From NCBI GenBank assembly GCA_025454755.1, contig JALONV010000011.1, positions 1 to 64,000 of the forward strand: a stretch of 64,000 nt of DNA, read 5' to 3'. The DNA comes from Bacteroidales bacterium. GTDB taxonomy: Bacteria; Bacteroidota; Bacteroidia; Bacteroidales; VadinHA17. Shown one piece after another: positions 1 to 64,000 of the stretch (positions within the stretch are counted from its first letter, which is position 1; every line of letters begins with the position of its first letter). A program made the translations under genes and the position numbers. The notes under the pieces were generated by a model that worked only from the letters and a program-made list of their open reading frames with translations, was not told the origin of the DNA and made no database searches.

Positions 1-171
1 GATGCATTTGCAGATCTGCCTGCATTGAGCATTGTCGGACATCCGGTATGCATCAATCCTGAACCGAGACTGGAAAGAATTGCAAAGAAAAAAGGCTGGA
101 AAATAAATTATTGGAAAAAAGAAAATTTAACCACGGGTTGCACGGAGATCACGGATAATAGCAGAGAGTAA
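1..171 (+). CDS. C-terminal fragment of HAD-IB/SerB-like phosphatase (truncated by window start)
   Basis: Frame 1 is open from base 1 to TAA at 169-171: DAFADLPALSIVGHPVCINPEPRLERIAKKKGWKINYW..., which resembles the HAD-IB C-terminus (D.xxDLPxLxxVGxPxxxNPxxxLxxxAxxxGW). Not in the ORF track because the start lies outside the window. Confidence 0.7.
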   Translation, partial: DAFADLPALSIVGHPVCINPEPRLERIAKKKGWKINYWKKENLTTGCTEITDNSRE

Positions 172-203
172 AATCCGTGTAAATCCGTGTTATCCGTGGT
201 AAA
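120..203. repeat. Intergenic hairpin repeat built from ATCCGTG/CACGGAT words
   Basis: accacgggttgcacggagatcacggat ... atccgtgtaaatccgtgttatccgtggt are imperfect inverted arms; a related sequence lies at ~60180-60235. Confidence 0.7.
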
Positions 204-257
204 AAAAAGAATTATGAATAACAATAAATAATAAATCTCAATTTAAATCATAACATC

Positions 258-2372
258 ATGAAAAATCTGCTTTACCTTTTTGTAATCCCTGCATTTATGG
301 CATCCTGCAGCAGCGGTTCACAGGAAAAAATTGTCTACCCCGCCACCAAAACAGGCGATGTAGTCGACACCATTTTTGGCACTTCTGTCGCCGACCCATA
401 TCGTTGGCTCGAGGATGATATGTCGGAAGAGACCGCTGCCTGGGTTAAGGAACAGAATGTAGTCACTTTTGGTTACCTTGAAAAGATACCATACAGGGAA
501 GCCATTAAAGAGAGGCTCACACAAATCTGGAATTATGAAAAATTCGGTATGCCCTTCAGAGAAGGAGACTATACCTACTTTACTAAAAATAACGGACTTC
601 AGAACCAGTTTGTTTATTATCGCCAGAAGGAGAACGGCGAACCTGAGCTCTTCCTCGATCCCAATACTTTCTCTGCCGACGGCACCACTTCGCTTGGCGA
701 GATGGGATTCTCAAAAGACGGCAGCCTGATGGCTTATTCGATATCAGAGGGTGGATCGGACTGGAGGAAAGTGATAACAATGAATGCAATAACAAAAGAA
801 ACCATTGGAGACACACTGACTGATATTAAATTCTCCGGCATTTCATGGCAGGGCAACGATGGCTTTTATTACTCCAGATATGATAAGCCAGAAGGAAGTG
901 AGCTCTCTGCAATGAATGATAATCAAAAGCTTTATTTTCATAAACTTGGTACGAAACAGTCTGAAGATAAGGTTATCTTCGGCGCTAATATTAATAGAAG
1001 GACTATAGGTGGTTATGTGACCGAAGATGAAAAATACCTTGTTGTGACAACTGCAGTATCCACGACAGGCAATGAACTCTATATCAAGGATCTGATAAAG
1101 AAATCAAGTGATTTCCTGGTTGTTGTAAACAATTTTGATAACGACCATAATATAATTGATAATGAGGGTTCAAAACTCTATATAGCTACAAACCTGAATG
1201 CTCCAAATATGAAGATAGTGACGGTTGATGCTGAAAAACCAGGAGTCGAAAACTGGGCTGACTTTATTCCCGAAACTGAAAATGTGCTTCACCCTTCTAC
1301 CGGGGCCGGATATATTTTTGCCCACTATCTTGTTGATGCAATATCGCAGGTTAAACAATATGATAATACCGGGAAACTGGTCCGCGATATAACCCTTCCC
1401 GGAGTAGGCAGTGCAGGTGGTTTTAGTGGTTGGAAAGATGATAATGAGATTTACTATTTATTTACAAATTACACCACACCTCCCACGATTTATAAACTTG
1501 ATCCGGAATCAGGAGAAGCACAGATTTACAAAAAACCAGCTGTGGATTTTAAAGGAGACGAATATACGACAGAGCAGGTATTCTACACATCAAAGGATGG
1601 AATGAAGGTTCCTATGATCATCACTTATAAAAAAGATACTCAACTCAATGGAAAGAATCCGACATTACTTTATGGTTACGGCGGCTTTAGCATAAACCAA
1701 ATTCCGGGATTCAGCATTACAAATGCGTGGTGGCTTGAGAACGGAGGAATCTACGCTGTTCCGAATATCAGGGGTGGAGGAGAATACGGAGAAAAATGGC
1801 ATCTGGCAGGAACCAGGATGAACAAGCAGAATGTGTTCGATGATTTCATTGCTGCTGCAGAATATCTCATCAATAATAAATATACTTCGCCCGAATATCT
1901 GGCAATCAGAGGTGGATCCAACGGCGGACTCCTTGTAGGAGCGGTCATGTCACAAAGACCCGATCTGATGAAAGTTGCACTTCCTGCTGTTGGTGTTATG
2001 GATATGCTTCGGTACCATAAATTTACTATCGGCGCCGCCTGGGCTTATGATTTTGGAACTGCCGGGGAAAGTCCCGAAATGTTTAAATATATTCTGAAAT
2101 ACTCACCTCTTCACAATGTAAAGGACGGAGTCAGTTATCCGGCCACCCTGGTCACAACTGCTGATCATGATGACAGGGTTGTTCCTGCACATTCATTCAA
2201 ATTCGCCGCACAGCTGCAGGCAAAACAGGCAGGCAGCAATCCCGTCCTGATAAGGATTGAAACAAAGGCTGGTCATGGCGCCGGAACGCCTGTAAGCAAG
2301 ACAATTGAACAGTATGCTGATATTTTCAGCTTTACACTTTGGAATATGGGAATTAAAAAACTGAATCAATAA
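258..2372 (+). CDS. Prolyl oligopeptidase family serine peptidase (S9A)
   Basis: Lipoprotein-like N-terminus; DPYRWLED; GGSNGGLL nucleophile motif; C-terminal D..DDRVVPAHS and GHGAG motifs. Confidence 0.95.
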   Translation: MKNLLYLFVIPAFMASCSSGSQEKIVYPATKTGDVVDTIFGTSVADPYRWLEDDMSEETAAWVKEQNVVTFGYLEKIPYREAIKERLTQIWNYEKFGMPFREGDYTYFTKNNGLQNQFVYYRQKENGEPELFLDPNTFSADGTTSLGEMGFSKDGSLMAYSISEGGSDWRKVITMNAITKETIGDTLTDIKFSGISWQGNDGFYYSRYDKPEGSELSAMNDNQKLYFHKLGTKQSEDKVIFGANINRRTIGGYVTEDEKYLVVTTAVSTTGNELYIKDLIKKSSDFLVVVNNFDNDHNIIDNEGSKLYIATNLNAPNMKIVTVDAEKPGVENWADFIPETENVLHPSTGAGYIFAHYLVDAISQVKQYDNTGKLVRDITLPGVGSAGGFSGWKDDNEIYYLFTNYTTPPTIYKLDPESGEAQIYKKPAVDFKGDEYTTEQVFYTSKDGMKVPMIITYKKDTQLNGKNPTLLYGYGGFSINQIPGFSITNAWWLENGGIYAVPNIRGGGEYGEKWHLAGTRMNKQNVFDDFIAAAEYLINNKYTSPEYLAIRGGSNGGLLVGAVMSQRPDLMKVALPAVGVMDMLRYHKFTIGAAWAYDFGTAGESPEMFKYILKYSPLHNVKDGVSYPATLVTTADHDDRVVPAHSFKFAAQLQAKQAGSNPVLIRIETKAGHGAGTPVSKTIEQYADIFSFTLWNMGIKKLNQ

Positions 2373-2578
2373 CAGATTATATATGCTGAAAACCGGGTTT
2401 ATGCTCCGTCAGTGATAAAGGAAAGATACATGCTTGAAAAAACAAAAACCCAGATACTATGGATACTATGGAGAAGAGTCTCATTCCGGTTCACATTCAC
2501 TTTCGTACGGACAATGGAAATTCTCCGGAGGCGGTTCAATGAGAAAAGGAGCTGAAGTTTCTATCACACTTATATGAA

Positions 2579-2659
2579 ATCTGCGTAAATCTGCGAAATC
2601 AGCGGGAAACATTTTTCGGAAGTTTTTCTTTCCCGCAGATACCGCAGATAATCGCAGAT
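2579..2659. repeat. Inverted repeat of GCAGAT words between convergent genes
   Basis: Arms 2579-2609 (atctgcgtaaatctgcgaaatcagcgggaaa) and 2629-2659 (tttcccgcagataccgcagataatcgcagat) are imperfectly complementary over 31 nt. Confidence 0.75.
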
Positions 2660-2665
2660 AAGTAT

Positions 2666-3769
2666 TTATAAATCTTTGTTGGTTCCTGTAAGATCAAGGA
2701 TCATCTGCAACTCATCGCCGCGGTAAGCCGAACCATCTTTTCTGAAAATATCATGGAACCAGAGTTCCGGCTCTGAACCGTCAGGGATTGGTGTATCCCA
2801 TGCATAGATGGTATTGGTTTTCCCTGAAACCAGTCCCCAGTTAATTGCACCTATATTCTGCTCCTTAAGCATCGGCATTATGTTAGTAAAGAGGCTGTTG
2901 TGCTTTCTTGCCATATACTCGGTGCACACCAGCGGACGGTTAAATCGTCTCAGTGAATCGATCATAGCCTGATGATTTGCCGGATTAGAATAATTATGAT
3001 ATGTAATTATATCTGAATGGCTCAACTGGAACTTATTCAGATCTGTCAGTCTGTAGCTCCAGACTCCTGACGAAAGAGGTTGTGAAGGATTCACTTCTCT
3101 TCCCCACCGGAAAGTTTTTTCAAGGAGAGGCATCGATTTATTGCCATAATCCGAGTTGCCCGGCTCATTGTACATATCCCATATTGCAATGCGGTTGTCG
3201 TCCCTGAATGTAGTAAGGATATCTTTCACATATTCTTCAAGGACTTTTATTATCTCCGGATCTGTAAAGAGAAGATCACCCGGATCTCTCACCCATCCGG
3301 AATTATGGATTCCCGGTTTCGGATCAGGTTGTTTACCTGCCTGGTATGTGGGATTCCAGCAGTCGTCGAAAAAGACAAAAATTGTTTTAATTCCATTCTT
3401 ATCAGCTATGTCAAGGTATTCATTCATCCTCTTTTTAAAACCCTCTTTATCCGTCTCCCATGCAAGGTGATGAAGATAAACCCTCATATAGTTCATTCCA
3501 ATCTCGTCAGCCCAGCGAAGTTCCTTCCCGATAGTTTCAGGGTCGAATGTTTCTGCCTGCCACATCTCCAGCTGGTTGACTGCAGTGGAAGGAATGAAGT
3601 CACATCCTCTCGGCCAGTTCTGCACCATATACCATTGCTGGGCTTTTTCGATGCTCCATACTTCCGCAGCTTTTGTTTCTGCCTGTTTTTTTGGCGCATT
3701 ATTGCACGATGCTGCAAGAAGAAGGATTCCGGCAATTGCCAGTAATAAATATTTAATTCTCATTTTCAT
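2666..3769 (-). CDS. Lipoprotein with glycoside-hydrolase (GH5-like) TIM barrel
   Basis: Lipobox LLAASC; DMYNEPGN (acid/base E) and CTEYMAR (nucleophile E) motifs. Confidence 0.75.
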   Translation of the reverse strand: MKMRIKYLLLAIAGILLLAASCNNAPKKQAETKAAEVWSIEKAQQWYMVQNWPRGCDFIPSTAVNQLEMWQAETFDPETIGKELRWADEIGMNYMRVYLHHLAWETDKEGFKKRMNEYLDIADKNGIKTIFVFFDDCWNPTYQAGKQPDPKPGIHNSGWVRDPGDLLFTDPEIIKVLEEYVKDILTTFRDDNRIAIWDMYNEPGNSDYGNKSMPLLEKTFRWGREVNPSQPLSSGVWSYRLTDLNKFQLSHSDIITYHNYSNPANHQAMIDSLRRFNRPLVCTEYMARKHNSLFTNIMPMLKEQNIGAINWGLVSGKTNTIYAWDTPIPDGSEPELWFHDIFRKDGSAYRGDELQMILDLTGTNKDL

Positions 3770-3979
3770 TTTTGATTATTAAGTTCTGCAATATATGAAA
3801 AACCTATACAGAGTCCACAGAGTCACATAGCTGTCAGGGCTTATTGAGCGAGATTTGCCGTCGGAAAGTCGGTAAAGGTTGCTCATACTCATGTCGAGTC
3901 CTTTGAATTTAAGAATAAAATGACCAGAAATTGTTTTTTCATCTCCCGGGTTTTTATAAATCTTTATATATGCAAATTA

Positions 3980-4855
3980 TTATATGACTCTATAGTTCTC
4001 GTAGAAGGTATTTATTCCAAGATATTTCTTAAGGAATATCTTCCCCCGGTATTTGAATGGGACTTTGTTGAATGAAATATCATGCTCAAAGTTCCAGTTT
4101 TTACGTTTGATATGATTCTCCATTACTGCAGGATGGGTGCCATTGAAAAGCTTCAGGGCATCGATCGATGAATAATCAAATGCGTTCTGTCCTTTGCTGA
4201 CCTCCTGTATCCAGCTGATATCCTCATAGAAAGTTGAGGCATTCTTAATCTTGTCCATCATCACCTCTGGTTTCTTGACCCATCCATAATGATATACATA
4301 AGCATCGATTGGCTTTACGTTCAGTTTTTCATTGTCATCCTTTCTGAAACCCTGCGCATCACGGTATGAATAGATCGATTTATTATTCCTTATAACCCGT
4401 ATCTCATTCCTGTACCATCGTTGTGAGATGCCAACATGATCATATGAACCGTAAAAATGGAGGTATTTGAAAAGAAGCCCGTCTACTGCCTTATTGTCCT
4501 TCCACTTTTCCATTGCCGATCTTATTGTCTCAAGGTATTTTTCGTGCACCACCTCATCACCCTGGATATAAAATGCCCAGTCTGAATCATCCGGAACAGC
4601 CTTAAAAGCTTTATCGGTTTCTGAGGCGAATACCTTGCCTCCCCTTTTCATCTCAGGAGAATCGTCCCAGATTGTGTTTATTGTCCTTACTTTCTGTTTG
4701 TCAACTGATTGAATAAGTTCCTCTGTGCTGTCCTCTGAATCGCCCACGGCAACGACAAAATTATCACAAAGAGGCAGGATGGATCTTATAGCCTCCGTGA
4801 CAGGATAGTCAAACTTCACAGCGTTTCGGATGAACGTAAATCCGGTGACTTTCAT
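3980..4855 (-). CDS. Glycosyltransferase family 2-like protein
   Basis: MKVTGFTFIRNAVKFDYPVTEAIRSILPLCDNFVVAVGDSEDST ... WAFYIQGDEVVHE, a GT-A type N-terminus. Confidence 0.75.
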   Translation of the reverse strand: MKVTGFTFIRNAVKFDYPVTEAIRSILPLCDNFVVAVGDSEDSTEELIQSVDKQKVRTINTIWDDSPEMKRGGKVFASETDKAFKAVPDDSDWAFYIQGDEVVHEKYLETIRSAMEKWKDNKAVDGLLFKYLHFYGSYDHVGISQRWYRNEIRVIRNNKSIYSYRDAQGFRKDDNEKLNVKPIDAYVYHYGWVKKPEVMMDKIKNASTFYEDISWIQEVSKGQNAFDYSSIDALKLFNGTHPAVMENHIKRKNWNFEHDISFNKVPFKYRGKIFLKKYLGINTFYENYRVI

Positions 4856-5000
4856 TCAGATAAAACTTAGAATATTAAATAGAGCCTTTACAAATTTATA
4901 CAAAAAGATAAGACATTTGATTATATTATTCGTTAGCAATATTTTCCCCGGTGAAAACAATACCCAGAATATTGACCATCTTAACTTTTGCAATTCATAT

Positions 5001-5115
5001 ACTTTGTGTATCCTTTGTGATCCCGATAGCTATCGGGACCTTTGGCACCTTAGTGGTTAAATTTTTTTAAACCACAAAGTATCTCAAAGGTTAGCACTAA
5101 GTAATACAAAGGAAT
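5001..5115. repeat. CAAAG/CTTTG inverted repeat interrupted by a TCCCGATAGCTATCGGGA palindrome
   Basis: ctttgtgtatcctttgtga [tcccgatagctatcggga 5021-5038] cctttggcaccttagtggttaa ... ttaaaccacaaagtatctcaaagg...acaaagg. Confidence 0.7.
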
Positions 5116-5270
5116 ACATTAAATTAAGAACATTTATGAATTAAACAGATTAGGGATTTAATATAAGAACTTAAAAAATATTAATTCTCTGTAACAAAAT
5201 CAATTAAAAACTTTTCAGAAATCATAAACTGACTATTTTTGAAACTTGTAACGAATTTAAAATATATTGT

Positions 5271-6377
5271 ATGATCGGGAAGATAAAATCAGTCAGCGCG
5301 GCAGTTTTGTTAGTGGTTTTTATTTCAACTGGTTGTTCTGTAAAAGAAGCCGTTAAAACAGAAATTACCAGACCTGCAGTTAAAAATATTATCCTCTTTA
5401 TCGGCGACGGAATGGGGACTGCCCAGGTTTATGCAGCTATGAGCGTCAGCAAAAATCCTCTGGTTATTGAATCATTTCCATATACCGGGTTCAGCAAAAC
5501 ATGGTCGGCAAATAATTATGTTACTGATTCAGGCGCGGGTGGAACAGCTATTGCCTGTGGAGTAAAAACAAAAAACGGAATGATCGGAACAACTCCCGAT
5601 TCTGCCGCTGTTACCTCAATAACCGAGATCGCCCATAAGAACGGGCTGGCTACCGGAATATTAAGCACAAGCCATATTACACATGCCACCCCTGCATCAT
5701 TTGTTGCACATAACAGTGGAAGAAGCAATTATGAAGATATCGCAAATGATTTTCTCAATGGAACCGTTGATGTTTTTATCGGCGGCGGCGAAGACTATTT
5801 TCGGAACCGGGAGGATAATAAAGATCTGACAGTCAATCTAAAAGAAATGGGATATGATGTTGTGTACAATCTTGAAGATCTGAAAAATTCAGGTTCTGCG
5901 AAATTAGCAGGCTTGCTTGCCAAAAAAGATCTTCCGAAAGCTTCAGAGGGAAGAAGTGGAATGCTTGCAGAGATGACAAGAAAAGCGATAGAAACACTCA
6001 GCCGCGATGAAGACGGATTTTTTCTGATGGTGGAAGGATCAATGATCGATTGGGGAGGACATGCCAGGAATTTCGATTACATAGTCTCGGAGGTTATTGA
6101 TATGGATGAAGCAGTAGGCGTTGCCAGGGAATTTGCTGAAAAGAATGGTGAAACTCTGATAGTAATTACTGCAGATCATGAAACAGGAGGGATGTACCTT
6201 TCCGGTGGAAACATCTCCCGAAAAACAGCGACAGCCGGCTTCAATGAAAAGGGAGACCACACAGGTATTATGGTGCCGATTTTTTCATATGGCCCGGGCG
6301 CAGAAAAATTCTCAGGAATACATGATAACACATTCTTTATGAGTCAGTTCCTCGAACTTCTGGGAGTAGAAAAATAA
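5271..6377 (+). CDS. Alkaline phosphatase
   Basis: FIGDGMGTAQV, VTDSGAGGTAIACGVKTKNG (catalytic Ser) and TADHETGGM metal-binding motifs. Confidence 0.93.
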   Translation: MIGKIKSVSAAVLLVVFISTGCSVKEAVKTEITRPAVKNIILFIGDGMGTAQVYAAMSVSKNPLVIESFPYTGFSKTWSANNYVTDSGAGGTAIACGVKTKNGMIGTTPDSAAVTSITEIAHKNGLATGILSTSHITHATPASFVAHNSGRSNYEDIANDFLNGTVDVFIGGGEDYFRNREDNKDLTVNLKEMGYDVVYNLEDLKNSGSAKLAGLLAKKDLPKASEGRSGMLAEMTRKAIETLSRDEDGFFLMVEGSMIDWGGHARNFDYIVSEVIDMDEAVGVAREFAEKNGETLIVITADHETGGMYLSGGNISRKTATAGFNEKGDHTGIMVPIFSYGPGAEKFSGIHDNTFFMSQFLELLGVEK

Positions 6378-6392
6378 ATACTTACTCCTTCA

Positions 6393-8954
6393 ATGAAGCT
6401 TTTATACCGATATGTACTTCTTTTGTTCATTTTTTTGTATTCCTGCTCAGGATGGTTTGAATTATATGGCCAGGGAACAGGCTTAACTGAAATAAAAGGA
6501 ATAGTCACAGATGAGTTAACCGGCGATCCGATCCATTTTGTATCAGTATATCTTAAAGGTAAAGGAATTGGTACGCTGACCGACGAAAAGGGAAGGTATC
6601 TTATTGAAACAAACACACAGGCATCAACCATTGTTTTTTCATTTGTCGGTTATAATACTGAATCCAGAAGTATCTCCCCTGGCAGGGAACAAACCATAAA
6701 CATAAGCTTATCCCTTGCATCAATAGCTCTGAATGAAGTTGTGGTTAAGGCTGAGAAGAAAGCCTATAGAAACAGGAACAATCCTGCTGTCTCTCTGATT
6801 AACAATGTCATAGCTCATAAAGACGAGAACAGTCCGGATATTTATGATTTTCTCGAATATAAAAAATATGAAAAAATACAGTTTGCCATAAGTAACATTA
6901 GTGAAAAACTAAAATCGAAAAGTTCTTCCGGCAAATTCGAATTCATTTTCAGAAATATAGATACAACCAGGCGGATCGGAAATAATATTCTCCCGATATT
7001 TATTAAGGAATCCATTTCTGACCACTATTTCAGAAAAGAACCGGAAGCTTCAAAAGATATAATTATTGCCGAAAAAACTGTCAACCTCGATGAATACATT
7101 GACAAGAAAGGCGTTACAAATTATCTTAATTATTTATACCAGGATGTCAATATCTATGATGCAGAGATCTTTTTCCTTACAACCAAATTCCTGAGTCCGA
7201 TTGCAAGAACCGCTCCTGCATTTTACCGATTTTATATCATTGATACCCTTCCATTAAATGAACTTAAATGCGTCCGGCTTTTCTTCGAGCCCCGTAACAA
7301 ATCTGATTTTTTATTCCACGGGAATATCTATGTAACTCTCGACAGCAGCTATGCTGTCAGAAGGATCGATATGGGAATTAATAAGGGAATTAACCTTGAC
7401 TGGATCCAGGATATAATTATAACACAGGACTTTGACACATTCGGACATGATGCATGGCTGCTTTCAAAAGAAGAGATATCTGTAGATGTGGGAATTGCTA
7501 AAAGTACAACAGGCGTATATGGCCAGCGGACCACATATTTTAAAAACTACAAAATTAATGAACCTGTAAGCGAGCTTTTCTTAAAAGGGGCTGAGAAAAC
7601 CGAAAAACCGGATCCTGCATCATCGATCCCCGATTACTGGAATTCAAACAGGTTTGTCCCTCTGACAAAACAGGAAATGGATATTTATTCCACTATTGAC
7701 TCACTGAAAAACCTTCCGGCATTCAGAAGAAGGATGGATTTTGCCCTCTTCCTTACATCCGGCTACCTGAAAGCCGGAAAATTTGAGCTGGGACCGTCAA
7801 ACAGCTTTTATAGCTACAACAGAATTGAAGGTCAAAGATTCAGAGTCGGGGCAAGAACATCAACACTGTTAAGCAAGAAAATAACACTCGACGGTTATAC
7901 AGCATTCGGCGTGAACGATAAAAGATTTAAATATGGTGCAGGAGTGACATACTCTTTTACACCCAGGTCGATCTATGAGTTTCCGGTTAAATCAATCAAA
8001 GTCAGCTATATGAAGGACATCCGGATTCCCGGACAGGAACTTCTCTTTCTTACGCCTGACAACCTGTTCTTCTCTCTGAAAAGAGGAGTGAACGACAAGT
8101 TCCTGCTCAACAGAACATTTAAAATAGAACACCTGAATGAATTTAAAAATCATTTCTCTTATCAGACCGGCTATAGCTTTACCCGTCAATCCCCTGAAGG
8201 AAACCTTTACTTTAACACTGATAACTATGGTCCGGGCCCTGGTGAGACAGGATATATTGACATTTCAGAGTTCTTTGTGAACTTTCGATATGCTCCCGAT
8301 GAAACATTCTATGAGGGGAAAGTGTGGAGAAGTGTCTATCCGGGTAAAAAACCAATATACCAGCTAAAGATTGCCGGTGGTTCAACAGTGCTTTTCAATG
8401 ATTATGATTACCTGAAACTCCAGCTAAATGTAACCAGAAGATATATTGTATCAATAATCGGATATACAGATATTACTTTTGAAGCAGGGAAAATTTTCGG
8501 TAAGGTGCCATATCCCCTGCTTTATGCACACAGGGCAAACCAGACCTATTCATACCAGAAGCAATCATACAACCTTATGAATTTCCTGGAGTTTGTGAGT
8601 GACAGGTATGTTTCACTTAATGCAGATTACTGCTTTAATGGGTTTATTTTTAACAAAATACCTCTTATAAAGAAACTGAAACTAAGGGAATGGGTCACAT
8701 TTAAGGTACTCTATGGAGGGTTGCTTACGAGTAACGATCCCGATTACCATGATGATCTTTTCCGTTTCCCGCTCGACAGCTACGGTGTGCCTCTTACCTA
8801 CACTCTTGAGAAGAAACCTTATATAGAAGCCAGCATAGGAGTAGCAAATATCTTTAATTTGTTAAGAGTTGATCTGATTAAAAGATTTACTTACCTTGAT
8901 AATCCGAACGTCTCTGAACTCGGGGTAAGAATCCTGATTAAGATTGATATCTGA
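6393..8954 (+). CDS. DUF5686 / carboxypeptidase-regulatory-like domain outer-membrane protein
   Basis: N-terminal signal; KGIVTDELTGDPIHFVSVYLKGKGIGTLTDEKGRYLI (CarboxypepD_reg-like); long beta-rich C-terminus typical of the family. Confidence 0.8.
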   Translation: MKLLYRYVLLLFIFLYSCSGWFELYGQGTGLTEIKGIVTDELTGDPIHFVSVYLKGKGIGTLTDEKGRYLIETNTQASTIVFSFVGYNTESRSISPGREQTINISLSLASIALNEVVVKAEKKAYRNRNNPAVSLINNVIAHKDENSPDIYDFLEYKKYEKIQFAISNISEKLKSKSSSGKFEFIFRNIDTTRRIGNNILPIFIKESISDHYFRKEPEASKDIIIAEKTVNLDEYIDKKGVTNYLNYLYQDVNIYDAEIFFLTTKFLSPIARTAPAFYRFYIIDTLPLNELKCVRLFFEPRNKSDFLFHGNIYVTLDSSYAVRRIDMGINKGINLDWIQDIIITQDFDTFGHDAWLLSKEEISVDVGIAKSTTGVYGQRTTYFKNYKINEPVSELFLKGAEKTEKPDPASSIPDYWNSNRFVPLTKQEMDIYSTIDSLKNLPAFRRRMDFALFLTSGYLKAGKFELGPSNSFYSYNRIEGQRFRVGARTSTLLSKKITLDGYTAFGVNDKRFKYGAGVTYSFTPRSIYEFPVKSIKVSYMKDIRIPGQELLFLTPDNLFFSLKRGVNDKFLLNRTFKIEHLNEFKNHFSYQTGYSFTRQSPEGNLYFNTDNYGPGPGETGYIDISEFFVNFRYAPDETFYEGKVWRSVYPGKKPIYQLKIAGGSTVLFNDYDYLKLQLNVTRRYIVSIIGYTDITFEAGKIFGKVPYPLLYAHRANQTYSYQKQSYNLMNFLEFVSDRYVSLNADYCFNGFIFNKIPLIKKLKLREWVTFKVLYGGLLTSNDPDYHDDLFRFPLDSYGVPLTYTLEKKPYIEASIGVANIFNLLRVDLIKRFTYLDNPNVSELGVRILIKIDI

Positions 8955-8980
8955 TGGCCCCGATTCTTCTATCCATGCTA

Positions 8981-9811
8981 TTACTGCTTAACCAGCTCAA
9001 CTCTCCTGTTCAGAGCCCTGCCCTCTTCAGTATCATTGGTTGCGACAGGTGAGGTCGGACCATTGCCACAAGCTTTCAGCAAAGATGAACTTACCGAGAA
9101 CTCGGAGACAAGAGCATTGACAACAGATGTTGCCCTCTCCATTGAAAGCTTTATATTGGCATCGAAAACACCTGTGTTATCTGTATGCCCGACAACATAA
9201 AGCTTAAGATTCGCATCTTCCTTTAACAATTTGCTGATCTGTTCCAGAGTCGGCTGTGACTCAGGCTTAAGAACCGATTTTCCTGTGTCAAAATAGATGC
9301 CATATACTGCGACCTTTCCGGATTCCCTGATGCTATTCGCCATACTGCTGGCATCAGCGACCACATCCTGTGACATTGCTTCCTTTTCAATAATGTTAAG
9401 GGTATAAGAATTTGTGACCGCCTCCATCTGTGCCCAGGTTTCTTTTCCGCCTTTTACAAGCTTCAGTATCACATACTGGGCTCCCCCGTCTTCAAACTGA
9501 TAGACGAGCTGACCGCCGATATTCTTTATTGCATTTGTGTAATTCCTGGTTATCTGAAGCGGACTTGCAGGTTGAGCGTTTTCCTTGATCCAATAAATAT
9601 AGAAAAGGGAGTGCCCCTCCACAGCCTGGGTTTTTCCCGGACCAACTGTGAACTCAAACCTGTCGAACTGGATATCGTCACACCTGGAGATATAATAACC
9701 AGGCATTCTTGTGAATAAAACCGGATCTTTGCTACCCTCAGCATCATCCTGTGCAATCAATGGTATAATTCCGGCAAACAACAGGAGAAAATAAGCAATA
9801 AATTTTTTCAT
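8981..9811 (-). CDS. OmpA-family protein (DUF4892-like N-terminus)
   Basis: Signal peptide; C-terminal OmpA signature YVVGHTDNTGVFDANIKLSMERATSVVNAL...NRRVEL. Confidence 0.85.
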   Translation of the reverse strand: MKKFIAYFLLLFAGIIPLIAQDDAEGSKDPVLFTRMPGYYISRCDDIQFDRFEFTVGPGKTQAVEGHSLFYIYWIKENAQPASPLQITRNYTNAIKNIGGQLVYQFEDGGAQYVILKLVKGGKETWAQMEAVTNSYTLNIIEKEAMSQDVVADASSMANSIRESGKVAVYGIYFDTGKSVLKPESQPTLEQISKLLKEDANLKLYVVGHTDNTGVFDANIKLSMERATSVVNALVSEFSVSSSLLKACGNGPTSPVATNDTEEGRALNRRVELVKQ

Positions 9812-10092
9812 AGTAGTGAAGTTTATGATTTGTGTCAGTCTTGTAAATTGCTATTCGGACAACAGTGTTAATTTATTAACATAAATTTAAGCATAAATTG
9901 ATGATAATATTACTGATAATTTAAGAATTCCTTTTTCTATCAGGCTTCAATTGAAGTATTCAAAAAAACCGGCTATTTTCATCCTCAATAAAGTGAACTG
10001 CTTTCCATTTGAACCGGCATCTGAGTTTTATTTAAAATGGTTCAAAATCAGATAAATGTAATCCGGATGGTATTTTTCCGTATATTTACATC

Positions 10093-10266
10093 ATGAAAAA
10101 CAGGATAACAACAGAAGACGATCTCCCCGAATTAAAGAAGGAAGATCTGAAAGCCGCTGCAGAACGCAGAGAGAATTATGCACGCGCCAGGGATTTACAG
10201 GCAGAGGAATTTAACGTTGCGATTGAACGCAGACTTGAAAAAGACAAACAGGATCGAAAGGCTTGA
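10093..10266 (+). CDS. Small charged hypothetical protein (57 aa)
   Basis: My translation: MKNRITTEDDLPELKKEDLKAAAERRENYARARDLQAEEFNVAIERRLEKDKQDRKA*; not in the supplied ORF track (below its length cutoff). Confidence 0.5.
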   Translation: MKNRITTEDDLPELKKEDLKAAAERRENYARARDLQAEEFNVAIERRLEKDKQDRKA

Positions 10267-10290
10267 TTATTAAACTTTATTCAGGAATTT

Positions 10291-10449
10291 ATGTTCGAAA
10301 AGAAACCAAATATTGCATCCCCCGACCTTTCGAAAATGAAAGAGGTAATTATCGACCACAGAACAAAAATTTATATTGCACCCGGAGCAGATGTCGAGGA
10401 GGCAAAAACCCGATACCGCGAAAGAAACAATACAAAGAGATCAAGGTAA
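10291..10449 (+). CDS. Small hypothetical protein (52 aa)
   Basis: My translation: MFEKKPNIASPDLSKMKEVIIDHRTKIYIAPGADVEEAKTRYRERNNTKRSR*; directly follows the 57-aa ORF. Confidence 0.45.
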   Translation: MFEKKPNIASPDLSKMKEVIIDHRTKIYIAPGADVEEAKTRYRERNNTKRSR

Positions 10450-10455
10450 CAGATA

Positions 10456-10926
10456 CTATTTAATACCTGGTTCTTCCTTAAACAGCCTGACATTCATGGC
10501 AGAAAGTCCCCTTGGGCCTTTATTGATCTCAAAGGTGACGATGTTATTTTCAATTACAGGCTCAAGCATGTTATTCGCATGAACAAAGATGCTCTGATTC
10601 GATTCCAGGTCTCGTATAAAACCATAGCCTTTTGATCCATTGAAGAAAGTAACGACTCCCTTTCTCTGCAAATCCTGAGCAAACTCCGGATTGTTTTTTG
10701 TTATCTTAAGTTCAATGCTTTCTGCGTCAATAACTGTTCTTTTATCAGGATCGGGAGGAGTTGAGGAGATCATTCCAAATTCATCGACATAAGCGATCAT
10801 ATCATCGAAGCTGCTCTTTTTACCCTCACTTTTCTTCTTTGCACGCTTTTCGTTTTTTTCTTTTCGCTTTTTCTCTTTCCTGTTTCTTACCTCTTTCTTA
10901 TTGAATGTTTCCTGCGATCTGCTCAT
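10456..10926 (-). CDS. Cold-shock domain protein with Lys/Arg/Glu-rich N-terminal extension
   Basis: GVVTFFNGSKGYGFIRDLESNQSIFVHANNM (RNP1/RNP2-like CSD motif). Confidence 0.85.
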   Translation of the reverse strand: MSRSQETFNKKEVRNRKEKKRKEKNEKRAKKKSEGKKSSFDDMIAYVDEFGMISSTPPDPDKRTVIDAESIELKITKNNPEFAQDLQRKGVVTFFNGSKGYGFIRDLESNQSIFVHANNMLEPVIENNIVTFEINKGPRGLSAMNVRLFKEEPGIK

Positions 10927-11079
10927 CTGTTTTTTATATCTGAATCTTCCTGCAAATGTACAATAAAACCCCGGAATGACACTTATAAATAGCTTTAAAC
11001 TTGCCCGGGATCCGAATTAATGGATAATTAGAGCTATATTTAAGAAATTAGTTCTTCCCCTGAAAATCATCCGGCACAC

Positions 11080-12060
11080 ATGGCAAACCAAAAATTCAAA
11101 TCACTCCAAGGATTCAGGTCATTTGCATTTTTGAAAGTGCTGTTTATTCTTAATCTATTGCCCTTGGCGGTAAATGCCGTAGCAAATAAAAAAGCATCAT
11201 TTATTCACAATAATCTGGAGCGTAACTTCCAGATTCATATTCCCCCTTTATATAATGGATATATTCAATTACCGCTCGTTATTGCCCTGCATGGAAGAGG
11301 AGGAAACGGGGAAAGCATGATTCTCCTGACACGGAAAGGATTTAATAAACTCGCCGATAAGGAAGGATTCATTGTTGTATATCCTGACGGTATTGAACAG
11401 AACTGGAATGATGGAAGAATGGATGAAGAAGCAAATGACCGAGCCCACAGGGAAAACATTGATGATGTCGGTTTTATTTCTGCACTAATAGACTCTATGA
11501 TAAAAGATTACCAGACAGACTCAAAGCGGGTTTACGTTACAGGTATTTCAAACGGTGCTATAATGTCATATCGCCTGGCTTGTGAGTTATCTCATAAAAT
11601 TTCCGCTATTGCTCCCGTTGACGGTAATATCCCAAATTTGCTTATACATGAATGTTCACCACGCATGCCTGTTCCGGTTCTGGCTATCAATAATATAGAT
11701 GACCCCCTGGTTCCGTATGAAGGTGGATATATTTACACCAGCATACGCAGATTAAACCTTGGTAAGGTTTTATCTGTGGAAGAATCCATCCGGTTCTGGG
11801 TAAACCGGAATAAATGTTCATCAGTACCTGTTGTGGCTGAAGAACCTGACCTGGATCCCAAAGATGGTACCAGGGTTACCAGGAAAGAGTATACTAACGG
11901 CAATGATGGCACTGAAGTTATTCTCTATTCGGTTGATGGCGGAGGGCATACCTGGCCAGGGGGCTTTCAGTATCTGCCTTCCTGGCTTATCGGAAAAACA
12001 AGCAGGGATATTGATGCTACCAGGGTGATCTGGGCCTTCTTCAAAAGACATTCCAGATAA
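11080..12060 (+). CDS. PHB depolymerase-/feruloyl esterase-like alpha/beta hydrolase
   Basis: PLVIALHGRGGNGESM, VTGISNGAIMSY (GxSxG), GGGHTWPGG motifs typical of LpqC-type esterases. Confidence 0.85.
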   Translation: MANQKFKSLQGFRSFAFLKVLFILNLLPLAVNAVANKKASFIHNNLERNFQIHIPPLYNGYIQLPLVIALHGRGGNGESMILLTRKGFNKLADKEGFIVVYPDGIEQNWNDGRMDEEANDRAHRENIDDVGFISALIDSMIKDYQTDSKRVYVTGISNGAIMSYRLACELSHKISAIAPVDGNIPNLLIHECSPRMPVPVLAINNIDDPLVPYEGGYIYTSIRRLNLGKVLSVEESIRFWVNRNKCSSVPVVAEEPDLDPKDGTRVTRKEYTNGNDGTEVILYSVDGGGHTWPGGFQYLPSWLIGKTSRDIDATRVIWAFFKRHSR

Positions 12061-12142
12061 TTCTTAGGAATCCATCACTATATCCCTCCTCAACCTGTTT
12101 TTTAATAAAGCTTATCTTTACATAATAATCGGAGGGAAAGCT

Positions 12143-13435
12143 ATTAGTACAAAATCTTTTGAGAAGAAAGGCTGGCTGAAGCTTGATAATGCTGCGAAAC
12201 TGTTTCCGGCAATATTATCAAATGACCTTACTTCGGTATTCAGGATAACTGCATCGCTGAAGGAACCTGTGAGATTTTCGGCCATAAAGGAAGCTGTGGC
12301 AATAACCGCACAGAGATTCCCGTATTTCAGCGTTTCCCTCAGAAGCGGGATATTCTGGCATTTCCTTGAGTTCAATGATCAGCTGCCGCGTATCCATGTC
12401 GAAGAAGAGATCCCCTGCACTGCGTTTGCAGTTAACAGGAAAAATGAACCTCTGTACAGGGTAATACTTAAAGGCAAAAGGATCTCTGTCGAATTTATCC
12501 ACATATTGACTGATGGCGCAGGTGCTCTGGAGTACCTTAAAACCCTGCTCTACACTTACCTGACTCTTTCAGGCAGGCAGATCAGCTCCCCGGGAGAAAT
12601 AATCCTGCCGGAAAGTCCGGTATCTGAGGAGGAGTACGAAGACGGATACAACAAGTTCTTTCAGAAGCTGCCACCACCTGCCAAACTCGTTAAAGCGTGG
12701 CATCTCCCGTATAAACGAAATTCGCGGCCAAAACTAAGGGTCGTTCACGCTGAAGCTAATGCCAGCCAGATACTTGAAATATCCCGTAAACTGAAAGTGT
12801 CAGTTACAGAGTATTTTGTATCTGTCTATTTTTTCTCTCTTCAGAAGATCTTTGCTTCCGGTAAAGAAAAGAGCAAAAGTGAAAAAAGGAAAGTCCTCAG
12901 AATTGAAGTGCCTGTCAATATGAGAAAAATATTCCCCAGCAGGACAATGCGCAATTTTTCTCTTTTTGTACTCCCGGAAATTGACGTAAGGCTGGGGACC
13001 TATACCTTTGAAGAGATACTGAATTCAGTCCATCACCAGCTGCAGATTAGCGCTGACGTAAAGCAGATATCAAGATTCCTTTCATCAAATGTAAGCTCTG
13101 AGAAGCTCCTGATCGTCAGGCTCATGCCGCTTATTATTAAAAAAATGGTCATCGCTTCTGTTTACAGGGGCCTGGCATCAAAGCGCTGGACGGGGATCGT
13201 AACCAATCTGGGATTGATAACTCTTCCTGCAGAAATGAAGGACATGGTTGATTCTCTCGAAATAATTCCTCCCCCTCCCAATCCTAATGTGAAGGTAAAC
13301 TGTGGAATGGTTTCATATAATGATAAGCTAAGGATCTGTTTTTCCAATATCACAGAATCACATGAACTTGAAAGACTTATTTTTAAGCATCTGACAGATG
13401 CGGGTATTCATGTTAAAATTTTGAATAACGATTAA
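12143..13435 (+). CDS. Alcohol acetyltransferase/condensation-domain-like protein; ORF track starts at 12269 but the reading frame extends to 12143
   Basis: HILTDGAGALEYLKTLL (HxxxDGxG-like). In-frame upstream codons give STKSFEKKGWLKLDNAAKLFPAILSNDLTSVFRITASLKEPV, with GGAGGG a few nt before an ATT codon at 12143. Confidence 0.65.
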   Translation: MSTKSFEKKGWLKLDNAAKLFPAILSNDLTSVFRITASLKEPVRFSAIKEAVAITAQRFPYFSVSLRSGIFWHFLEFNDQLPRIHVEEEIPCTAFAVNRKNEPLYRVILKGKRISVEFIHILTDGAGALEYLKTLLYTYLTLSGRQISSPGEIILPESPVSEEEYEDGYNKFFQKLPPPAKLVKAWHLPYKRNSRPKLRVVHAEANASQILEISRKLKVSVTEYFVSVYFFSLQKIFASGKEKSKSEKRKVLRIEVPVNMRKIFPSRTMRNFSLFVLPEIDVRLGTYTFEEILNSVHHQLQISADVKQISRFLSSNVSSEKLLIVRLMPLIIKKMVIASVYRGLASKRWTGIVTNLGLITLPAEMKDMVDSLEIIPPPPNPNVKVNCGMVSYNDKLRICFSNITESHELERLIFKHLTDAGIHVKILNND

Positions 13436-13445
13436 AACACTGACC

Positions 13446-14144
13446 ATGACAGTTTGCGTAAATTGCGGAATTGAGCTGGATGATGAATTAAAGATATGTC
13501 CGCTCTGCGGGAAAGATCCGGGATATATTGGTGAACAGGAAAATATCACTAAAAATTATCCTTCGGAAATCATTCAGCTTCAAAGGAAAGAAAACAGAAG
13601 ATATCTCTGGGAATTGAGCGCAATATTAGCTTTTTCAGGGATCGCTGTTTGCACAATAGTAGACCTTTTAATGAATAAAAACCTGAAATGGTCACTTTTT
13701 TCCGATGTATCAATATCAGCCGTATGGATAATTTTCACGCTTTTTCTGTTTGTAAATAAGAAACCATTCATTCTGGTCGGCACAACGATGCTTACTATTC
13801 TTGCTGCTCTTTTCTTTTTTGATCTGGTTGCTGCCGGTCAGCAATGGTTCTTCTCTGTAGGCCTTCCTCTGACAATTGCTGCATTTTTCTCAATAAGTAT
13901 AATCGTTATTCTCTACAATGCTGCCCATTTTAAAGGATTGAATATTATTGCTTCAGCATTGCTTATTTTATCAGGCTTTTGCATTATTACGGAGATGATC
14001 CTTGATGAATGGCTGAAAGACGCAGTGGATTTGCGATGGTCGCTCATTTCGGGCATTTCAATTCTGCCTGTCGCGCTGATATTCTTCTTTTATCATTACC
14101 GGCTTAAAAAGGGCAACAGGCTTGACGGCTTTTTCCATATCTGA
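13446..14144 (+). CDS. Zinc-ribbon multi-pass membrane protein (DUF6320-like)
   Basis: CVNCGIELDDELKICPLCG zinc ribbon followed by several hydrophobic segments; directly downstream of the acetyltransferase-like gene. Confidence 0.7.
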   Translation: MTVCVNCGIELDDELKICPLCGKDPGYIGEQENITKNYPSEIIQLQRKENRRYLWELSAILAFSGIAVCTIVDLLMNKNLKWSLFSDVSISAVWIIFTLFLFVNKKPFILVGTTMLTILAALFFFDLVAAGQQWFFSVGLPLTIAAFFSISIIVILYNAAHFKGLNIIASALLILSGFCIITEMILDEWLKDAVDLRWSLISGISILPVALIFFFYHYRLKKGNRLDGFFHI

Positions 14145-14314
14145 GATTCCGGGAAAACCGGAGGATTTTTAAAAATTAAAGAGCTTGTAAGTAAAGGCTG
14201 TGTGTTGCCGTATCAAACAGTCAGGTCTGTTTGTTTTTCTACCTGTTAATTTTAGTCGTATATTTATTTACTGTATCTACTGTTAGAATATGTAAAATAC
14301 GAAAGGGCTGTTAA

Positions 14315-17300
14315 ATGGTCAAATCCTCCCCATCAGGGGATTCAATTCTTGGCATAGACATTGGCTCCGTTTCACTTTCCATTGTGCAACTCGATCGGGA
14401 GGGCAATATTCTGCGCCGGTTATATCAATTTCATAAAGGTAATATCCGCAATTCCTTTTCAGAGGCGGCGAAATTATTCGATCCGGATCAGATAATAGCC
14501 ATTGCCTGCACTTCTTCTTCTGCCTTTCTGAATAAGAAACTGGTTCTTAAATACAATAACCAGGTGGCAATTATGGCTGCCGTAAGGCATTTTTGCAAAG
14601 ATGCAGTCTCTGTATTACATATAGGAGCTGAAAAATTCATGCTTATAAGGTTTGACGCCAATGGAAATTATCATTCTACCAGAATTAATACATCCTGTGC
14701 TGCGGGAACCGGCAGTTTTCTTGACCAGCAGGCAGACAGACTTAATCTTTCAGGTATAGAAGAATTATGTGAAAAGGCACTTAATAACAATGAAGCAATT
14801 CCTTTCATTGCATCCCGTTGTGCGGTATTTTCAAATACAGATATAATCCATGCCCAGCAAAAAGGCTTTTCAGTCAATGCAATATGCGACAGCCTTTGTA
14901 AAGGACTTGCTGAAAATATCAACAATACGGTATTCAACAGAGAGCCTCCTGCCCTACCCTTGCTGATGACAGGCGGTGTTTCGAAGAATCCCGTTGTCAG
15001 AAGATATCTGGAGAAAATATTGAATATCTCTTTTCTACATAATGAGGATTCTCATCTTTTTGGAGCCATAGGGGCCGGGCTAATGCTTCTGGGAGAAAAA
15101 ACTGATTTAAGTCCGTTACACATTGATTCTTTTGAAGATATACTCACCCGGAAAAATGATGAGAAACAATATTTTCATAAACCACTTTCTTTTAAATTAA
15201 GTTTATACCCCGATTTCACTAATAAAGAATCATATCGTTTTATGCCGGTCGTTTCCCTGCATCCTGCGGAGGTTGAGGTTGATATTTATTCCGAACTGGT
15301 AAATTACAATGATTGCAAGGTTTACGCTGGAATTGACATCGGTTCAACAAGTACAAAGTGTATCCTGATTGATGAAAACAGAAAACCTGTTGCAGGGTTC
15401 TATACTTACACTGCAGGTAAACCGGTATCAGCCGTTAAATCGATATTGGAAGCTTTTGAAAATTTATCCGTAAAGAAGAATACTGAGATTACAATTGCCG
15501 GAATAGGAACAACAGGTTCGGGAAGGAAGTTTATCGGGAAAATTATAAATGCAGACCTGATCATTGATGAGATAACCTCACATGCAAAAGCCGCTTATGA
15601 ACTTAATCCCGGAACAGATACAATCATTGAGATTGGCGGACAGGATGCAAAGTTTACGCTTATGCATAATGGCAATGTCACATTTTCACAGATGAATAGT
15701 GTCTGTGCTGCTGGCACGGGAAGCTTCCTGAAAGAGCAGGGAAAAAAACTGGGCCTTTCTGTCTCTGATTATTCCCTGAGTGCTGAAAATGTAAGCTCTC
15801 CGCTGGCCAGCGACCGTTGTGCCGTTTTTATGGAACGGGATATAAATCAGCTCCTCAACAAAGGTTACTCGGTAAATGAGATCCTTGCAACAGCTCTGCA
15901 TTCGGTTACAGAGAACTATTTAAAAAAGGTTGCCACTGAAGCATCCATTGGACAAAATATATGCTTTCAGGGTGCAACAGCAAAAAACAAAGCACTGGTT
16001 GCCGCTTTTGAGCAACGTTTAAATAAGCCGATATATGTTTCAAAATATTGTCATCTGACAGGTGCCCTGGGTACCGCATTGATTCTTCTGGAGAAAGGGA
16101 CAGGCAAAACAGCCTTCAGGGGAATTGAAATATACCGTGAGGAGATAAAATTAGAAACAGAAATATGCAGCCTCTGTACAAATAACTGCTGTATCAGTAC
16201 AACCACTGTTTCAGGAGAAAAGATTGCCTTTGGCTTTATGTGCGGGCGCGATTATGAAACCCGGCATTTTATTTCAAGGAACATGTCAGGATTTGATCTG
16301 TTGAAGACCAGGGAAAACATATTCTCCGTCGGTACAGGTGCTAAATTGAAACACGATATTACGATTGGAATACCTGCTGCTCTTCATTTGTTCGAAGATA
16401 TGCCTCTGTGGAAAAGGTTTTTTAATAATATGTCCATACGGACTGTAACCAGTGAAGGGTATCACGATTCTCTGAAAACGGGTAAATGCCTGGCAGGGGC
16501 TGAATTTTGCGCTCCGATCAACTCTGTATTCGGGCATGTGGTTTATCTTTCCGATAAGGCAGATTATATCTTTTTACCCGTGCTGCTCCAGACACTTAAC
16601 GAAATAAAAGAAGATAAAGGACAATATTGTTATTATACCCAGTTCAGCGCCTCCCTGGTTTATACCCTGAAGATTAATGGCATTCCCGGTAAATGTCTCT
16701 CTCCATTATTAAGCTTTCCAAAAGGAAAATACCATGTGGCACAAAAACTTTACCAGTGCTTAAAACCATTATTGAAAAACGAGGTGAGCTATTTTTTCGT
16801 ATTTAATGCTTTCAACGAAGCACTGTCCTACTATTCAGAAAAGAAGAATCAGCTTGACAATGTTTTCAGGAAACAATTTCAGCCGGAAAAAGAAATCTCT
16901 GTAGTATTGCTTGGAAGGCCATACGTAGCACTGTCCAAAACCCTGAATAAAGGGATCCCGGATATTTTCAACAGCCTTGGAATTAAATCTTTCTATCAGG
17001 ATATGATCACCTCAGATGATATCGATACAGAAGATATTTCAATATTGCTGAAGAGAGTACCCTGGTATTTTGTCACCAGGATCCTCGAAGTTTCCAAAAT
17101 AATAGCAAATACCCGGAATTTGTATCCGGTACTTATCACGGCCTTCAAGTGTGCCCCCGATTCATTCATTATAGAATATTTCAAGAGAATATTCAACAGT
17201 TGCAAAAAGCCATATCTGATTCTTCAAATTGATGAACATGATTCGAATCTGGGTTACGAAACCAGGATCGAGGCTGCAGTCCGTTCATTTAAAAATCATG

Positions 17301-18535
17301 CTTCAATCTCTGACGGGAAGACCAAATTTGAAGCGGGTCAGATCCTACCCCGGATAGAAAAAAATATTGCAGATAAAACATTATTATTTCCGCGGTGGGA
17401 CCCCATAGTATCGCCTTTACTTGTTGCTAACCTGAGAAGATTGGGCATTGATGCCCGGTTACTTAAATCGAGTGAGCTTACCATAAAAAAAAGCATGATA
17501 CATAATACAGGACAATGCCTGCCAATTAACATCATAGCCCAGGAGTTCATAGAATATGTTGAAGAACAGAAACTTAAACCGGAGAACACAATGCTCTGGG
17601 CAATTGAAGCGAAGATATCCTGCAACATCAGGCTCTATCCTGAATATACAAAAAGTATCCTTGAAAATTACGGCAGGGGTTTCGAGAAAGCGCAGGTTTA
17701 CAGTGGCATGCTGACACATCTTGATATATCATTAAGTGCCTGCTATTATGCATATTTCGCATATATGCTGGGAGGACTGATCCGGATGACAGGGTGCAGA
17801 ATAAGACCGTATGAGATAAATAAGGGAGAGACTGACCAGGCAATCACTGAAACTGTACAAATTCTTGAAGAAGCATTTCTTGGCAAAAAACTGATGGATG
17901 AAGCTGTGTCAGAAGTTATCTGCTTGTTTGACAATATTCCTAGAAAAGACGGCAACAAACCAAAAGTAGCACTGTTCGGCGACTTTTATGTTTGCGACAA
18001 CGACATCATGAATCAGGAACTGAACCGTACAATTGAAGAAGCGGGTGGTGAAATAATAACCACACCCTACACGGATTTGATTAAAATGACCCTTGAAAAT
18101 GTTATTCGCCGTTCTGTTTACAGAAGGGAATATGTCACTGCAGCACAGCAAAGAATGATAAGCTCATGCCTCAGGTTGTTTGATGATAAATATTATCGTT
18201 CTTTCGAAAAATTCCTGGGCCCGCAGAAAAACATTAATCCCAGAAAACTGGAAAAGAACCTTTCAAGATTCAACATCAATCGCTATCATTCAGGCGAATC
18301 ATATGAAAATATCCTGAAGATCTTTTACCTGCTGGAGAACTACCCGGACATTAAGCTTTTTGTCCAGGCTAATCCTGCATTCTGCTGCCCTTCGCTGGTA
18401 ACCGAAGCCATGACCGGCGAAATCAGGAATATAACAGGAGTTCCCGTGGTTACAATTACCTACGACGGAACGAATGATTACAAGAATGATGTAATAATCC
18501 CGTATTTACAGCACAGAGCAACTATAGAGAATTAG
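14315..18535 (+). CDS. 2-hydroxyacyl-CoA dehydratase activase-related protein with two BadF/BadG/BcrA/BcrD ATPase domains and a C-terminal DUF2229/dehydratase-like region
   Basis: Two ASKHA N-termini (LGIDIGSVSLSIVQLD; AGIDIGSTSTKCILID) and two SCAAGTGSFL motifs; Cys-rich C-terminal half. Confidence 0.9.
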   Translation: MVKSSPSGDSILGIDIGSVSLSIVQLDREGNILRRLYQFHKGNIRNSFSEAAKLFDPDQIIAIACTSSSAFLNKKLVLKYNNQVAIMAAVRHFCKDAVSVLHIGAEKFMLIRFDANGNYHSTRINTSCAAGTGSFLDQQADRLNLSGIEELCEKALNNNEAIPFIASRCAVFSNTDIIHAQQKGFSVNAICDSLCKGLAENINNTVFNREPPALPLLMTGGVSKNPVVRRYLEKILNISFLHNEDSHLFGAIGAGLMLLGEKTDLSPLHIDSFEDILTRKNDEKQYFHKPLSFKLSLYPDFTNKESYRFMPVVSLHPAEVEVDIYSELVNYNDCKVYAGIDIGSTSTKCILIDENRKPVAGFYTYTAGKPVSAVKSILEAFENLSVKKNTEITIAGIGTTGSGRKFIGKIINADLIIDEITSHAKAAYELNPGTDTIIEIGGQDAKFTLMHNGNVTFSQMNSVCAAGTGSFLKEQGKKLGLSVSDYSLSAENVSSPLASDRCAVFMERDINQLLNKGYSVNEILATALHSVTENYLKKVATEASIGQNICFQGATAKNKALVAAFEQRLNKPIYVSKYCHLTGALGTALILLEKGTGKTAFRGIEIYREEIKLETEICSLCTNNCCISTTTVSGEKIAFGFMCGRDYETRHFISRNMSGFDLLKTRENIFSVGTGAKLKHDITIGIPAALHLFEDMPLWKRFFNNMSIRTVTSEGYHDSLKTGKCLAGAEFCAPINSVFGHVVYLSDKADYIFLPVLLQTLNEIKEDKGQYCYYTQFSASLVYTLKINGIPGKCLSPLLSFPKGKYHVAQKLYQCLKPLLKNEVSYFFVFNAFNEALSYYSEKKNQLDNVFRKQFQPEKEISVVLLGRPYVALSKTLNKGIPDIFNSLGIKSFYQDMITSDDIDTEDISILLKRVPWYFVTRILEVSKIIANTRNLYPVLITAFKCAPDSFIIEYFKRIFNSCKKPYLILQIDEHDSNLGYETRIEAAVRSFKNHASISDGKTKFEAGQILPRIEKNIADKTLLFPRWDPIVSPLLVANLRRLGIDARLLKSSELTIKKSMIHNTGQCLPINIIAQEFIEYVEEQKLKPENTMLWAIEAKISCNIRLYPEYTKSILENYGRGFEKAQVYSGMLTHLDISLSACYYAYFAYMLGGLIRMTGCRIRPYEINKGETDQAITETVQILEEAFLGKKLMDEAVSEVICLFDNIPRKDGNKPKVALFGDFYVCDNDIMNQELNRTIEEAGGEIITTPYTDLIKMTLENVIRRSVYRREYVTAAQQRMISSCLRLFDDKYYRSFEKFLGPQKNINPRKLEKNLSRFNINRYHSGESYENILKIFYLLENYPDIKLFVQANPAFCCPSLVTEAMTGEIRNITGVPVVTITYDGTNDYKNDVIIPYLQHRATIEN

Positions 18536-18592
18536 CACTTCAGCGTCCGGGATACCGGCTTCGCCGCAAATTCAAAATTCTGCTGATCAAGT

Positions 18593-20125
18593 TTAATGGC
18601 CTGAATCTGAAGCACTTATTATCTCCCGGACCATTTTTGTGACACTCCGGAAATCAATTTTCCCTGTGCTCATCATTGGCAGCTCCTTAATAACAATAAA
18701 TTCCCTCGGAAGAGCAATAATCGGCAATTCATTCAGCATCATCCTCAGGATATGTGTTTTGTTTACTTCACCCGAGACAGTTGCCACGATGTATGAGCCT
18801 CTCTTTTCATCCGGAACCTCAACAACACAACAGGAGACTCCCTCCGGAAGCAGTTTCTCGAGAATATTCTCTACCTTAACCAGTGAGACCATCTCTCCTC
18901 CTACTTTCGCAAATCTCTTAAAACGGCCTGCATGCCAGAGATAACCATCTTCATCCAAAAATCCCATGTCTCCCGTGTTGTACCAGCCGTCGACCAGAGC
19001 TTCAGCAGTAAGCTCCGGATCATCATAATATCCTTTCATTACCAGATCACCCTTTACAAATATCTTTCCCACCTCCCCGGTTTTGCAGATATCACCGGTT
19101 TCAAAATTTTCAAGCCTCACCTGGACATTTGGAAGAACCTTGCCGGTGCTGCCAGGCCTGTTAAACTCATGTGAGTTTACAGATATTACCGGTGATGTCT
19201 CAGTAGCTCCATAACCCTCCAGAAGAGTAACTCCATGCTTTTTCTTATAGCCTTCCCTGAGGGCATCAGGACATTTATCAGCACCGGCCACCATCAGTCT
19301 CAGAGTTTTATAATCGCCCGGCTCTGATTTCTGAAGGTAACCCCAGAAGAAACTGGGAGTACCGACCATAATGGTTGGCTTCTCATCACGTGCAATATTG
19401 CTGATGGTCTGAAAATCAAGTGGATTGGCATATGTCACCATAGTCATGCCATAATAAAATGAGACCCAAAGATTTACGGTAAGTCCGAAAACATGGAAGA
19501 ATACCAGGTTTGCCAGAAGTATATCTGACTCACTGATATTAATATAACCTCCGAAACTCTCAATATTTGAAGCAATATTGAGGTGTGTAAGCTGGACTGC
19601 CTTAGGGTCTTTTTCGCTTCCGCTGGTAAACAGGATCACAGCTGTATCATTTTCATTTCCTTTATGAATAGTGTTTAGGATCATATTGACGGGAAGCTTT
19701 GTTTTCAGCGCGGCTTTCAACTTATCGCCTGTTGTAACACCTGCCATTATATCCTCTATCAGAACCATTCCGTCAATCAAAGGACAGTTGATCTTTTCCA
19801 GTAATGCTTTCGAAGTAATTATCGTTTTGAATTTGCACTTTTTCTGCGCATACCTTGCATTTGCCTCAGCGCCCGTAGAATAGTTTATCATAACGGGTAT
19901 TCTTCCACTCATCAGCGCTCCGACTGTGGCCAGAGCGCAACCGGCAGAAGTTGGGATCATTATTCCGATGAAACCCTTGTCATACTGCTGAAATTTAGAG
20001 TTCAGGATCAGTGCTCCGATCAGAGCCCTGGAATAAGTAACATTCTTCCCGGTGGTCTTATCAATAATTGCTAATTTATTAGCATGTTTCTTTGCCATGC
20101 GGACGAATTGCTGATGGAGTAACAT
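18593..20125 (-). CDS. AMP-dependent acyl-CoA synthetase/ligase
   Basis: ILFTSGSEKDPKAVQLTH, GYGATETSPV, GWYNTGDMGFLDEDGYL, TGKIDFR motifs. Confidence 0.92.
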   Translation of the reverse strand: MLLHQQFVRMAKKHANKLAIIDKTTGKNVTYSRALIGALILNSKFQQYDKGFIGIMIPTSAGCALATVGALMSGRIPVMINYSTGAEANARYAQKKCKFKTIITSKALLEKINCPLIDGMVLIEDIMAGVTTGDKLKAALKTKLPVNMILNTIHKGNENDTAVILFTSGSEKDPKAVQLTHLNIASNIESFGGYINISESDILLANLVFFHVFGLTVNLWVSFYYGMTMVTYANPLDFQTISNIARDEKPTIMVGTPSFFWGYLQKSEPGDYKTLRLMVAGADKCPDALREGYKKKHGVTLLEGYGATETSPVISVNSHEFNRPGSTGKVLPNVQVRLENFETGDICKTGEVGKIFVKGDLVMKGYYDDPELTAEALVDGWYNTGDMGFLDEDGYLWHAGRFKRFAKVGGEMVSLVKVENILEKLLPEGVSCCVVEVPDEKRGSYIVATVSGEVNKTHILRMMLNELPIIALPREFIVIKELPMMSTGKIDFRSVTKMVREIISASDSGH

Positions 20126-20347
20126 AATAGTTAAGTGTTAATCGGTTTTGCTGAAATAATTCGCCGACCAAATTAATCAAATAAGTTATAAATCAAACAA
20201 TAATAAAAAATTTCATTCGAATTTTATTGGGCATACAAAACAAGCTTATAAACTTGATTATATGCCATATACAAGACATAAAAAGAATATTTTAGAAAAT
20301 GCGATGCGCTCCGGTCGAAAAATAGTCAACTGAAAACGAAAAGAAAT

Positions 20348-21031
20348 TTAATTCCCGAATCTGTAGCCAATACCTGATTCAGTTATCAAGAGCACAGGAT
20401 TCGAGGGATTATCTTCTATTTTCTTTCTTAACTGAGCTATAAAAACCCTCAGATATTGTGTTTGCTCCTGATAGCCAAAACCCCATATCTCCTTCAATAA
20501 GAATTGATGTGTAAGCACGCGTCCCTGGTTCCTGGCCAGGAGTGACAATAATGAGAACTCGGTAGCTGTAAGCTTGACTATCTCATCATTTTTCCTGGCT
20601 ACATGGTTAATCAAATCTATGCTGAGTGAGCCGAATTCCAATAATGGATTGTCATCCTTTTCATCGCTAATTCTTATTGCAGTGCGGATTCTTGCAAGTA
20701 ATTCTCCGCTTCTGAATGGTTTAGTTAAATAATCATTCGCCCCTTTATCAAGAGCAGAAATAATATCATCTTCAGCATTCCTGACAGTAAGAACGATAAT
20801 TGGCCTGGTGAACCATTCTCTGAGTTTTACCAGGAGGTCGAGCCCGTCAATATCAGGTAAGCCAAGATCTAAAATAATCACTGATGGATTATATGTAGCG
20901 GCTGCTGTGATGCCCTCTTTGCCGTTTGCTGCAAATAAGGTCTTATATCCATTGGAAGTCAGGGAAATCTCCAGAAGACGACGGATCTGAGCCTCATCAT
21001 CAATTATCAGTATGCTGTCAAATTCACTCAT
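20348..21031 (-). CDS. OmpR/KdpE-like response regulator
   Basis: ILIIDDEAQIRRLL, VIILDLGLPDIDG, LTKPF; C-terminal winged helix ending ESGIGYRFG. Confidence 0.93.
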   Translation of the reverse strand: MSEFDSILIIDDEAQIRRLLEISLTSNGYKTLFAANGKEGITAAATYNPSVIILDLGLPDIDGLDLLVKLREWFTRPIIVLTVRNAEDDIISALDKGANDYLTKPFRSGELLARIRTAIRISDEKDDNPLLEFGSLSIDLINHVARKNDEIVKLTATEFSLLSLLARNQGRVLTHQFLLKEIWGFGYQEQTQYLRVFIAQLRKKIEDNPSNPVLLITESGIGYRFGN

Positions 21032-22536
21032 TGTTCTGATTTTATTTTTTTCATATCAGGTATTTCAGAAGGTATATAAATAGTAAATCTTGCACCACCT
21101 GATTGCAGGTTCTCAACTTTAACTGTTCCTTTATGTGCTTCAACCAGTCCTTTGACAATAGACAATCCCAAACCCAGACCGCCTGTCTTTGAATTATCAA
21201 CCCTGAAGAATTTATTGAACACATTGTCCAGCAATTCCGGAGGGAATCCCTTTCCATTGTCCTCAACTTTTATAATTAAATACCCTTCATTGTAATCAGT
21301 TTCAAATCTTATCGCAGATCCGGGAGGTGAGTGCTGGCAGGAGTTCAGGATCAGATTATAAATGACCTGTTCCATCAAACCAAAATCCAGTCTTACCAGA
21401 GGCATCTCGTCGGGTATTGAAACTAAGAGATGAAATTGTTCCAGTTCCTTTTTTAGAGTCTGTACAACCTTGTTTAAAAGATCATTTATTTCACACCAGT
21501 CAGGACGGACAGAAATCTTGCCACTCTCGAGGCGTGACATATTCAACAAATTCTCAATAAGATGATTTAATCTTGCAGAAGCCTTGAAGGTCTCATTTAT
21601 TAGTTCAGTCCTGTTAACATCCGTTGTCTGAGACGATAATAAAGTGTCAGAAGCCCCCATAATTGTGGCAATAGGAATCCGGAATTCATGGGAGATCAGT
21701 GTAAATAATGTCTTGTATAATTTATCCGATTCGTCAAGCAACCGCGCTTTCAGGGCGATTTCGTTCAAGAGCTCACGTTCAACAGCGATGGAAATCTGTG
21801 TAAGATATGCAGTCCAGAATATTTCTTTTTCCCCTGAAACCGGCTTTTCAAAACTAATGGCAATTACACCCGGACTTAATCTTTTCCCTTTTAATGGATA
21901 GTAAGAAAATGGGGTATCCCCTGCTTTTCTCGAACTTCGAAAGACAAGATCCACCATCTTAAGATCCACCTGCGACATATTTTCCACATTCCCTGAACCG
22001 GCTAAAATTTGTATTGAATCTTCTTTCCCTCTCATAAAACAAACAGAATCTGCCTTAAAGTTTTTCTTTATTTCACTTACTGCCACTTCCAGTACTTCCT
22101 TTACTCCGCTTGTTTTTGACAGGTCTCTGGTAAGCTCAAATATTGCGTTTGTCCGTTCTTCCCTCTCTCTTGCCAGCTTCTCCTGCCTGCGAACACGATT
22201 AGTCAATACCCCGTTAATCAGTGCAATAAAAAAGAAAGATCCAAACATTAGCTTGTCTTCAGTTCCTGAAATATGGAAAGTGAAGTGAGGCGGAATGAAG
22301 AAATAATTCCACACCAGTGCGCTTACTGATGAAGCAAGCAGAATCGGGCCTATCCCCAGAAAAGCTGCCATGACAGAGACCACAAAAAGCAGAACAAATG
22401 AAACTATGTGATAACCCTGCTGATTTGCAAGAGGCTTACATAACAAAACGGTTAAGGCAATAATCAGGAGAACAATAAAATACTGGCTGATTTTTGATTT
22501 AAAAATCCGGGATTGTATATTAATAAATTGTTTCAA
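21028..22536 (-). CDS. KdpD-like sensor histidine kinase (DUF4118 membrane domain, no N-terminal KdpD/Usp part)
   Basis: Four hydrophobic segments, LISHEFRIPIATIMGA (H box), NSCQHSPPGSAI, DNGKGFPPELLDNVFNKFF, GGLGLGLSIVKGLVEAHKG; overlaps the regulator by 4 nt. Confidence 0.92.
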   Translation of the reverse strand: MKQFINIQSRIFKSKISQYFIVLLIIALTVLLCKPLANQQGYHIVSFVLLFVVSVMAAFLGIGPILLASSVSALVWNYFFIPPHFTFHISGTEDKLMFGSFFFIALINGVLTNRVRRQEKLAREREERTNAIFELTRDLSKTSGVKEVLEVAVSEIKKNFKADSVCFMRGKEDSIQILAGSGNVENMSQVDLKMVDLVFRSSRKAGDTPFSYYPLKGKRLSPGVIAISFEKPVSGEKEIFWTAYLTQISIAVERELLNEIALKARLLDESDKLYKTLFTLISHEFRIPIATIMGASDTLLSSQTTDVNRTELINETFKASARLNHLIENLLNMSRLESGKISVRPDWCEINDLLNKVVQTLKKELEQFHLLVSIPDEMPLVRLDFGLMEQVIYNLILNSCQHSPPGSAIRFETDYNEGYLIIKVEDNGKGFPPELLDNVFNKFFRVDNSKTGGLGLGLSIVKGLVEAHKGTVKVENLQSGGARFTIYIPSEIPDMKKIKSEQ

Positions 22537-22600
22537 TTAATTCCTTTAATTTCAATTACATGCAAATTTAATTAATTAGTGTCCTGATTGTTCATCCTGA

Positions 22601-22714
22601 TTAATGAATATCGAAGATTTCATCCAGAAGTTTCAATAGCATTGACCCGGTATATAAGATCCCTGCTACTGATATAATAAAGAGTATAACTGCAATTATA
22701 ATTCTCCAGGTCAT
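22601..22714 (-). CDS. 37-aa single-pass membrane small protein between TrkH and the KdpD-like kinase
   Basis: My translation: MTWRIIIAVILFIISVAGILYTGSMLLKLLDEIFDIH*; one strong hydrophobic segment, too short for the ORF track. Confidence 0.6.
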   Translation of the reverse strand: MTWRIIIAVILFIISVAGILYTGSMLLKLLDEIFDIH

Positions 22715-22837
22715 TTTTTGATTTTAATATGATGATAAAAGTAGACTGAAAGCTATTAAGACGTTATTAAGAATTAACGGACACGCATAAAGAAAAAATA
22801 AAATTTTCTGAACCAGGATCAGCATAACAGGAAAGGA

Positions 22838-24457
22838 TTAAATTATTTTTGGACGTGTTCCCCAAAAAATTGCCCTGACCAATGCAAAGACAGGAATAAT
22901 TTCAAGTCTGCCTGTCCACATTTGAAAGATGTAAACAGACTCCAGAACAGGAGACATTGAAGGATCAGTAATACCGGCAGATAAACCTACCGTACCCTGA
23001 GCTGATCCGGATTCAAACAGCGCAGCACTGAAGCTGAACTGATCATGAGTAAATAAAAATGTAATAAAAGATGAACCGATCAGCAGCAGGAAAAATATTA
23101 TCGCCATCGAAGCGGCTTTTGTGAATTCTTCATACATTTCCCCGGGAAGCAGGGTTTTTCCGTTAAACCTGACAACCTTGATTGTATTTTCCGATAAAAA
23201 AGCTTTATTAATCTGCCATCTTAATCCTTTCTTAATTAAAAGGAACCTGATCATCTTTATGCCACCTACAGTAGCTCCTGATGCCCCGCCGATAAACATT
23301 GCAGCAAATACTATGAATACTATGGAATACCAGTTCCAGTTATTTATATTGGAGGTCTGCCACCCGGTTGTTGACATTGCGCTGACAAACTGAAAAATTC
23401 CTTCCCGCACGGGATTGGGCAATAATTTATCATTAAAAAGAAGAAGCGCCTGAATTGCACTTCCGGCAATAAAGGCAATGATTAATGATCGTGTCTGAAT
23501 ATCTTTCCATATTTCGCTGAACTTTCTTTCAAAAATGATCTTATAAAAGAATGGAAGTGAAAATGAACCGAGGATCATAGGCAGCAGGTAAAGTATATCC
23601 ATCCTGGCTGACCTGTAGGTTGCAATACTGTCATCAAGAGTACTGAATCCTCCGGTTGACTGGCCGGCCATTGCATGATTAATCGAATCAAAGATATTTT
23701 CGCTGATTGGATAATCGGGTAAAATCAACTTTGTCCCTAGGACCAGATATATTGCTGAGAAGAGGGTAACAAGCAGGTATGCTTTCCAGATAGCTTTCGT
23801 TGTATTCTTTACCTGCGGCAATAATTTGATGCCGGTTGATTCTGAACCGTAAAGCAGTACAGCACCTCGTCCGGAGGTATTTTTAAAAATAGCCAGTGCC
23901 GTTATAACAAATCCAGCTCCTCCAACCCATTGTGCAAAGCAACGGTAAAACAGAAGACCTTTCCCGATTGATGGTTCATGAACAGCCATTGATAGTCCTG
24001 TTGTTGTATAAGCGCTCATGCTTTCAAAAAAACAATGCAAAGGATTCTTAAAATACAAAAGACTTGAAAAAGTATACCCTGCTCCCTGAGGAATGAATTT
24101 ATTCATAACATCAACCGGTGTTAAATAAGCGATAATGAAGAAGGGTAGACCGCCAAAAAGGGTTATCGCCAGCCATCCTGAGGCAACAATAACCAGGACA
24201 TCCTTATATTGCGGATCTTCTGCCTTCCGGAACCTGTCAAACAGTTCGGAACCTATAATGAAAATTATAAAACCTGATATAAGAAATCCGGCGAGGGAAT
24301 ACCATTCAGAATATATTGCCGCAACTACTGCAGGAAATGCAGCAACAATGCTTAAAACCATCAGAAGGCTGCCTGTTTGTTTTAAAGTGATTTTATATGT
24401 ATCTGACCTGAGCATCCTTAAGCTGTTTTTAAACTTGAAATGAAGATCTGGCTGCAT
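22838..24457 (-). CDS. trkH: TrkH-family potassium uptake protein
   Basis: Multi-pass; SMSAYTTTGLS, AGQSTGGFST, SAMSTTGWQT, GSAQGTVGLSAG pore-loop repeats. Confidence 0.93.
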   Translation of the reverse strand: MQPDLHFKFKNSLRMLRSDTYKITLKQTGSLLMVLSIVAAFPAVVAAIYSEWYSLAGFLISGFIIFIIGSELFDRFRKAEDPQYKDVLVIVASGWLAITLFGGLPFFIIAYLTPVDVMNKFIPQGAGYTFSSLLYFKNPLHCFFESMSAYTTTGLSMAVHEPSIGKGLLFYRCFAQWVGGAGFVITALAIFKNTSGRGAVLLYGSESTGIKLLPQVKNTTKAIWKAYLLVTLFSAIYLVLGTKLILPDYPISENIFDSINHAMAGQSTGGFSTLDDSIATYRSARMDILYLLPMILGSFSLPFFYKIIFERKFSEIWKDIQTRSLIIAFIAGSAIQALLLFNDKLLPNPVREGIFQFVSAMSTTGWQTSNINNWNWYSIVFIVFAAMFIGGASGATVGGIKMIRFLLIKKGLRWQINKAFLSENTIKVVRFNGKTLLPGEMYEEFTKAASMAIIFFLLLIGSSFITFLFTHDQFSFSAALFESGSAQGTVGLSAGITDPSMSPVLESVYIFQMWTGRLEIIPVFALVRAIFWGTRPKII

Positions 24458-24902
24458 GAAATAAATTCATCATAGCCATCCGATCTAAACCACAAATAAG
24501 GTCCTTCAAACACCGGACAAAATTGTGGTTGATTTTATTAAGACTTCATAAAGACCTGACATGAATGCATAAAGAATTTATAAAGTCAGTTCCGGAAAGC
24601 TGCTGTCAGGATATATCAGATAGAAATTCAATTCGATTCTTTAGAAGTTATAAAGTGCTGAATATATGATCAATGGTAAATTTGTAACCCATTCCGCTAC
24701 CCTTCTCAAATACAAAATCCCGAAAGAGGTTTATATTGCGGATTGGCAGGAATATTTAAAAGTGTGAGTGTGAGAAAAAATAGTGAAACAAATTCTGAAT
24801 AACCTGTCTAAGTAAGATTTAGTTTAAATACTAATTGATTACAGTAATATGATTCGTACATTTATGTATGTTTTCGTAATATAATCACATCTGAGAGCTA
24901 TT

Positions 24903-27900
24903 ATGAAACGCTTAATTGCTTTACTAATTCAGTTTTTAATTCTTACTGAAGCATCAGCTCAGGTAAACAAATTTGGAGTTTCCATTGTTAAAAATTATGA
25001 TACAGAGATAACTCAGAGTTCTGAACAAATCTGGTGCATAACAAAGGATAAGTTTGGGAATATCTTTTTCGGCAATCAGGAAGGAGGCGTAACCCGTTAC
25101 GATGGGACCAGATGGTTAAATATCCCGATCGGGAATAATCCAAGAATCTACTCATTGGCTTCCGATGACAGAGGTATTGTATATGTGGGAGCCGCTTATG
25201 AATTCGGATACATACAACCTGATCAGAAAGGTGTCTGCCAGTATGTTTCTCTGGCAAAAAGAATTGATTCAATTCCGAAAATACGAAATGTATTTAATAC
25301 TGTTATGTATAAGAAAAGGGTTTATTACCAAACACCCAGAAATATTTATATATATGATATCCCTAGTGATTCACTTTCTGAGATTGATCTGACTAAATTC
25401 AACATTTATAGTGCTTTACATCTTGTGAATATTAATAATCATCTGCTTTTTTCAGATTACCTTAAAGGAATGTTTGAATTACATGAAACTTCAGCTTATC
25501 CCTTGCCGGGCGGAGATTTCTTCAAAAGAAAACATTGTACAGTAATATTGCCTTATGATGATAGCCAAATAATAGTTGGAGACTGGGACAGCGGCTTGTT
25601 TCTATATAATTATATAACAGGTAAAGTAAATTCCAAATTTATAGATCCGGCAATAAATGAGAGACTTAAAAATGCAAAAATCTATTCCGGGACAAAACTT
25701 GAAAAAGACCTTTTTGCCATCGGAACAACAGATACGGAAGGCATTCTGATAATTGATAAAAAAGGTGAATTAATTGAGCAGATAAACAAAGATAATTCTG
25801 ACCTGCCAGATAATACAATATATTCTCTGTATTGCGATAATAATGATAATTCAGAATTATGGATTTCTACCCTGGGTGTTGTCAGTAAAGCCTATGGGTT
25901 TTTAAAAATGTTCTCAGCAAAACAAGGTTTAACATCAGCAGTAAATGCGATATGCAGGTTCCAGGGAAACTATTACCTGTCGACCGATGCCGGAATTTAT
26001 AAAAGCTATGTCAAAAATAACAATAACCTTATTTTTAAGGAGTTAGAAGGAATGGGGACACAGGTATTTCCTTTGAGATCGATTAAAACCGGGATCAATG
26101 AATTTCTTTTAGCCGGATCGATTGAAGGAATATTCCTGATAACTAAAGATGATGAAGTATCAAGACTTAATTTATTAAATTGCTACAACTTAGAAGACAC
26201 GGTTACTATTTTTCAGGATGTTAGGGAAATAGTCCAATCAACATTGGATCAGAACATTGTTTATTTCGGCCTGTTTCAGGGAGGTGTATATATTTTACGC
26301 TATGAAGGAAGGGGTTGGAAATACATTGACAGGATCAGACACATTTCCGGTTCGGTTATAGATATTATAGAAAAGGATAAAGGCGGCCTTTGGATCTTAT
26401 CCGATGATCCATCGGCAGTTTATAACCTGACATTCGGGGGAAATGATACCACCCTGTTAAAATTAGGCCCTGATGACGGGGTACCCGACATTCGTGTGAA
26501 TTCACTTTCTCTCATTAATAATGAAATTTATGCTTCCACAGAAACAGGAATCTTAAGGTATGATAAAACATCCGGGAAATTCACTCCAGATAACGCGCTT
26601 ACTGCCGGATATTCCGAGGGTAAATCTTCCCGGAACCTATACCAAGATGATGATGGGGATCTCTGGTACAGCGGATTTGACAAAAAACACGATGAGGTAT
26701 TTTTTAATATCGACGGGTATAACATACAAGAATATCATGGCATCCTTGATCTTTTACCGAATGCACCATTGCTTGATATAGAAAGTTTTGAAGAAAAGAT
26801 TTTTATCCTGAAATCCAAAATCACTTATGTGTTTGATAAATCAGACCTTATTCCTGACACAACAGAAGTAAATACATCATTCGTCAGGATCACTGTCGGA
26901 ACAGACTCAACTATAATGAATGGCTCATTTTACAGAAGCATTGATAAAACCAGAAGAATTCCGGCTATTACATCCAATAGTACCTCCATTCCGGAATTCC
27001 GATATGATATGAATGAGATATCGTTTGAATGGACAACACCATATTTCATAGAAGAACTATCAACTGAATATAGTTACAAGCTCGAAGGGATGGAAGAGAA
27101 CTGGTCAAAATGGGAAGGATCCTCTTATGGTAAGTATTTTAAAAAAGAATATAATAACCTTCCTGGCGGAAATTATACATTCAGAGTTAAAACACGAACC
27201 GTTACAGGTCTTTCAGCCAATGAACTGAAATTTGATTTTAATATTCTCAAACCCTGGTATGCGACCATTGCGGCAATATTATTTTATTGCATAGCTGTGA
27301 TCCTTTTGATATTTGCAATTGTTAAAGCTTATACACGCAGACTTAAGAATGAAAACATCAGACTGGAAAATATAGTTGCAAAACGAACCTCGGAAGTCAA
27401 TGCTCAAAAGAAAATGATCGAAGAAAAGAACAAGAAGATTACCGAAAGCATTCATTATTCCAAACATATCCAGGATTCAATTCTCATAAAACAAGATGAG
27501 ATAGACAGGATCATTCCTGGATCATTTGTATACCTGAGGCCAAGGGATATTGTAAGCGGGGACTTTTACTGGTTTTACAAACTTGGAGATTTTTCGATAA
27601 TAGCTGCTGTTGATTGCACCGGCCATGGCGTACCGGGTGCTTTTATGTGTATGATCAGTAATATGCTTTTAAACCTGATCGTTAAAGAGAAAAGGATATT
27701 TAAACCATCTGAAATACTGAATAATCTTAACGCCGAAGTAATAAAAGTTCTTCAACAGGAACGCAAGGATACACTGTCGCAGGATGGAATGGACATATCT
27801 GTCTGTACAATCGATGCCAAAAATGGACTGATGCAGTTTGCAGGCGCTAAAAATCCCCTGTTTATGGTTATTAATAATGATTTAACCATTATAGAAGCTG

Positions 27901-28202
27901 ATCCTTTCTCGATAGGGGGAATCCAGCTTTCAAGAAAAACGACTAGACTGGTTGAATTTAAAAATAACGATATCCGGTTAGTCAAGGGATCTTCCCTTTA
28001 CCTTTTTACGGATGGTTATATTGATCAGTTCGGGGGTACTGATAATAAAAGTTTTAATGTTACCCGTTTCGGCGAACTTGTGAAATCCATTTCAAAACTC
28101 AATCCTTCAGAACAGCACAGGATACTTGACAGCACGATTAATGAATGGATGAACTCAAACCGGCAAATCGACGATATGCTGGTAATAGGTATTAAATTAT
28201 AG
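24903..28202 (+). CDS. Two-component-regulator-propeller/Y_Y_Y sensor with TM segment and cytoplasmic SpoIIE/PP2C phosphatase
   Basis: Signal peptide, propeller-like repeats, Y_Y_Y-like YSYKLEGMEENWSKW, TM segment, then PP2C motifs GDFYWFYKLGDFSIIAAVDCTGHGVPGAFM and DDMLVIGIKL. Confidence 0.9.
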   Translation: MKRLIALLIQFLILTEASAQVNKFGVSIVKNYDTEITQSSEQIWCITKDKFGNIFFGNQEGGVTRYDGTRWLNIPIGNNPRIYSLASDDRGIVYVGAAYEFGYIQPDQKGVCQYVSLAKRIDSIPKIRNVFNTVMYKKRVYYQTPRNIYIYDIPSDSLSEIDLTKFNIYSALHLVNINNHLLFSDYLKGMFELHETSAYPLPGGDFFKRKHCTVILPYDDSQIIVGDWDSGLFLYNYITGKVNSKFIDPAINERLKNAKIYSGTKLEKDLFAIGTTDTEGILIIDKKGELIEQINKDNSDLPDNTIYSLYCDNNDNSELWISTLGVVSKAYGFLKMFSAKQGLTSAVNAICRFQGNYYLSTDAGIYKSYVKNNNNLIFKELEGMGTQVFPLRSIKTGINEFLLAGSIEGIFLITKDDEVSRLNLLNCYNLEDTVTIFQDVREIVQSTLDQNIVYFGLFQGGVYILRYEGRGWKYIDRIRHISGSVIDIIEKDKGGLWILSDDPSAVYNLTFGGNDTTLLKLGPDDGVPDIRVNSLSLINNEIYASTETGILRYDKTSGKFTPDNALTAGYSEGKSSRNLYQDDDGDLWYSGFDKKHDEVFFNIDGYNIQEYHGILDLLPNAPLLDIESFEEKIFILKSKITYVFDKSDLIPDTTEVNTSFVRITVGTDSTIMNGSFYRSIDKTRRIPAITSNSTSIPEFRYDMNEISFEWTTPYFIEELSTEYSYKLEGMEENWSKWEGSSYGKYFKKEYNNLPGGNYTFRVKTRTVTGLSANELKFDFNILKPWYATIAAILFYCIAVILLIFAIVKAYTRRLKNENIRLENIVAKRTSEVNAQKKMIEEKNKKITESIHYSKHIQDSILIKQDEIDRIIPGSFVYLRPRDIVSGDFYWFYKLGDFSIIAAVDCTGHGVPGAFMCMISNMLLNLIVKEKRIFKPSEILNNLNAEVIKVLQQERKDTLSQDGMDISVCTIDAKNGLMQFAGAKNPLFMVINNDLTIIEADPFSIGGIQLSRKTTRLVEFKNNDIRLVKGSSLYLFTDGYIDQFGGTDNKSFNVTRFGELVKSISKLNPSEQHRILDSTINEWMNSNRQIDDMLVIGIKL

Positions 28203-28215
28203 CATCCGGGAATCC

Positions 28216-28593
28216 CTAATATTCAACAAATTCGAAAGGAATATCAACCACTGCACTAAATTCCCTGCCCCGCTCCTCCATCATCTTGTCATTCTTGAGA
28301 AAATGCCATTTTACCTTTACAGGGTTACCTTTGCTGGTCTGATCTTCGAGTATTATGAAGATCTCAACAAATTTTCTGGCTGTTGATGAGTTGAAGTATT
28401 CCATTTTGAAACTTATAATTGTCTCCCTGTTGGGATCATTGGAATACTCCCTGAACCAGTTCATTATACCTGAAAAGAATTCATTCGCATCCTCTGGAAG
28501 TGATTTACCCGAGAACTCAAAGATCCCCTCCGATTTATCAAGGATAATACCCGGGGTCTCTTCCGTCTCCTGAATTTCATATCGATCGATCAT
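28216..28593 (-). CDS. SiaC-family (DUF1987) regulatory phosphoprotein
   Basis: ETPGIILDKSEGIFEFSGKSLPEDANEFF...MEYFNSSTARKFVEIF matches the DUF1987 architecture. Confidence 0.85.
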   Translation of the reverse strand: MIDRYEIQETEETPGIILDKSEGIFEFSGKSLPEDANEFFSGIMNWFREYSNDPNRETIISFKMEYFNSSTARKFVEIFIILEDQTSKGNPVKVKWHFLKNDKMMEERGREFSAVVDIPFEFVEY

Positions 28594-28603
28594 TACTTTT
28601 TAT

Positions 28604-29707
28604 TTAAATTACAATTATCTGAGAAAATTTATATTTTTCACCATCCTCAATCATTTCATAATGATATGAATGGCATTCCCTCAAAACATCAATGAGACCC
28701 AGTCCTGCGTTATTACTTTCTCCACCCGGGCCACTCCTCAGCTGCATCTTATACCTGCTGTCGAGTTCTGTTTTGCTCATTTTAGTGAGTTCACTCAGGT
28801 ATCTGTCAAGAGATTCAGCACCGGCTTTTTCAATAAAATTGACAGTATGGATAATAAAATGTCCGTTCTGCTTCCCCAGCATAAACATTCCTTCTGATTC
28901 ATTATTCTTTTTATACCCATGCTTTGAAATGTTTTGCAATATTTCAACTGAAATATGAAATAATCTTTGCTTCTCTCTGGTAGTATCGAACTGATCTTTT
29001 AAATTATTTTCAATCATCTGTATCACCGGAAGAACAGAGACCCTTGAAAAATCTCCTTTATGCATTATCAGCACATTATCGCTATTTAAGATATCATGCA
29101 TTTGCTTCATTTCCCCGATACTTATTTCATTGTTCTGCCTCTCTCCACCGGTTTCATTTTCGGATCTTAATCTCATATGCAGATAAAACAAAGACAGTTT
29201 ATCATTGACCTTTTCGAATAAATAGTCCAGTTTATTACCTGTTTTTCTGGCCATCTCTATAATTCCCAATCCTGCTCCGCCCTTCTCTGATAGCTCTCCC
29301 TTAAGAAGAACTTCACGGGATAATTCTTTAAGCTCATCCTGTGAGAGAACGTTCACTCTGTCAAGCTTTTCGCTGATACCGTTTTTGTACTCATTAAGTA
29401 CAAAATTTACTGAGGTTATATAGAACACCCCATGTCTGCTCCTGGAGAAAAAGGCTGATGACTTGGTTGGAAATTTAAGACTCTTATGTGGATTTGATCC
29501 ATGTCTTACTATATTCTGATAACACTCAGCCATCAGAAAACTGATTTTCTTTTTAAGCTTGATAAGATTACCATGAGATTCGATGTTTTGTTCAGATATC
29601 TCGATTATCATTCCTGTAATAGCATCCGAAAATGACCCTGAATACGCAAAAATCAAATCATCCTGAAGCAGATCATTAAAAAGCCTGATTAGTTTATCAG
29701 AATCCAT
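28604..29707 (-). CDS. Tandem double SiaB-family kinase-like protein (DUF6272 x2)
   Basis: Two halves each with an N-box-like ECYQNIVRHG / EILQNISKHG and a G-box-like GGAGLGIIEMAR / NAGLGLIDVLR. Confidence 0.75.
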   Translation of the reverse strand: MDSDKLIRLFNDLLQDDLIFAYSGSFSDAITGMIIEISEQNIESHGNLIKLKKKISFLMAECYQNIVRHGSNPHKSLKFPTKSSAFFSRSRHGVFYITSVNFVLNEYKNGISEKLDRVNVLSQDELKELSREVLLKGELSEKGGAGLGIIEMARKTGNKLDYLFEKVNDKLSLFYLHMRLRSENETGGERQNNEISIGEMKQMHDILNSDNVLIMHKGDFSRVSVLPVIQMIENNLKDQFDTTREKQRLFHISVEILQNISKHGYKKNNESEGMFMLGKQNGHFIIHTVNFIEKAGAESLDRYLSELTKMSKTELDSRYKMQLRSGPGGESNNAGLGLIDVLRECHSYHYEMIEDGEKYKFSQIIVI

Positions 29708-29888
29708 TAGATAATTTAGTTATAGGTTTATCAATTGTCAAGTTACAGTTTTTCTTTGAAAAAAAGAACTTTGATTTCACCTTAATATGAAGTTAGCCGA
29801 TGACGATCAGTATTTAACCTAAATGGGCGTGTAGTGTTATTGAATAATAAAGGCAATACAAATGCACAACCTGCAGTATCGCCTGGTT

Positions 29889-32800
29889 TCATTCCACCAG
29901 CACAAATGCTGCCCAGTAGAACGGGTCATACTTCTTTCTCATCTTCTGCTGAGCTGCCCTGAAACCTTCCCTGACATTCATGCCCCTGAGGCAACTTGTA
30001 TAAAAAAGCTTCATGAGCTCTGAGGTCGCTTCATCCGGGACCTGCCACAGGCTCATGACTGTATACTGCACCCCTGCCATTCTGAATGCACGCTGCAGAC
30101 CATAAACACCCTCCGATCCTTTAATGTCGCCCAATCCTGTTTCACAGGCCGACAATACAACAAGCCTGGTGTTGCTTAAATCGGTACTTGAGACTTCGTA
30201 TGCCGTCAGTATGCCATCCCCGGTTCCCGGCACAAGACCCGGATTCTTCCATGTGGTGCCTGCCCCGGCCAGCAGGATGCCGGAACGCATGAGCGGATTC
30301 TCAGAGCTCATGAAAGCAGATCTGCCTGCCTTTCCCCCTCGGAAAGAGACTTCTCCCCCGTCCGCCGGCTTTTCCTTTATCTCTGGAAAGAAATAACCAT
30401 GGGAGGCAATATGGATTATTTCAGGTGATCTCTGCCCTTCGGACAGGTGACTGAACGACTCCTCCGTGGCATTCTGCCCGGTGTATACTGAAGGAGACAT
30501 TCCCTTTTTTCTGAAGATCTTCTCAATATCCGAGACTTCAGAAAGCGTTCCCGGCAGATATGGCCAGCCGGCACCCCTGCTCTCAATGGGAATACTGATG
30601 TTCCCATGTTGCTGCAAATCAATTTCAGGTTTTGAATACTGAAGGGAGAGCGCTCTGATATTTGCAGTGTCGACATCATATTCAATTCCGCCATATAAAA
30701 CCGCCCTGAAACTATCAGCTATTTTTACTTCAGGGTTCTCCTTTTGTACGCAGATCTTTGTGCTGCTAACAATGTTGAGCTTGTATTTCTCCGATAATGA
30801 AATGTTTTCCGGGTAAGCAATTGCATCAAAGGCCACTTTATACAACAAACCGGACGGTGAAAGATAAACGGTGCTGATGTCCTTTAGCATCGTATCAATC
30901 GGCTGCCAGATGAGCCAGTAAAGCTCATCCTTCAGTGATGATCCTCCTTCTTCAGCTTCCGGGGGGACCTTCCAGCTATACAGCCGTGTAATATATGACG
31001 GATCACCTGTAGCCTGCGGCGTTGAGACAAGCTTCTTCAGTTCCCTTTCTTCAAAAAGCCATACCATCTTTGGAAACTCATAATCCTTTCGCAGGACAAG
31101 TGCGCAATAGAATATGTCGTCAGTCCAATGACCTCCGTTAAAAAACCGGAAATCAATATATTCGATGGCTGCCTCATTTGGCTTTAGCGCATGCCTTACA
31201 TCCTGCCATTTCAAATTTGTCAGCCCCGTCAGGTTTTCAACTCCGGGCAGATCCTTTCCCCGTTCAATCAGCTCTTTTTCCAGCCTGTTGCTGACAGATT
31301 CCAGGGTATCGGAATTTCTAACCCTCTCTGCAACCGGGGTTGTGTAGAGGACAGACAGTTTCTCATGGACATCCATGTACTGATCGTAAATACTGACCAG
31401 CAGGCTGTCGTCGCTTTCAGCTACAGCTTTGCGGAGCGCTACATTGCCTGCCAGCAGCATCCCCTTGTGGGCAAGCTCGTTGTCGTATGAGATCCCTGCA
31501 AGTGAAGGATTCTGTTTATTTCTTTTAAGAAAGAGGGAGTTATAGAGCTCAAAATGAAATGAGATCCTGTTCTCAAGGAATTGTTCCTTTTCATTTTCGG
31601 AAAGAAATGAAAAGTTCCTCCTGATCTGGTTGTTCAGGTTATTATTGGCTTTAAGGATAAAAGGTTCTGCTTTTTCATATTCGCCCGCTTTATCATACAT
31701 GATTGCGAGGCTTATCAGAGAACCGGCATATTCAGGATGATCGATGCCGAGAGTTCTTTCCCTTATACCAAGAGCTTCTTTAAAAAGCTGTTCCGCCTTT
31801 GAATAATCTCCTGAGTTTCCATACAATGAAGCCATATTGGTCAGCGACGTGGCATAGCTCGGATGGTCCGGACCGAGTGCATTCTTAATTATACCGGAAG
31901 CTTCTGTTAAAAGAGGTTCGGCTTTTAAATAATCTCCCCCGTCCAGGTACAACGAAGCCAGGTTGTTCAGGGAGAGGGCATATTTTTCATGGCCTGTGCC
32001 GAAAGCTCTTTTCATGATGTCAGCAACTTCAATAAAAAGAGGTTCTGCCTTATCGTAATTCCCTGTTTCGCTGTACAGGTGAGCCAGGTTGTTCAGTGAA
32101 GTGGCATAGTCAGGATGATCAGGGCCAAGCCTTTTCTTATTGATATTCACAGCTTCGATATAAAGTGGCTCTGCCTTTTTAAAATTGCCAATTTCTTTAT
32201 ATAATACAGCCATGTTGTCCAGCGACTCGGCATAAACCGGATGCTCTGTCCCCAGTGATTTCCTCCTGATGTCGAGAGACTGGATGAAAAGGGACTCGGC
32301 TTTTTCATAGCTGCCGGTCTTTTTATATAAAGCCGCCAGGTTATTCAGCGTCTGGGCGTAATCTGGATGATCGGGGCCCAACACCTGTTTCCTGATTTCA
32401 GAAGCTTTCAGGAAGGTCTCTTCAGCCTTATTGTATTCTCCGATCTGATCATACAATAATCCCAGGTTGCTCAGAGACTGGGCGTAAAGAGGATGTTCTT
32501 CAGTCCCGAAGGTTTTCTTTTCAAGTGCCAGGACTTCGAGCATAAGGGGCTCCGCTTTCTTATAATAACCGGTGTTGAAATAAAGATATGCAAGGTCGTT
32601 GATTGATGCAAGGTTATAAGGATGGTCAGGTCCGAGAGTCCTCTTTTTAATATTCAGGGATGTTATATACAAAAGCTCTGCTTTAACATAATTGCCCATC
32701 TGGTAATATACTTCCCCCAGGTTATTCAGGAAAATGCCATAAGCAGCATTGTCGGTTCCAAGGGATCCTTTAATGACCTCAAGCGCTTCAGACATGTATT

Positions 32801-33308
32801 TCTCTGCATTCGGGAAATCACCTGTTTTCTGGTAGAGCATCCCGATATTATTCAGTGACTGAGCATAATTCAGATTACTTTGCCCCGGCGATTTCTTCCT
32901 GATCTCAACTGATTCGAGAAGAAGTGTTTCCGCCTTATCATATATCCCCGTGTCGAAATAAAATGCCGCCAGGTTATTCAATGCTGTTGCGAAATCTGCC
33001 TGGTCTGTCCCCGGTATTTTCCTGGCTATTTCCAGGGCTTCTTTCAGGAGCGGTTCTGCTTTGTCGTACTGGCCTGTCTGTTTGTACAATAAGCCCAGGA
33101 TGCCTGTAGCCTCGATATAATTGTGATGCTCCCTGCCGGATTCTTTTTCCGCCTGTAATATTGCTTTACCAGCTAATTCAACAGCACCGGTAATGTCTCC
33201 CTTTGAAAATGATTCCGACACTTTCAGGCTTAGCTCCTCGAAAGTCTGGGAAAAGAGAGGGCCAAAAGCAAAACCGGTTATTATCAGGGCAAGAATAAAT
33301 TTTTTCAT
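29889..33308 (-). CDS. Secreted TPR-CHAT domain protein (caspase-like HetF/CHAT family)
   Basis: Signal peptide; 12 kinesin-light-chain-like 42-aa TPRs; C-terminal EIIHIASHGYF (His) and LVVLSACETGLGDIKGSEGVYGL (Cys) plus FYWAAFVLVE. Confidence 0.92.
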   Translation of the reverse strand: MKKFILALIITGFAFGPLFSQTFEELSLKVSESFSKGDITGAVELAGKAILQAEKESGREHHNYIEATGILGLLYKQTGQYDKAEPLLKEALEIARKIPGTDQADFATALNNLAAFYFDTGIYDKAETLLLESVEIRKKSPGQSNLNYAQSLNNIGMLYQKTGDFPNAEKYMSEALEVIKGSLGTDNAAYGIFLNNLGEVYYQMGNYVKAELLYITSLNIKKRTLGPDHPYNLASINDLAYLYFNTGYYKKAEPLMLEVLALEKKTFGTEEHPLYAQSLSNLGLLYDQIGEYNKAEETFLKASEIRKQVLGPDHPDYAQTLNNLAALYKKTGSYEKAESLFIQSLDIRRKSLGTEHPVYAESLDNMAVLYKEIGNFKKAEPLYIEAVNINKKRLGPDHPDYATSLNNLAHLYSETGNYDKAEPLFIEVADIMKRAFGTGHEKYALSLNNLASLYLDGGDYLKAEPLLTEASGIIKNALGPDHPSYATSLTNMASLYGNSGDYSKAEQLFKEALGIRERTLGIDHPEYAGSLISLAIMYDKAGEYEKAEPFILKANNNLNNQIRRNFSFLSENEKEQFLENRISFHFELYNSLFLKRNKQNPSLAGISYDNELAHKGMLLAGNVALRKAVAESDDSLLVSIYDQYMDVHEKLSVLYTTPVAERVRNSDTLESVSNRLEKELIERGKDLPGVENLTGLTNLKWQDVRHALKPNEAAIEYIDFRFFNGGHWTDDIFYCALVLRKDYEFPKMVWLFEERELKKLVSTPQATGDPSYITRLYSWKVPPEAEEGGSSLKDELYWLIWQPIDTMLKDISTVYLSPSGLLYKVAFDAIAYPENISLSEKYKLNIVSSTKICVQKENPEVKIADSFRAVLYGGIEYDVDTANIRALSLQYSKPEIDLQQHGNISIPIESRGAGWPYLPGTLSEVSDIEKIFRKKGMSPSVYTGQNATEESFSHLSEGQRSPEIIHIASHGYFFPEIKEKPADGGEVSFRGGKAGRSAFMSSENPLMRSGILLAGAGTTWKNPGLVPGTGDGILTAYEVSSTDLSNTRLVVLSACETGLGDIKGSEGVYGLQRAFRMAGVQYTVMSLWQVPDEATSELMKLFYTSCLRGMNVREGFRAAQQKMRKKYDPFYWAAFVLVE

Positions 33309-33434
33309 AGTAATTTTTTGTAAATAACTGATATGCTTTGCAAATACAAGTTATGAATTATGAATGGAACAGGATTAAAAATTCAACAATTAACTATAAT
33401 CTTACTATTTTTACATAAACAAAAAGCTACCGGT

Positions 33435-33785
33435 ATGAAAATCATTTCTATCGATCAGGTTGAAAAGAAGAGAGTCGAAATGGAGGGGGCAAATGGTGCC
33501 TGGAAACAACTCCCGTTGGGAAGCAAGGATGGTGCCCCGGTATATTCTTACAGGGTATTCTCCGTCGAACCAGGCGGAAATACACCTTACCACCAGCACC
33601 CTTACGAGCACATGAATTTCGTTATAGAAGGCCAGGGCGTACTTGTAAATGAGCACGGGGATGAACAGCCTTTAAAGGCTGGGGATTTTGCCATTGTGCA
33701 TCCAAACGAAAAACACCAGTACAGGAACACTTCACCGGATGAAGTATTCAAAATGATCTGTGGAGTTCCGAAAGAATTTGAATAG
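33435..33785 (+). CDS. Cupin-domain protein
   Basis: PYHQHPYEHMNFVIEGQGVLVNEHGDEQPLKAGDFAIVHPNEKHQYRN; an internal ATG at 33435 gives the typical N-terminus MKIISIDQVEKK. Confidence 0.85.
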   Translation: MKIISIDQVEKKRVEMEGANGAWKQLPLGSKDGAPVYSYRVFSVEPGGNTPYHQHPYEHMNFVIEGQGVLVNEHGDEQPLKAGDFAIVHPNEKHQYRNTSPDEVFKMICGVPKEFE

Positions 33786-33819
33786 CATCATCCTGTAGGC
33801 GTGACAATTTTTTTTTGGT

Positions 33820-33900
33820 CAAAGTTTTGCTTACTCGATTCTGACGTTCATATCTGCAGTCCGAAAAGTAGACACAATAGCTCATCCCGATAACTATGGG
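33820..33900 (+). repeat. Promoter + tRNA 5' remnant, copy C
   Basis: AAAGTTTTGCTTACTCGATTCTGACGTTCATATCTGCAGTCCGAAAAGTAGACACAATAGCTCATCCC aligns to copies at 39040, 40571 and 41175. Confidence 0.7.
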
Positions 33901-33994
33901 AAAATGCAGAAAGCAGTAAACGCTTTCATGAATATGAAGAAGTTTGAGATTGACAAACTTCTCTGACTGAACGTATATTCAACAATAAAAATGA

Positions 33995-34023
33995 AAATCC
34001 CGCACCTCTGAAATGCGGGATTT
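33995..34023. terminator. Rho-independent terminator-like hairpin
   Basis: AAATCCCGCA-cctctgaaa-TGCGGGATTT. Confidence 0.75.
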
Positions 34024-34096
34024 CTACTTCTAAATCACTCTATTTCTTACACACATAAAAAATCTTTTGTTTTTTTTAAAATTTCTGCAAAAAAAC

Positions 34097-34128
34097 TTGA
34101 CTTGTATTATTTAATAGTTATATCTTTG
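34097..34128 (+). promoter_or_regulatory. Bacteroidota-type promoter for the 34170-38934 operon
   Basis: TTG (34097) about 21 nt before TATCTTTG (34121-34128), matching TTTG/TAnnTTTG. Confidence 0.5.
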
Positions 34129-34169
34129 TATAGTTTATTATTTATGAAGTATATAAAACTCTGGTAATC

Positions 34170-34988
34170 ATGGCCCACAAATCAAAAATCAGAATGTCGA
34201 TAGGATGGATCTACCCGATAGGGATATTCTCTTCCTATATATTACTGTTACTTGAATATCAACTCAGGCGGATGCTTTTACAAAACGGAAATGCTGTCTG
34301 GGGAGTACCATACATAACTATAATACTCGTTGCGCTGATGTTCATAGTTTTGGGAATTGTACAATGGTTCCGGTACAGGAACTGGATCTATCCTGTCCTT
34401 GGATTTCTTATGGGTTTAACCATAATACAGGTATCATTCATTTTCCCTGATCATGACAATCCCGGAATATTTGGACTGACCTATTTTATATGCTTCATCC
34501 TGATCATTCTGTTTATTCTCATTAACTGGAACTCTTTATACAGTCACGAAAGATTTGAAATGAACTCGAGGCGGCTTTTTCGTCTTGCTTCCGAGAGGAT
34601 CATCAGGACGGACAATGGCTATACCGAAAGGCCTTATTCGGGAGGGAAAGCAGAGTGCACAAAGGACGAATTACTGGGTTTTGTCAGATTCCTTCATGGT
34701 AACTATATAATAAAACCTTTCTATTACGAGGGCTATGTCTGTCTCTCATTCTCCATGAATACAAGCCTTATTGTTATTCATGAAGGCAAGGAAGTAAGTC
34801 ATGTAATGATCGGGTACGATGGCAGCGTGACGGTTAAGGTATCCGACAAGGATTACATGGACTACCGCGAAAAGCTGAGCTTTGACCAGCTCTGTGCTTC
34901 TCTTGCAGATATCTTCACAAGGTTCCTTGAATATTATAGGAAAGGACTTGAATCAAGAATTATGATCGAATTGAAATCAGCCAAATAA
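34170..34988 (+). CDS. Uncharacterised membrane protein, paralogue of 37503-38321
   Basis: N-terminal TM segments; C-terminal domain FTERP/YTERPYSGG...SFDQLCASLADIFTRFLEYYRKG shared with the second paralogue. Confidence 0.75.
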   Translation: MAHKSKIRMSIGWIYPIGIFSSYILLLLEYQLRRMLLQNGNAVWGVPYITIILVALMFIVLGIVQWFRYRNWIYPVLGFLMGLTIIQVSFIFPDHDNPGIFGLTYFICFILIILFILINWNSLYSHERFEMNSRRLFRLASERIIRTDNGYTERPYSGGKAECTKDELLGFVRFLHGNYIIKPFYYEGYVCLSFSMNTSLIVIHEGKEVSHVMIGYDGSVTVKVSDKDYMDYREKLSFDQLCASLADIFTRFLEYYRKGLESRIMIELKSAK

Positions 34989-34990
34989 TC

Positions 34991-35090
34991 TGGTTGCTGG
35001 TTGCTGGTTCTGAATAATCAGGAAACAAGCAACCCACCTTCGCCAAGGCTTTGGTGGGCAGGCAAGCAACGAGCAACAAGCAGCAAGTAA
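34991..35090. repeat. GCAAC/GTTGC hairpin repeat carrying an internal CCTTCGCCAAGG palindrome (35033-35058)
   Basis: tggttgctggttgctggttc ... aaacaagcaac [cccaccttcgccaaggctttggtggg] caggcaagcaacgagcaacaagcagcaag. Confidence 0.7.
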
Positions 35091-35101
35091 AAAACAGCAC
35101 C

Positions 35102-37498
35102 ATGAAAAGAAATTTTAAATCACCCAAACAAATCCTGCTCACCTGCACGATCCTCCTTTCAGGATTGGCCGGTGCCCAGGATTTGAATCCCTGCAAAACA
35201 GGAGGAAAGACCTGTTATTTCGGGGTGGAAATGAATGATGTCCTCTGCGGATACGCCGTTGAGACTTACTGTGACGGTATGCTTAATGGAAAAGAAGTCC
35301 GGTTTATATACTCGGATGTGATTCTTAAAATGTCAGCCCTGGGTACAGATATGGATGGGGGTTTCAGGTGGAAACATGTTATAGATCCTGTCACTAATAA
35401 AGCCATGGAGATCCAGGTAGATGTAATTAACGGGGAATCGGTCGTTACAACACAAACGAGGATCACCGGTGATACCGCATGGTTCAGCAGTCATACCTCA
35501 GGTGTAAAAAAAGCCATTCACATCGATCCTGATGTGATTTTTACATCTCTATCCTGGTATCCTCATCTTTATAACGATTTCATAAAAATGAAGGGAACGG
35601 AAAAGAGGTATAATGTTTATGATCCGTTAAAAGGAGAAGTTACTCAAATGGGATATGTACTGAAATCAGAAGAAACCATAGAGTTGAGTGATTCTTCATT
35701 CCAAACGATGGTCCTCGAGGAAACAGAATACACTACAGGTATCAAAACCATCCTCTGGTTGAATAAAGCGGACGGTTTTAACGTTAAGGCTGTTGTGGCA
35801 GGAAGAAGAAATATTTATTTCGCCGACAGATCAGTAACCAGCAGGATAACCTTTGCAAATATTGATAATGAACTATTTGCAAAGGTTGACAGGAAAATCC
35901 CTGATATAATGAACCTTTCATGGCTCAGGGTAAAGGCGAAACTCAACTCATACGGCGAAGAAATAACTGAACAGGATCTTAATTACCCGGGACAGAAATT
36001 TGATGGCAAAGTATCCGGGAGTTTAATTGACGGAATATTTGAAATTAAACCAGTCAGGTACACAGGAAAAAACGCCCCGCCTTTTCCTCCGGATTTTAGT
36101 AAATCCCCTGAGCTGATAAAGTATCTCGAACCTGAATTAGTTATAGAATCTGATGATCCGCTGATTATTTCGGAGGCTGCCAGGATTACTGCAGGTTCAA
36201 AAGACTCTTGGGAAGCAGCAGTGCGGCTTGGTAAATGGGTGGCTGAAAATATTGCCGGTGTGTTGCCCGGAGGTATTTCTGCTATTAATACTTTAAAAAC
36301 GCGCGAAGCTGAATGCGGCGGCCATTCCCGGTTGCTAACTGCCTTCTGCAGGGCAGTCCGGATACCTGCCAGAGTGGTTGTTGGCTGTATGTACACCTCA
36401 TATCACTCCGGCGGTTTCGGACAACATGCCTGGACCGAGGTTTACATGGGTGATACAGGCTGGATCCCCCTCGATGCCACTATCAATGAACCGGATTATA
36501 TAGATGCCGGTCATATTAAACTGGGTGAAAAAGCAACCTTTCGTCCGGTAACTATGGAAGTTCTTGACTTCAGGTCACTATCCGATGAATCTGAAACAAA
36601 TATTTCTGACGACATCAGAGCTCTTACAGGTAGCTACATGAACGTTGAATTGTACAGGATGTTTAAGATTATTGAAAGGAACGGCGGTATTGCCATCGAT
36701 ATCCCCGGAAGGGCTGTCCTTGATCTTAATCTGCCTGATAACGAGGGAAAATGGTTCCCAAAAATGACACGGGAAATAAGTCTGAAGCCAGAAAATATTG
36801 AAAAAGGCAAAGCTGATAAAATTATCTTACATCAGTACTTCAGGCTAAGGAAAATGTCATCTCCCGATTCAGTTATTAATAAAATCCCGGAAGAATTCAG
36901 GAAATATGCGGGCAATTATCAGTTTGCTCCCGCCAGGCTTTCTCTGGACGTTATGTTTGACAATGGTGCTCTTACAACACAGGAGCCGCTTGGAAGATCA
37001 AAAGGCAGAGTAAGCTATTTGAAAACGGGTGATTCCTGGATTGACAAGACCGGATCCTATCAGATCGCGTTTATAGCCGGGAATGATAATGAGATAACTT
37101 CACTGAACCTTACAGTCGGGCTTGAATTCCTGAGGGGTGAGCCGGTAACCAACGCAATGGAACCTGTCATTAACCAGTCAGGTGTTGAAGCCGGATTGAA
37201 AAAATATGATGAGATAAAAAGTTCAGGAAACAGCAATTATTTCTTTTCGGAACAAATGCTGCATCAGCTGGGACACAACCTGTTAAAGAAAGAGAGGTTT
37301 GATGACGCCATAATGGTTTTTCTTAAAAATGTTAAGGAATACCCTGATTCATTTATTGCAAATGATGCTCTTGCTGAAACATATATGAAGAATGGAGATA
37401 ACAAGCAGGCTGTCAAATACTTTAAAGCTGCAGTGAAGCTTAATCCGGATTATGAGTATGGTTATAAAATGATTGAAGAACTGAAACAAAAAAAATAA
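35102..37498 (+). CDS. Secreted transglutaminase-like protein with C-terminal TPR
   Basis: Signal peptide from ATG 35102; transglutaminase core ECGGHSRLLTAFCRAVRIPARVVVG...GQHAWTEVYMGDTGWIPLDAT; C-terminal TPR. Confidence 0.85.
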   Translation: MKRNFKSPKQILLTCTILLSGLAGAQDLNPCKTGGKTCYFGVEMNDVLCGYAVETYCDGMLNGKEVRFIYSDVILKMSALGTDMDGGFRWKHVIDPVTNKAMEIQVDVINGESVVTTQTRITGDTAWFSSHTSGVKKAIHIDPDVIFTSLSWYPHLYNDFIKMKGTEKRYNVYDPLKGEVTQMGYVLKSEETIELSDSSFQTMVLEETEYTTGIKTILWLNKADGFNVKAVVAGRRNIYFADRSVTSRITFANIDNELFAKVDRKIPDIMNLSWLRVKAKLNSYGEEITEQDLNYPGQKFDGKVSGSLIDGIFEIKPVRYTGKNAPPFPPDFSKSPELIKYLEPELVIESDDPLIISEAARITAGSKDSWEAAVRLGKWVAENIAGVLPGGISAINTLKTREAECGGHSRLLTAFCRAVRIPARVVVGCMYTSYHSGGFGQHAWTEVYMGDTGWIPLDATINEPDYIDAGHIKLGEKATFRPVTMEVLDFRSLSDESETNISDDIRALTGSYMNVELYRMFKIIERNGGIAIDIPGRAVLDLNLPDNEGKWFPKMTREISLKPENIEKGKADKIILHQYFRLRKMSSPDSVINKIPEEFRKYAGNYQFAPARLSLDVMFDNGALTTQEPLGRSKGRVSYLKTGDSWIDKTGSYQIAFIAGNDNEITSLNLTVGLEFLRGEPVTNAMEPVINQSGVEAGLKKYDEIKSSGNSNYFFSEQMLHQLGHNLLKKERFDDAIMVFLKNVKEYPDSFIANDALAETYMKNGDNKQAVKYFKAAVKLNPDYEYGYKMIEELKQKK

Positions 37499-37502
37499 CA
37501 TA

Positions 37503-38321
37503 ATGTACTTACCAAGAAAATTAAAACAGGACAATAGTATAACAGGTCTCGTACCTGCACTGATATGTCTGTCAATCGGCGCTGTTATATGGGTGTTGAT
37601 CGGTCCGGAGGAAGCATTATTATCAGTTGCCGCGTTTTATTTTTTGTATGCAGGATTCTCATTCTGGATTTTTTTACGGACACGTAATATGAGTTTCCTT
37701 GCGGCTTCTATGTGGCAGTTGTTATTCGGCGTTTTTCTTGTAACACGACCTGACCATCCTTTAATAATCGTACCAGATGAAAAAGTTTCCGGGATGGTGG
37801 TTGTTTTACTTCTGGCTTCAACTGTGTGGCTTCTGTATTTTCTTTTTACGAAAAGAGCAAAATGGAAAGGTCGTGAGGTATTTGAGCTTGCCTCAATGGC
37901 TATTGAACCTCTGCCGGACGGATTTACTGAACGCCCTCGTCCTGCTGGAAGTATCAGTTATACCAGGGATGAGCTTATGGGATTTTCAGCATTCCTGAAC
38001 CGTAACCTGGTAGCAATGCCATATTATGAAGACAATAGTGTTGTCTTCGTTCCTGTAAAAATGGGCGATGAGTTTAGTTTTTTGCTTAATCGTGAAAAGT
38101 TCAGACATAACAGGAGCTGGATAGCATTCGATTTTCATGGGAATGTCACCGTTAATATTTCACGCAAAGATTACCTTGACTATAAGGAAGAACTCTCATT
38201 TGATCAGCTTTGCGGGAATTTCGGGAACTTATTCATTCAGTTCATGGAGTATTACCGGAAGGGTGAAGCTGAAAGAATATTATATAAGCTGAATGAACTT
38301 GGATTGGGTTTAACATCTTAA
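37503..38321 (+). CDS. Uncharacterised membrane protein, paralogue of 34170-34988
   Basis: FTERPRPAGSISYTRDELMGFSAFLNRN...DYLDYKEELSFDQLCGNFGNLFIQFMEYYRKG. Confidence 0.75.
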   Translation: MYLPRKLKQDNSITGLVPALICLSIGAVIWVLIGPEEALLSVAAFYFLYAGFSFWIFLRTRNMSFLAASMWQLLFGVFLVTRPDHPLIIVPDEKVSGMVVVLLLASTVWLLYFLFTKRAKWKGREVFELASMAIEPLPDGFTERPRPAGSISYTRDELMGFSAFLNRNLVAMPYYEDNSVVFVPVKMGDEFSFLLNREKFRHNRSWIAFDFHGNVTVNISRKDYLDYKEELSFDQLCGNFGNLFIQFMEYYRKGEAERILYKLNELGLGLTS

Positions 38322-38334
38322 TCATTTCAGGGCG

Positions 38335-38934
38335 GTGGATTTTAAAGAAGCATCAAAACTCGGCTCATGCCTCTCTAAGGATTATGCCGAAGGTCTTTTC
38401 AGGCTCCTTGTTACATATGAAAGCATTTCATCATCTGAAGCAGCTTCACGTCTGAACCTCCATATTAAAACCGTTCAGGATTTTATGGAAGATCTGTTCA
38501 GCCTTCAGATACTGGACAGGGAAGAAGTATATGAGGGAAAGCGCCCCTATTTCAGATATAAGCTGAAGGTGAAAAAAATATTCTTTGAAATTGACCTGGA
38601 GTCATTTCCCGGGGATGAACCTGTTACTGATGCCAGGTTAAATCTGAAGATCAGGGAAAGAAAGAATGCCGGAGTAAGGTTTACAACATCCAGAAGCAAT
38701 GATTATATAAGTAATGTTGTTATATGGGCGGGTGAAGGCCGTAACCGGACAGAAAGAAAAATCAATCTTTCGATGCCGCAGGGCAAATTCTTATTTCACC
38801 TGCCATTCCCGACCGCTGATTTTATAACCGTAAAGGATATCATGAATAAAGCCGGTATTGATGATACAAATACACCCGAGATTGTTGATATCGTATTTGT
38901 AATGATTGAGTTCGGGGTAATAGAAATCCTTTAA
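38335..38934 (+). CDS. Winged-helix-type predicted regulator (GTG start)
   Basis: LFRLLVTYESISSSEAASRLNLHIKTVQDFMEDLFSLQILDREEV resembles a wHTH; starts 14 nt after the previous stop. Confidence 0.65.
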   Translation: MDFKEASKLGSCLSKDYAEGLFRLLVTYESISSSEAASRLNLHIKTVQDFMEDLFSLQILDREEVYEGKRPYFRYKLKVKKIFFEIDLESFPGDEPVTDARLNLKIRERKNAGVRFTTSRSNDYISNVVIWAGEGRNRTERKINLSMPQGKFLFHLPFPTADFITVKDIMNKAGIDDTNTPEIVDIVFVMIEFGVIEIL

Positions 38935-39039
38935 ATAACAAAGAGGTTAGTCATAATAAGTATTTCCGCCACCTTATCGTGTTTCATAAGTTTAATAATT
39001 TAACGATTGCCGCTATCTTTCTGAATTTTTAAGAATATA

Positions 39040-39145
39040 ATTTTGTGTACTCAATTTTGGAATAAATATCTGCAGTCCGAAAAGGAGACTCAATAGCTCA
39101 TCATGATAACATCAGGTAACTATTGGTACGATTCCCGGTTATAAT
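39040..39145 (+). repeat. Promoter + tRNA-like remnant, copy D
   Basis: ATATCTGCAGTCCGAAAAGGAGACTCAATAGCTCATC matches copy C; downstream acgattcccggttataa resembles a T-arm. Confidence 0.65.
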
Positions 39146-39194
39146 AATTTAATGAAAAAGGGTATTAATCGTTTTTTTTAATTAAGATTTATTT

Positions 39195-39237
39195 ATTACG
39201 CATTATTGCGTTACGCATTTATGCGTATATTTGTAAT
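39195..39237. repeat. Upstream flank repeat of the ATPase gene, overlapping a TATATTTG promoter element
   Basis: ATTACGCATTATTGCGTTACGCATTTATGCGTATATTTGTAA. Confidence 0.7.
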
Positions 39238-39250
39238 TCAATTTCAAAAA

Positions 39251-40372
39251 ATGATAAAAAGAGAGAATCCCTTCAGGTATGGAATAGCTGTTGACTATCC
39301 CTATTTTGTTGACAGAGAGCAGGAATTGAAAGATTATTCAAAATGGCTTATCTCAGGTCAGAGTCTTGTTATCTACTCACCGCGCCGTTACGGGAAGACC
39401 TCCCTGATGCTCAAGCTTCTGAGGAAGCTTAAGCAGGAAGGGTATCATACTGTGTATATAGACTTTTTCAGGGTCACTTCACGGCGTCGTTTTGGAGAGC
39501 TGTATTATTCGGAAATATTGAAACAGCTGCCTTCGTGGCAAAAAACTATTAAAAAACTCTCATCGTTAACAATGAGGATCAGGCCTGTTATTTCAATTGA
39601 TGAGCAGGGAATGCCGGTTGTCAGCCTGAAATTCGGAGAGAGTCCCGGTTCTGAAGATATTACAGAACTGTTTGATCTGCCACAGAAACTGTCTGATAAA
39701 AAAAGATGGATAATAGTTTTTGATGAATTTCAGGAGATAAACCGGCTGAATGGCGACAGTTTCGAAAAGGAGATGAGAGCTTCGCTGATACATCATACGA
39801 ATGTGGGTTATGCATTTCTTGGTTCAAAGATGCATATGCTTCTGAATATGTTCACTCATGAGAACAGGGCATTTTATCAGTTCGGAAGAATTACTGAATT
39901 GAAAAAACTTCCTTTTAAAATTATGGAAGAATATTTGGAATCGGGATGTAAGAAAACAGGCATAAATATTAAAGAAGGTATTGCTGCCGGCATTATAAAC
40001 ACATGTGAGGCAATTCCTCATTATATCCAGTATCTTGCTTCGGCTTCGTGGGAAGAAGCTATTGAAAGTAAAGCAGATATCGATGAAGTTGTTCTGAGAA
40101 AGGCGGTGCAGAAAATATTAATCAACCAGACGGATTATTTTACTTCTCAATATGAGAGGCTTACATTGCATCAACAAAATGTACTGAAAGCCATAAGTAT
40201 AGAAAATAAGAACATTTTCAATACAGAATTCATGGAGAAATACAATCTGAATGCAATTTCATCTGTTCAGAGATCTGTGGAAAGGCTTTTAGCTGAGAGC
40301 ATCATTGTAAGGCAGCAAAACACATATTTATTTACAGATCCTTTTTTTAAAATGTGGCTCGGCACCGTATAA
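39251..40372 (+). CDS. AAA/STAND-type ATPase (archaeal ATPase-like family)
   Basis: NPFRYGIAVDYPYFVDREQEL, Walker A SPRRYGKTSL, Walker B WIIVFDEFQE; likely start is the internal ATG at 39251. Confidence 0.85.
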   Translation: MIKRENPFRYGIAVDYPYFVDREQELKDYSKWLISGQSLVIYSPRRYGKTSLMLKLLRKLKQEGYHTVYIDFFRVTSRRRFGELYYSEILKQLPSWQKTIKKLSSLTMRIRPVISIDEQGMPVVSLKFGESPGSEDITELFDLPQKLSDKKRWIIVFDEFQEINRLNGDSFEKEMRASLIHHTNVGYAFLGSKMHMLLNMFTHENRAFYQFGRITELKKLPFKIMEEYLESGCKKTGINIKEGIAAGIINTCEAIPHYIQYLASASWEEAIESKADIDEVVLRKAVQKILINQTDYFTSQYERLTLHQQNVLKAISIENKNIFNTEFMEKYNLNAISSVQRSVERLLAESIIVRQQNTYLFTDPFFKMWLGTV

Positions 40373-40388
40373 AAAGTGACCAACCTAT

Positions 40389-40430
40389 ATTACGCTATAT
40401 TGCATTACGCATATATGCGTAATATTTTTA
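40389..40430. repeat. Downstream flank repeat of the ATPase gene
   Basis: ATTACGCTATATTGCATTACGCATATATGCGTAATATTTTTAA, same orientation and layout as 39195-39237. Confidence 0.7.
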
Positions 40431-40576
40431 AACCTTTAGAACAGCTTTAAAAGAATAGGTGATAAGTTAAGCGTGTGTAACGTATCAGACAAGATTGTCG
40501 AAGTCAAAATAAAAGATAATGAGAAAGTATTAAATTGCGTCTGGAAATTAGAATCATGCTAATTTTGATAACAAAG

Positions 40577-40608
40577 TTTTGCTAACTCAAATTTGACGGT
40601 TATATTTG
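40577..40608 (+). promoter_or_regulatory. Promoter preceding tRNA-like copy A
   Basis: TTTTG (40577-40581), 19-nt spacer, TATATTTG (40601-40608). Confidence 0.6.
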
Positions 40609-40699
40609 CAGTCCGAAAAGGAGGTGCCATAGCTCAGTCGTCCCGTTCCGCAAGGCGGAACGAGGATCCACGAAAAACAAAGCAAATCAGAGATTTGCT
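40601..40699 (+). repeat. 99-bp direct repeat, copy A (promoter -7, tRNA 5' part, D-arm palindrome, AGCAAATC hairpin)
   Basis: Matches 41205-41303 base for base by my reading (offset 604). Confidence 0.9.
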
Positions 40700-40812
40700 T
40701 GCCATAGCTCAGTCGGTAGAGCAATGTTCCGATAGCTATCGGAATGAAAATCCATGTGTCCCCGTCCCGATAACTTCCCGATAACTATCGTGAGGGACGA
40801 TTCCTGGTGATC
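40699..40812 (+). pseudogene. tRNA-Phe(GAA)-like pseudogene with palindromes replacing parts of the anticodon and T arms
   Basis: TGCCATAGCTCAGTCGGTAGAGCAATG[ttccgatagctatcggaa]TGAAAATCCATGTGTCC[cgtcccgataacttcccgataactatcgtgagggacg]ATTCCTGGTGATCA. Confidence 0.7.
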
Positions 40813-40848
40813 AAAAAATCGATAATATTTACATTACATAAATTTACA

Positions 40849-41142
40849 ATGCAGATATTCTGTTATATCATTTATAGTGAAAGTATTGATCGATATTACA
40901 TTGGGTATACAACCGATATAAATGAGAGACTAAAGCTTCATAATGCCGGTCATTTTGGCGGTAAATCATATACTTCTAAGGCTACGGATTGGCTGATATT
41001 TTTATTAATTCCATGTGAGTCAGTGGAGCAGGCTATTTTTGTGGAGGCAAGGATAAAAAAGATGAAGAGCAGGAAATATATTGAAGATCTTATAAAGTAT
41101 CCAGAGATGATCAACAGGCTCAGGAATGACTTCAATAAATAG
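40849..41142 (+). CDS. GIY-YIG endonuclease domain protein
   Basis: FCYIIYSESIDRYYIGYTTDINERLKLHNAG...; start at internal ATG 40849. Confidence 0.88.
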   Translation: MQIFCYIIYSESIDRYYIGYTTDINERLKLHNAGHFGGKSYTSKATDWLIFLLIPCESVEQAIFVEARIKKMKSRKYIEDLIKYPEMINRLRNDFNK

Positions 41143-41204
41143 CTCATCCCTGGAGGCCTGGTGAATTTTTAAGGGTAAAGTTTTGGTAACTCAAATTTGA
41201 CTTA

Positions 41205-41303
41205 TATATTTGCAGTCCGAAAAGGAGGTGCCATAGCTCAGTCGTCCCGTTCCGCAAGGCGGAACGAGGATCCACGAAAAACAAAGCAAATCAGAGATTT
41301 GCT
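41205..41303 (+). repeat. 99-bp direct repeat, copy B
   Basis: Same as 40601-40699; preceded by TTTTG-N19-TATATTTG. Confidence 0.9.
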
Positions 41304-41319
41304 CACTTCTTTAAATTGC

Positions 41320-41392
41320 AAAACCCGTAAGATCAACGTCTTGCGGGTTTTTGTTTTAAAGATGGTGATAGAATCGGTGATAGTTTTTGTAA
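41320..41392 (+). repeat. Terminator-containing direct repeat c1 (partner at 49954-50026)
   Basis: AAAACCCGTAAGATCAACGTCTTGCGGGTTTTTGTTTTAAAGATGGTGATAGAATCGGTGATAG. Confidence 0.8.
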
Positions 41393-41550
41393 TGCACCAA
41401 ATATCAATGCATTACATATTTATTGTGCGTACTTAGTCACTTATTAGTTCTATATTATTTCGTAATTAAGTATTGCGTTCATGGCTAATCAAACAATTAT
41501 ATCAGTTCACAAAGGGGTGTAATGACTGAATTCCAACTAAAACAATTAGT

Positions 41551-42415
41551 TTATTTCTCCGATAGTTTATATGCCGCAACGCTTTTACTATTGAAAGTTG
41601 GTATAAGTAAAAGGTTTAATTTGGGAATGAATTCAATATCGGCGGAATTAATTTGTTGATCTAATGTTCTCAGCAATGTGACTTTTGTGTAATCAGGATT
41701 AATAAGGAATATTTCTCCATTCCAATCGGTAACAATATAATAGCCTTGAATTCCTGTAAAAGCAATTCCATCCCCTTTGTTGATTCCTTCGGTTAAAACA
41801 GTTTTAACTTTCGTTTTAATATCAATTGAGGCAAAATCCTTACTTCCCATTGAAGCAAGAAGAAGCCGGTCGCCATCAACCAAGAGTCCGTTGGGTAAAT
41901 TAAGTCCTTCTGTTAACCATTCTCTCATTTGGCCATTACTGTATTTGTATATTTTATTTGCATCAGAATCAGAAATATAAAGATTCCCATCAGCATCTGA
42001 TGTGATATCGTTTATTTTTGATTATTTGCCCTTTATTTATATCAATCACAATCAGCTCATCAACATCAGCTGTGTAAAGTGTATCATCAACTATAGCTAA
42101 TCCTTTCGGTGAGCTTAGTCCTTCTATCCAGCGTAAATTCAATATTTCTCCATTCGTATTAAGTCTGGAAATGAATCCATTTCCGTCTTTGAGTCGAGGT
42201 TCATAATTCAAATTGGAAACATATAAGACATCACGTTTTTCATCATAAATAACTGATTCAGGTACCATAAGAATAGTGTCTGTCTTCCATAATTCGACAA
42301 TTTTATACTGTTTAAAGAGTTCTTTTTCAGATTGATTTGTTGATTTTTTGTTTCCGGACCTGCAGGAAATCAAAACAATAATAATTAAGCTTATGACAAA
42401 TAATATATTTTTCAT
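41551..42415 (-). pseudogene. Beta-propeller (SMP-30-like) lipoprotein split by a frameshift
   Basis: ORFs 41990-42415 and 41551-41928 are N- and C-terminal parts of one propeller. Switching frame at an AAAAA run near 42013 restores KINDITSDADGNLYISDSDANKIYKYSNGQMREW. Confidence 0.75.
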
Positions 42416-42756
42416 AGAATACTGTTTTACAAATATGTGTTAAATTTAAAAAGAAAAGGAAAATTATCAATAAGATCAAACCTTTTATCATTAAAGGTCA
42501 ATTTAGGTGGGACAAAAATTATCAGATTTTGCGACTTTTTTATGATATGGCTGGTAAATTGCAAAAGCCGGACATATTGACCACATTTGGCCAGTCAAAT
42601 TCCAAATTATATACACAGCTAAATATCAGGCATTTAACTCCGGCCAGGGATGGTTAATTTACTCCCGCTAAAGATGATCAGAGCAACTGGCTTCTCCAAT
42701 CAGCGAACAGTGTAGGCAGGAGTTGCAGATTATTGATAAACGTAAGCTGCAATATA

Positions 42757-43896
42757 TTAATTGATCGATGGTAATATATAGCTCTTCACCAGCCGTTCTG
42801 CTGTGCTCCATTGAAAATTGTCACCTTCTTTGAATTGATTCGTAAATACAACTACCAGATTCTGTTCGGGGAAAATAGTTATCCATTGTCCTCCAAATCC
42901 TACAGCTGAATAAGAATTTTCTGGGCTTACCCACCAGTGGTATCCGTAGTAGTAATCCGGGATATCATTTCGTTTAATATGTTTCGTCTGTGATATTTCT
43001 ATCCATTTCTGAGAAACTATCTGCTCTCCATCCCAAAATCCATATTTCAGGTACAAATAACCAAATTTAGCCATGTCGCGCGGTAACAGTTGAACACCGT
43101 TACCGCCTAAGGCTACTCCCCGGCTGTCGACGGGCCAGGAATATCTTTCTATTCCCAATGGCCTGAAAATATTTTCCAGTGCAAATGAGTCGGCTCTTAT
43201 TCCGGTGCTCTTTTTGATTATTGCAGATAAGACATGTGATATTCCCGTATTATAAGTGTACAATTCACCTGGTACAGCAACCATTTGCCTGTCCAGAACA
43301 AACTTTACCCTGTCACTGCTTGACACCCACTGGTTGAACGTGTTCCTCTCATCATTGTAATGATAATCCAGTTCATGCCAATCAAGTCCGGCACTCATAG
43401 TTAGCATATGCTTTAATGTGATCTTCTGTTTATCATCTGTCAGGTTCTCAATTTTATATTCCGGGAAAAACCCTGTCATAAGGGTATTTTCATCCTGAAG
43501 ATACTTCCGGTCAATCGCGATACCAATCAGGGCTGATGTCAGACTTTTAGTACAGGAATATACAGGTTGAAGGCTGTCAATTCCATACTTGTCGGAATAA
43601 TACTGTTCAGCAACTATATATCCATCTTTGACAATTAAAACGCTGTGAATATCGATATGTAATTTGAGAAGCAGAAGAATTTCTTCATTAAGTTCCTTTA
43701 GTTTTTCTGAATTCATACCAACCTCTTCCGGTTTGCAGGTTCTCCAGCTTTCCGTTGGCCAGTAATCGCCTGTGTATTCCCCTTTTGCAATGAACGCGGA
43801 AGACGGGTAGAGTGTATTCTCATTCTCCTTCTCACAACTGCAAACCAGAATGATACTGAATAAAGCAAGTGCTATTATCTTATAATATTTTTTCAT
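42757..43896 (-). CDS. Class C beta-lactamase-like serine hydrolase (lipoprotein)
   Basis: VYSCTKSLTSALIG (SxxK), YNTG, HWWVSPE motifs. Confidence 0.88.
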   Translation of the reverse strand: MKKYYKIIALALFSIILVCSCEKENENTLYPSSAFIAKGEYTGDYWPTESWRTCKPEEVGMNSEKLKELNEEILLLLKLHIDIHSVLIVKDGYIVAEQYYSDKYGIDSLQPVYSCTKSLTSALIGIAIDRKYLQDENTLMTGFFPEYKIENLTDDKQKITLKHMLTMSAGLDWHELDYHYNDERNTFNQWVSSSDRVKFVLDRQMVAVPGELYTYNTGISHVLSAIIKKSTGIRADSFALENIFRPLGIERYSWPVDSRGVALGGNGVQLLPRDMAKFGYLYLKYGFWDGEQIVSQKWIEISQTKHIKRNDIPDYYYGYHWWVSPENSYSAVGFGGQWITIFPEQNLVVVFTNQFKEGDNFQWSTAERLVKSYILPSIN

Positions 43897-43917
43897 CGGG
43901 CTGTGCCAGGTAAATAA

Positions 43918-46584
43918 TTAAAACTGAATCCTGTAACTCAGAACAGGTATGATGGGATTCTGGTATTCTTTTCTGAAGTTCTTTATGTCATTATCCCAGG
44001 ATTCTGTCAGCATGTTTTTCCTGTTAGTCAGGTTCATAATATCAAGGCTCCATTCGCCGGTGTATTTTGGTTTATTACGGGTGAATCTCAATTGCAGATC
44101 GATACGAAAATAATCGGAAGCTTTTTCAGTATAACCGTTATCCCAAATCTTCACCTCGTAGCCTTCAGCGAGAGATAGTTCCCTGTCAACCGGAAGGTAA
44201 CGCATTCCACCAATAAGGATAAAGCGCGTACTGATACTAAAGATATTCTGTTTGCCTTTCCCTAATTTGAATTCCTTTCCCAGCAGGCCGTTGGCGGCAT
44301 AAGAACCGTCATATTTTGTATGAAGCAGCTCACCTGGCTTGTTTCTAAATTTCGAATCATAGATTGTTCCATTAAGAATGAAAAAATAATCTTTCGAGAT
44401 ATATTTCTCGAGAGTAAGCTCCAAACCTTTATTATAAGCGGTTCCATAATTTACCAGTATGTTTCCTTCAAAACCATAATCCATATTGATAGTCGAAAAA
44501 TAAGGAGGGAAAGGATAGGCCGGAATATCATAAAGGTATTGATAATATGCTTCCGCTTTCAGGTGGAGGAATTCTGAGACCATGTAATTATAACCAATCA
44601 CATAGTGTCTTGCTTTAGTAAGTTCAAGGTTCTTATTCGGCTGGATAACAGCTCCGTCATGAAGGGTCATTTTCCCTGTGTATAGTGTTATTGATTCTTT
44701 TCTGCTGTGTACTCCGAAGCCGGCGCTAAGACTATGTTTCGGGCTTAACTGCCACTGGAAACCCAGCCTGGGTTCAATAGAGAAATTATTGTTAAGATAA
44801 AACTGTAAGAAATGAACACCTGAGTTCAGTGTAATTGCCTCGCTTATACGATATTTCCAGTTCAGGTATGTCTCCAGGGTACCTGCATGTTCTCTGCCAT
44901 CTGCATAGGTTTGTTTAAATACCTGTTCTCCGAAACCGGGATTATCCTTATCCTGAAACCAGTTATGCAGTGTATCAGAATACCATCCCAGGTAGGAATC
45001 ATTTAACGCTGTTTCGTACATAATACCGGCTTTGATCTTGTGTTTTGCATTTATCTTCTGGTTAATATTTACAGAGGCTTTTATCGAATAATCTTTTACA
45101 TCAGTCTTCCATTTGTAGTCAATTGGAGAGGCCACAGTTCCTATATTTGATTTCTCATCCCATGTATACTTCCAGCCTGAAAAAGCAACAACACTTTTAA
45201 TATAAGTTGAAGGATTGACCGTAAGATTGTTGGAAATCCCGACACAGGCCATATTGGAATTATTTACATAACCGGTTTCTCCTTCTTCATGACTTAATCC
45301 TCCAATCCCGAATATTGAAAAAACACCTGCTTTCACGGTGGGATGATATATCTTGAACGAGATATCCTGGAAATCAGGAACACTCATCAACTTTATTCCC
45401 AGGTGTTGGGCTATCCTGAGAGTGCTATACCTGTATTGGGCTATATAGGTTGTATTCGAGGATTTTTTCAACGGCCCTTCTATCATTAACTCGGTCCCGA
45501 TCAAACCGGCCTGGATGGTTTGTTCATGCTTTTCATTATTTCCGGTCCTGAGGCGGATATCAAAAACACCGGAGAGGGCGTTTCCGTATTCAGCAGGGAA
45601 CGCACCGGATAAAAAGTCTGAACCGGCAATCATATTATTACTTATAATACTCACACCGCCTCCGGATGCTCCAATATCAGAAAAGTGATTCAGATTTGGT
45701 ATCTCAATTCCTTCCAGCCTCCATTGCAAACCTTTTGGACTGTTCCCCCTTATAGCTATATGGTTTTTCCCGTCATTGGCTGATACAACACCCGGGTATG
45801 AGAGTATTGCCCTGGAAATATCTGACATGGATCCGGGATAAGTTTCAATTTCGTTTGCCGAGAAGCTACGGCCGCTGACAACCACAATATCATTGATCGT
45901 TTCTGACTTATTGTCTCTGGCATTAATTGTTACTTCTGACAAATTAACGATTGATTCTTCCATTTCCAGGGATACAATGAATTCTTTCCCTGAAGTAACA
46001 AGTATGTTTGAAACAGTTTTTGGCTCATATCCGACAGATGAAAATTTCAGATCATGCCTTCCTACCGGTACATTTTCAAATTTGAAATCTCCGTTCTTAT
46101 CGCTCACAATCCCTGTCAGAGGACTTACTGAGCCAAGAACTATATTTACTCCAGGCAGAGGAGTTTTTGAGTCCAGGTCGAGGATTCTCCCTTTAATCGT
46201 TTGTTCAGGTATAACCTTTTCAGGCTGAGGAGGCAAAGGAAAGATGAGTATTTTATTGCCTTTCTCGATATATTGCAGGGAATCTCCGGAAAAAACATGG
46301 TCAAGATGTTCTTTAATGCTCTGCCTGACAGGTTCAATATGGACCTGTTTGTTCAATGGTACATCCTGTCCGAAGCTGAAAGTAAAACCTCCTTCATTGC
46401 TCATTTTATTCAGGAATTGCCTTACAGTTAGTGTTTCATCAGGAAATTGCATCATTCTGCTCAGTATCGGGGATTGTGAAAAAGAGATCCGGAATAATCC
46501 TGAAAAAATGATAACCAGTAAAATCCTTGTAATAAGGTATTTCGTATGTGAATTGTAAAAATATGCTGGTCCGGATCGTTTCAT
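43918..46584 (-). CDS. TonB-dependent receptor with STN and carboxypeptidase-regulatory-like domains
   Basis: N-terminal STN-like region, KGRILDLDSKTPLPGVNIVLGSVSPLTGIVSDKNGDF, plug and beta-barrel. Confidence 0.9.
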   Translation of the reverse strand: MKRSGPAYFYNSHTKYLITRILLVIIFSGLFRISFSQSPILSRMMQFPDETLTVRQFLNKMSNEGGFTFSFGQDVPLNKQVHIEPVRQSIKEHLDHVFSGDSLQYIEKGNKILIFPLPPQPEKVIPEQTIKGRILDLDSKTPLPGVNIVLGSVSPLTGIVSDKNGDFKFENVPVGRHDLKFSSVGYEPKTVSNILVTSGKEFIVSLEMEESIVNLSEVTINARDNKSETINDIVVVSGRSFSANEIETYPGSMSDISRAILSYPGVVSANDGKNHIAIRGNSPKGLQWRLEGIEIPNLNHFSDIGASGGGVSIISNNMIAGSDFLSGAFPAEYGNALSGVFDIRLRTGNNEKHEQTIQAGLIGTELMIEGPLKKSSNTTYIAQYRYSTLRIAQHLGIKLMSVPDFQDISFKIYHPTVKAGVFSIFGIGGLSHEEGETGYVNNSNMACVGISNNLTVNPSTYIKSVVAFSGWKYTWDEKSNIGTVASPIDYKWKTDVKDYSIKASVNINQKINAKHKIKAGIMYETALNDSYLGWYSDTLHNWFQDKDNPGFGEQVFKQTYADGREHAGTLETYLNWKYRISEAITLNSGVHFLQFYLNNNFSIEPRLGFQWQLSPKHSLSAGFGVHSRKESITLYTGKMTLHDGAVIQPNKNLELTKARHYVIGYNYMVSEFLHLKAEAYYQYLYDIPAYPFPPYFSTINMDYGFEGNILVNYGTAYNKGLELTLEKYISKDYFFILNGTIYDSKFRNKPGELLHTKYDGSYAANGLLGKEFKLGKGKQNIFSISTRFILIGGMRYLPVDRELSLAEGYEVKIWDNGYTEKASDYFRIDLQLRFTRNKPKYTGEWSLDIMNLTNRKNMLTESWDNDIKNFRKEYQNPIIPVLSYRIQF

Positions 46585-46593
46585 TATCGGATT

Positions 46594-47598
46594 CTAACGG
46601 AAGTAAAAAATTATTGTATCTGCATCCAAAGTATAATCGAGCTTCAAAACCAGTTTTATCTCTTCGAGTACACTTTCCAGTTTCTGGTTATCAAAGCGGG
46701 AGGTAAGACGAATATCGTTTTCACATGTATTCTTCAGTTTAAACTTTTTATTATAGAACGTTGTCAGTTCTTCAAGAACATTCTCTATTCTTTCATCATT
46801 GAAATTCAGGATTCCTGTTTTCCAGCTCAGGAAATTTGTATCCTTTGATTCAGTTACAGAGATAGCTCCCTTTCGTAAAAAAGCCTGTTCGCCTTTTGTT
46901 AAGATAGTCTTATTCGCCTTTGTATCAGGTGTAAAGAATGATACCTTACCGCTTATTACATGTATATCCACAGAACCATCGGCACTGTGAGATTTCAGAT
47001 TAAAGGAAGTGCCAAGAACTTCAACTATGGCATGTGAATTGATATTAATCCGGAATAATTTATCTGGATCTTCAGTAACATCGAAATATCCTTCTCCTGT
47101 TAAATCGACCTGTCTGCGGTTCTTTTGGAATCTTTCGGGATATTTGAATTTGGAATATTTGTTAAGAAAGACTTGCGAACCATCAGGCAGTATAATCTCT
47201 TTTTTGAAATCACCGGTACTCACAAGGATCATTTCCGGTTGTCTGAAAATATATTGTCTTGCCAGAATCCCGATTCCAAGAAGAATAATGATAACTGCTG
47301 CTGCTCTCAGGAAGCGGATCATATTCTCTTTGAGTAAAGGGTGGCCGGGATACTTGCTCCTTTCAAAATTTATTCGTCTCTTAACTTTCAACCAATCCTC
47401 AATTTTGTCATTGGATTGAAAATCCTTAATGTTTGCCGAATGATCCCAGATCTTCTTTGTTTCTTCAAACGATTTTCTGTTCTCAGGATCTTCATTCATC
47501 CAAATTTCGAGATCTTCCTTTTCACTTTCCGTGAAATCGCGTGTGAGGAATCTGACAATCCTGCCTTCATCGGTCATATGTTCTGAATTCTTTTTCAT
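46594..47598 (-). CDS. FecR-family anti-sigma factor
   Basis: FecR domain LPDGSQVFLNKYSKFKYPERF...VDLTGEGYFDV plus C-terminal DUF4974-like region. Confidence 0.9.
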   Translation of the reverse strand: MKKNSEHMTDEGRIVRFLTRDFTESEKEDLEIWMNEDPENRKSFEETKKIWDHSANIKDFQSNDKIEDWLKVKRRINFERSKYPGHPLLKENMIRFLRAAAVIIILLGIGILARQYIFRQPEMILVSTGDFKKEIILPDGSQVFLNKYSKFKYPERFQKNRRQVDLTGEGYFDVTEDPDKLFRININSHAIVEVLGTSFNLKSHSADGSVDIHVISGKVSFFTPDTKANKTILTKGEQAFLRKGAISVTESKDTNFLSWKTGILNFNDERIENVLEELTTFYNKKFKLKNTCENDIRLTSRFDNQKLESVLEEIKLVLKLDYTLDADTIIFYFR

Positions 47599-47698
47599 AG
47601 TTACTGCTATTAAGACAATTGTATTTAGAAATACACGTATCTTATTACTGAATATTCTTCAGGATTTTTCCTTAAAATATATATGATGGGCTTTTTAT

Positions 47699-48250
47699 CT
47701 ATGACTTAAGATAGTCCTGAAGATAATTCCTGAGTATTTTTAATGCTTTCGATATTTGTGTTTCTACTGTCCGTATTGAAAGATTAAGAGTCTGTGCTAT
47801 TTCCCTGTTCCGCTTTCCTTCAACTCTGCTCATCAGGAAAATCTTCCGGCATTGTTCAGGTAATTGTGATACAATTTTATAAATCCGGTATTCGAGTTCC
47901 GTTTCCATTATCTTTTCTTCTGAATCTGATCCGGAAGCTTCTTGCGGTTTAAAATTCTCAAGATTTCTTTCTTGTCCCTGAATCTGTTTTAAATGATTCA
48001 GGCATCTGTTTCTGACCGACCGGAACAGATAGGATTTAAGAGAAGTAGTAATGATCAGAGAGTCGCGGATTTCAAACAGGTGCACAAAAAGATCCTGGAC
48101 TATCTCCCGTGCCTCTTCAGGATCATTAACATACTTGTTTGCGTAGGCTGAAAGTAATACGTAATACTCTTTAAAAAGCTCTTTATAAGAGCTTTCATAT
48201 CCTGCTTTTAATCCGTGGATTATTTTATTATCATAGTCTTTCAATCCCAT
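47699..48250 (-). CDS. FecI-like ECF sigma factor
   Basis: YELFKEYYVLLSAYA...EAREIVQDLFVHLFEIR...LPEQCRKIFLMSRVEGKRNREIAQTLNLSIRTVETQISKALK. Confidence 0.92.
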   Translation of the reverse strand: MGLKDYDNKIIHGLKAGYESSYKELFKEYYVLLSAYANKYVNDPEEAREIVQDLFVHLFEIRDSLIITTSLKSYLFRSVRNRCLNHLKQIQGQERNLENFKPQEASGSDSEEKIMETELEYRIYKIVSQLPEQCRKIFLMSRVEGKRNREIAQTLNLSIRTVETQISKALKILRNYLQDYLKS

Positions 48251-48375
48251 TCATAATAAAACATATAAATAGCAAATTGTAAGTTAAGAAATTAAATTCA
48301 GGTAAACTGATAGAAAACACCTGATTTATACTTTTCTCCCAGGGGGCAGGTGGCACCACATAAAAGAGTGTGACG

Positions 48376-48395
48376 CCTGCCTGCCGGCAGGCAGG
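48376..48395. repeat. Perfect 20-bp palindrome
   Basis: CCTGCCTGCCGGCAGGCAGG. Confidence 0.85.
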
Positions 48396-48635
48396 GAATT
48401 GATGAAGTATCTTGCTGCACCCTTAAAATCAGTCAATTACAGCATTATTATCCGGCCATAAGTCAACACTTTATGAAAAATTTTTATAATTATGCTTTAT
48501 AATCAATCAGACCATTATTTGAAAGCCTGCTTAACAGATACTCAAACCTGCTTTAAATAATTGTTTAGACTCCAACCTCCGATGACAAATAAAATCTTAA
48601 ATTTGATTGCATCCTCATAAGGATCAGCATCAGCT

Positions 48636-49925
48636 ATGGCCCATCATAATACTATTAAGTACAATAACTATAAGAAACTAACTGACAGGTTGAATCTTTT
48701 TCCACAGGGTGCCTTCCCTTCTGAACTGCTTTTTGAAATACTGAAGATCCTTTTTTCAGAGAGGGAAGCAGCACTTGTTTCAGCATTGCCCATAAAACCT
48801 TTTAATGCCAAAAAAGCTGCAAAAATCTGGAAGATCAATGAACCGGATGCAAAGAGTATATTAAATGACCTGGCTGATAGGGGACTGCTGATTGATGCCT
48901 GTGAGAACGATGATGTATTATATTCCATGCCGCCTCCTATGGCAGGCTTTTTTGAGTTTTCTCTAATGAGATACAGAAATGATATTGATCAGCAGACTCT
49001 TTCCGAGCTCTTTTATCAGTACATGAATATTGAGGAAGACTTTATTAAAAACCTATTTACCAAAGGTGAGACCCAGCTGGGAAGAGTTTACGTTAACGAA
49101 GAGGTTCTCTCAAATGAGAATGCGCTTCATGTGCTTGATTATGAGAGAGCATCGGAAGTAATAAAAACTGCTGATTCAATAGGAATTGGGATCTGTTATT
49201 GCAGGCACAAGATGGAACACCTGGGAAAAAACTGTGATGCTCCCATGGACATATGCATGACATTTAATAAAAGTGCAAATTCACTGACGCGTCACGGAAT
49301 TGCGAGAAGGGTTGATGTTGCTGAAGGGATAGATCTTTTACAGAAAGCCAGGGATAATAACCTGGTGCAGTTTGGCGAAAATGTACAGGAAAAAGTGAAC
49401 TTCATCTGCAACTGCTGTGGATGTTGCTGTGAAGCCCTAATAGCCGCAAGGAAATTTGGATTTCTCAATCCCGTCCACACGACTAACTTTCTCCCGATTA
49501 TAGATGAAAATAATTGCAACGGCTGTGGGAAATGTGTTGCATTATGTCCTGTAGAAGCTATGACACTTGTATCATTCAACGATCCCGGCTTGCCAAACAG
49601 GAAAAAAGCAAAGTTGCAGCAGGAGATTTGTCTCGGTTGCGGTATGTGTCTCACAGGATGTGATAAAAAGGCTCTTGAGCTTCGTTCATGCAAGGAACGT
49701 GTGATCACACCTGTTAATTCAGTTCACAGGGTTGTAACGATGGCAATTGAGAGGGGCAAGCTTCAGAATCTTATTTTCGACAGGCAGGTTATGTTCAGTC
49801 ACAGAGCCATGGCGGCTATCCTGGGAGTAATTCTTAAGCTTCCACCACTGAAACAGGCTCTGGCAAGCGAGCAATTCAAATCACGATATCTTGTTTCGCT
49901 GATCAGGCGACAGAAATATTCATGA
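48636..49925 (+). CDS. 4Fe-4S dicluster ferredoxin-domain protein
   Basis: ENNCNGCGKCVALCPVEAM and QEICLGCGMCLTGCDKKA, plus an upstream CNCCGCCC motif. Confidence 0.85.
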   Translation: MAHHNTIKYNNYKKLTDRLNLFPQGAFPSELLFEILKILFSEREAALVSALPIKPFNAKKAAKIWKINEPDAKSILNDLADRGLLIDACENDDVLYSMPPPMAGFFEFSLMRYRNDIDQQTLSELFYQYMNIEEDFIKNLFTKGETQLGRVYVNEEVLSNENALHVLDYERASEVIKTADSIGIGICYCRHKMEHLGKNCDAPMDICMTFNKSANSLTRHGIARRVDVAEGIDLLQKARDNNLVQFGENVQEKVNFICNCCGCCCEALIAARKFGFLNPVHTTNFLPIIDENNCNGCGKCVALCPVEAMTLVSFNDPGLPNRKKAKLQQEICLGCGMCLTGCDKKALELRSCKERVITPVNSVHRVVTMAIERGKLQNLIFDRQVMFSHRAMAAILGVILKLPPLKQALASEQFKSRYLVSLIRRQKYS

Positions 49926-49953
49926 TCCTGAAAGTGACGAGTGACATTTATGT

Positions 49954-50026
49954 AAAACCTGTAAGATCAACGTCTTGCGGGTTTTTGTTTCTAAGAGGGT
50001 GACGGAATTGGTGATGAATTTTGCAA
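49954..50026 (+). repeat. Terminator-containing direct repeat c2
   Basis: AAAACCTGTAAGATCAACGTCTTGCGGGTTTTTGTTTCTAAGAGGGTGACGGAATTGGTGATG. Confidence 0.8.
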
Positions 50027-50354
50027 CATTCACATAATCAAACAAATACAGTCCTTTTTAAATCATCTACTTCTTTTATATTTTAAGTCTCAGGTAATTT
50101 ATTATAGTGGTGTTTATCACATTACGATCCATGATAATATAAATATAGATTATTTCTGGTATCGATTGATATTGGCTTTACATTATAATAATAGTATCAT
50201 TTCTTTAAGATCAGAGAGAGGAAGAAATTGACATAAGGGGTTCTGAATCAAATAAATCCTATCTGCATATATGGGTCATTACCACGAAAAATGAGATCCG
50301 TAAAATTCATACGATCAGATTAAAAATAATAGAAGCCCGGGGGAAAGTTCAGAA

Positions 50355-53300
50355 TCACTGAATTATAATCTTTGGAAAATAAATATCATCGTTGTTTCTG
50401 ACTCGAATAAAATACAGGCCCTTTGATAAAAGTGTCAGATCAAGCTGGTTCAGTTCATCATTTTCCCAATCCTTTTCTGAGACAATTCTTCCGTATAAGT
50501 CTCTGACCTCAATCTTACTACCTGATGAAACACTTATGTTCATCTCAATATTAACAATTCCGTTAGTCGGATTTGGATAAACCTTCATTTCGGGGTTAGT
50601 TAATTCATCAGAACAATCCGTTGGTGAAACCCTGAGTTTTACAGGTCGCTGATATATTATTAAACCCGGGAGTGATGTATTCGTTATAAAGCATTCGTAA
50701 AGACCTCCGTCAGATTGTTGAAGATTAGTCATTAAATATTTATTATTTGCAGCATTGGAAATACAAACTCCATTTTTATACCACTGGTAAATATTATTCT
50801 CTGTACTATCCGTTGCGCTGAGTTGAATGCTTGAACCCTCAGTACATATGGTATCTATTTTATTGCCAATGCTATCCTGGGAATGATATGCAAATCCTTT
50901 ATAAGGCACATCTAAATTCGGAACGATATCTTCAAAACTGAATTGATTGTGATCTATCAGCAAAGTATCCAGTTTCCCCAGAGTAAGGGAAGAAAGTTCA
51001 TTGAGATTATTCCTGCTTAATTCCAGTGTTTGAAGTGAAGTTATATTGTTTATTGAAGCAGGTAAGGAACCTTTCAATTGATTGTCATCTAACCTCAATG
51101 CTTTCAAATTTATCATATCACCTATTTCATCCGGTATGTGACCTGATAAATTATTGTTCGACAAATCAAGACTCACCAAACCTGCGTTATAAACCGAACC
51201 TCCGTTTTCTCCAGTGTTCTCTCCGGGTGTAACTCCATACCATTCCGAAATTGGCTTAGAACTTAACCAGTTTGAATTATTCGTCCAGTTTTCTCCGTTA
51301 GTGGAATTGTAAATAATTACCAACGCGAGTGAATCCTTTTCCCTTCTGTTTGAAATAACAGTCAGATTAATGGGTCTTGAATTGATTATGAGACCTGTAA
51401 CGACTGAATCAGCAATTCTACAGGAATATGAACCGGCATCAGATAGTGAAAGATTGTTAATCAGATAATTACTTTCTGTGGCCAGAGCAATTTCTACATT
51501 ATTCTTATACCATTGATATTGATTATTAGTACCACCGCCAGTAGTTGTGAAAGCAAAAGATTCTCCTGTTCTGCGTTTTTCATTTCGTTTCTTACCAGTA
51601 CTATCCTGCGGTGAATACAAAAATGATTTTTTGGGAATATTTATATTTGGTTCAATGTCTTTGAATGTTAAGCAATTATTTTGAACCAACAAACTATCCA
51701 GATCATTCAATGTAAGCTTTGGTAATTTATCAAACCTGTTAACTTTTAATCTAAGTCTCTTTAACAAAGTAAGATTATTAATCCCGTTGGGAATTGCACC
51801 GGTCAGCTGGTTATTGGATAAACTTAAATCAGTAAGTTTGTTCAGATTTCCAATTGTTGGGTGGATAGCTCCTGTAAGTATATTACCATCCAATTGGAGA
51901 CTGGTAAGGTTTAACAGATTCCCAATTTCAGGTGGGATATCACCTGTAAGTTTATTGTAAGCTAAATTTAACTTTGTAAGATTAGTGAGGTTTCCAATTT
52001 CATCCGGGATAGTTCCTGTAAGCTGATTCTGACCCAACTCTAAAAGACGGAGCTTAGTCAGGTTGCCTATTTGCGATGGTATAGTGCCATAAAGAGAATT
52101 GGAAGTTAATTTTAATTCTTGCAGGTTTATCAATTTCCCAATTTGAATCGGAATAGTGCCACTAAAACTATTGCCGGACAAATGTAACAATGATAGTTTT
52201 ATCAGATTACCTATTTCAGGTTGAATTGTGCCAGAAAGCTTATTAGACATAACCCCAAACTCGGTAAGGTTCACCAATTTCCATATCCCCGACGGAATAG
52301 TCCCACTAAGATTAATGGCATCCAGCCTCAGACAAGTCAGCTTGGTGAGATCACCGATTTCTACTGGGATTGTCCCTCGAAGATTATTATAACCCAATTG
52401 TAAATTAGTAAGATTAGTAAGATTACCGACCTCTTTAGGAATCGAGCCGGTAAATTTATTGTTATTTAAATTTAAGTATTGAAGTCTGGTCATATTCCAG
52501 ATTTCTGAAGGAATCGTACCACTAAACTTATTGTTACTTAAATACAATCCGGTAAGATTTGTCAGGTTTTTTATTTCCGGGGGAATTGTGCCGGTAAGCT
52601 GATTTTTGTCAAAATTTAAAGTAGTAAGCTTATTTAGTTTCCAGATTCCTGGTGGAATAGTACCATTCAAACTGTTCTTATTCAATAATAGGCTGGATAG
52701 ATTCCTGAGATTGCAAATTTCCGGTTGTATTGTTCCTGAAAGCAGATTACCGGATAAATTTAAATCCACAAGGCTAATGAGTTTCCCTATTTCAAATGGA
52801 ATACTTCCGGTAATCTGATTGGTTCCAAAATTTAATTGTTTAAGATTAATCAGTCTTCCTATTACGGATGGAATTGAGCCATTTAGTTTATTACGTGATA
52901 AATCTAAAGAAGTAAGATTAATCAGGTTCCCAATTTCAGGTGAAATAACCCCTGTAAGTTGATTGGCAGTCAAATTCAACTTGGTAAGAGCTGTCAGATT
53001 TTCAATTTCAGGTGGGATAGACCCTGTAAGTTGATTCGAACCCAGTTCTAAAAGACGGAGCCTGGTCAGGTTGCCTATTTGTGATGGAATAGTGCCATAA
53101 AGGCTATTGGAAGATAACTTTAATTCTTGCAGGTTTATCAGATTTCCTATTTCTGCCGGAATAACGCCGCTAAAACTATTACCGGACAAATGTAACAGGG
53201 TAAGTTTTTTCAGATTACCTATTTCAGGTGGAATTTTGCCAGAAAGCTTATTAGATATAGCCCCAAACTCGGTAAGGTTTATTAATTTCCCTATTTCCGG

Positions 53301-54764
53301 TGGAATATTTCCATTAAGATTTATGGCATCCAACCTCAGACAAGTCAGTTTGGTGAGATTCCCAATTTCTTTTGGAATGGTTCCATGAAGACTATTATAA
53401 CCTAATTGCAAATTAATAAGATTAGTTAGGTTGCCAATCTCTGCCGGAATCGAACCGGTAAATTGATTGTTATTTAAATTTAAAATTTGAAGCCTGGTCA
53501 TATTCCAGATTTCCGAAGGGATCGTACCACTAAACTTATTGTTACTTAAATACAATCCGGTAAGATTTGTAAGGTTTTTTATTTCCGGGGGAATTGTGCC
53601 GGTAAGCTGATTTTTGTCAAAATTTAATATAGTAATCTTATTTAGTTTCCAGATTCCTGATGGAATAGTACCATTCAGATTGTTCTTATTCAATAATAGA
53701 CTGGAAAGATTTCTGAGATTGCCAAATTCCGGTTGCATTGTTCCTGTAAGCTGATTGCCGGATAAATTTAAATCCACAAGCCCAATCAGGTTTCCTATTT
53801 CAGATGGAATAATTCCGGTAATCTGATTGGTCCCAAGATTTAATTGCTTAAGATTAATCAGTCTTCCTATTTCTGACGGAATTGAGCCACTAAGTTTATT
53901 ACGTGATAAATCTAAAAAATTAAGTTTAATCAGATTGCAAATTTCAGATGGAATGGCCTCTGTAAGTTGGTTAGAAGTTAAACTGAGTTTGGTAAGATTA
54001 GTTAGATTTCCAATTTTAGGTGGAATAGGCCCTGTAAGTTGATTAGCACTCAAATCTAATGTAACAAGATTAGTCAGATAACATGTTTCTGAAGGTATTG
54101 ATCCCGTAAAAATATTACCGCTTAGTGATAAACTGGTAAGATGAGCAAGATTGCCAAGTTGAGATGGAATAGATCCGGTTAGTTTATTGCCATCCGCATG
54201 CAGGCTGGTAAGGTTAATCAGATTTCTGATTTCAGGGGGAATTGACTCTGTAAACTGATTCTGACTTAATTCCAAAAGACGGAGCTTAGTCAGTTTACCT
54301 ATTTGTGATGGAATAGCTCCTGTAAGGCTATTGGAGGACAATTTAAATTCTTGCAGCTTGATTAAATATCCAATTTCAACCGGAATAGTGCCACAAAGTT
54401 TATTACGGGATAAATCCAGACAAATAAGTTTGTCTAGTTTCCCAATTTCAGGGGAAAGAGAACCTGATAGCAGATTACCCGCCAGTTTTAATATTTCAAG
54501 ATCAGCTAAATTGAAAATTTCAGGGGGCAGATTGTTGATTAAATTATTTTCATGCAGATCAATACATGTAATCCTGTTATTTTTAATAGTTATCCCGAAC
54601 CATTTTGAAATTGGTTCAGAGCTCAACCAGTTTGTTTTATTTGTCCAGTTAGGTCCACCAGTGGATTTAAATATAGAAACAAGAACAAGAGAATCCTGTT
54701 CTGTCTTGGCAAAACAATTAATGCAAACATTTAATAATAATACCAGAATAAAAGTTTTTTTCAA
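50355..54764 (-). CDS. Giant secreted plant-type LRR protein with Ig-like segments and T9SS-type C-terminal sorting domain
   Basis: About 40 LRRs of 24 aa (GTIPPEIGNLTNLTxLxLSxN), two YQWYKN Ig-like segments, C-terminal VYPNPTNGIVNIEM...KGLYFIRVRN. Confidence 0.92.
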   Translation of the reverse strand: MKKTFILVLLLNVCINCFAKTEQDSLVLVSIFKSTGGPNWTNKTNWLSSEPISKWFGITIKNNRITCIDLHENNLINNLPPEIFNLADLEILKLAGNLLSGSLSPEIGKLDKLICLDLSRNKLCGTIPVEIGYLIKLQEFKLSSNSLTGAIPSQIGKLTKLRLLELSQNQFTESIPPEIRNLINLTSLHADGNKLTGSIPSQLGNLAHLTSLSLSGNIFTGSIPSETCYLTNLVTLDLSANQLTGPIPPKIGNLTNLTKLSLTSNQLTEAIPSEICNLIKLNFLDLSRNKLSGSIPSEIGRLINLKQLNLGTNQITGIIPSEIGNLIGLVDLNLSGNQLTGTMQPEFGNLRNLSSLLLNKNNLNGTIPSGIWKLNKITILNFDKNQLTGTIPPEIKNLTNLTGLYLSNNKFSGTIPSEIWNMTRLQILNLNNNQFTGSIPAEIGNLTNLINLQLGYNSLHGTIPKEIGNLTKLTCLRLDAINLNGNIPPEIGKLINLTEFGAISNKLSGKIPPEIGNLKKLTLLHLSGNSFSGVIPAEIGNLINLQELKLSSNSLYGTIPSQIGNLTRLRLLELGSNQLTGSIPPEIENLTALTKLNLTANQLTGVISPEIGNLINLTSLDLSRNKLNGSIPSVIGRLINLKQLNFGTNQITGSIPFEIGKLISLVDLNLSGNLLSGTIQPEICNLRNLSSLLLNKNSLNGTIPPGIWKLNKLTTLNFDKNQLTGTIPPEIKNLTNLTGLYLSNNKFSGTIPSEIWNMTRLQYLNLNNNKFTGSIPKEVGNLTNLTNLQLGYNNLRGTIPVEIGDLTKLTCLRLDAINLSGTIPSGIWKLVNLTEFGVMSNKLSGTIQPEIGNLIKLSLLHLSGNSFSGTIPIQIGKLINLQELKLTSNSLYGTIPSQIGNLTKLRLLELGQNQLTGTIPDEIGNLTNLTKLNLAYNKLTGDIPPEIGNLLNLTSLQLDGNILTGAIHPTIGNLNKLTDLSLSNNQLTGAIPNGINNLTLLKRLRLKVNRFDKLPKLTLNDLDSLLVQNNCLTFKDIEPNINIPKKSFLYSPQDSTGKKRNEKRRTGESFAFTTTGGGTNNQYQWYKNNVEIALATESNYLINNLSLSDAGSYSCRIADSVVTGLIINSRPINLTVISNRREKDSLALVIIYNSTNGENWTNNSNWLSSKPISEWYGVTPGENTGENGGSVYNAGLVSLDLSNNNLSGHIPDEIGDMINLKALRLDDNQLKGSLPASINNITSLQTLELSRNNLNELSSLTLGKLDTLLIDHNQFSFEDIVPNLDVPYKGFAYHSQDSIGNKIDTICTEGSSIQLSATDSTENNIYQWYKNGVCISNAANNKYLMTNLQQSDGGLYECFITNTSLPGLIIYQRPVKLRVSPTDCSDELTNPEMKVYPNPTNGIVNIEMNISVSSGSKIEVRDLYGRIVSEKDWENDELNQLDLTLLSKGLYFIRVRNNDDIYFPKIIIQ
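51960..53960 (-). repeat. Internal tandem duplication, 1008-bp period (14 LRRs)
   Basis: Matching landmarks 52253/53261, 52501/53509 and 52693/53701 are each offset by 1008 bp. Confidence 0.85.
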
Positions 54765-55009
54765 ATTGCTAGTCAGATAAAATGTGTGGTGGCTAGATAG
54801 AAAATAATATTTAAACTAATGTGAAGATATAACATATTCTGTTGAATTTCAATAATTTTTGAGAGAGATTTAATGTACAGGTGGAAAATCCGGTCGCTGG
54901 CGGCACCACTTACAATAGAACTCACTCTCACACTCACCCCTTTTTTCACTTAAGTTCTATTTCAATCAATCCGATAATATTGTAGATTTGTTTTCAAACC
55001 TGATTTACA

Positions 55010-56437
55010 TTGTTGAGAAAGGAAACCTGGTTTTATATAGCTCTTGCAGGAATATTCATGCTGATCATCTGTCATTCATGGCTTTCCTACGGGATGTTCA
55101 TGGATGGAACTATCTATGCAACTCTTTCCAGAAATCTTGCGAACGGATCAGGAACTTTCTGGCAACCACATTTCACAGATACTTTATTTCCAGTTTTCGT
55201 TGAACATCCCCCGCTTGCCTTTGGAATTGAAGCTATCCTCTTCAGTATATTCGGAGACAGCAGGTTTGTCGAAAGGTTTTATTCTCTCCTGACAATCTTT
55301 ATTACCGCTATTACTATAATTTCAATCTGGAAGCTGATTCTGAAAAAACCATCAACCGGGTGGATCCCCGTATTATTATGGATCACAATGCCATCCGTTA
55401 ACTGGGCATCTGTAAACCATATGCTTGAGAATACACTGATAATATTTATATGCCTGTCAGTTTTGTTCTATATTAAAAGTCTGCAATCAAAAAGGATATT
55501 ATTCCTTTCCCTGGCTGGAATAATGCTTTCCCTCGGGTTCCTGACAAAGGGATTCGTCACCTTCACCCCGCTGGCTTTTCCGTTCTTCCTGTGGTTATTT
55601 TTAAGAAATAACAGATTCCCATCAATGGTTTTAGACACTATAATAATATTAATTTCAGCCATTCTCCCATTGATCCTGCTTTATCTCTTTACCGGGGCAA
55701 GAGAGTTCCTTCCGCAGTACATAGAATTTGCTTTTACTAAAATTTCAACGGGGGTAACCGCATCCTCCCGCTTTTATATTATATACAGGCTTGTAATGGA
55801 ATTGCTTCCGACCATCGGAATAATTCTTGCATTCATGCTTTACTGTTGGATAAAGAAGCTCTCTTTTTTTAAAATAAGTTCAAGCCTGCGTCTTGCTTTG
55901 GCATTTTTCTCACTTGGACTGGCAGGAGTGTTGCCAATATTGACTACAATGGACCAGAGTACCTATTTTCTTCTTCTGAGTCTGCCATTTTTTGCAATCT
56001 CACTTGGCCTGTTAGTGAATCCTTTAATTGAGATCCTGCTTGAAAGAATAGATTATAATTCAAAAGGGTACAGACTCTTTAAACTTTTTGGAGCAATAGC
56101 CCTGTCAGCCGGAATTGTACTTTCTGTTTATTTCTCGGGAAATTATAACAGGGATGAAAACATGTTGAAAGATATGAGATCTATCCTGGCAGAGCTTAAA
56201 GAAAACAGCACAATAAATATCTTACCTGAGATGTATGACGACTGGAGTCTTTATGCTTACTATGCGAGATATAAAAACATAAGCCTGGATCCCGATCTTA
56301 ATAACAGGCATGAGTTTCTACTTATCAGAACATCATTTTATTCTGACACATTAAATAATGGGTTTGAGAAAATAGATCTGGAAACAACAGAATATGATCT
56401 GTTCAGAAGAAAAATCTCAGACACCGTTAATAACTGA
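55010..56437 (+). CDS. ArnT/PMT-like membrane glycosyltransferase
   Basis: SYGMFMDGTIYATLSRNLANGSGTFWQPHFTDTLFPVFVEHPPLAFGIEAILFSIFG; many TM segments. Confidence 0.85.
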   Translation: MLRKETWFYIALAGIFMLIICHSWLSYGMFMDGTIYATLSRNLANGSGTFWQPHFTDTLFPVFVEHPPLAFGIEAILFSIFGDSRFVERFYSLLTIFITAITIISIWKLILKKPSTGWIPVLLWITMPSVNWASVNHMLENTLIIFICLSVLFYIKSLQSKRILFLSLAGIMLSLGFLTKGFVTFTPLAFPFFLWLFLRNNRFPSMVLDTIIILISAILPLILLYLFTGAREFLPQYIEFAFTKISTGVTASSRFYIIYRLVMELLPTIGIILAFMLYCWIKKLSFFKISSSLRLALAFFSLGLAGVLPILTTMDQSTYFLLLSLPFFAISLGLLVNPLIEILLERIDYNSKGYRLFKLFGAIALSAGIVLSVYFSGNYNRDENMLKDMRSILAELKENSTINILPEMYDDWSLYAYYARYKNISLDPDLNNRHEFLLIRTSFYSDTLNNGFEKIDLETTEYDLFRRKISDTVNN

Positions 56438-56470
56438 TTCTTTCTCTTTAAAGGTGTCTCTAAGTCAATT

Positions 56471-56605
56471 TTAACCGCAAAGTGCGCAAAGCCCGCCTTC
56501 GCTGAAGCTCCGGCGGGTAGATCCACGCAAAGGACGCAAAGTTAAGAGTCCGATATTTAAAACTTTGCGATCTTTGCGGAAACTCTTTGCGACCTTTGCG
56601 GTTAA
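56471..56605. repeat. GCAAAG/CTTTGC inverted repeat with internal palindrome at 56492-56517
   Basis: TTAACCGCAAAGTGCGCAAAG[cccgccttcgctgaagctccggcggg]...CGCAAAGGACGCAAAGTT pairs with AACTTTGCGATCTTTGCGGAAACTCTTTGCGACCTTTGCGGTTAA. Confidence 0.8.
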
Positions 56606-57375
56606 TGGATTTCAAGGAAGCCCGATATTGTTGAGAAATCCCCCACTTTCTTCAATTCTGCTATCAGTTTTTCAAATCTTTCTGATAATAAGCTTCCTGA
56701 AAAGGTTTTAAGATATCCCGGAATTTTAATTGAACCAAGTTCAGCAAATTCCCAGGGATGAAAATACAGATGCAGATAAGAATCCTTCCGAATCGTTTTC
56801 TTGCACATATGTAAATATACAGGAAAAGGAATGTTTTTAAAGCTCAGCCAGAAAAGCGGGAATCGTATTACAGGGCTTACCGAAACCGGGATTTCAATCA
56901 ATCCTGTCCTGATATCATGATAAACTCTCCTTTGAGTGAACAGATTATTATACCTTCCCGGAATAAGTGTGGGGTTGACAGATGAGTCGTAATGATATCC
57001 TGCTGCTTTAATTAGTGAAAGATCGGTTTCCCTGAAATGGGGCATACGGAAACCATTGATCTTTTTCCCGGTTATTCTCTCAATTTCTGTTTTTGAGTCT
57101 GAAGGATCAGTATCCTTGAAACCAGAATGGCATTTTGAATGTGATGCTATTTCATGATTTTCTGAAAGGTCCATAATAAGTTCTTTATTCTTTTCAGCAT
57201 AAAATGAAGTCGTGAAAAATGTAGAAGGTAAATTGTATTTCAATAGTAATCCGGTAAGCCTTCGCAAACCGATATTTGAAATGTTTATTTGATCCTCTTC
57301 TGAGATCGGGCAGCCAAATTCAAGAGGAAGATCAAATTCCTCCAGGTCAAAGGTTAATAGGATTTGCGGCTTCAA
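56602..57375 (-). CDS. Polysaccharide deacetylase (NodB-like)
   Basis: LLTFDLEEFD, NHEIASHSKCHS, GFRMPHFRETDLSLIKAAGYHYDSS. Confidence 0.87.
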   Translation of the reverse strand: MKPQILLTFDLEEFDLPLEFGCPISEEDQINISNIGLRRLTGLLLKYNLPSTFFTTSFYAEKNKELIMDLSENHEIASHSKCHSGFKDTDPSDSKTEIERITGKKINGFRMPHFRETDLSLIKAAGYHYDSSVNPTLIPGRYNNLFTQRRVYHDIRTGLIEIPVSVSPVIRFPLFWLSFKNIPFPVYLHMCKKTIRKDSYLHLYFHPWEFAELGSIKIPGYLKTFSGSLLSERFEKLIAELKKVGDFSTISGFLEIH

Positions 57376-58073
57376 TTAAAAAGCAATTTCAGTAAACTAA
57401 TTGTCTCTTTCAGTAAGATTCTGAACCTGAAATTAGTGAATTTAATGTTTTGCCTGCAGCTGACATTTATAAATTTATATGTAAGCCCCTGCTTTAAACT
57501 GTTTTTCAGAAATTCAAGCTCGAAAAGAAATGTGTTGGTTTGTGTGCCCGACAGCACTTTTTTTGCCCTGTTGTCAAGACCCTTAAGACCAGCCTGCGTA
57601 TCTTTTATTTTAAATCCGGTGACAAAAAAGTTAAGTTCCTTCAGCAAAAATGAATAAATCCTTCTCTTAAGTGGAAGTATTCTGAAGTAAGATGCGTCCC
57701 TTGTGCCGATAACAATATTTGTTTTTGATGTTTTTAAGATCTGGTAAGCCTGATAAATTATCTGGTAACCAAAAGGGAAGTCTATATCTGTATAAATATA
57801 GAAATCAGCTTCTGACGCGTTTATCCCGTATCTGATTGCATATCCCTTACCCCTGTTGACCGGATATGAATAATATTTTACATAATTGAACCGGTTAATT
57901 ATGCTTTCCATTTTATTAATCTGAATGGTTGAACCATCATTTACGATGATTACCGTGAATTCGGTTTCTTTTAATTTCTTTTCGAGTTCTGACAGGTGGT
58001 CAGCGAATTGGTTTTCCCATCCGGCATGAGGATTAAACAATGGAATAATGATATTTAGTTTATCTCCCGGCAT
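57372..58073 (-). CDS. Glycosyltransferase family 2 (dolichyl-phosphate glucosyltransferase-like)
   Basis: IIIPLFNPHAGWENQ...VIIVNDGST, NRGKGYAIRYGI, YIYTDIDFPFG; overlaps the deacetylase by 4 nt. Confidence 0.87.
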   Translation of the reverse strand: MPGDKLNIIIPLFNPHAGWENQFADHLSELEKKLKETEFTVIIVNDGSTIQINKMESIINRFNYVKYYSYPVNRGKGYAIRYGINASEADFYIYTDIDFPFGYQIIYQAYQILKTSKTNIVIGTRDASYFRILPLKRRIYSFLLKELNFFVTGFKIKDTQAGLKGLDNRAKKVLSGTQTNTFLFELEFLKNSLKQGLTYKFINVSCRQNIKFTNFRFRILLKETISLLKLLFN

Positions 58074-58260
58074 TATTCAGCATAAACAAAGAATCTGATT
58101 AAGCTATTCTCATAATTTCAAAAATACTTATTTTTTGGTTAATTACCTGATTTGAAAAGAGCGATCACTATCGCTATCACACTTACTCTTTTACTTCTGC
58201 AAGTCAATTTGCTTTCCTCTCCCCTAAATGGTACTTTTACAGCCTTATATAATGTTTCTC

Positions 58261-59481
58261 ATGCATATTTTCCTGCACACCCTCAGCAACGGTATAAGGC
58301 TGGCACACCATAGAACAAACGGAATGGTGGCCCACTGCGGTCTGATAATTAAAACCGGATCACGCAATGAGACCGCTGCCGAACATGGTATGGCTCATTT
58401 TATCGAACACATGCTCTTCAAGGGCACAAAGAAGCATAAAGCCTACTATATCCTTACCCGCCTCGATGAGGTTGGCGGAGAACTAAATGCATATACTTCA
58501 AAGGAAGAGACGGCTATACATGCGTCGGTACTGAAGGAGGATTTCGAAAAAGCTGTCGATATGATAAGCGACATAGCTTTTAACTCTGTCTTCCCTGCCA
58601 ATGAGATCGAAAAAGAAAAGGATGTGATCATCGAAGAAATAAATTCTTTCCTCGATAACCCGGCTGAGATTATATTCGAAGATTTCGAGGAGCTGGCTTT
58701 CCCGGGACAGCCGCTGGGAAGGAACATCCTTGGAACCCGTGAAACAGTAAAATCATTTACTCATGATGATCTTGAAAAATTTGTCGCCAGAAACTACAAT
58801 ACCCGGCAGATGGTTTTCTGCTCTGTTGGCAATATTCCTGATGAAGATGTGCTGAAACTTTTCAATAAATATTTCGGGTCATTTTCTCCCAAAACGAAAA
58901 AAAACGGTATAGATAAGATCTCCAGGTATACTCCTTCTTCCCTTACAAAGCATAAAAAGACATATCAGAACCATTGCATTATCGGAAATATAGCCTACCC
59001 CATAAGGGATAAACGCAGATTGGGAATGTCGCTTCTGAATAATCTGATCGGCGGCCAGGGAATGAATTCCAGACTGAACCTCGCCCTTCGTGAAAACAGG
59101 GGACTGGCATACAATGTTGAATCGAGCTACAATGCTTATCACGACACTGGTATCTTCTTAGTATACTTCGGAACTGACAGCCAGAATCTGGAGAAGAGCA
59201 TAGCAATCACTTACACCGAACTAAACAAGCTCAGAACATCAAAGCTCGGATCCATTCAGCTTAGCAAGGCAAAGAACCAGGTAAAAGGCTACCTGGCAAG
59301 AGGTTTTGAACACCATGAGAGCCTCATGCTGAGCATGGGAAAAAGCCTCCTGGTGACCAGCAAGATAGATACACTTGAGGAGATCTGTAACAAAATAGAC
59401 AATATTACTGCATCACAGCTGCTGGAAATATCAAATGAAGTCTTCGAACCTTCAAAACTTTCAATGCTTATATATAAATGA
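58261..59481 (+). CDS. M16 family zinc peptidase
   Basis: HFIEHMLFKGT (HxxEH) with downstream E; likely start at internal ATG 58261. Confidence 0.92.
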   Translation: MHIFLHTLSNGIRLAHHRTNGMVAHCGLIIKTGSRNETAAEHGMAHFIEHMLFKGTKKHKAYYILTRLDEVGGELNAYTSKEETAIHASVLKEDFEKAVDMISDIAFNSVFPANEIEKEKDVIIEEINSFLDNPAEIIFEDFEELAFPGQPLGRNILGTRETVKSFTHDDLEKFVARNYNTRQMVFCSVGNIPDEDVLKLFNKYFGSFSPKTKKNGIDKISRYTPSSLTKHKKTYQNHCIIGNIAYPIRDKRRLGMSLLNNLIGGQGMNSRLNLALRENRGLAYNVESSYNAYHDTGIFLVYFGTDSQNLEKSIAITYTELNKLRTSKLGSIQLSKAKNQVKGYLARGFEHHESLMLSMGKSLLVTSKIDTLEEICNKIDNITASQLLEISNEVFEPSKLSMLIYK

Positions 59482-60122
59482 CCATGAACAAATGGATCGA
59501 AAAGTACCTTCATGATTATTCCTCGCCTGAGGATCCTCTTCTAAATGACCTTTACAGGCAGACTCATCTGAAGTTCATTAATCCTAATATGTCGACAGGA
59601 CATCTTCAGGGAAAACTACTTGAGTTCCTCTCTGTGATGATACAGCCATCCTCAATTCTTGAGATAGGCACTTATACCGGATATTCGGCAATATGTCTTG
59701 CCAGGGGACTTAAACCCGGAGGGAAACTCTTTACAGTTGAGATAAATGATGAACTAAGGGAATTCAGCAACTCCTTTTTCAAAAAAGCAGGATTCGAAAA
59801 ATCGATTACCCAGATCACAGGAAGGGCGCAGGATGTGGTTCCCGGTATCGACCATATGTTCGACCTGGTCTATATTGACGGAGATAAGCGTGAATACACT
59901 GAATACTATAATATTGTTATATGTAAAACAAACCCGGGAGGTTTCATAATTGCCGATAATATCCTGTGGGGAGAAAAAGTGCTCGAAAAGAATTCGAAGG
60001 ACCCACAGACAAGAGGTATCATTGAGTTCAACGAAATGATCCGTGAACAGAAGAATATCGAAAAGGTGATACTTCCGCTACGTGACGGATTAATGCTTAT
60101 CAGAAAAGTCCGTGATTCTTAA
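59478..60122 (+). CDS. Class I SAM O-methyltransferase (caffeoyl-CoA OMT-like)
   Basis: SSILEIGTYTGYSAICLARGL, FDLVYIDGDKREYTEYYN, GGFIIADNILWGEKV; overlaps the peptidase stop by 4 nt. Confidence 0.9.
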   Translation: MTMNKWIEKYLHDYSSPEDPLLNDLYRQTHLKFINPNMSTGHLQGKLLEFLSVMIQPSSILEIGTYTGYSAICLARGLKPGGKLFTVEINDELREFSNSFFKKAGFEKSITQITGRAQDVVPGIDHMFDLVYIDGDKREYTEYYNIVICKTNPGGFIIADNILWGEKVLEKNSKDPQTRGIIEFNEMIREQKNIEKVILPLRDGLMLIRKVRDS

Positions 60123-60267
60123 GTCCTTGTTAATATGTGTTCTCGTGGTAAAATGCTATCATTAGCTTTAATGCATTATAACCACGGATTTCACGGAGAA
60201 CACGGAAAATACACGGAATCTTTGTGTAAATGGTATAATTTTTGTTCAATAAAAGGAAAATACGGTT

Positions 60268-60894
60268 ATGAAAAAACTCATTATATCTTTTTTGTCATTA
60301 TTCCTGATCCTCGCAATTAATGCTCAGACTTCAAAAACAGATGTTTTGCAGGATCTCGAAAAAAACAAGCCTGCAGGCCAGGAACTGAAGCTTACAGCAA
60401 CAACCACAGCTGCAACAAGGCTATTTGGAGCAAAGGACGACCTCACTACCGTTATTATGATTTTACCAAAAGGATCGGTTGTGGATGTTATAGGCTCCGA
60501 CAGTACCTATTTTCATGTGTTGTTTGAAGAAAATGATGGATATATTCTCAGGCGTCATGCACTCCTCGATGAACCGGCAACAGTATCACAACCTGCTATC
60601 CGGAAAGTTGAACCTGTCGCTCAGGAGACAAAACCTGCAGTGCAACAGGAACAACAGCAAAGCAGATTTTCATATCTTGAAGATAAATACGGAACATCAA
60701 TGGCTGCAAAACTCAGCGCCGGCAAAATCTGGAAGGGGATGAACGCAGAAATGATACGTGACAGTTGGGGCAAAGCTCAGAAAATCAACAGGATAATCAG
60801 CGGCAATACTGTTAAAGAGGAATGGATATTTAAGAACACCTGGCTCTATCTTGAAGATGATATACTGGTAGAGTGGGGTCCGATAAGAAAATAA
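60268..60894 (+). CDS. SH3-domain-like secreted protein
   Basis: Signal peptide; KLTATTTAATRLFGAKDDLTTVIMILPKGSVVDVIGSDSTYFHVLFEENDGYILRRHAL. Confidence 0.65.
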   Translation: MKKLIISFLSLFLILAINAQTSKTDVLQDLEKNKPAGQELKLTATTTAATRLFGAKDDLTTVIMILPKGSVVDVIGSDSTYFHVLFEENDGYILRRHALLDEPATVSQPAIRKVEPVAQETKPAVQQEQQQSRFSYLEDKYGTSMAAKLSAGKIWKGMNAEMIRDSWGKAQKINRIISGNTVKEEWIFKNTWLYLEDDILVEWGPIRK

Positions 60895-60912
60895 CTTGTT
60901 TACAATTTTAAG

Positions 60913-60943
60913 AGAGGATGTCCGGAAAGGCATCCTCTTTTTT
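60913..60943 (+). terminator. Rho-independent terminator
   Basis: AGAGGATG-tccggaaagg-CATCCTCT followed by a T run. Confidence 0.8.
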
Positions 60944-61009
60944 ATTATTGGCAATCCTTATCATGATAAAATTGTTAATTTGGAGACAGATTTGTTATCA
61001 TGATTGATC

Positions 61010-62422
61010 ATGGCTGGTGAGAGGAAGCTTGTCAGGATGCTCGGAATGGGTTATGTAATCATTTTTGTGATTGCAAACATCATTGGATCAGGTGTGTACA
61101 AAAAAGTGGCCCCGATGGCTGCCGAGCTTCAATCGCCCGGGTGGATTATCATGGCCTGGGCAGCTGCAGGAATTATCACTCTTTTTGGTGCTCTGAGCAA
61201 CGCTGAAGTTGCCGGATTGCTTGCTGACACAGGAGGTGATTTCGTTTATCTTAAAAAGATCTATAATCGTTTCTTCGCCTACATGTACGGCTGGTCATTG
61301 TTCACGGTAATTCAGACCGCAACAATTTCTTCACTGGCATATGTATTTGCACAATCGTTGAACAATATCATCCCGATACCTGAGATATTCCCGTCACTCG
61401 GGGAATTTTCCCTGGCCGGCATTTTCTATCCTTTCCAGAATTCAGGAATAAAACTTGCAGCCATTGTATTAATCCTGCTCCTGACTTTTATTAACATTTC
61501 GGGTTTAAAAAGCGGCGCGGGAGTGAGTAAAACCCTGTTCTTCATGGTATGTGCCGGACTTCTTCTTATCGTGGTATTTGGCCTGAGCAGTCAATCTGCC
61601 AAACCGATAATGCACTTAAGTAACAGCATGATCCCTGCAGGAACCGTTACTGTATCATCTTTCTTTACAGCCATGCTTGCTGCATTCTGGGCATACCAGG
61701 GATGGATCTCTGTGGGCTTCATCGGAGGAGAAGTTAAAAATCCCAACAAGAATATTCCGAGGGGGATCATAATAGGTACTTTCATCGTGATTGCCGTATA
61801 CCTGCTTGTAAATATTACTTACCTCTCACTGCTTACAATTCCGCAATTAACTGCTATAAATGAATCAGGTAACCAGATAGCTGCAGTAGAGGCTGTAAGA
61901 AGTTTCTGGGGAAAAGGAGGTGTTCTGTTTATTTCACTGCTTATCCTGGTTACGACCCTGGGTTGCACCAACGCCAGTATCCTGACGGGTGCGCGTCCCT
62001 ATTATGCAATGGCTCGTGAGAAGCTTTTCTTTTCTGGGATCGGAAAAATAAACAACCGGAACGTACCGGGCAATTCTCTCTTATGGCAGGGGATATGGGC
62101 CGCATTCCTTGTGCTGTCAGGGACATTTGATCAACTGACCGATATGGTCGTTTTTTCTGTCTTTTTCTTTTATGGCGCTACATCCCTGGGGGTCATCATT
62201 TTACGCTATCGGATGCCCAACGCTGACAGACCATACAAAGTGTGGGGATATCCTGTAGTACCTCTGTTATATATTCTGTTTTGTGCCGGTCTTGTTTTTA
62301 ATACCTTCATAACAAGGCCCCGTGAGGCGGCAATTGGCATGATCCTTATATTATCCGGCATACCGGTATATTATTTGATGAAAAGGAAATATTCAAAAGC
62401 AAAAGATCATTTGAGCGATTGA
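61010..62422 (+). CDS. APC-family amino-acid permease
   Basis: Twelve-TM-like protein; GSGVYKKVAPMAAELQSPGWIIMAWAAAGIITLFGALSNAEVAGLL. Confidence 0.9.
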   Translation: MAGERKLVRMLGMGYVIIFVIANIIGSGVYKKVAPMAAELQSPGWIIMAWAAAGIITLFGALSNAEVAGLLADTGGDFVYLKKIYNRFFAYMYGWSLFTVIQTATISSLAYVFAQSLNNIIPIPEIFPSLGEFSLAGIFYPFQNSGIKLAAIVLILLLTFINISGLKSGAGVSKTLFFMVCAGLLLIVVFGLSSQSAKPIMHLSNSMIPAGTVTVSSFFTAMLAAFWAYQGWISVGFIGGEVKNPNKNIPRGIIIGTFIVIAVYLLVNITYLSLLTIPQLTAINESGNQIAAVEAVRSFWGKGGVLFISLLILVTTLGCTNASILTGARPYYAMAREKLFFSGIGKINNRNVPGNSLLWQGIWAAFLVLSGTFDQLTDMVVFSVFFFYGATSLGVIILRYRMPNADRPYKVWGYPVVPLLYILFCAGLVFNTFITRPREAAIGMILILSGIPVYYLMKRKYSKAKDHLSD

Positions 62423-62572
62423 AGAGACAGGAAAAGTGGAATATTTTTCGAATTTCAAGACTCTGCATGAAGCAGTGGCAGTGTAATTGCAGTTGCGAGT
62501 TCTAAAAAAGAAACTTCTGGTTTATATTTAATTGTACTTTTGTAAATGATAAAAATATAATACATAAGGAAC

Positions 62573-63079
62573 ATGAAAAGATTTCTTCTTTCAGTTAGTC
62601 TGATCAGCGTTTTTATATTTTCGTCTTTAGCTCAAAACAAGAAGGCAGAGAGGGACTCCATTGCGGTAGTGAAATTCCAGAAGGCTGCTGCGGCTCTTGA
62701 GGCAAAAGATTTTGTGATTATTGTAGAATATTACGCTACCGGAAGCGGTACCTTTGAAGCCAATACTGATGCTGCAAATTTCCTCTCTTATGAAAAGGAG
62801 TTTGTGATCCTTCAGGGGCAGATTGTCGCAGGAAACAGTAATGTAAACAAACTGACAATATCGGATTTTAACCAGGTCACCGATAAAAAGGGCAATATCA
62901 GTGTTGAAATGCAGGGCAGGGGCTTCTTTATAACCGCAAAAATCGAGATACTTCTGAAAAAAGGAGGCAATACTGGCGATGTAATTATAACGCCAACAAA
63001 AGGTGATACAAAGCGTTTTTCAGGAGAGATTGTACCCAGGGCTGAGTCGAAGTATTTCAGGAGAGCCGGGGAAATATAA
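62573..63079 (+). CDS. DUF4251-domain secreted protein
   Basis: Signal peptide; AAAALEAKDFVI...FLSYEKEFVILQGQ...GNISVEMQGRGFFITAKIEI. Confidence 0.75.
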   Translation: MKRFLLSVSLISVFIFSSLAQNKKAERDSIAVVKFQKAAAALEAKDFVIIVEYYATGSGTFEANTDAANFLSYEKEFVILQGQIVAGNSNVNKLTISDFNQVTDKKGNISVEMQGRGFFITAKIEILLKKGGNTGDVIITPTKGDTKRFSGEIVPRAESKYFRRAGEI

Positions 63080-63108
63080 ATTGTATCCGGACACTTAAGG
63101 TATTTCAA

Positions 63109-63140
63109 AAAATAAAGGAAGTCAAAACTTCCTTTATTTT
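63109..63140. terminator. Bidirectional terminator hairpin
   Basis: AAAATAAAGGAAGT-caaa-ACTTCCTTTATTTT (14-bp perfect stem). Confidence 0.85.
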
Positions 63141-63142
63141 TG

Positions 63143-63215
63143 AGCGGGAGACGGGACTCGAACCCGCGACCCTAACCTTGGCAAGGTTATGCTCTACCAA
63201 CTGAGCTACTCCCGC
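63143..63215 (-). tRNA. tRNA-Gly(GCC)
   Basis: GCGGGAGTAGCTCAGTTGGTAGAGCATAACCTTGCCAAGGTTAGGGTCGCGGGTTCGAGTCCCGTCTCCCGCT; full cloverleaf. Confidence 0.97.
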
Positions 63216-63346
63216 ATATTCAGGGGCAAAAATAAGAATCTTTTTTTTATCTGCAAAAATGGGTTTAAGGATTATTTATAATAAATTTGCGCTTCCACTT
63301 ACAACTGCAAGACCTGCAAGACAGCATGACTTGCAAGACTTTTATT

Positions 63347-63445
63347 GCCCGGATGGTAGGGGCGAGCGTTAAAAAAACACCCGGTGGGTGTTTTTAGCGA
63401 AGCAGCCAGCCTGCAGGGTTGGACATTCCACCATCCGGTAAGAAT
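63347..63445 (+). repeat. 99-bp tRNA-Leu-derived inverted-end unit, copy 1
   Basis: GCCCGGATGGT...AAAAACACCCGGTGGGTGTTTTT...ATTCCACCATCCGGTAAGAAT; same as 63606-63704 by my reading. Confidence 0.88.
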
Positions 63446-63525
63446 ATTCCACCATCCGGTAAGAATGGGGTAGAAGTTCTTTCTGATAATCAAATACTAA
63501 AGAAACCATCAGTTATAATGTTACG

Positions 63526-63576
63526 CCCGGATGGTGGAATTCCCGCTGCGCGGGACAGGGTCCGACACGCAGGACA
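63526..63576 (+). pseudogene. Partial tRNA-Leu copy with palindrome in place of the D-loop
   Basis: GCCCGGATGGTGGAAT[tcccgctgcgcgggacagggtcc]GACACGCAGGAC versus intact GCCCGGATGGTGGAATGGTAGACACGCAGGAC. Confidence 0.8.
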
Positions 63577-63605
63577 TGTTTTTTTGATATATTTGATTGT
63601 ATTCA

Positions 63606-63704
63606 GCCCGGATGGTAGGGGCGAGCGTTAAAAAAACACCCGGTGGGTGTTTTTAGCGAAGCAGCCAGCCTGCAGGGTTGGACATTCCACCATCCGGTAA
63701 GAAT
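63606..63704 (+). repeat. 99-bp tRNA-Leu-derived unit, copy 2
   Basis: Offset 259 bp from copy 1. Confidence 0.88.
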
Positions 63705-63723
63705 CCATCAGTTATAATGGTAC

Positions 63724-63807
63724 GCCCGGATGGTGGAATGGTAGACACGCAGGACTTAAAATCCTGTGACCATAACGGTTGTGCGGGTTCAAGTCCCGCT
63801 CCGGGTA
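63724..63807 (+). tRNA. tRNA-Leu(TAA)
   Basis: GCCCGGATGGTGGAATGGTAGACACGCAGGACTTAAAATCCTGTGACCATAACGGTTGTGCGGGTTCAAGTCCCGCTCCGGGTA; long variable arm. Confidence 0.95.
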
Positions 63808-63811
63808 CAGC

Positions 63812-63839
63812 GCCCTCCGAAGCCTTGGCGAAGGAGGGC
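63812..63839. repeat. CCTTCGCCAAGG-family palindrome immediately downstream of tRNA-Leu
   Basis: GCCCTCCGAAGCCTTGGCGAAGGAGGGC. Confidence 0.8.
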
Positions 63840-64000
63840 AAAAAAGAGCGAGAGTGAGACAAGGAGCGAAGCGACGCAGTTCCGAGAATCGGAAGCGAGA
63901 GCGAGCACTCTCGTCTCTTTTTCCTCGCTCTCACTCTCACACTCACACTTGTCTTATCAGCGAAAGCGAGCACACTCGCTTCTGTTTTCTTCACTCCCGT

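Follow-up and report, generated by a model that had tools for sequence, protein, structure and literature searches.

The window analysed here is a 64,000-nt stretch of a contig from a Bacteroidales bacterium, and it contains a four-gene transglutaminase (TGase) operon, an ATPase gene and a gene for a GIY-YIG endonuclease, interspersed with copies of a short repeat in the order C-TGase-D-ATPase-A-GIY-YIG-B (Table 1). A repeat search of the window recovered one family with four members, all on the + strand, with D, A and B matching C, taken as the reference, at 68 to 76%. Copies A (40573 to 40699) and B (41177 to 41303) have a longer unit in common, which matches at 97% over 127 nt, and a 33-nt core, TTTGCAGTCCGAAAAGGAGGTGCCATAGCTCAG, has exact matches at 40605 and 41209 (chance expectation, 0.00). 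The four co-oriented copies reported in an earlier note on this DNA are therefore real, and its description of C and D as decayed also holds, the tRNA 5' end being decayed in C and the promoter and hairpin in D. BLAST placed the whole core at only these four positions in the 2.93-Mb assembly, the remaining matches being at chance level or limited to the D-loop hairpin portion in other tRNAs (contigs C103 and C158), and we thus rejected the reading of the core as an ordinary genome-wide promoter.

Table 1. Features of the repeat array and of a dead tRNA-Leu copy in the window.
Feature	Position	Strand	Basis
Repeat family member C	33810-33894	+	Repeat search
Repeat family member D	39026-39110	+	Repeat search
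Repeat family member A	40562-40646	+	Repeat search
Repeat family member B	41166-41250	+	Repeat search
Copy C: tRNA-Phe promoter, decayed tRNA 5' end (33870-33884), D-loop palindrome TCCCGATAACTATGGGA (33885-33901)	33821-33901	+	Repeat search; relatives
TGase block, four genes: 34170-34988, 35102-37498 (transglutaminase), 37503-38321, 38335-38934	34170-38934	+	Pfam; beside tRNA-Phe in G015
Copy D: decayed tRNA-Phe promoter, 5' end, decayed D-loop hairpin, T-arm trace (GATTCCCGGT)	39037-39139	+	Repeat search; G015 alignment
Left terminal repeat of ATPase block (TTACGCA..TGCGTA)	39194-39227	+	Inverted-repeat search
ATPase_2 family ATPase gene	39251-40372	+	PF01637; 85% identical gene at intact tRNA-Phe in G010
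Right terminal repeat of ATPase block	40391-40424	+	Repeat search
Copy A: tRNA-Phe promoter, tRNA 5' GGTGCCATAGCTCAGTCG (40623-40640)	40573-40640	+	Repeat search; genus search
Double-hairpin element in D-loop of copy A, second arm truncated	40641-40699	+	Fold and arm comparison; full form at same place in G023
Dead tRNA-Phe after A, nearly full-length; hairpins in anticodon arm (40727-40744) and T-loop (40764-40798)	40700-40809	+	Sequence
GIY-YIG endonuclease gene, 97 aa	40849-41142	+	PF01541, E=1.5e-10
Copy B: tRNA-Phe promoter, tRNA 5' end (41227-41244)	41177-41244	+	Repeat search; alignment to relatives
Double-hairpin element of copy B, truncated at same base as A; rest of tRNA missing	41245-41303	+	Sequence, folding
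Native tRNA-Phe 3' flank and terminator	41304-41354	+	Matches flank after intact tRNA-Phe in G009
Dead 5' copy of tRNA-Leu(TAA) with D-loop hairpin	63525-63600	+	About 200 nt upstream of intact tRNA-Leu 63724-63808

When a promoter/tRNA-Phe query was searched against 58 genomes of the genus, matches were obtained in 38, with the clearest promoter matches at 83 to 91%, and ARAGORN called an intact tRNA-Phe(GAA) in 24 of the 30 retrieved loci (the window being one of these). In a typical relative, the intact tRNA-Phe(GAA) stands directly behind the same promoter, and the copies in the window must therefore correspond to this promoter plus the 5' part of the gene. On sequence comparison, C, D, A and B are shown to be tRNA-Phe promoters followed by the first 14 to 18 nt of the tRNA, as the earlier note had proposed. 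No intact tRNA-Phe was found in the genome's own assembly (2.93 Mb), so the A/B junctions may be partly collapsed. Each dead copy bears a hairpin in its D-loop; those of C and D are of a short palindrome type that also occurs in relatives (G002, G026, G041, G004, and G053), the hairpin of C having the same position as in the first four of these and G053 carrying a D-like fossil. The nearly full-length dead tRNA-Phe behind A has a similar layout in G004. Directly after the hairpin of C, a short ORF (MQKAVNAFMNMKKFEIDKLL; 33904 to 33966) resembles the C-terminus of a larger protein and is followed by a terminator.

In most relatives, the gene for an M16 peptidase starts about 105 nt from the promoter, which is followed by a single tRNA-Phe. 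Such "empty" sites with one intact tRNA-Phe, which the earlier note had envisaged, occur, for example, in G045, G011, G018, G001, G032, and G035. Other relatives carry single blocks: the four-gene TGase operon (72 to 85% protein identity) lies directly upstream of an intact tRNA-Phe in G015, the ATPase gene (85%) occupies this position in G010, and a GIY-YIG gene (61 to 68%) does so in G009, G041, G026, and G002, with a broken one at tRNA-Phe in G005. Contiguous alignments run from the TGase block through the promoter of D to the G015 tRNA-Phe, from the ATPase through A to the G010 tRNA-Phe, and from B through the terminator flank to the G009 tRNA-Phe region, so that each of D, A and B has its counterpart in the tRNA-Phe of one of three single-block arrangements. 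As each block is found alone beside an intact tRNA-Phe elsewhere, these alignments support the view that the window would be a stack of three blocks seen singly in relatives. An ancestral long array from which blocks were lost by recombination between tRNA copies fits equally well, and the identities do not separate the two histories.

In the three GIY-YIG relatives sequenced on both sides (G026, G041, and G002), the order is dead tRNA-Phe, GIY-YIG gene, and promoter with intact tRNA-Phe, which matches A/GIY-YIG/B in the window, and the left-hand dead tRNA-Phe has the hairpin TCCCGATAGCTATCGGGA in its D-loop. Direct repeats of the tRNA thus flank the insert and an intact tRNA is kept, as at a tRNA-targeted integrative element. 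No left-hand fossil was found beside the TGase operon of G015 or the ATPase of G010. The earlier proposal of repeated insertion at a tRNA gene, with one 5' fossil left per event, consequently stands in its first part, given the stack, the 5' remnants and the empty sites, whereas the rule of one fossil per insertion is shown only for the GIY-YIG and hairpin-only units. Two further points alter the proposal: on its left the array ends at an inversion breakpoint, and the ATPase carries its own terminal repeats. The breakpoint is marked by the M16 peptidase gene, which is at 58228 here and about 105 nt from tRNA-Phe in relatives. Gene order from 33820 to 64000 is inverted with respect to relatives; one breakpoint falls on the 5' flank of tRNA-Phe, and the genes at 55010 to 58073, the M16 gene (58228), tRNA-Gly and tRNA-Leu are downstream and reversed.

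The ATPase gene (39194 to 40424 with its flanks) lies between TTACGCATATATGCGTAA-type inverted repeats, and G023 has a solo copy of the terminal palindrome at the same place, without the ATPase; together these repeats suggest that the ATPase is a separate mobile unit. The TGase gene is present in only 4 of the 58 genus genomes, and the possibility that the block is a general core gene was rejected on this ground; in G021 and G022, no tRNA-Phe was seen on the stretch read. Both the TGase operon and the ATPase look like passengers that would have been trapped between successive tRNA-Phe copies.

The five closest genus homologues of the GIY-YIG gene (61 to 68%) all adjoin tRNA-Phe, and the association extends to other isotypes. 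Nineteen of the 30 GIY-YIG loci retrieved in the genus are within 500 nt of an intact tRNA on the same strand (rough binomial p of about 4e-32 under uniform placement), and the other flank of the gene is often a 5' or 3' fragment of the same tRNA. Two layouts recur, one with a dead tRNA 5' copy, the GIY-YIG gene and an intact tRNA (Phe and Pro) and one with an intact tRNA, the GIY-YIG gene and the 3' fragment of that tRNA, often with an anticodon-arm hairpin (Met, Asn, Lys, and Val). In the Pro units (L239, L244, L265, L162, and L171), a dead tRNA-Pro 5' copy and a double hairpin precede the GIY-YIG gene and the intact tRNA-Pro, and in L239 the GIY-YIG reading frame continues into the tRNA 5' half. 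The tRNA-Phe GIY-YIG genes appear to be under purifying selection, with dN/dS values of about 0.13 to 0.22 where computable, which are approximate because dS is near saturation. On contig C23 of G000 (locus L248), a dead tRNA-Pro, a double hairpin and a GIY-YIG gene are followed by a tRNA-Pro without its middle, the D-loop being joined to the acceptor end.

The element inserted in A and B is invertible and has the form TCCCG-arm-CGAGGATCC(T/A)CG-arm-CGGGA, with its midpoint between CGAGGA and TCC(T/A)CG and with the second arm truncated in both copies. G023 carries the full element within a dead 5' copy; the remainder of a decayed tRNA comes next, and after it an intact tRNA-Phe. A pattern of tRNA D-stem plus TCCCG had 25 matches in 13 of 117 genomes of the family; the reversed-pattern control had 3, none of them in those 13 genomes. 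Every one of the 25 matches falls in a tRNA 5' copy. Where the contig does not break off, each is followed by an intact tRNA of matching identity, A and B being the exceptions. The tRNAs concerned are Phe, Met(CAT) types, Val, Arg(TCT), Ala(GGC) and a case called as Gly(CCC), with Lys and a Leu variant in addition and, from element loci, also Pro, Asp, and Arg(ACG). In most cases the intact tRNA comes next after a dead 5' hairpin copy, and in some a GIY-YIG gene separates the two; tRNA-Leu(TAA) provides a further case within the window, and G045 has two tandem dead tRNA-Leu 5' hairpin copies.

Searched as a free pattern, the element was found in 29 of the 117 family genomes, with >20 matches in some (23 in G084) and 0 control matches, whereas a phylum search of 396 genomes gave, among the 395 other members, a single weak and dubious GC-rich match; the exact double-hairpin pattern appears to be nearly confined to the family (29 of 117). 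Matches that could be named included Bacteroidales MAGs, with sporadic ones in a Saprospiraceae MAG and two Candidatus Magasanikbacteria MAGs. In one locus of the last group (L211, a Patescibacteria MAG), several double-hairpin-like elements share one contig, and one of them is upstream of tRNA-Val. Ten full elements and the truncated copy in A fold with z values of −4.2 to −8.7, and the arms keep their complementarity while their sequences change, differing in length and failing to align by sequence (MAFFT). The arms are 84 to 95% alike between different tRNAs in different species and in both orientations, which points to a mobile element. tRNA D-loops account for about half of the distinct elements inspected and short tandem repeats for most of the others, so hairpin insertion may be independent of GIY-YIG. 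At L228, L230, L237, L256 to L263, and L271, the elements lie within tandem repeats of about 7 to 9 nt (e.g., TTCGTGG), often between direct repeats.

REP/BIME sequences are palindromic elements mobilised by RAYT (Y1_Tnp). The double hairpin resembles them as a short, invertible inverted pair in multiple copies, with no target duplication apparent, and differs in that the tRNA D-loop is a main target. The element was near none of 30 Y1_Tnp loci, and the element-bearing genomes G084 and G069 had no Y1_Tnp match; RAYT was rejected as its mobilising enzyme for want of association with these loci.

We consider it probable that all four copies are tRNA-Phe fossils left by repeated GIY-YIG-linked duplication and palindromic insertion, with the TGase and ATPase genes as passengers. 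Each copy would originally have been a promoter with its tRNA-Phe. The GIY-YIG endonuclease would cut the tRNA gene, and recombination repair between tRNA copies would duplicate the segment, with or without the endonuclease gene, so that repeated events would have copied the promoter and tRNA-Phe downstream. Palindromic elements would insert into cut or redundant copies and destroy the tRNA, probably together with the cut site; the older copy would in this way be inactivated by a hairpin in its D-loop, and selection would keep one intact copy. The segment A-GIY-YIG-B would represent the youngest event, a GIY-YIG-linked duplication. Counting against this model are the predicted enzyme, a bare 97-aa GIY-YIG domain, the G015 and G010 cargo without a left fossil, and the many hairpin-tRNA units without GIY-YIG.

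It is rather unlikely that the array arose by plain tandem duplication of tRNA-Phe through slippage or unequal crossing-over, with surplus copies decaying and attracting a REP-like palindrome, the TGase, ATPase and GIY-YIG genes arriving independently and GIY-YIG being a passenger instead of the driver. Hairpin units without GIY-YIG are indeed common, tandem dead copies without it exist in G069, G065, and G045, and hairpins also occur outside tRNAs; however, GIY-YIG genes are at tRNAs far above chance, in many cases flanked on both sides by pieces of one and the same tRNA, and appear to be under purifying selection.

The remaining explanations are all improbable. The 5' pseudo-tRNAs with their hairpins could be functional leader RNAs, regulators or decoys kept by selection and not fossils, as their stable folds (z of −4.2 to −8.7), the maintained complementarity of the arms and their co-direction with an intact tRNA would allow, but C and D have decayed and lie a long way from any tRNA, such units are missing from many relatives, and the arms are common to unrelated tRNAs and also occur outside tRNAs. 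In a comparison with Rfam, moreover, only tRNA matches reached the gathering score, with no riboswitch, leader or other curated RNA.

A shade less plausible again are classical integrative elements that used tRNA-Phe as the attachment site for a tyrosine or serine recombinase and whose integrase has since been lost. Integrases favour tRNA genes as targets, and the array shares with tyrosine recombinase islands the tRNA fragments that bracket accessory genes as direct repeats and the intact tRNA that is kept. It differs in that the promoter and 5' end are duplicated and not the 3' end, and in that its blocks are small (0.3 to 5 kb) and without recognised plasmid or phage genes; nor was any recombinase found among the main ORFs of the window scanned with Pfam, in agreement with the earlier note. 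The lack of a recombinase there, the D-loop hairpin in each dead copy and the GIY-YIG family tied to tRNA genes together argue against classical site-specific integration. Least probable of all is an assembly artefact, in which the collapse of a pseudo-tRNA/tRNA repeat would account in part for A and B; this would fit their stopping at the same base, the assembly without an intact tRNA-Phe, the contigs (C18, C20, and C85) whose ends lie 79 nt upstream of tRNAs for Ala, Met, and Lys and those that end inside such units (C103, C151, and C158), but not the fact that C and D are independent of the A/B assembly or that relatives show the same order with an intact right-hand copy.

GIY-YIG-linked duplication has a precedent in SegB of phage T6, a GIY-YIG enzyme that cuts tRNA genes and amplifies tRNA and segB units in tandem by recombination (PMC13096335); SegB of T-even phages is described there as a free-standing GIY-YIG homing endonuclease at tRNA genes (PMC13096335; Brok-Volchanskaya 2008 cited therein). 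The likeness lies in gene type and layout, with a GIY-YIG gene adjoining tRNA genes and tandem units of tRNA and endonuclease, and it extends to the Y, YIG-type motif, R and E positions, which are kept in five aligned GIY-YIG sequences, and to the tRNA-Phe alleles with and without GIY-YIG in the genus, where tRNA-Phe would be the target. A process of this kind acting in a chromosome would produce layouts like those reported here, surplus copies being inactivated by hairpins. Unlike SegB, the genes here are chromosomal and in Bacteroidota, encode a bare 97-aa domain, are accompanied by hairpins in dead copies and involve many isotypes, with no phage seen.

We tentatively suggest, as a possibility short of an even chance, a new class of tRNA-gene parasite, in which a GIY-YIG unit and an invertible double hairpin split tRNAs at the D-loop or anticodon loop and an intact copy is kept, in many isotypes of one Bacteroidota family and in Candidatus Magasanikbacteria, and which could trap genes between tRNA fossils. 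Literature searches of open papers returned no description of such a system. The proposed duplication and insertion would join tRNA fossils, orphan GIY-YIG genes and palindromic repeats, which are usually treated apart, in one testable process that would stack genes at a tRNA without an integrase, would explain the small GIY-YIG genes at tRNA genes in these bacteria and would be the chromosomal equivalent of the tRNA amplification that SegB drives in phages. The tRNA gene fragments of prokaryote annotation have been described as partial and probably nonfunctional tRNA genes (PMC9897764), as the dead copies here seem to be, and the abstract of that work does not include hairpin-bearing 5' copies beside GIY-YIG genes.

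A mobile CCCGATARCTATCGGG palindrome was also considered as the sole cause of the dead copies and was rejected as insufficient by itself, since it has about a dozen sites in the genome, most of them outside tRNAs. In several genomes (L102 to L107 and L109), a palindrome, TTCCGATAGCTATCGGAA, is nested in another intergenic inverted repeat (ACCACAAAG..CTTTGTGGT).
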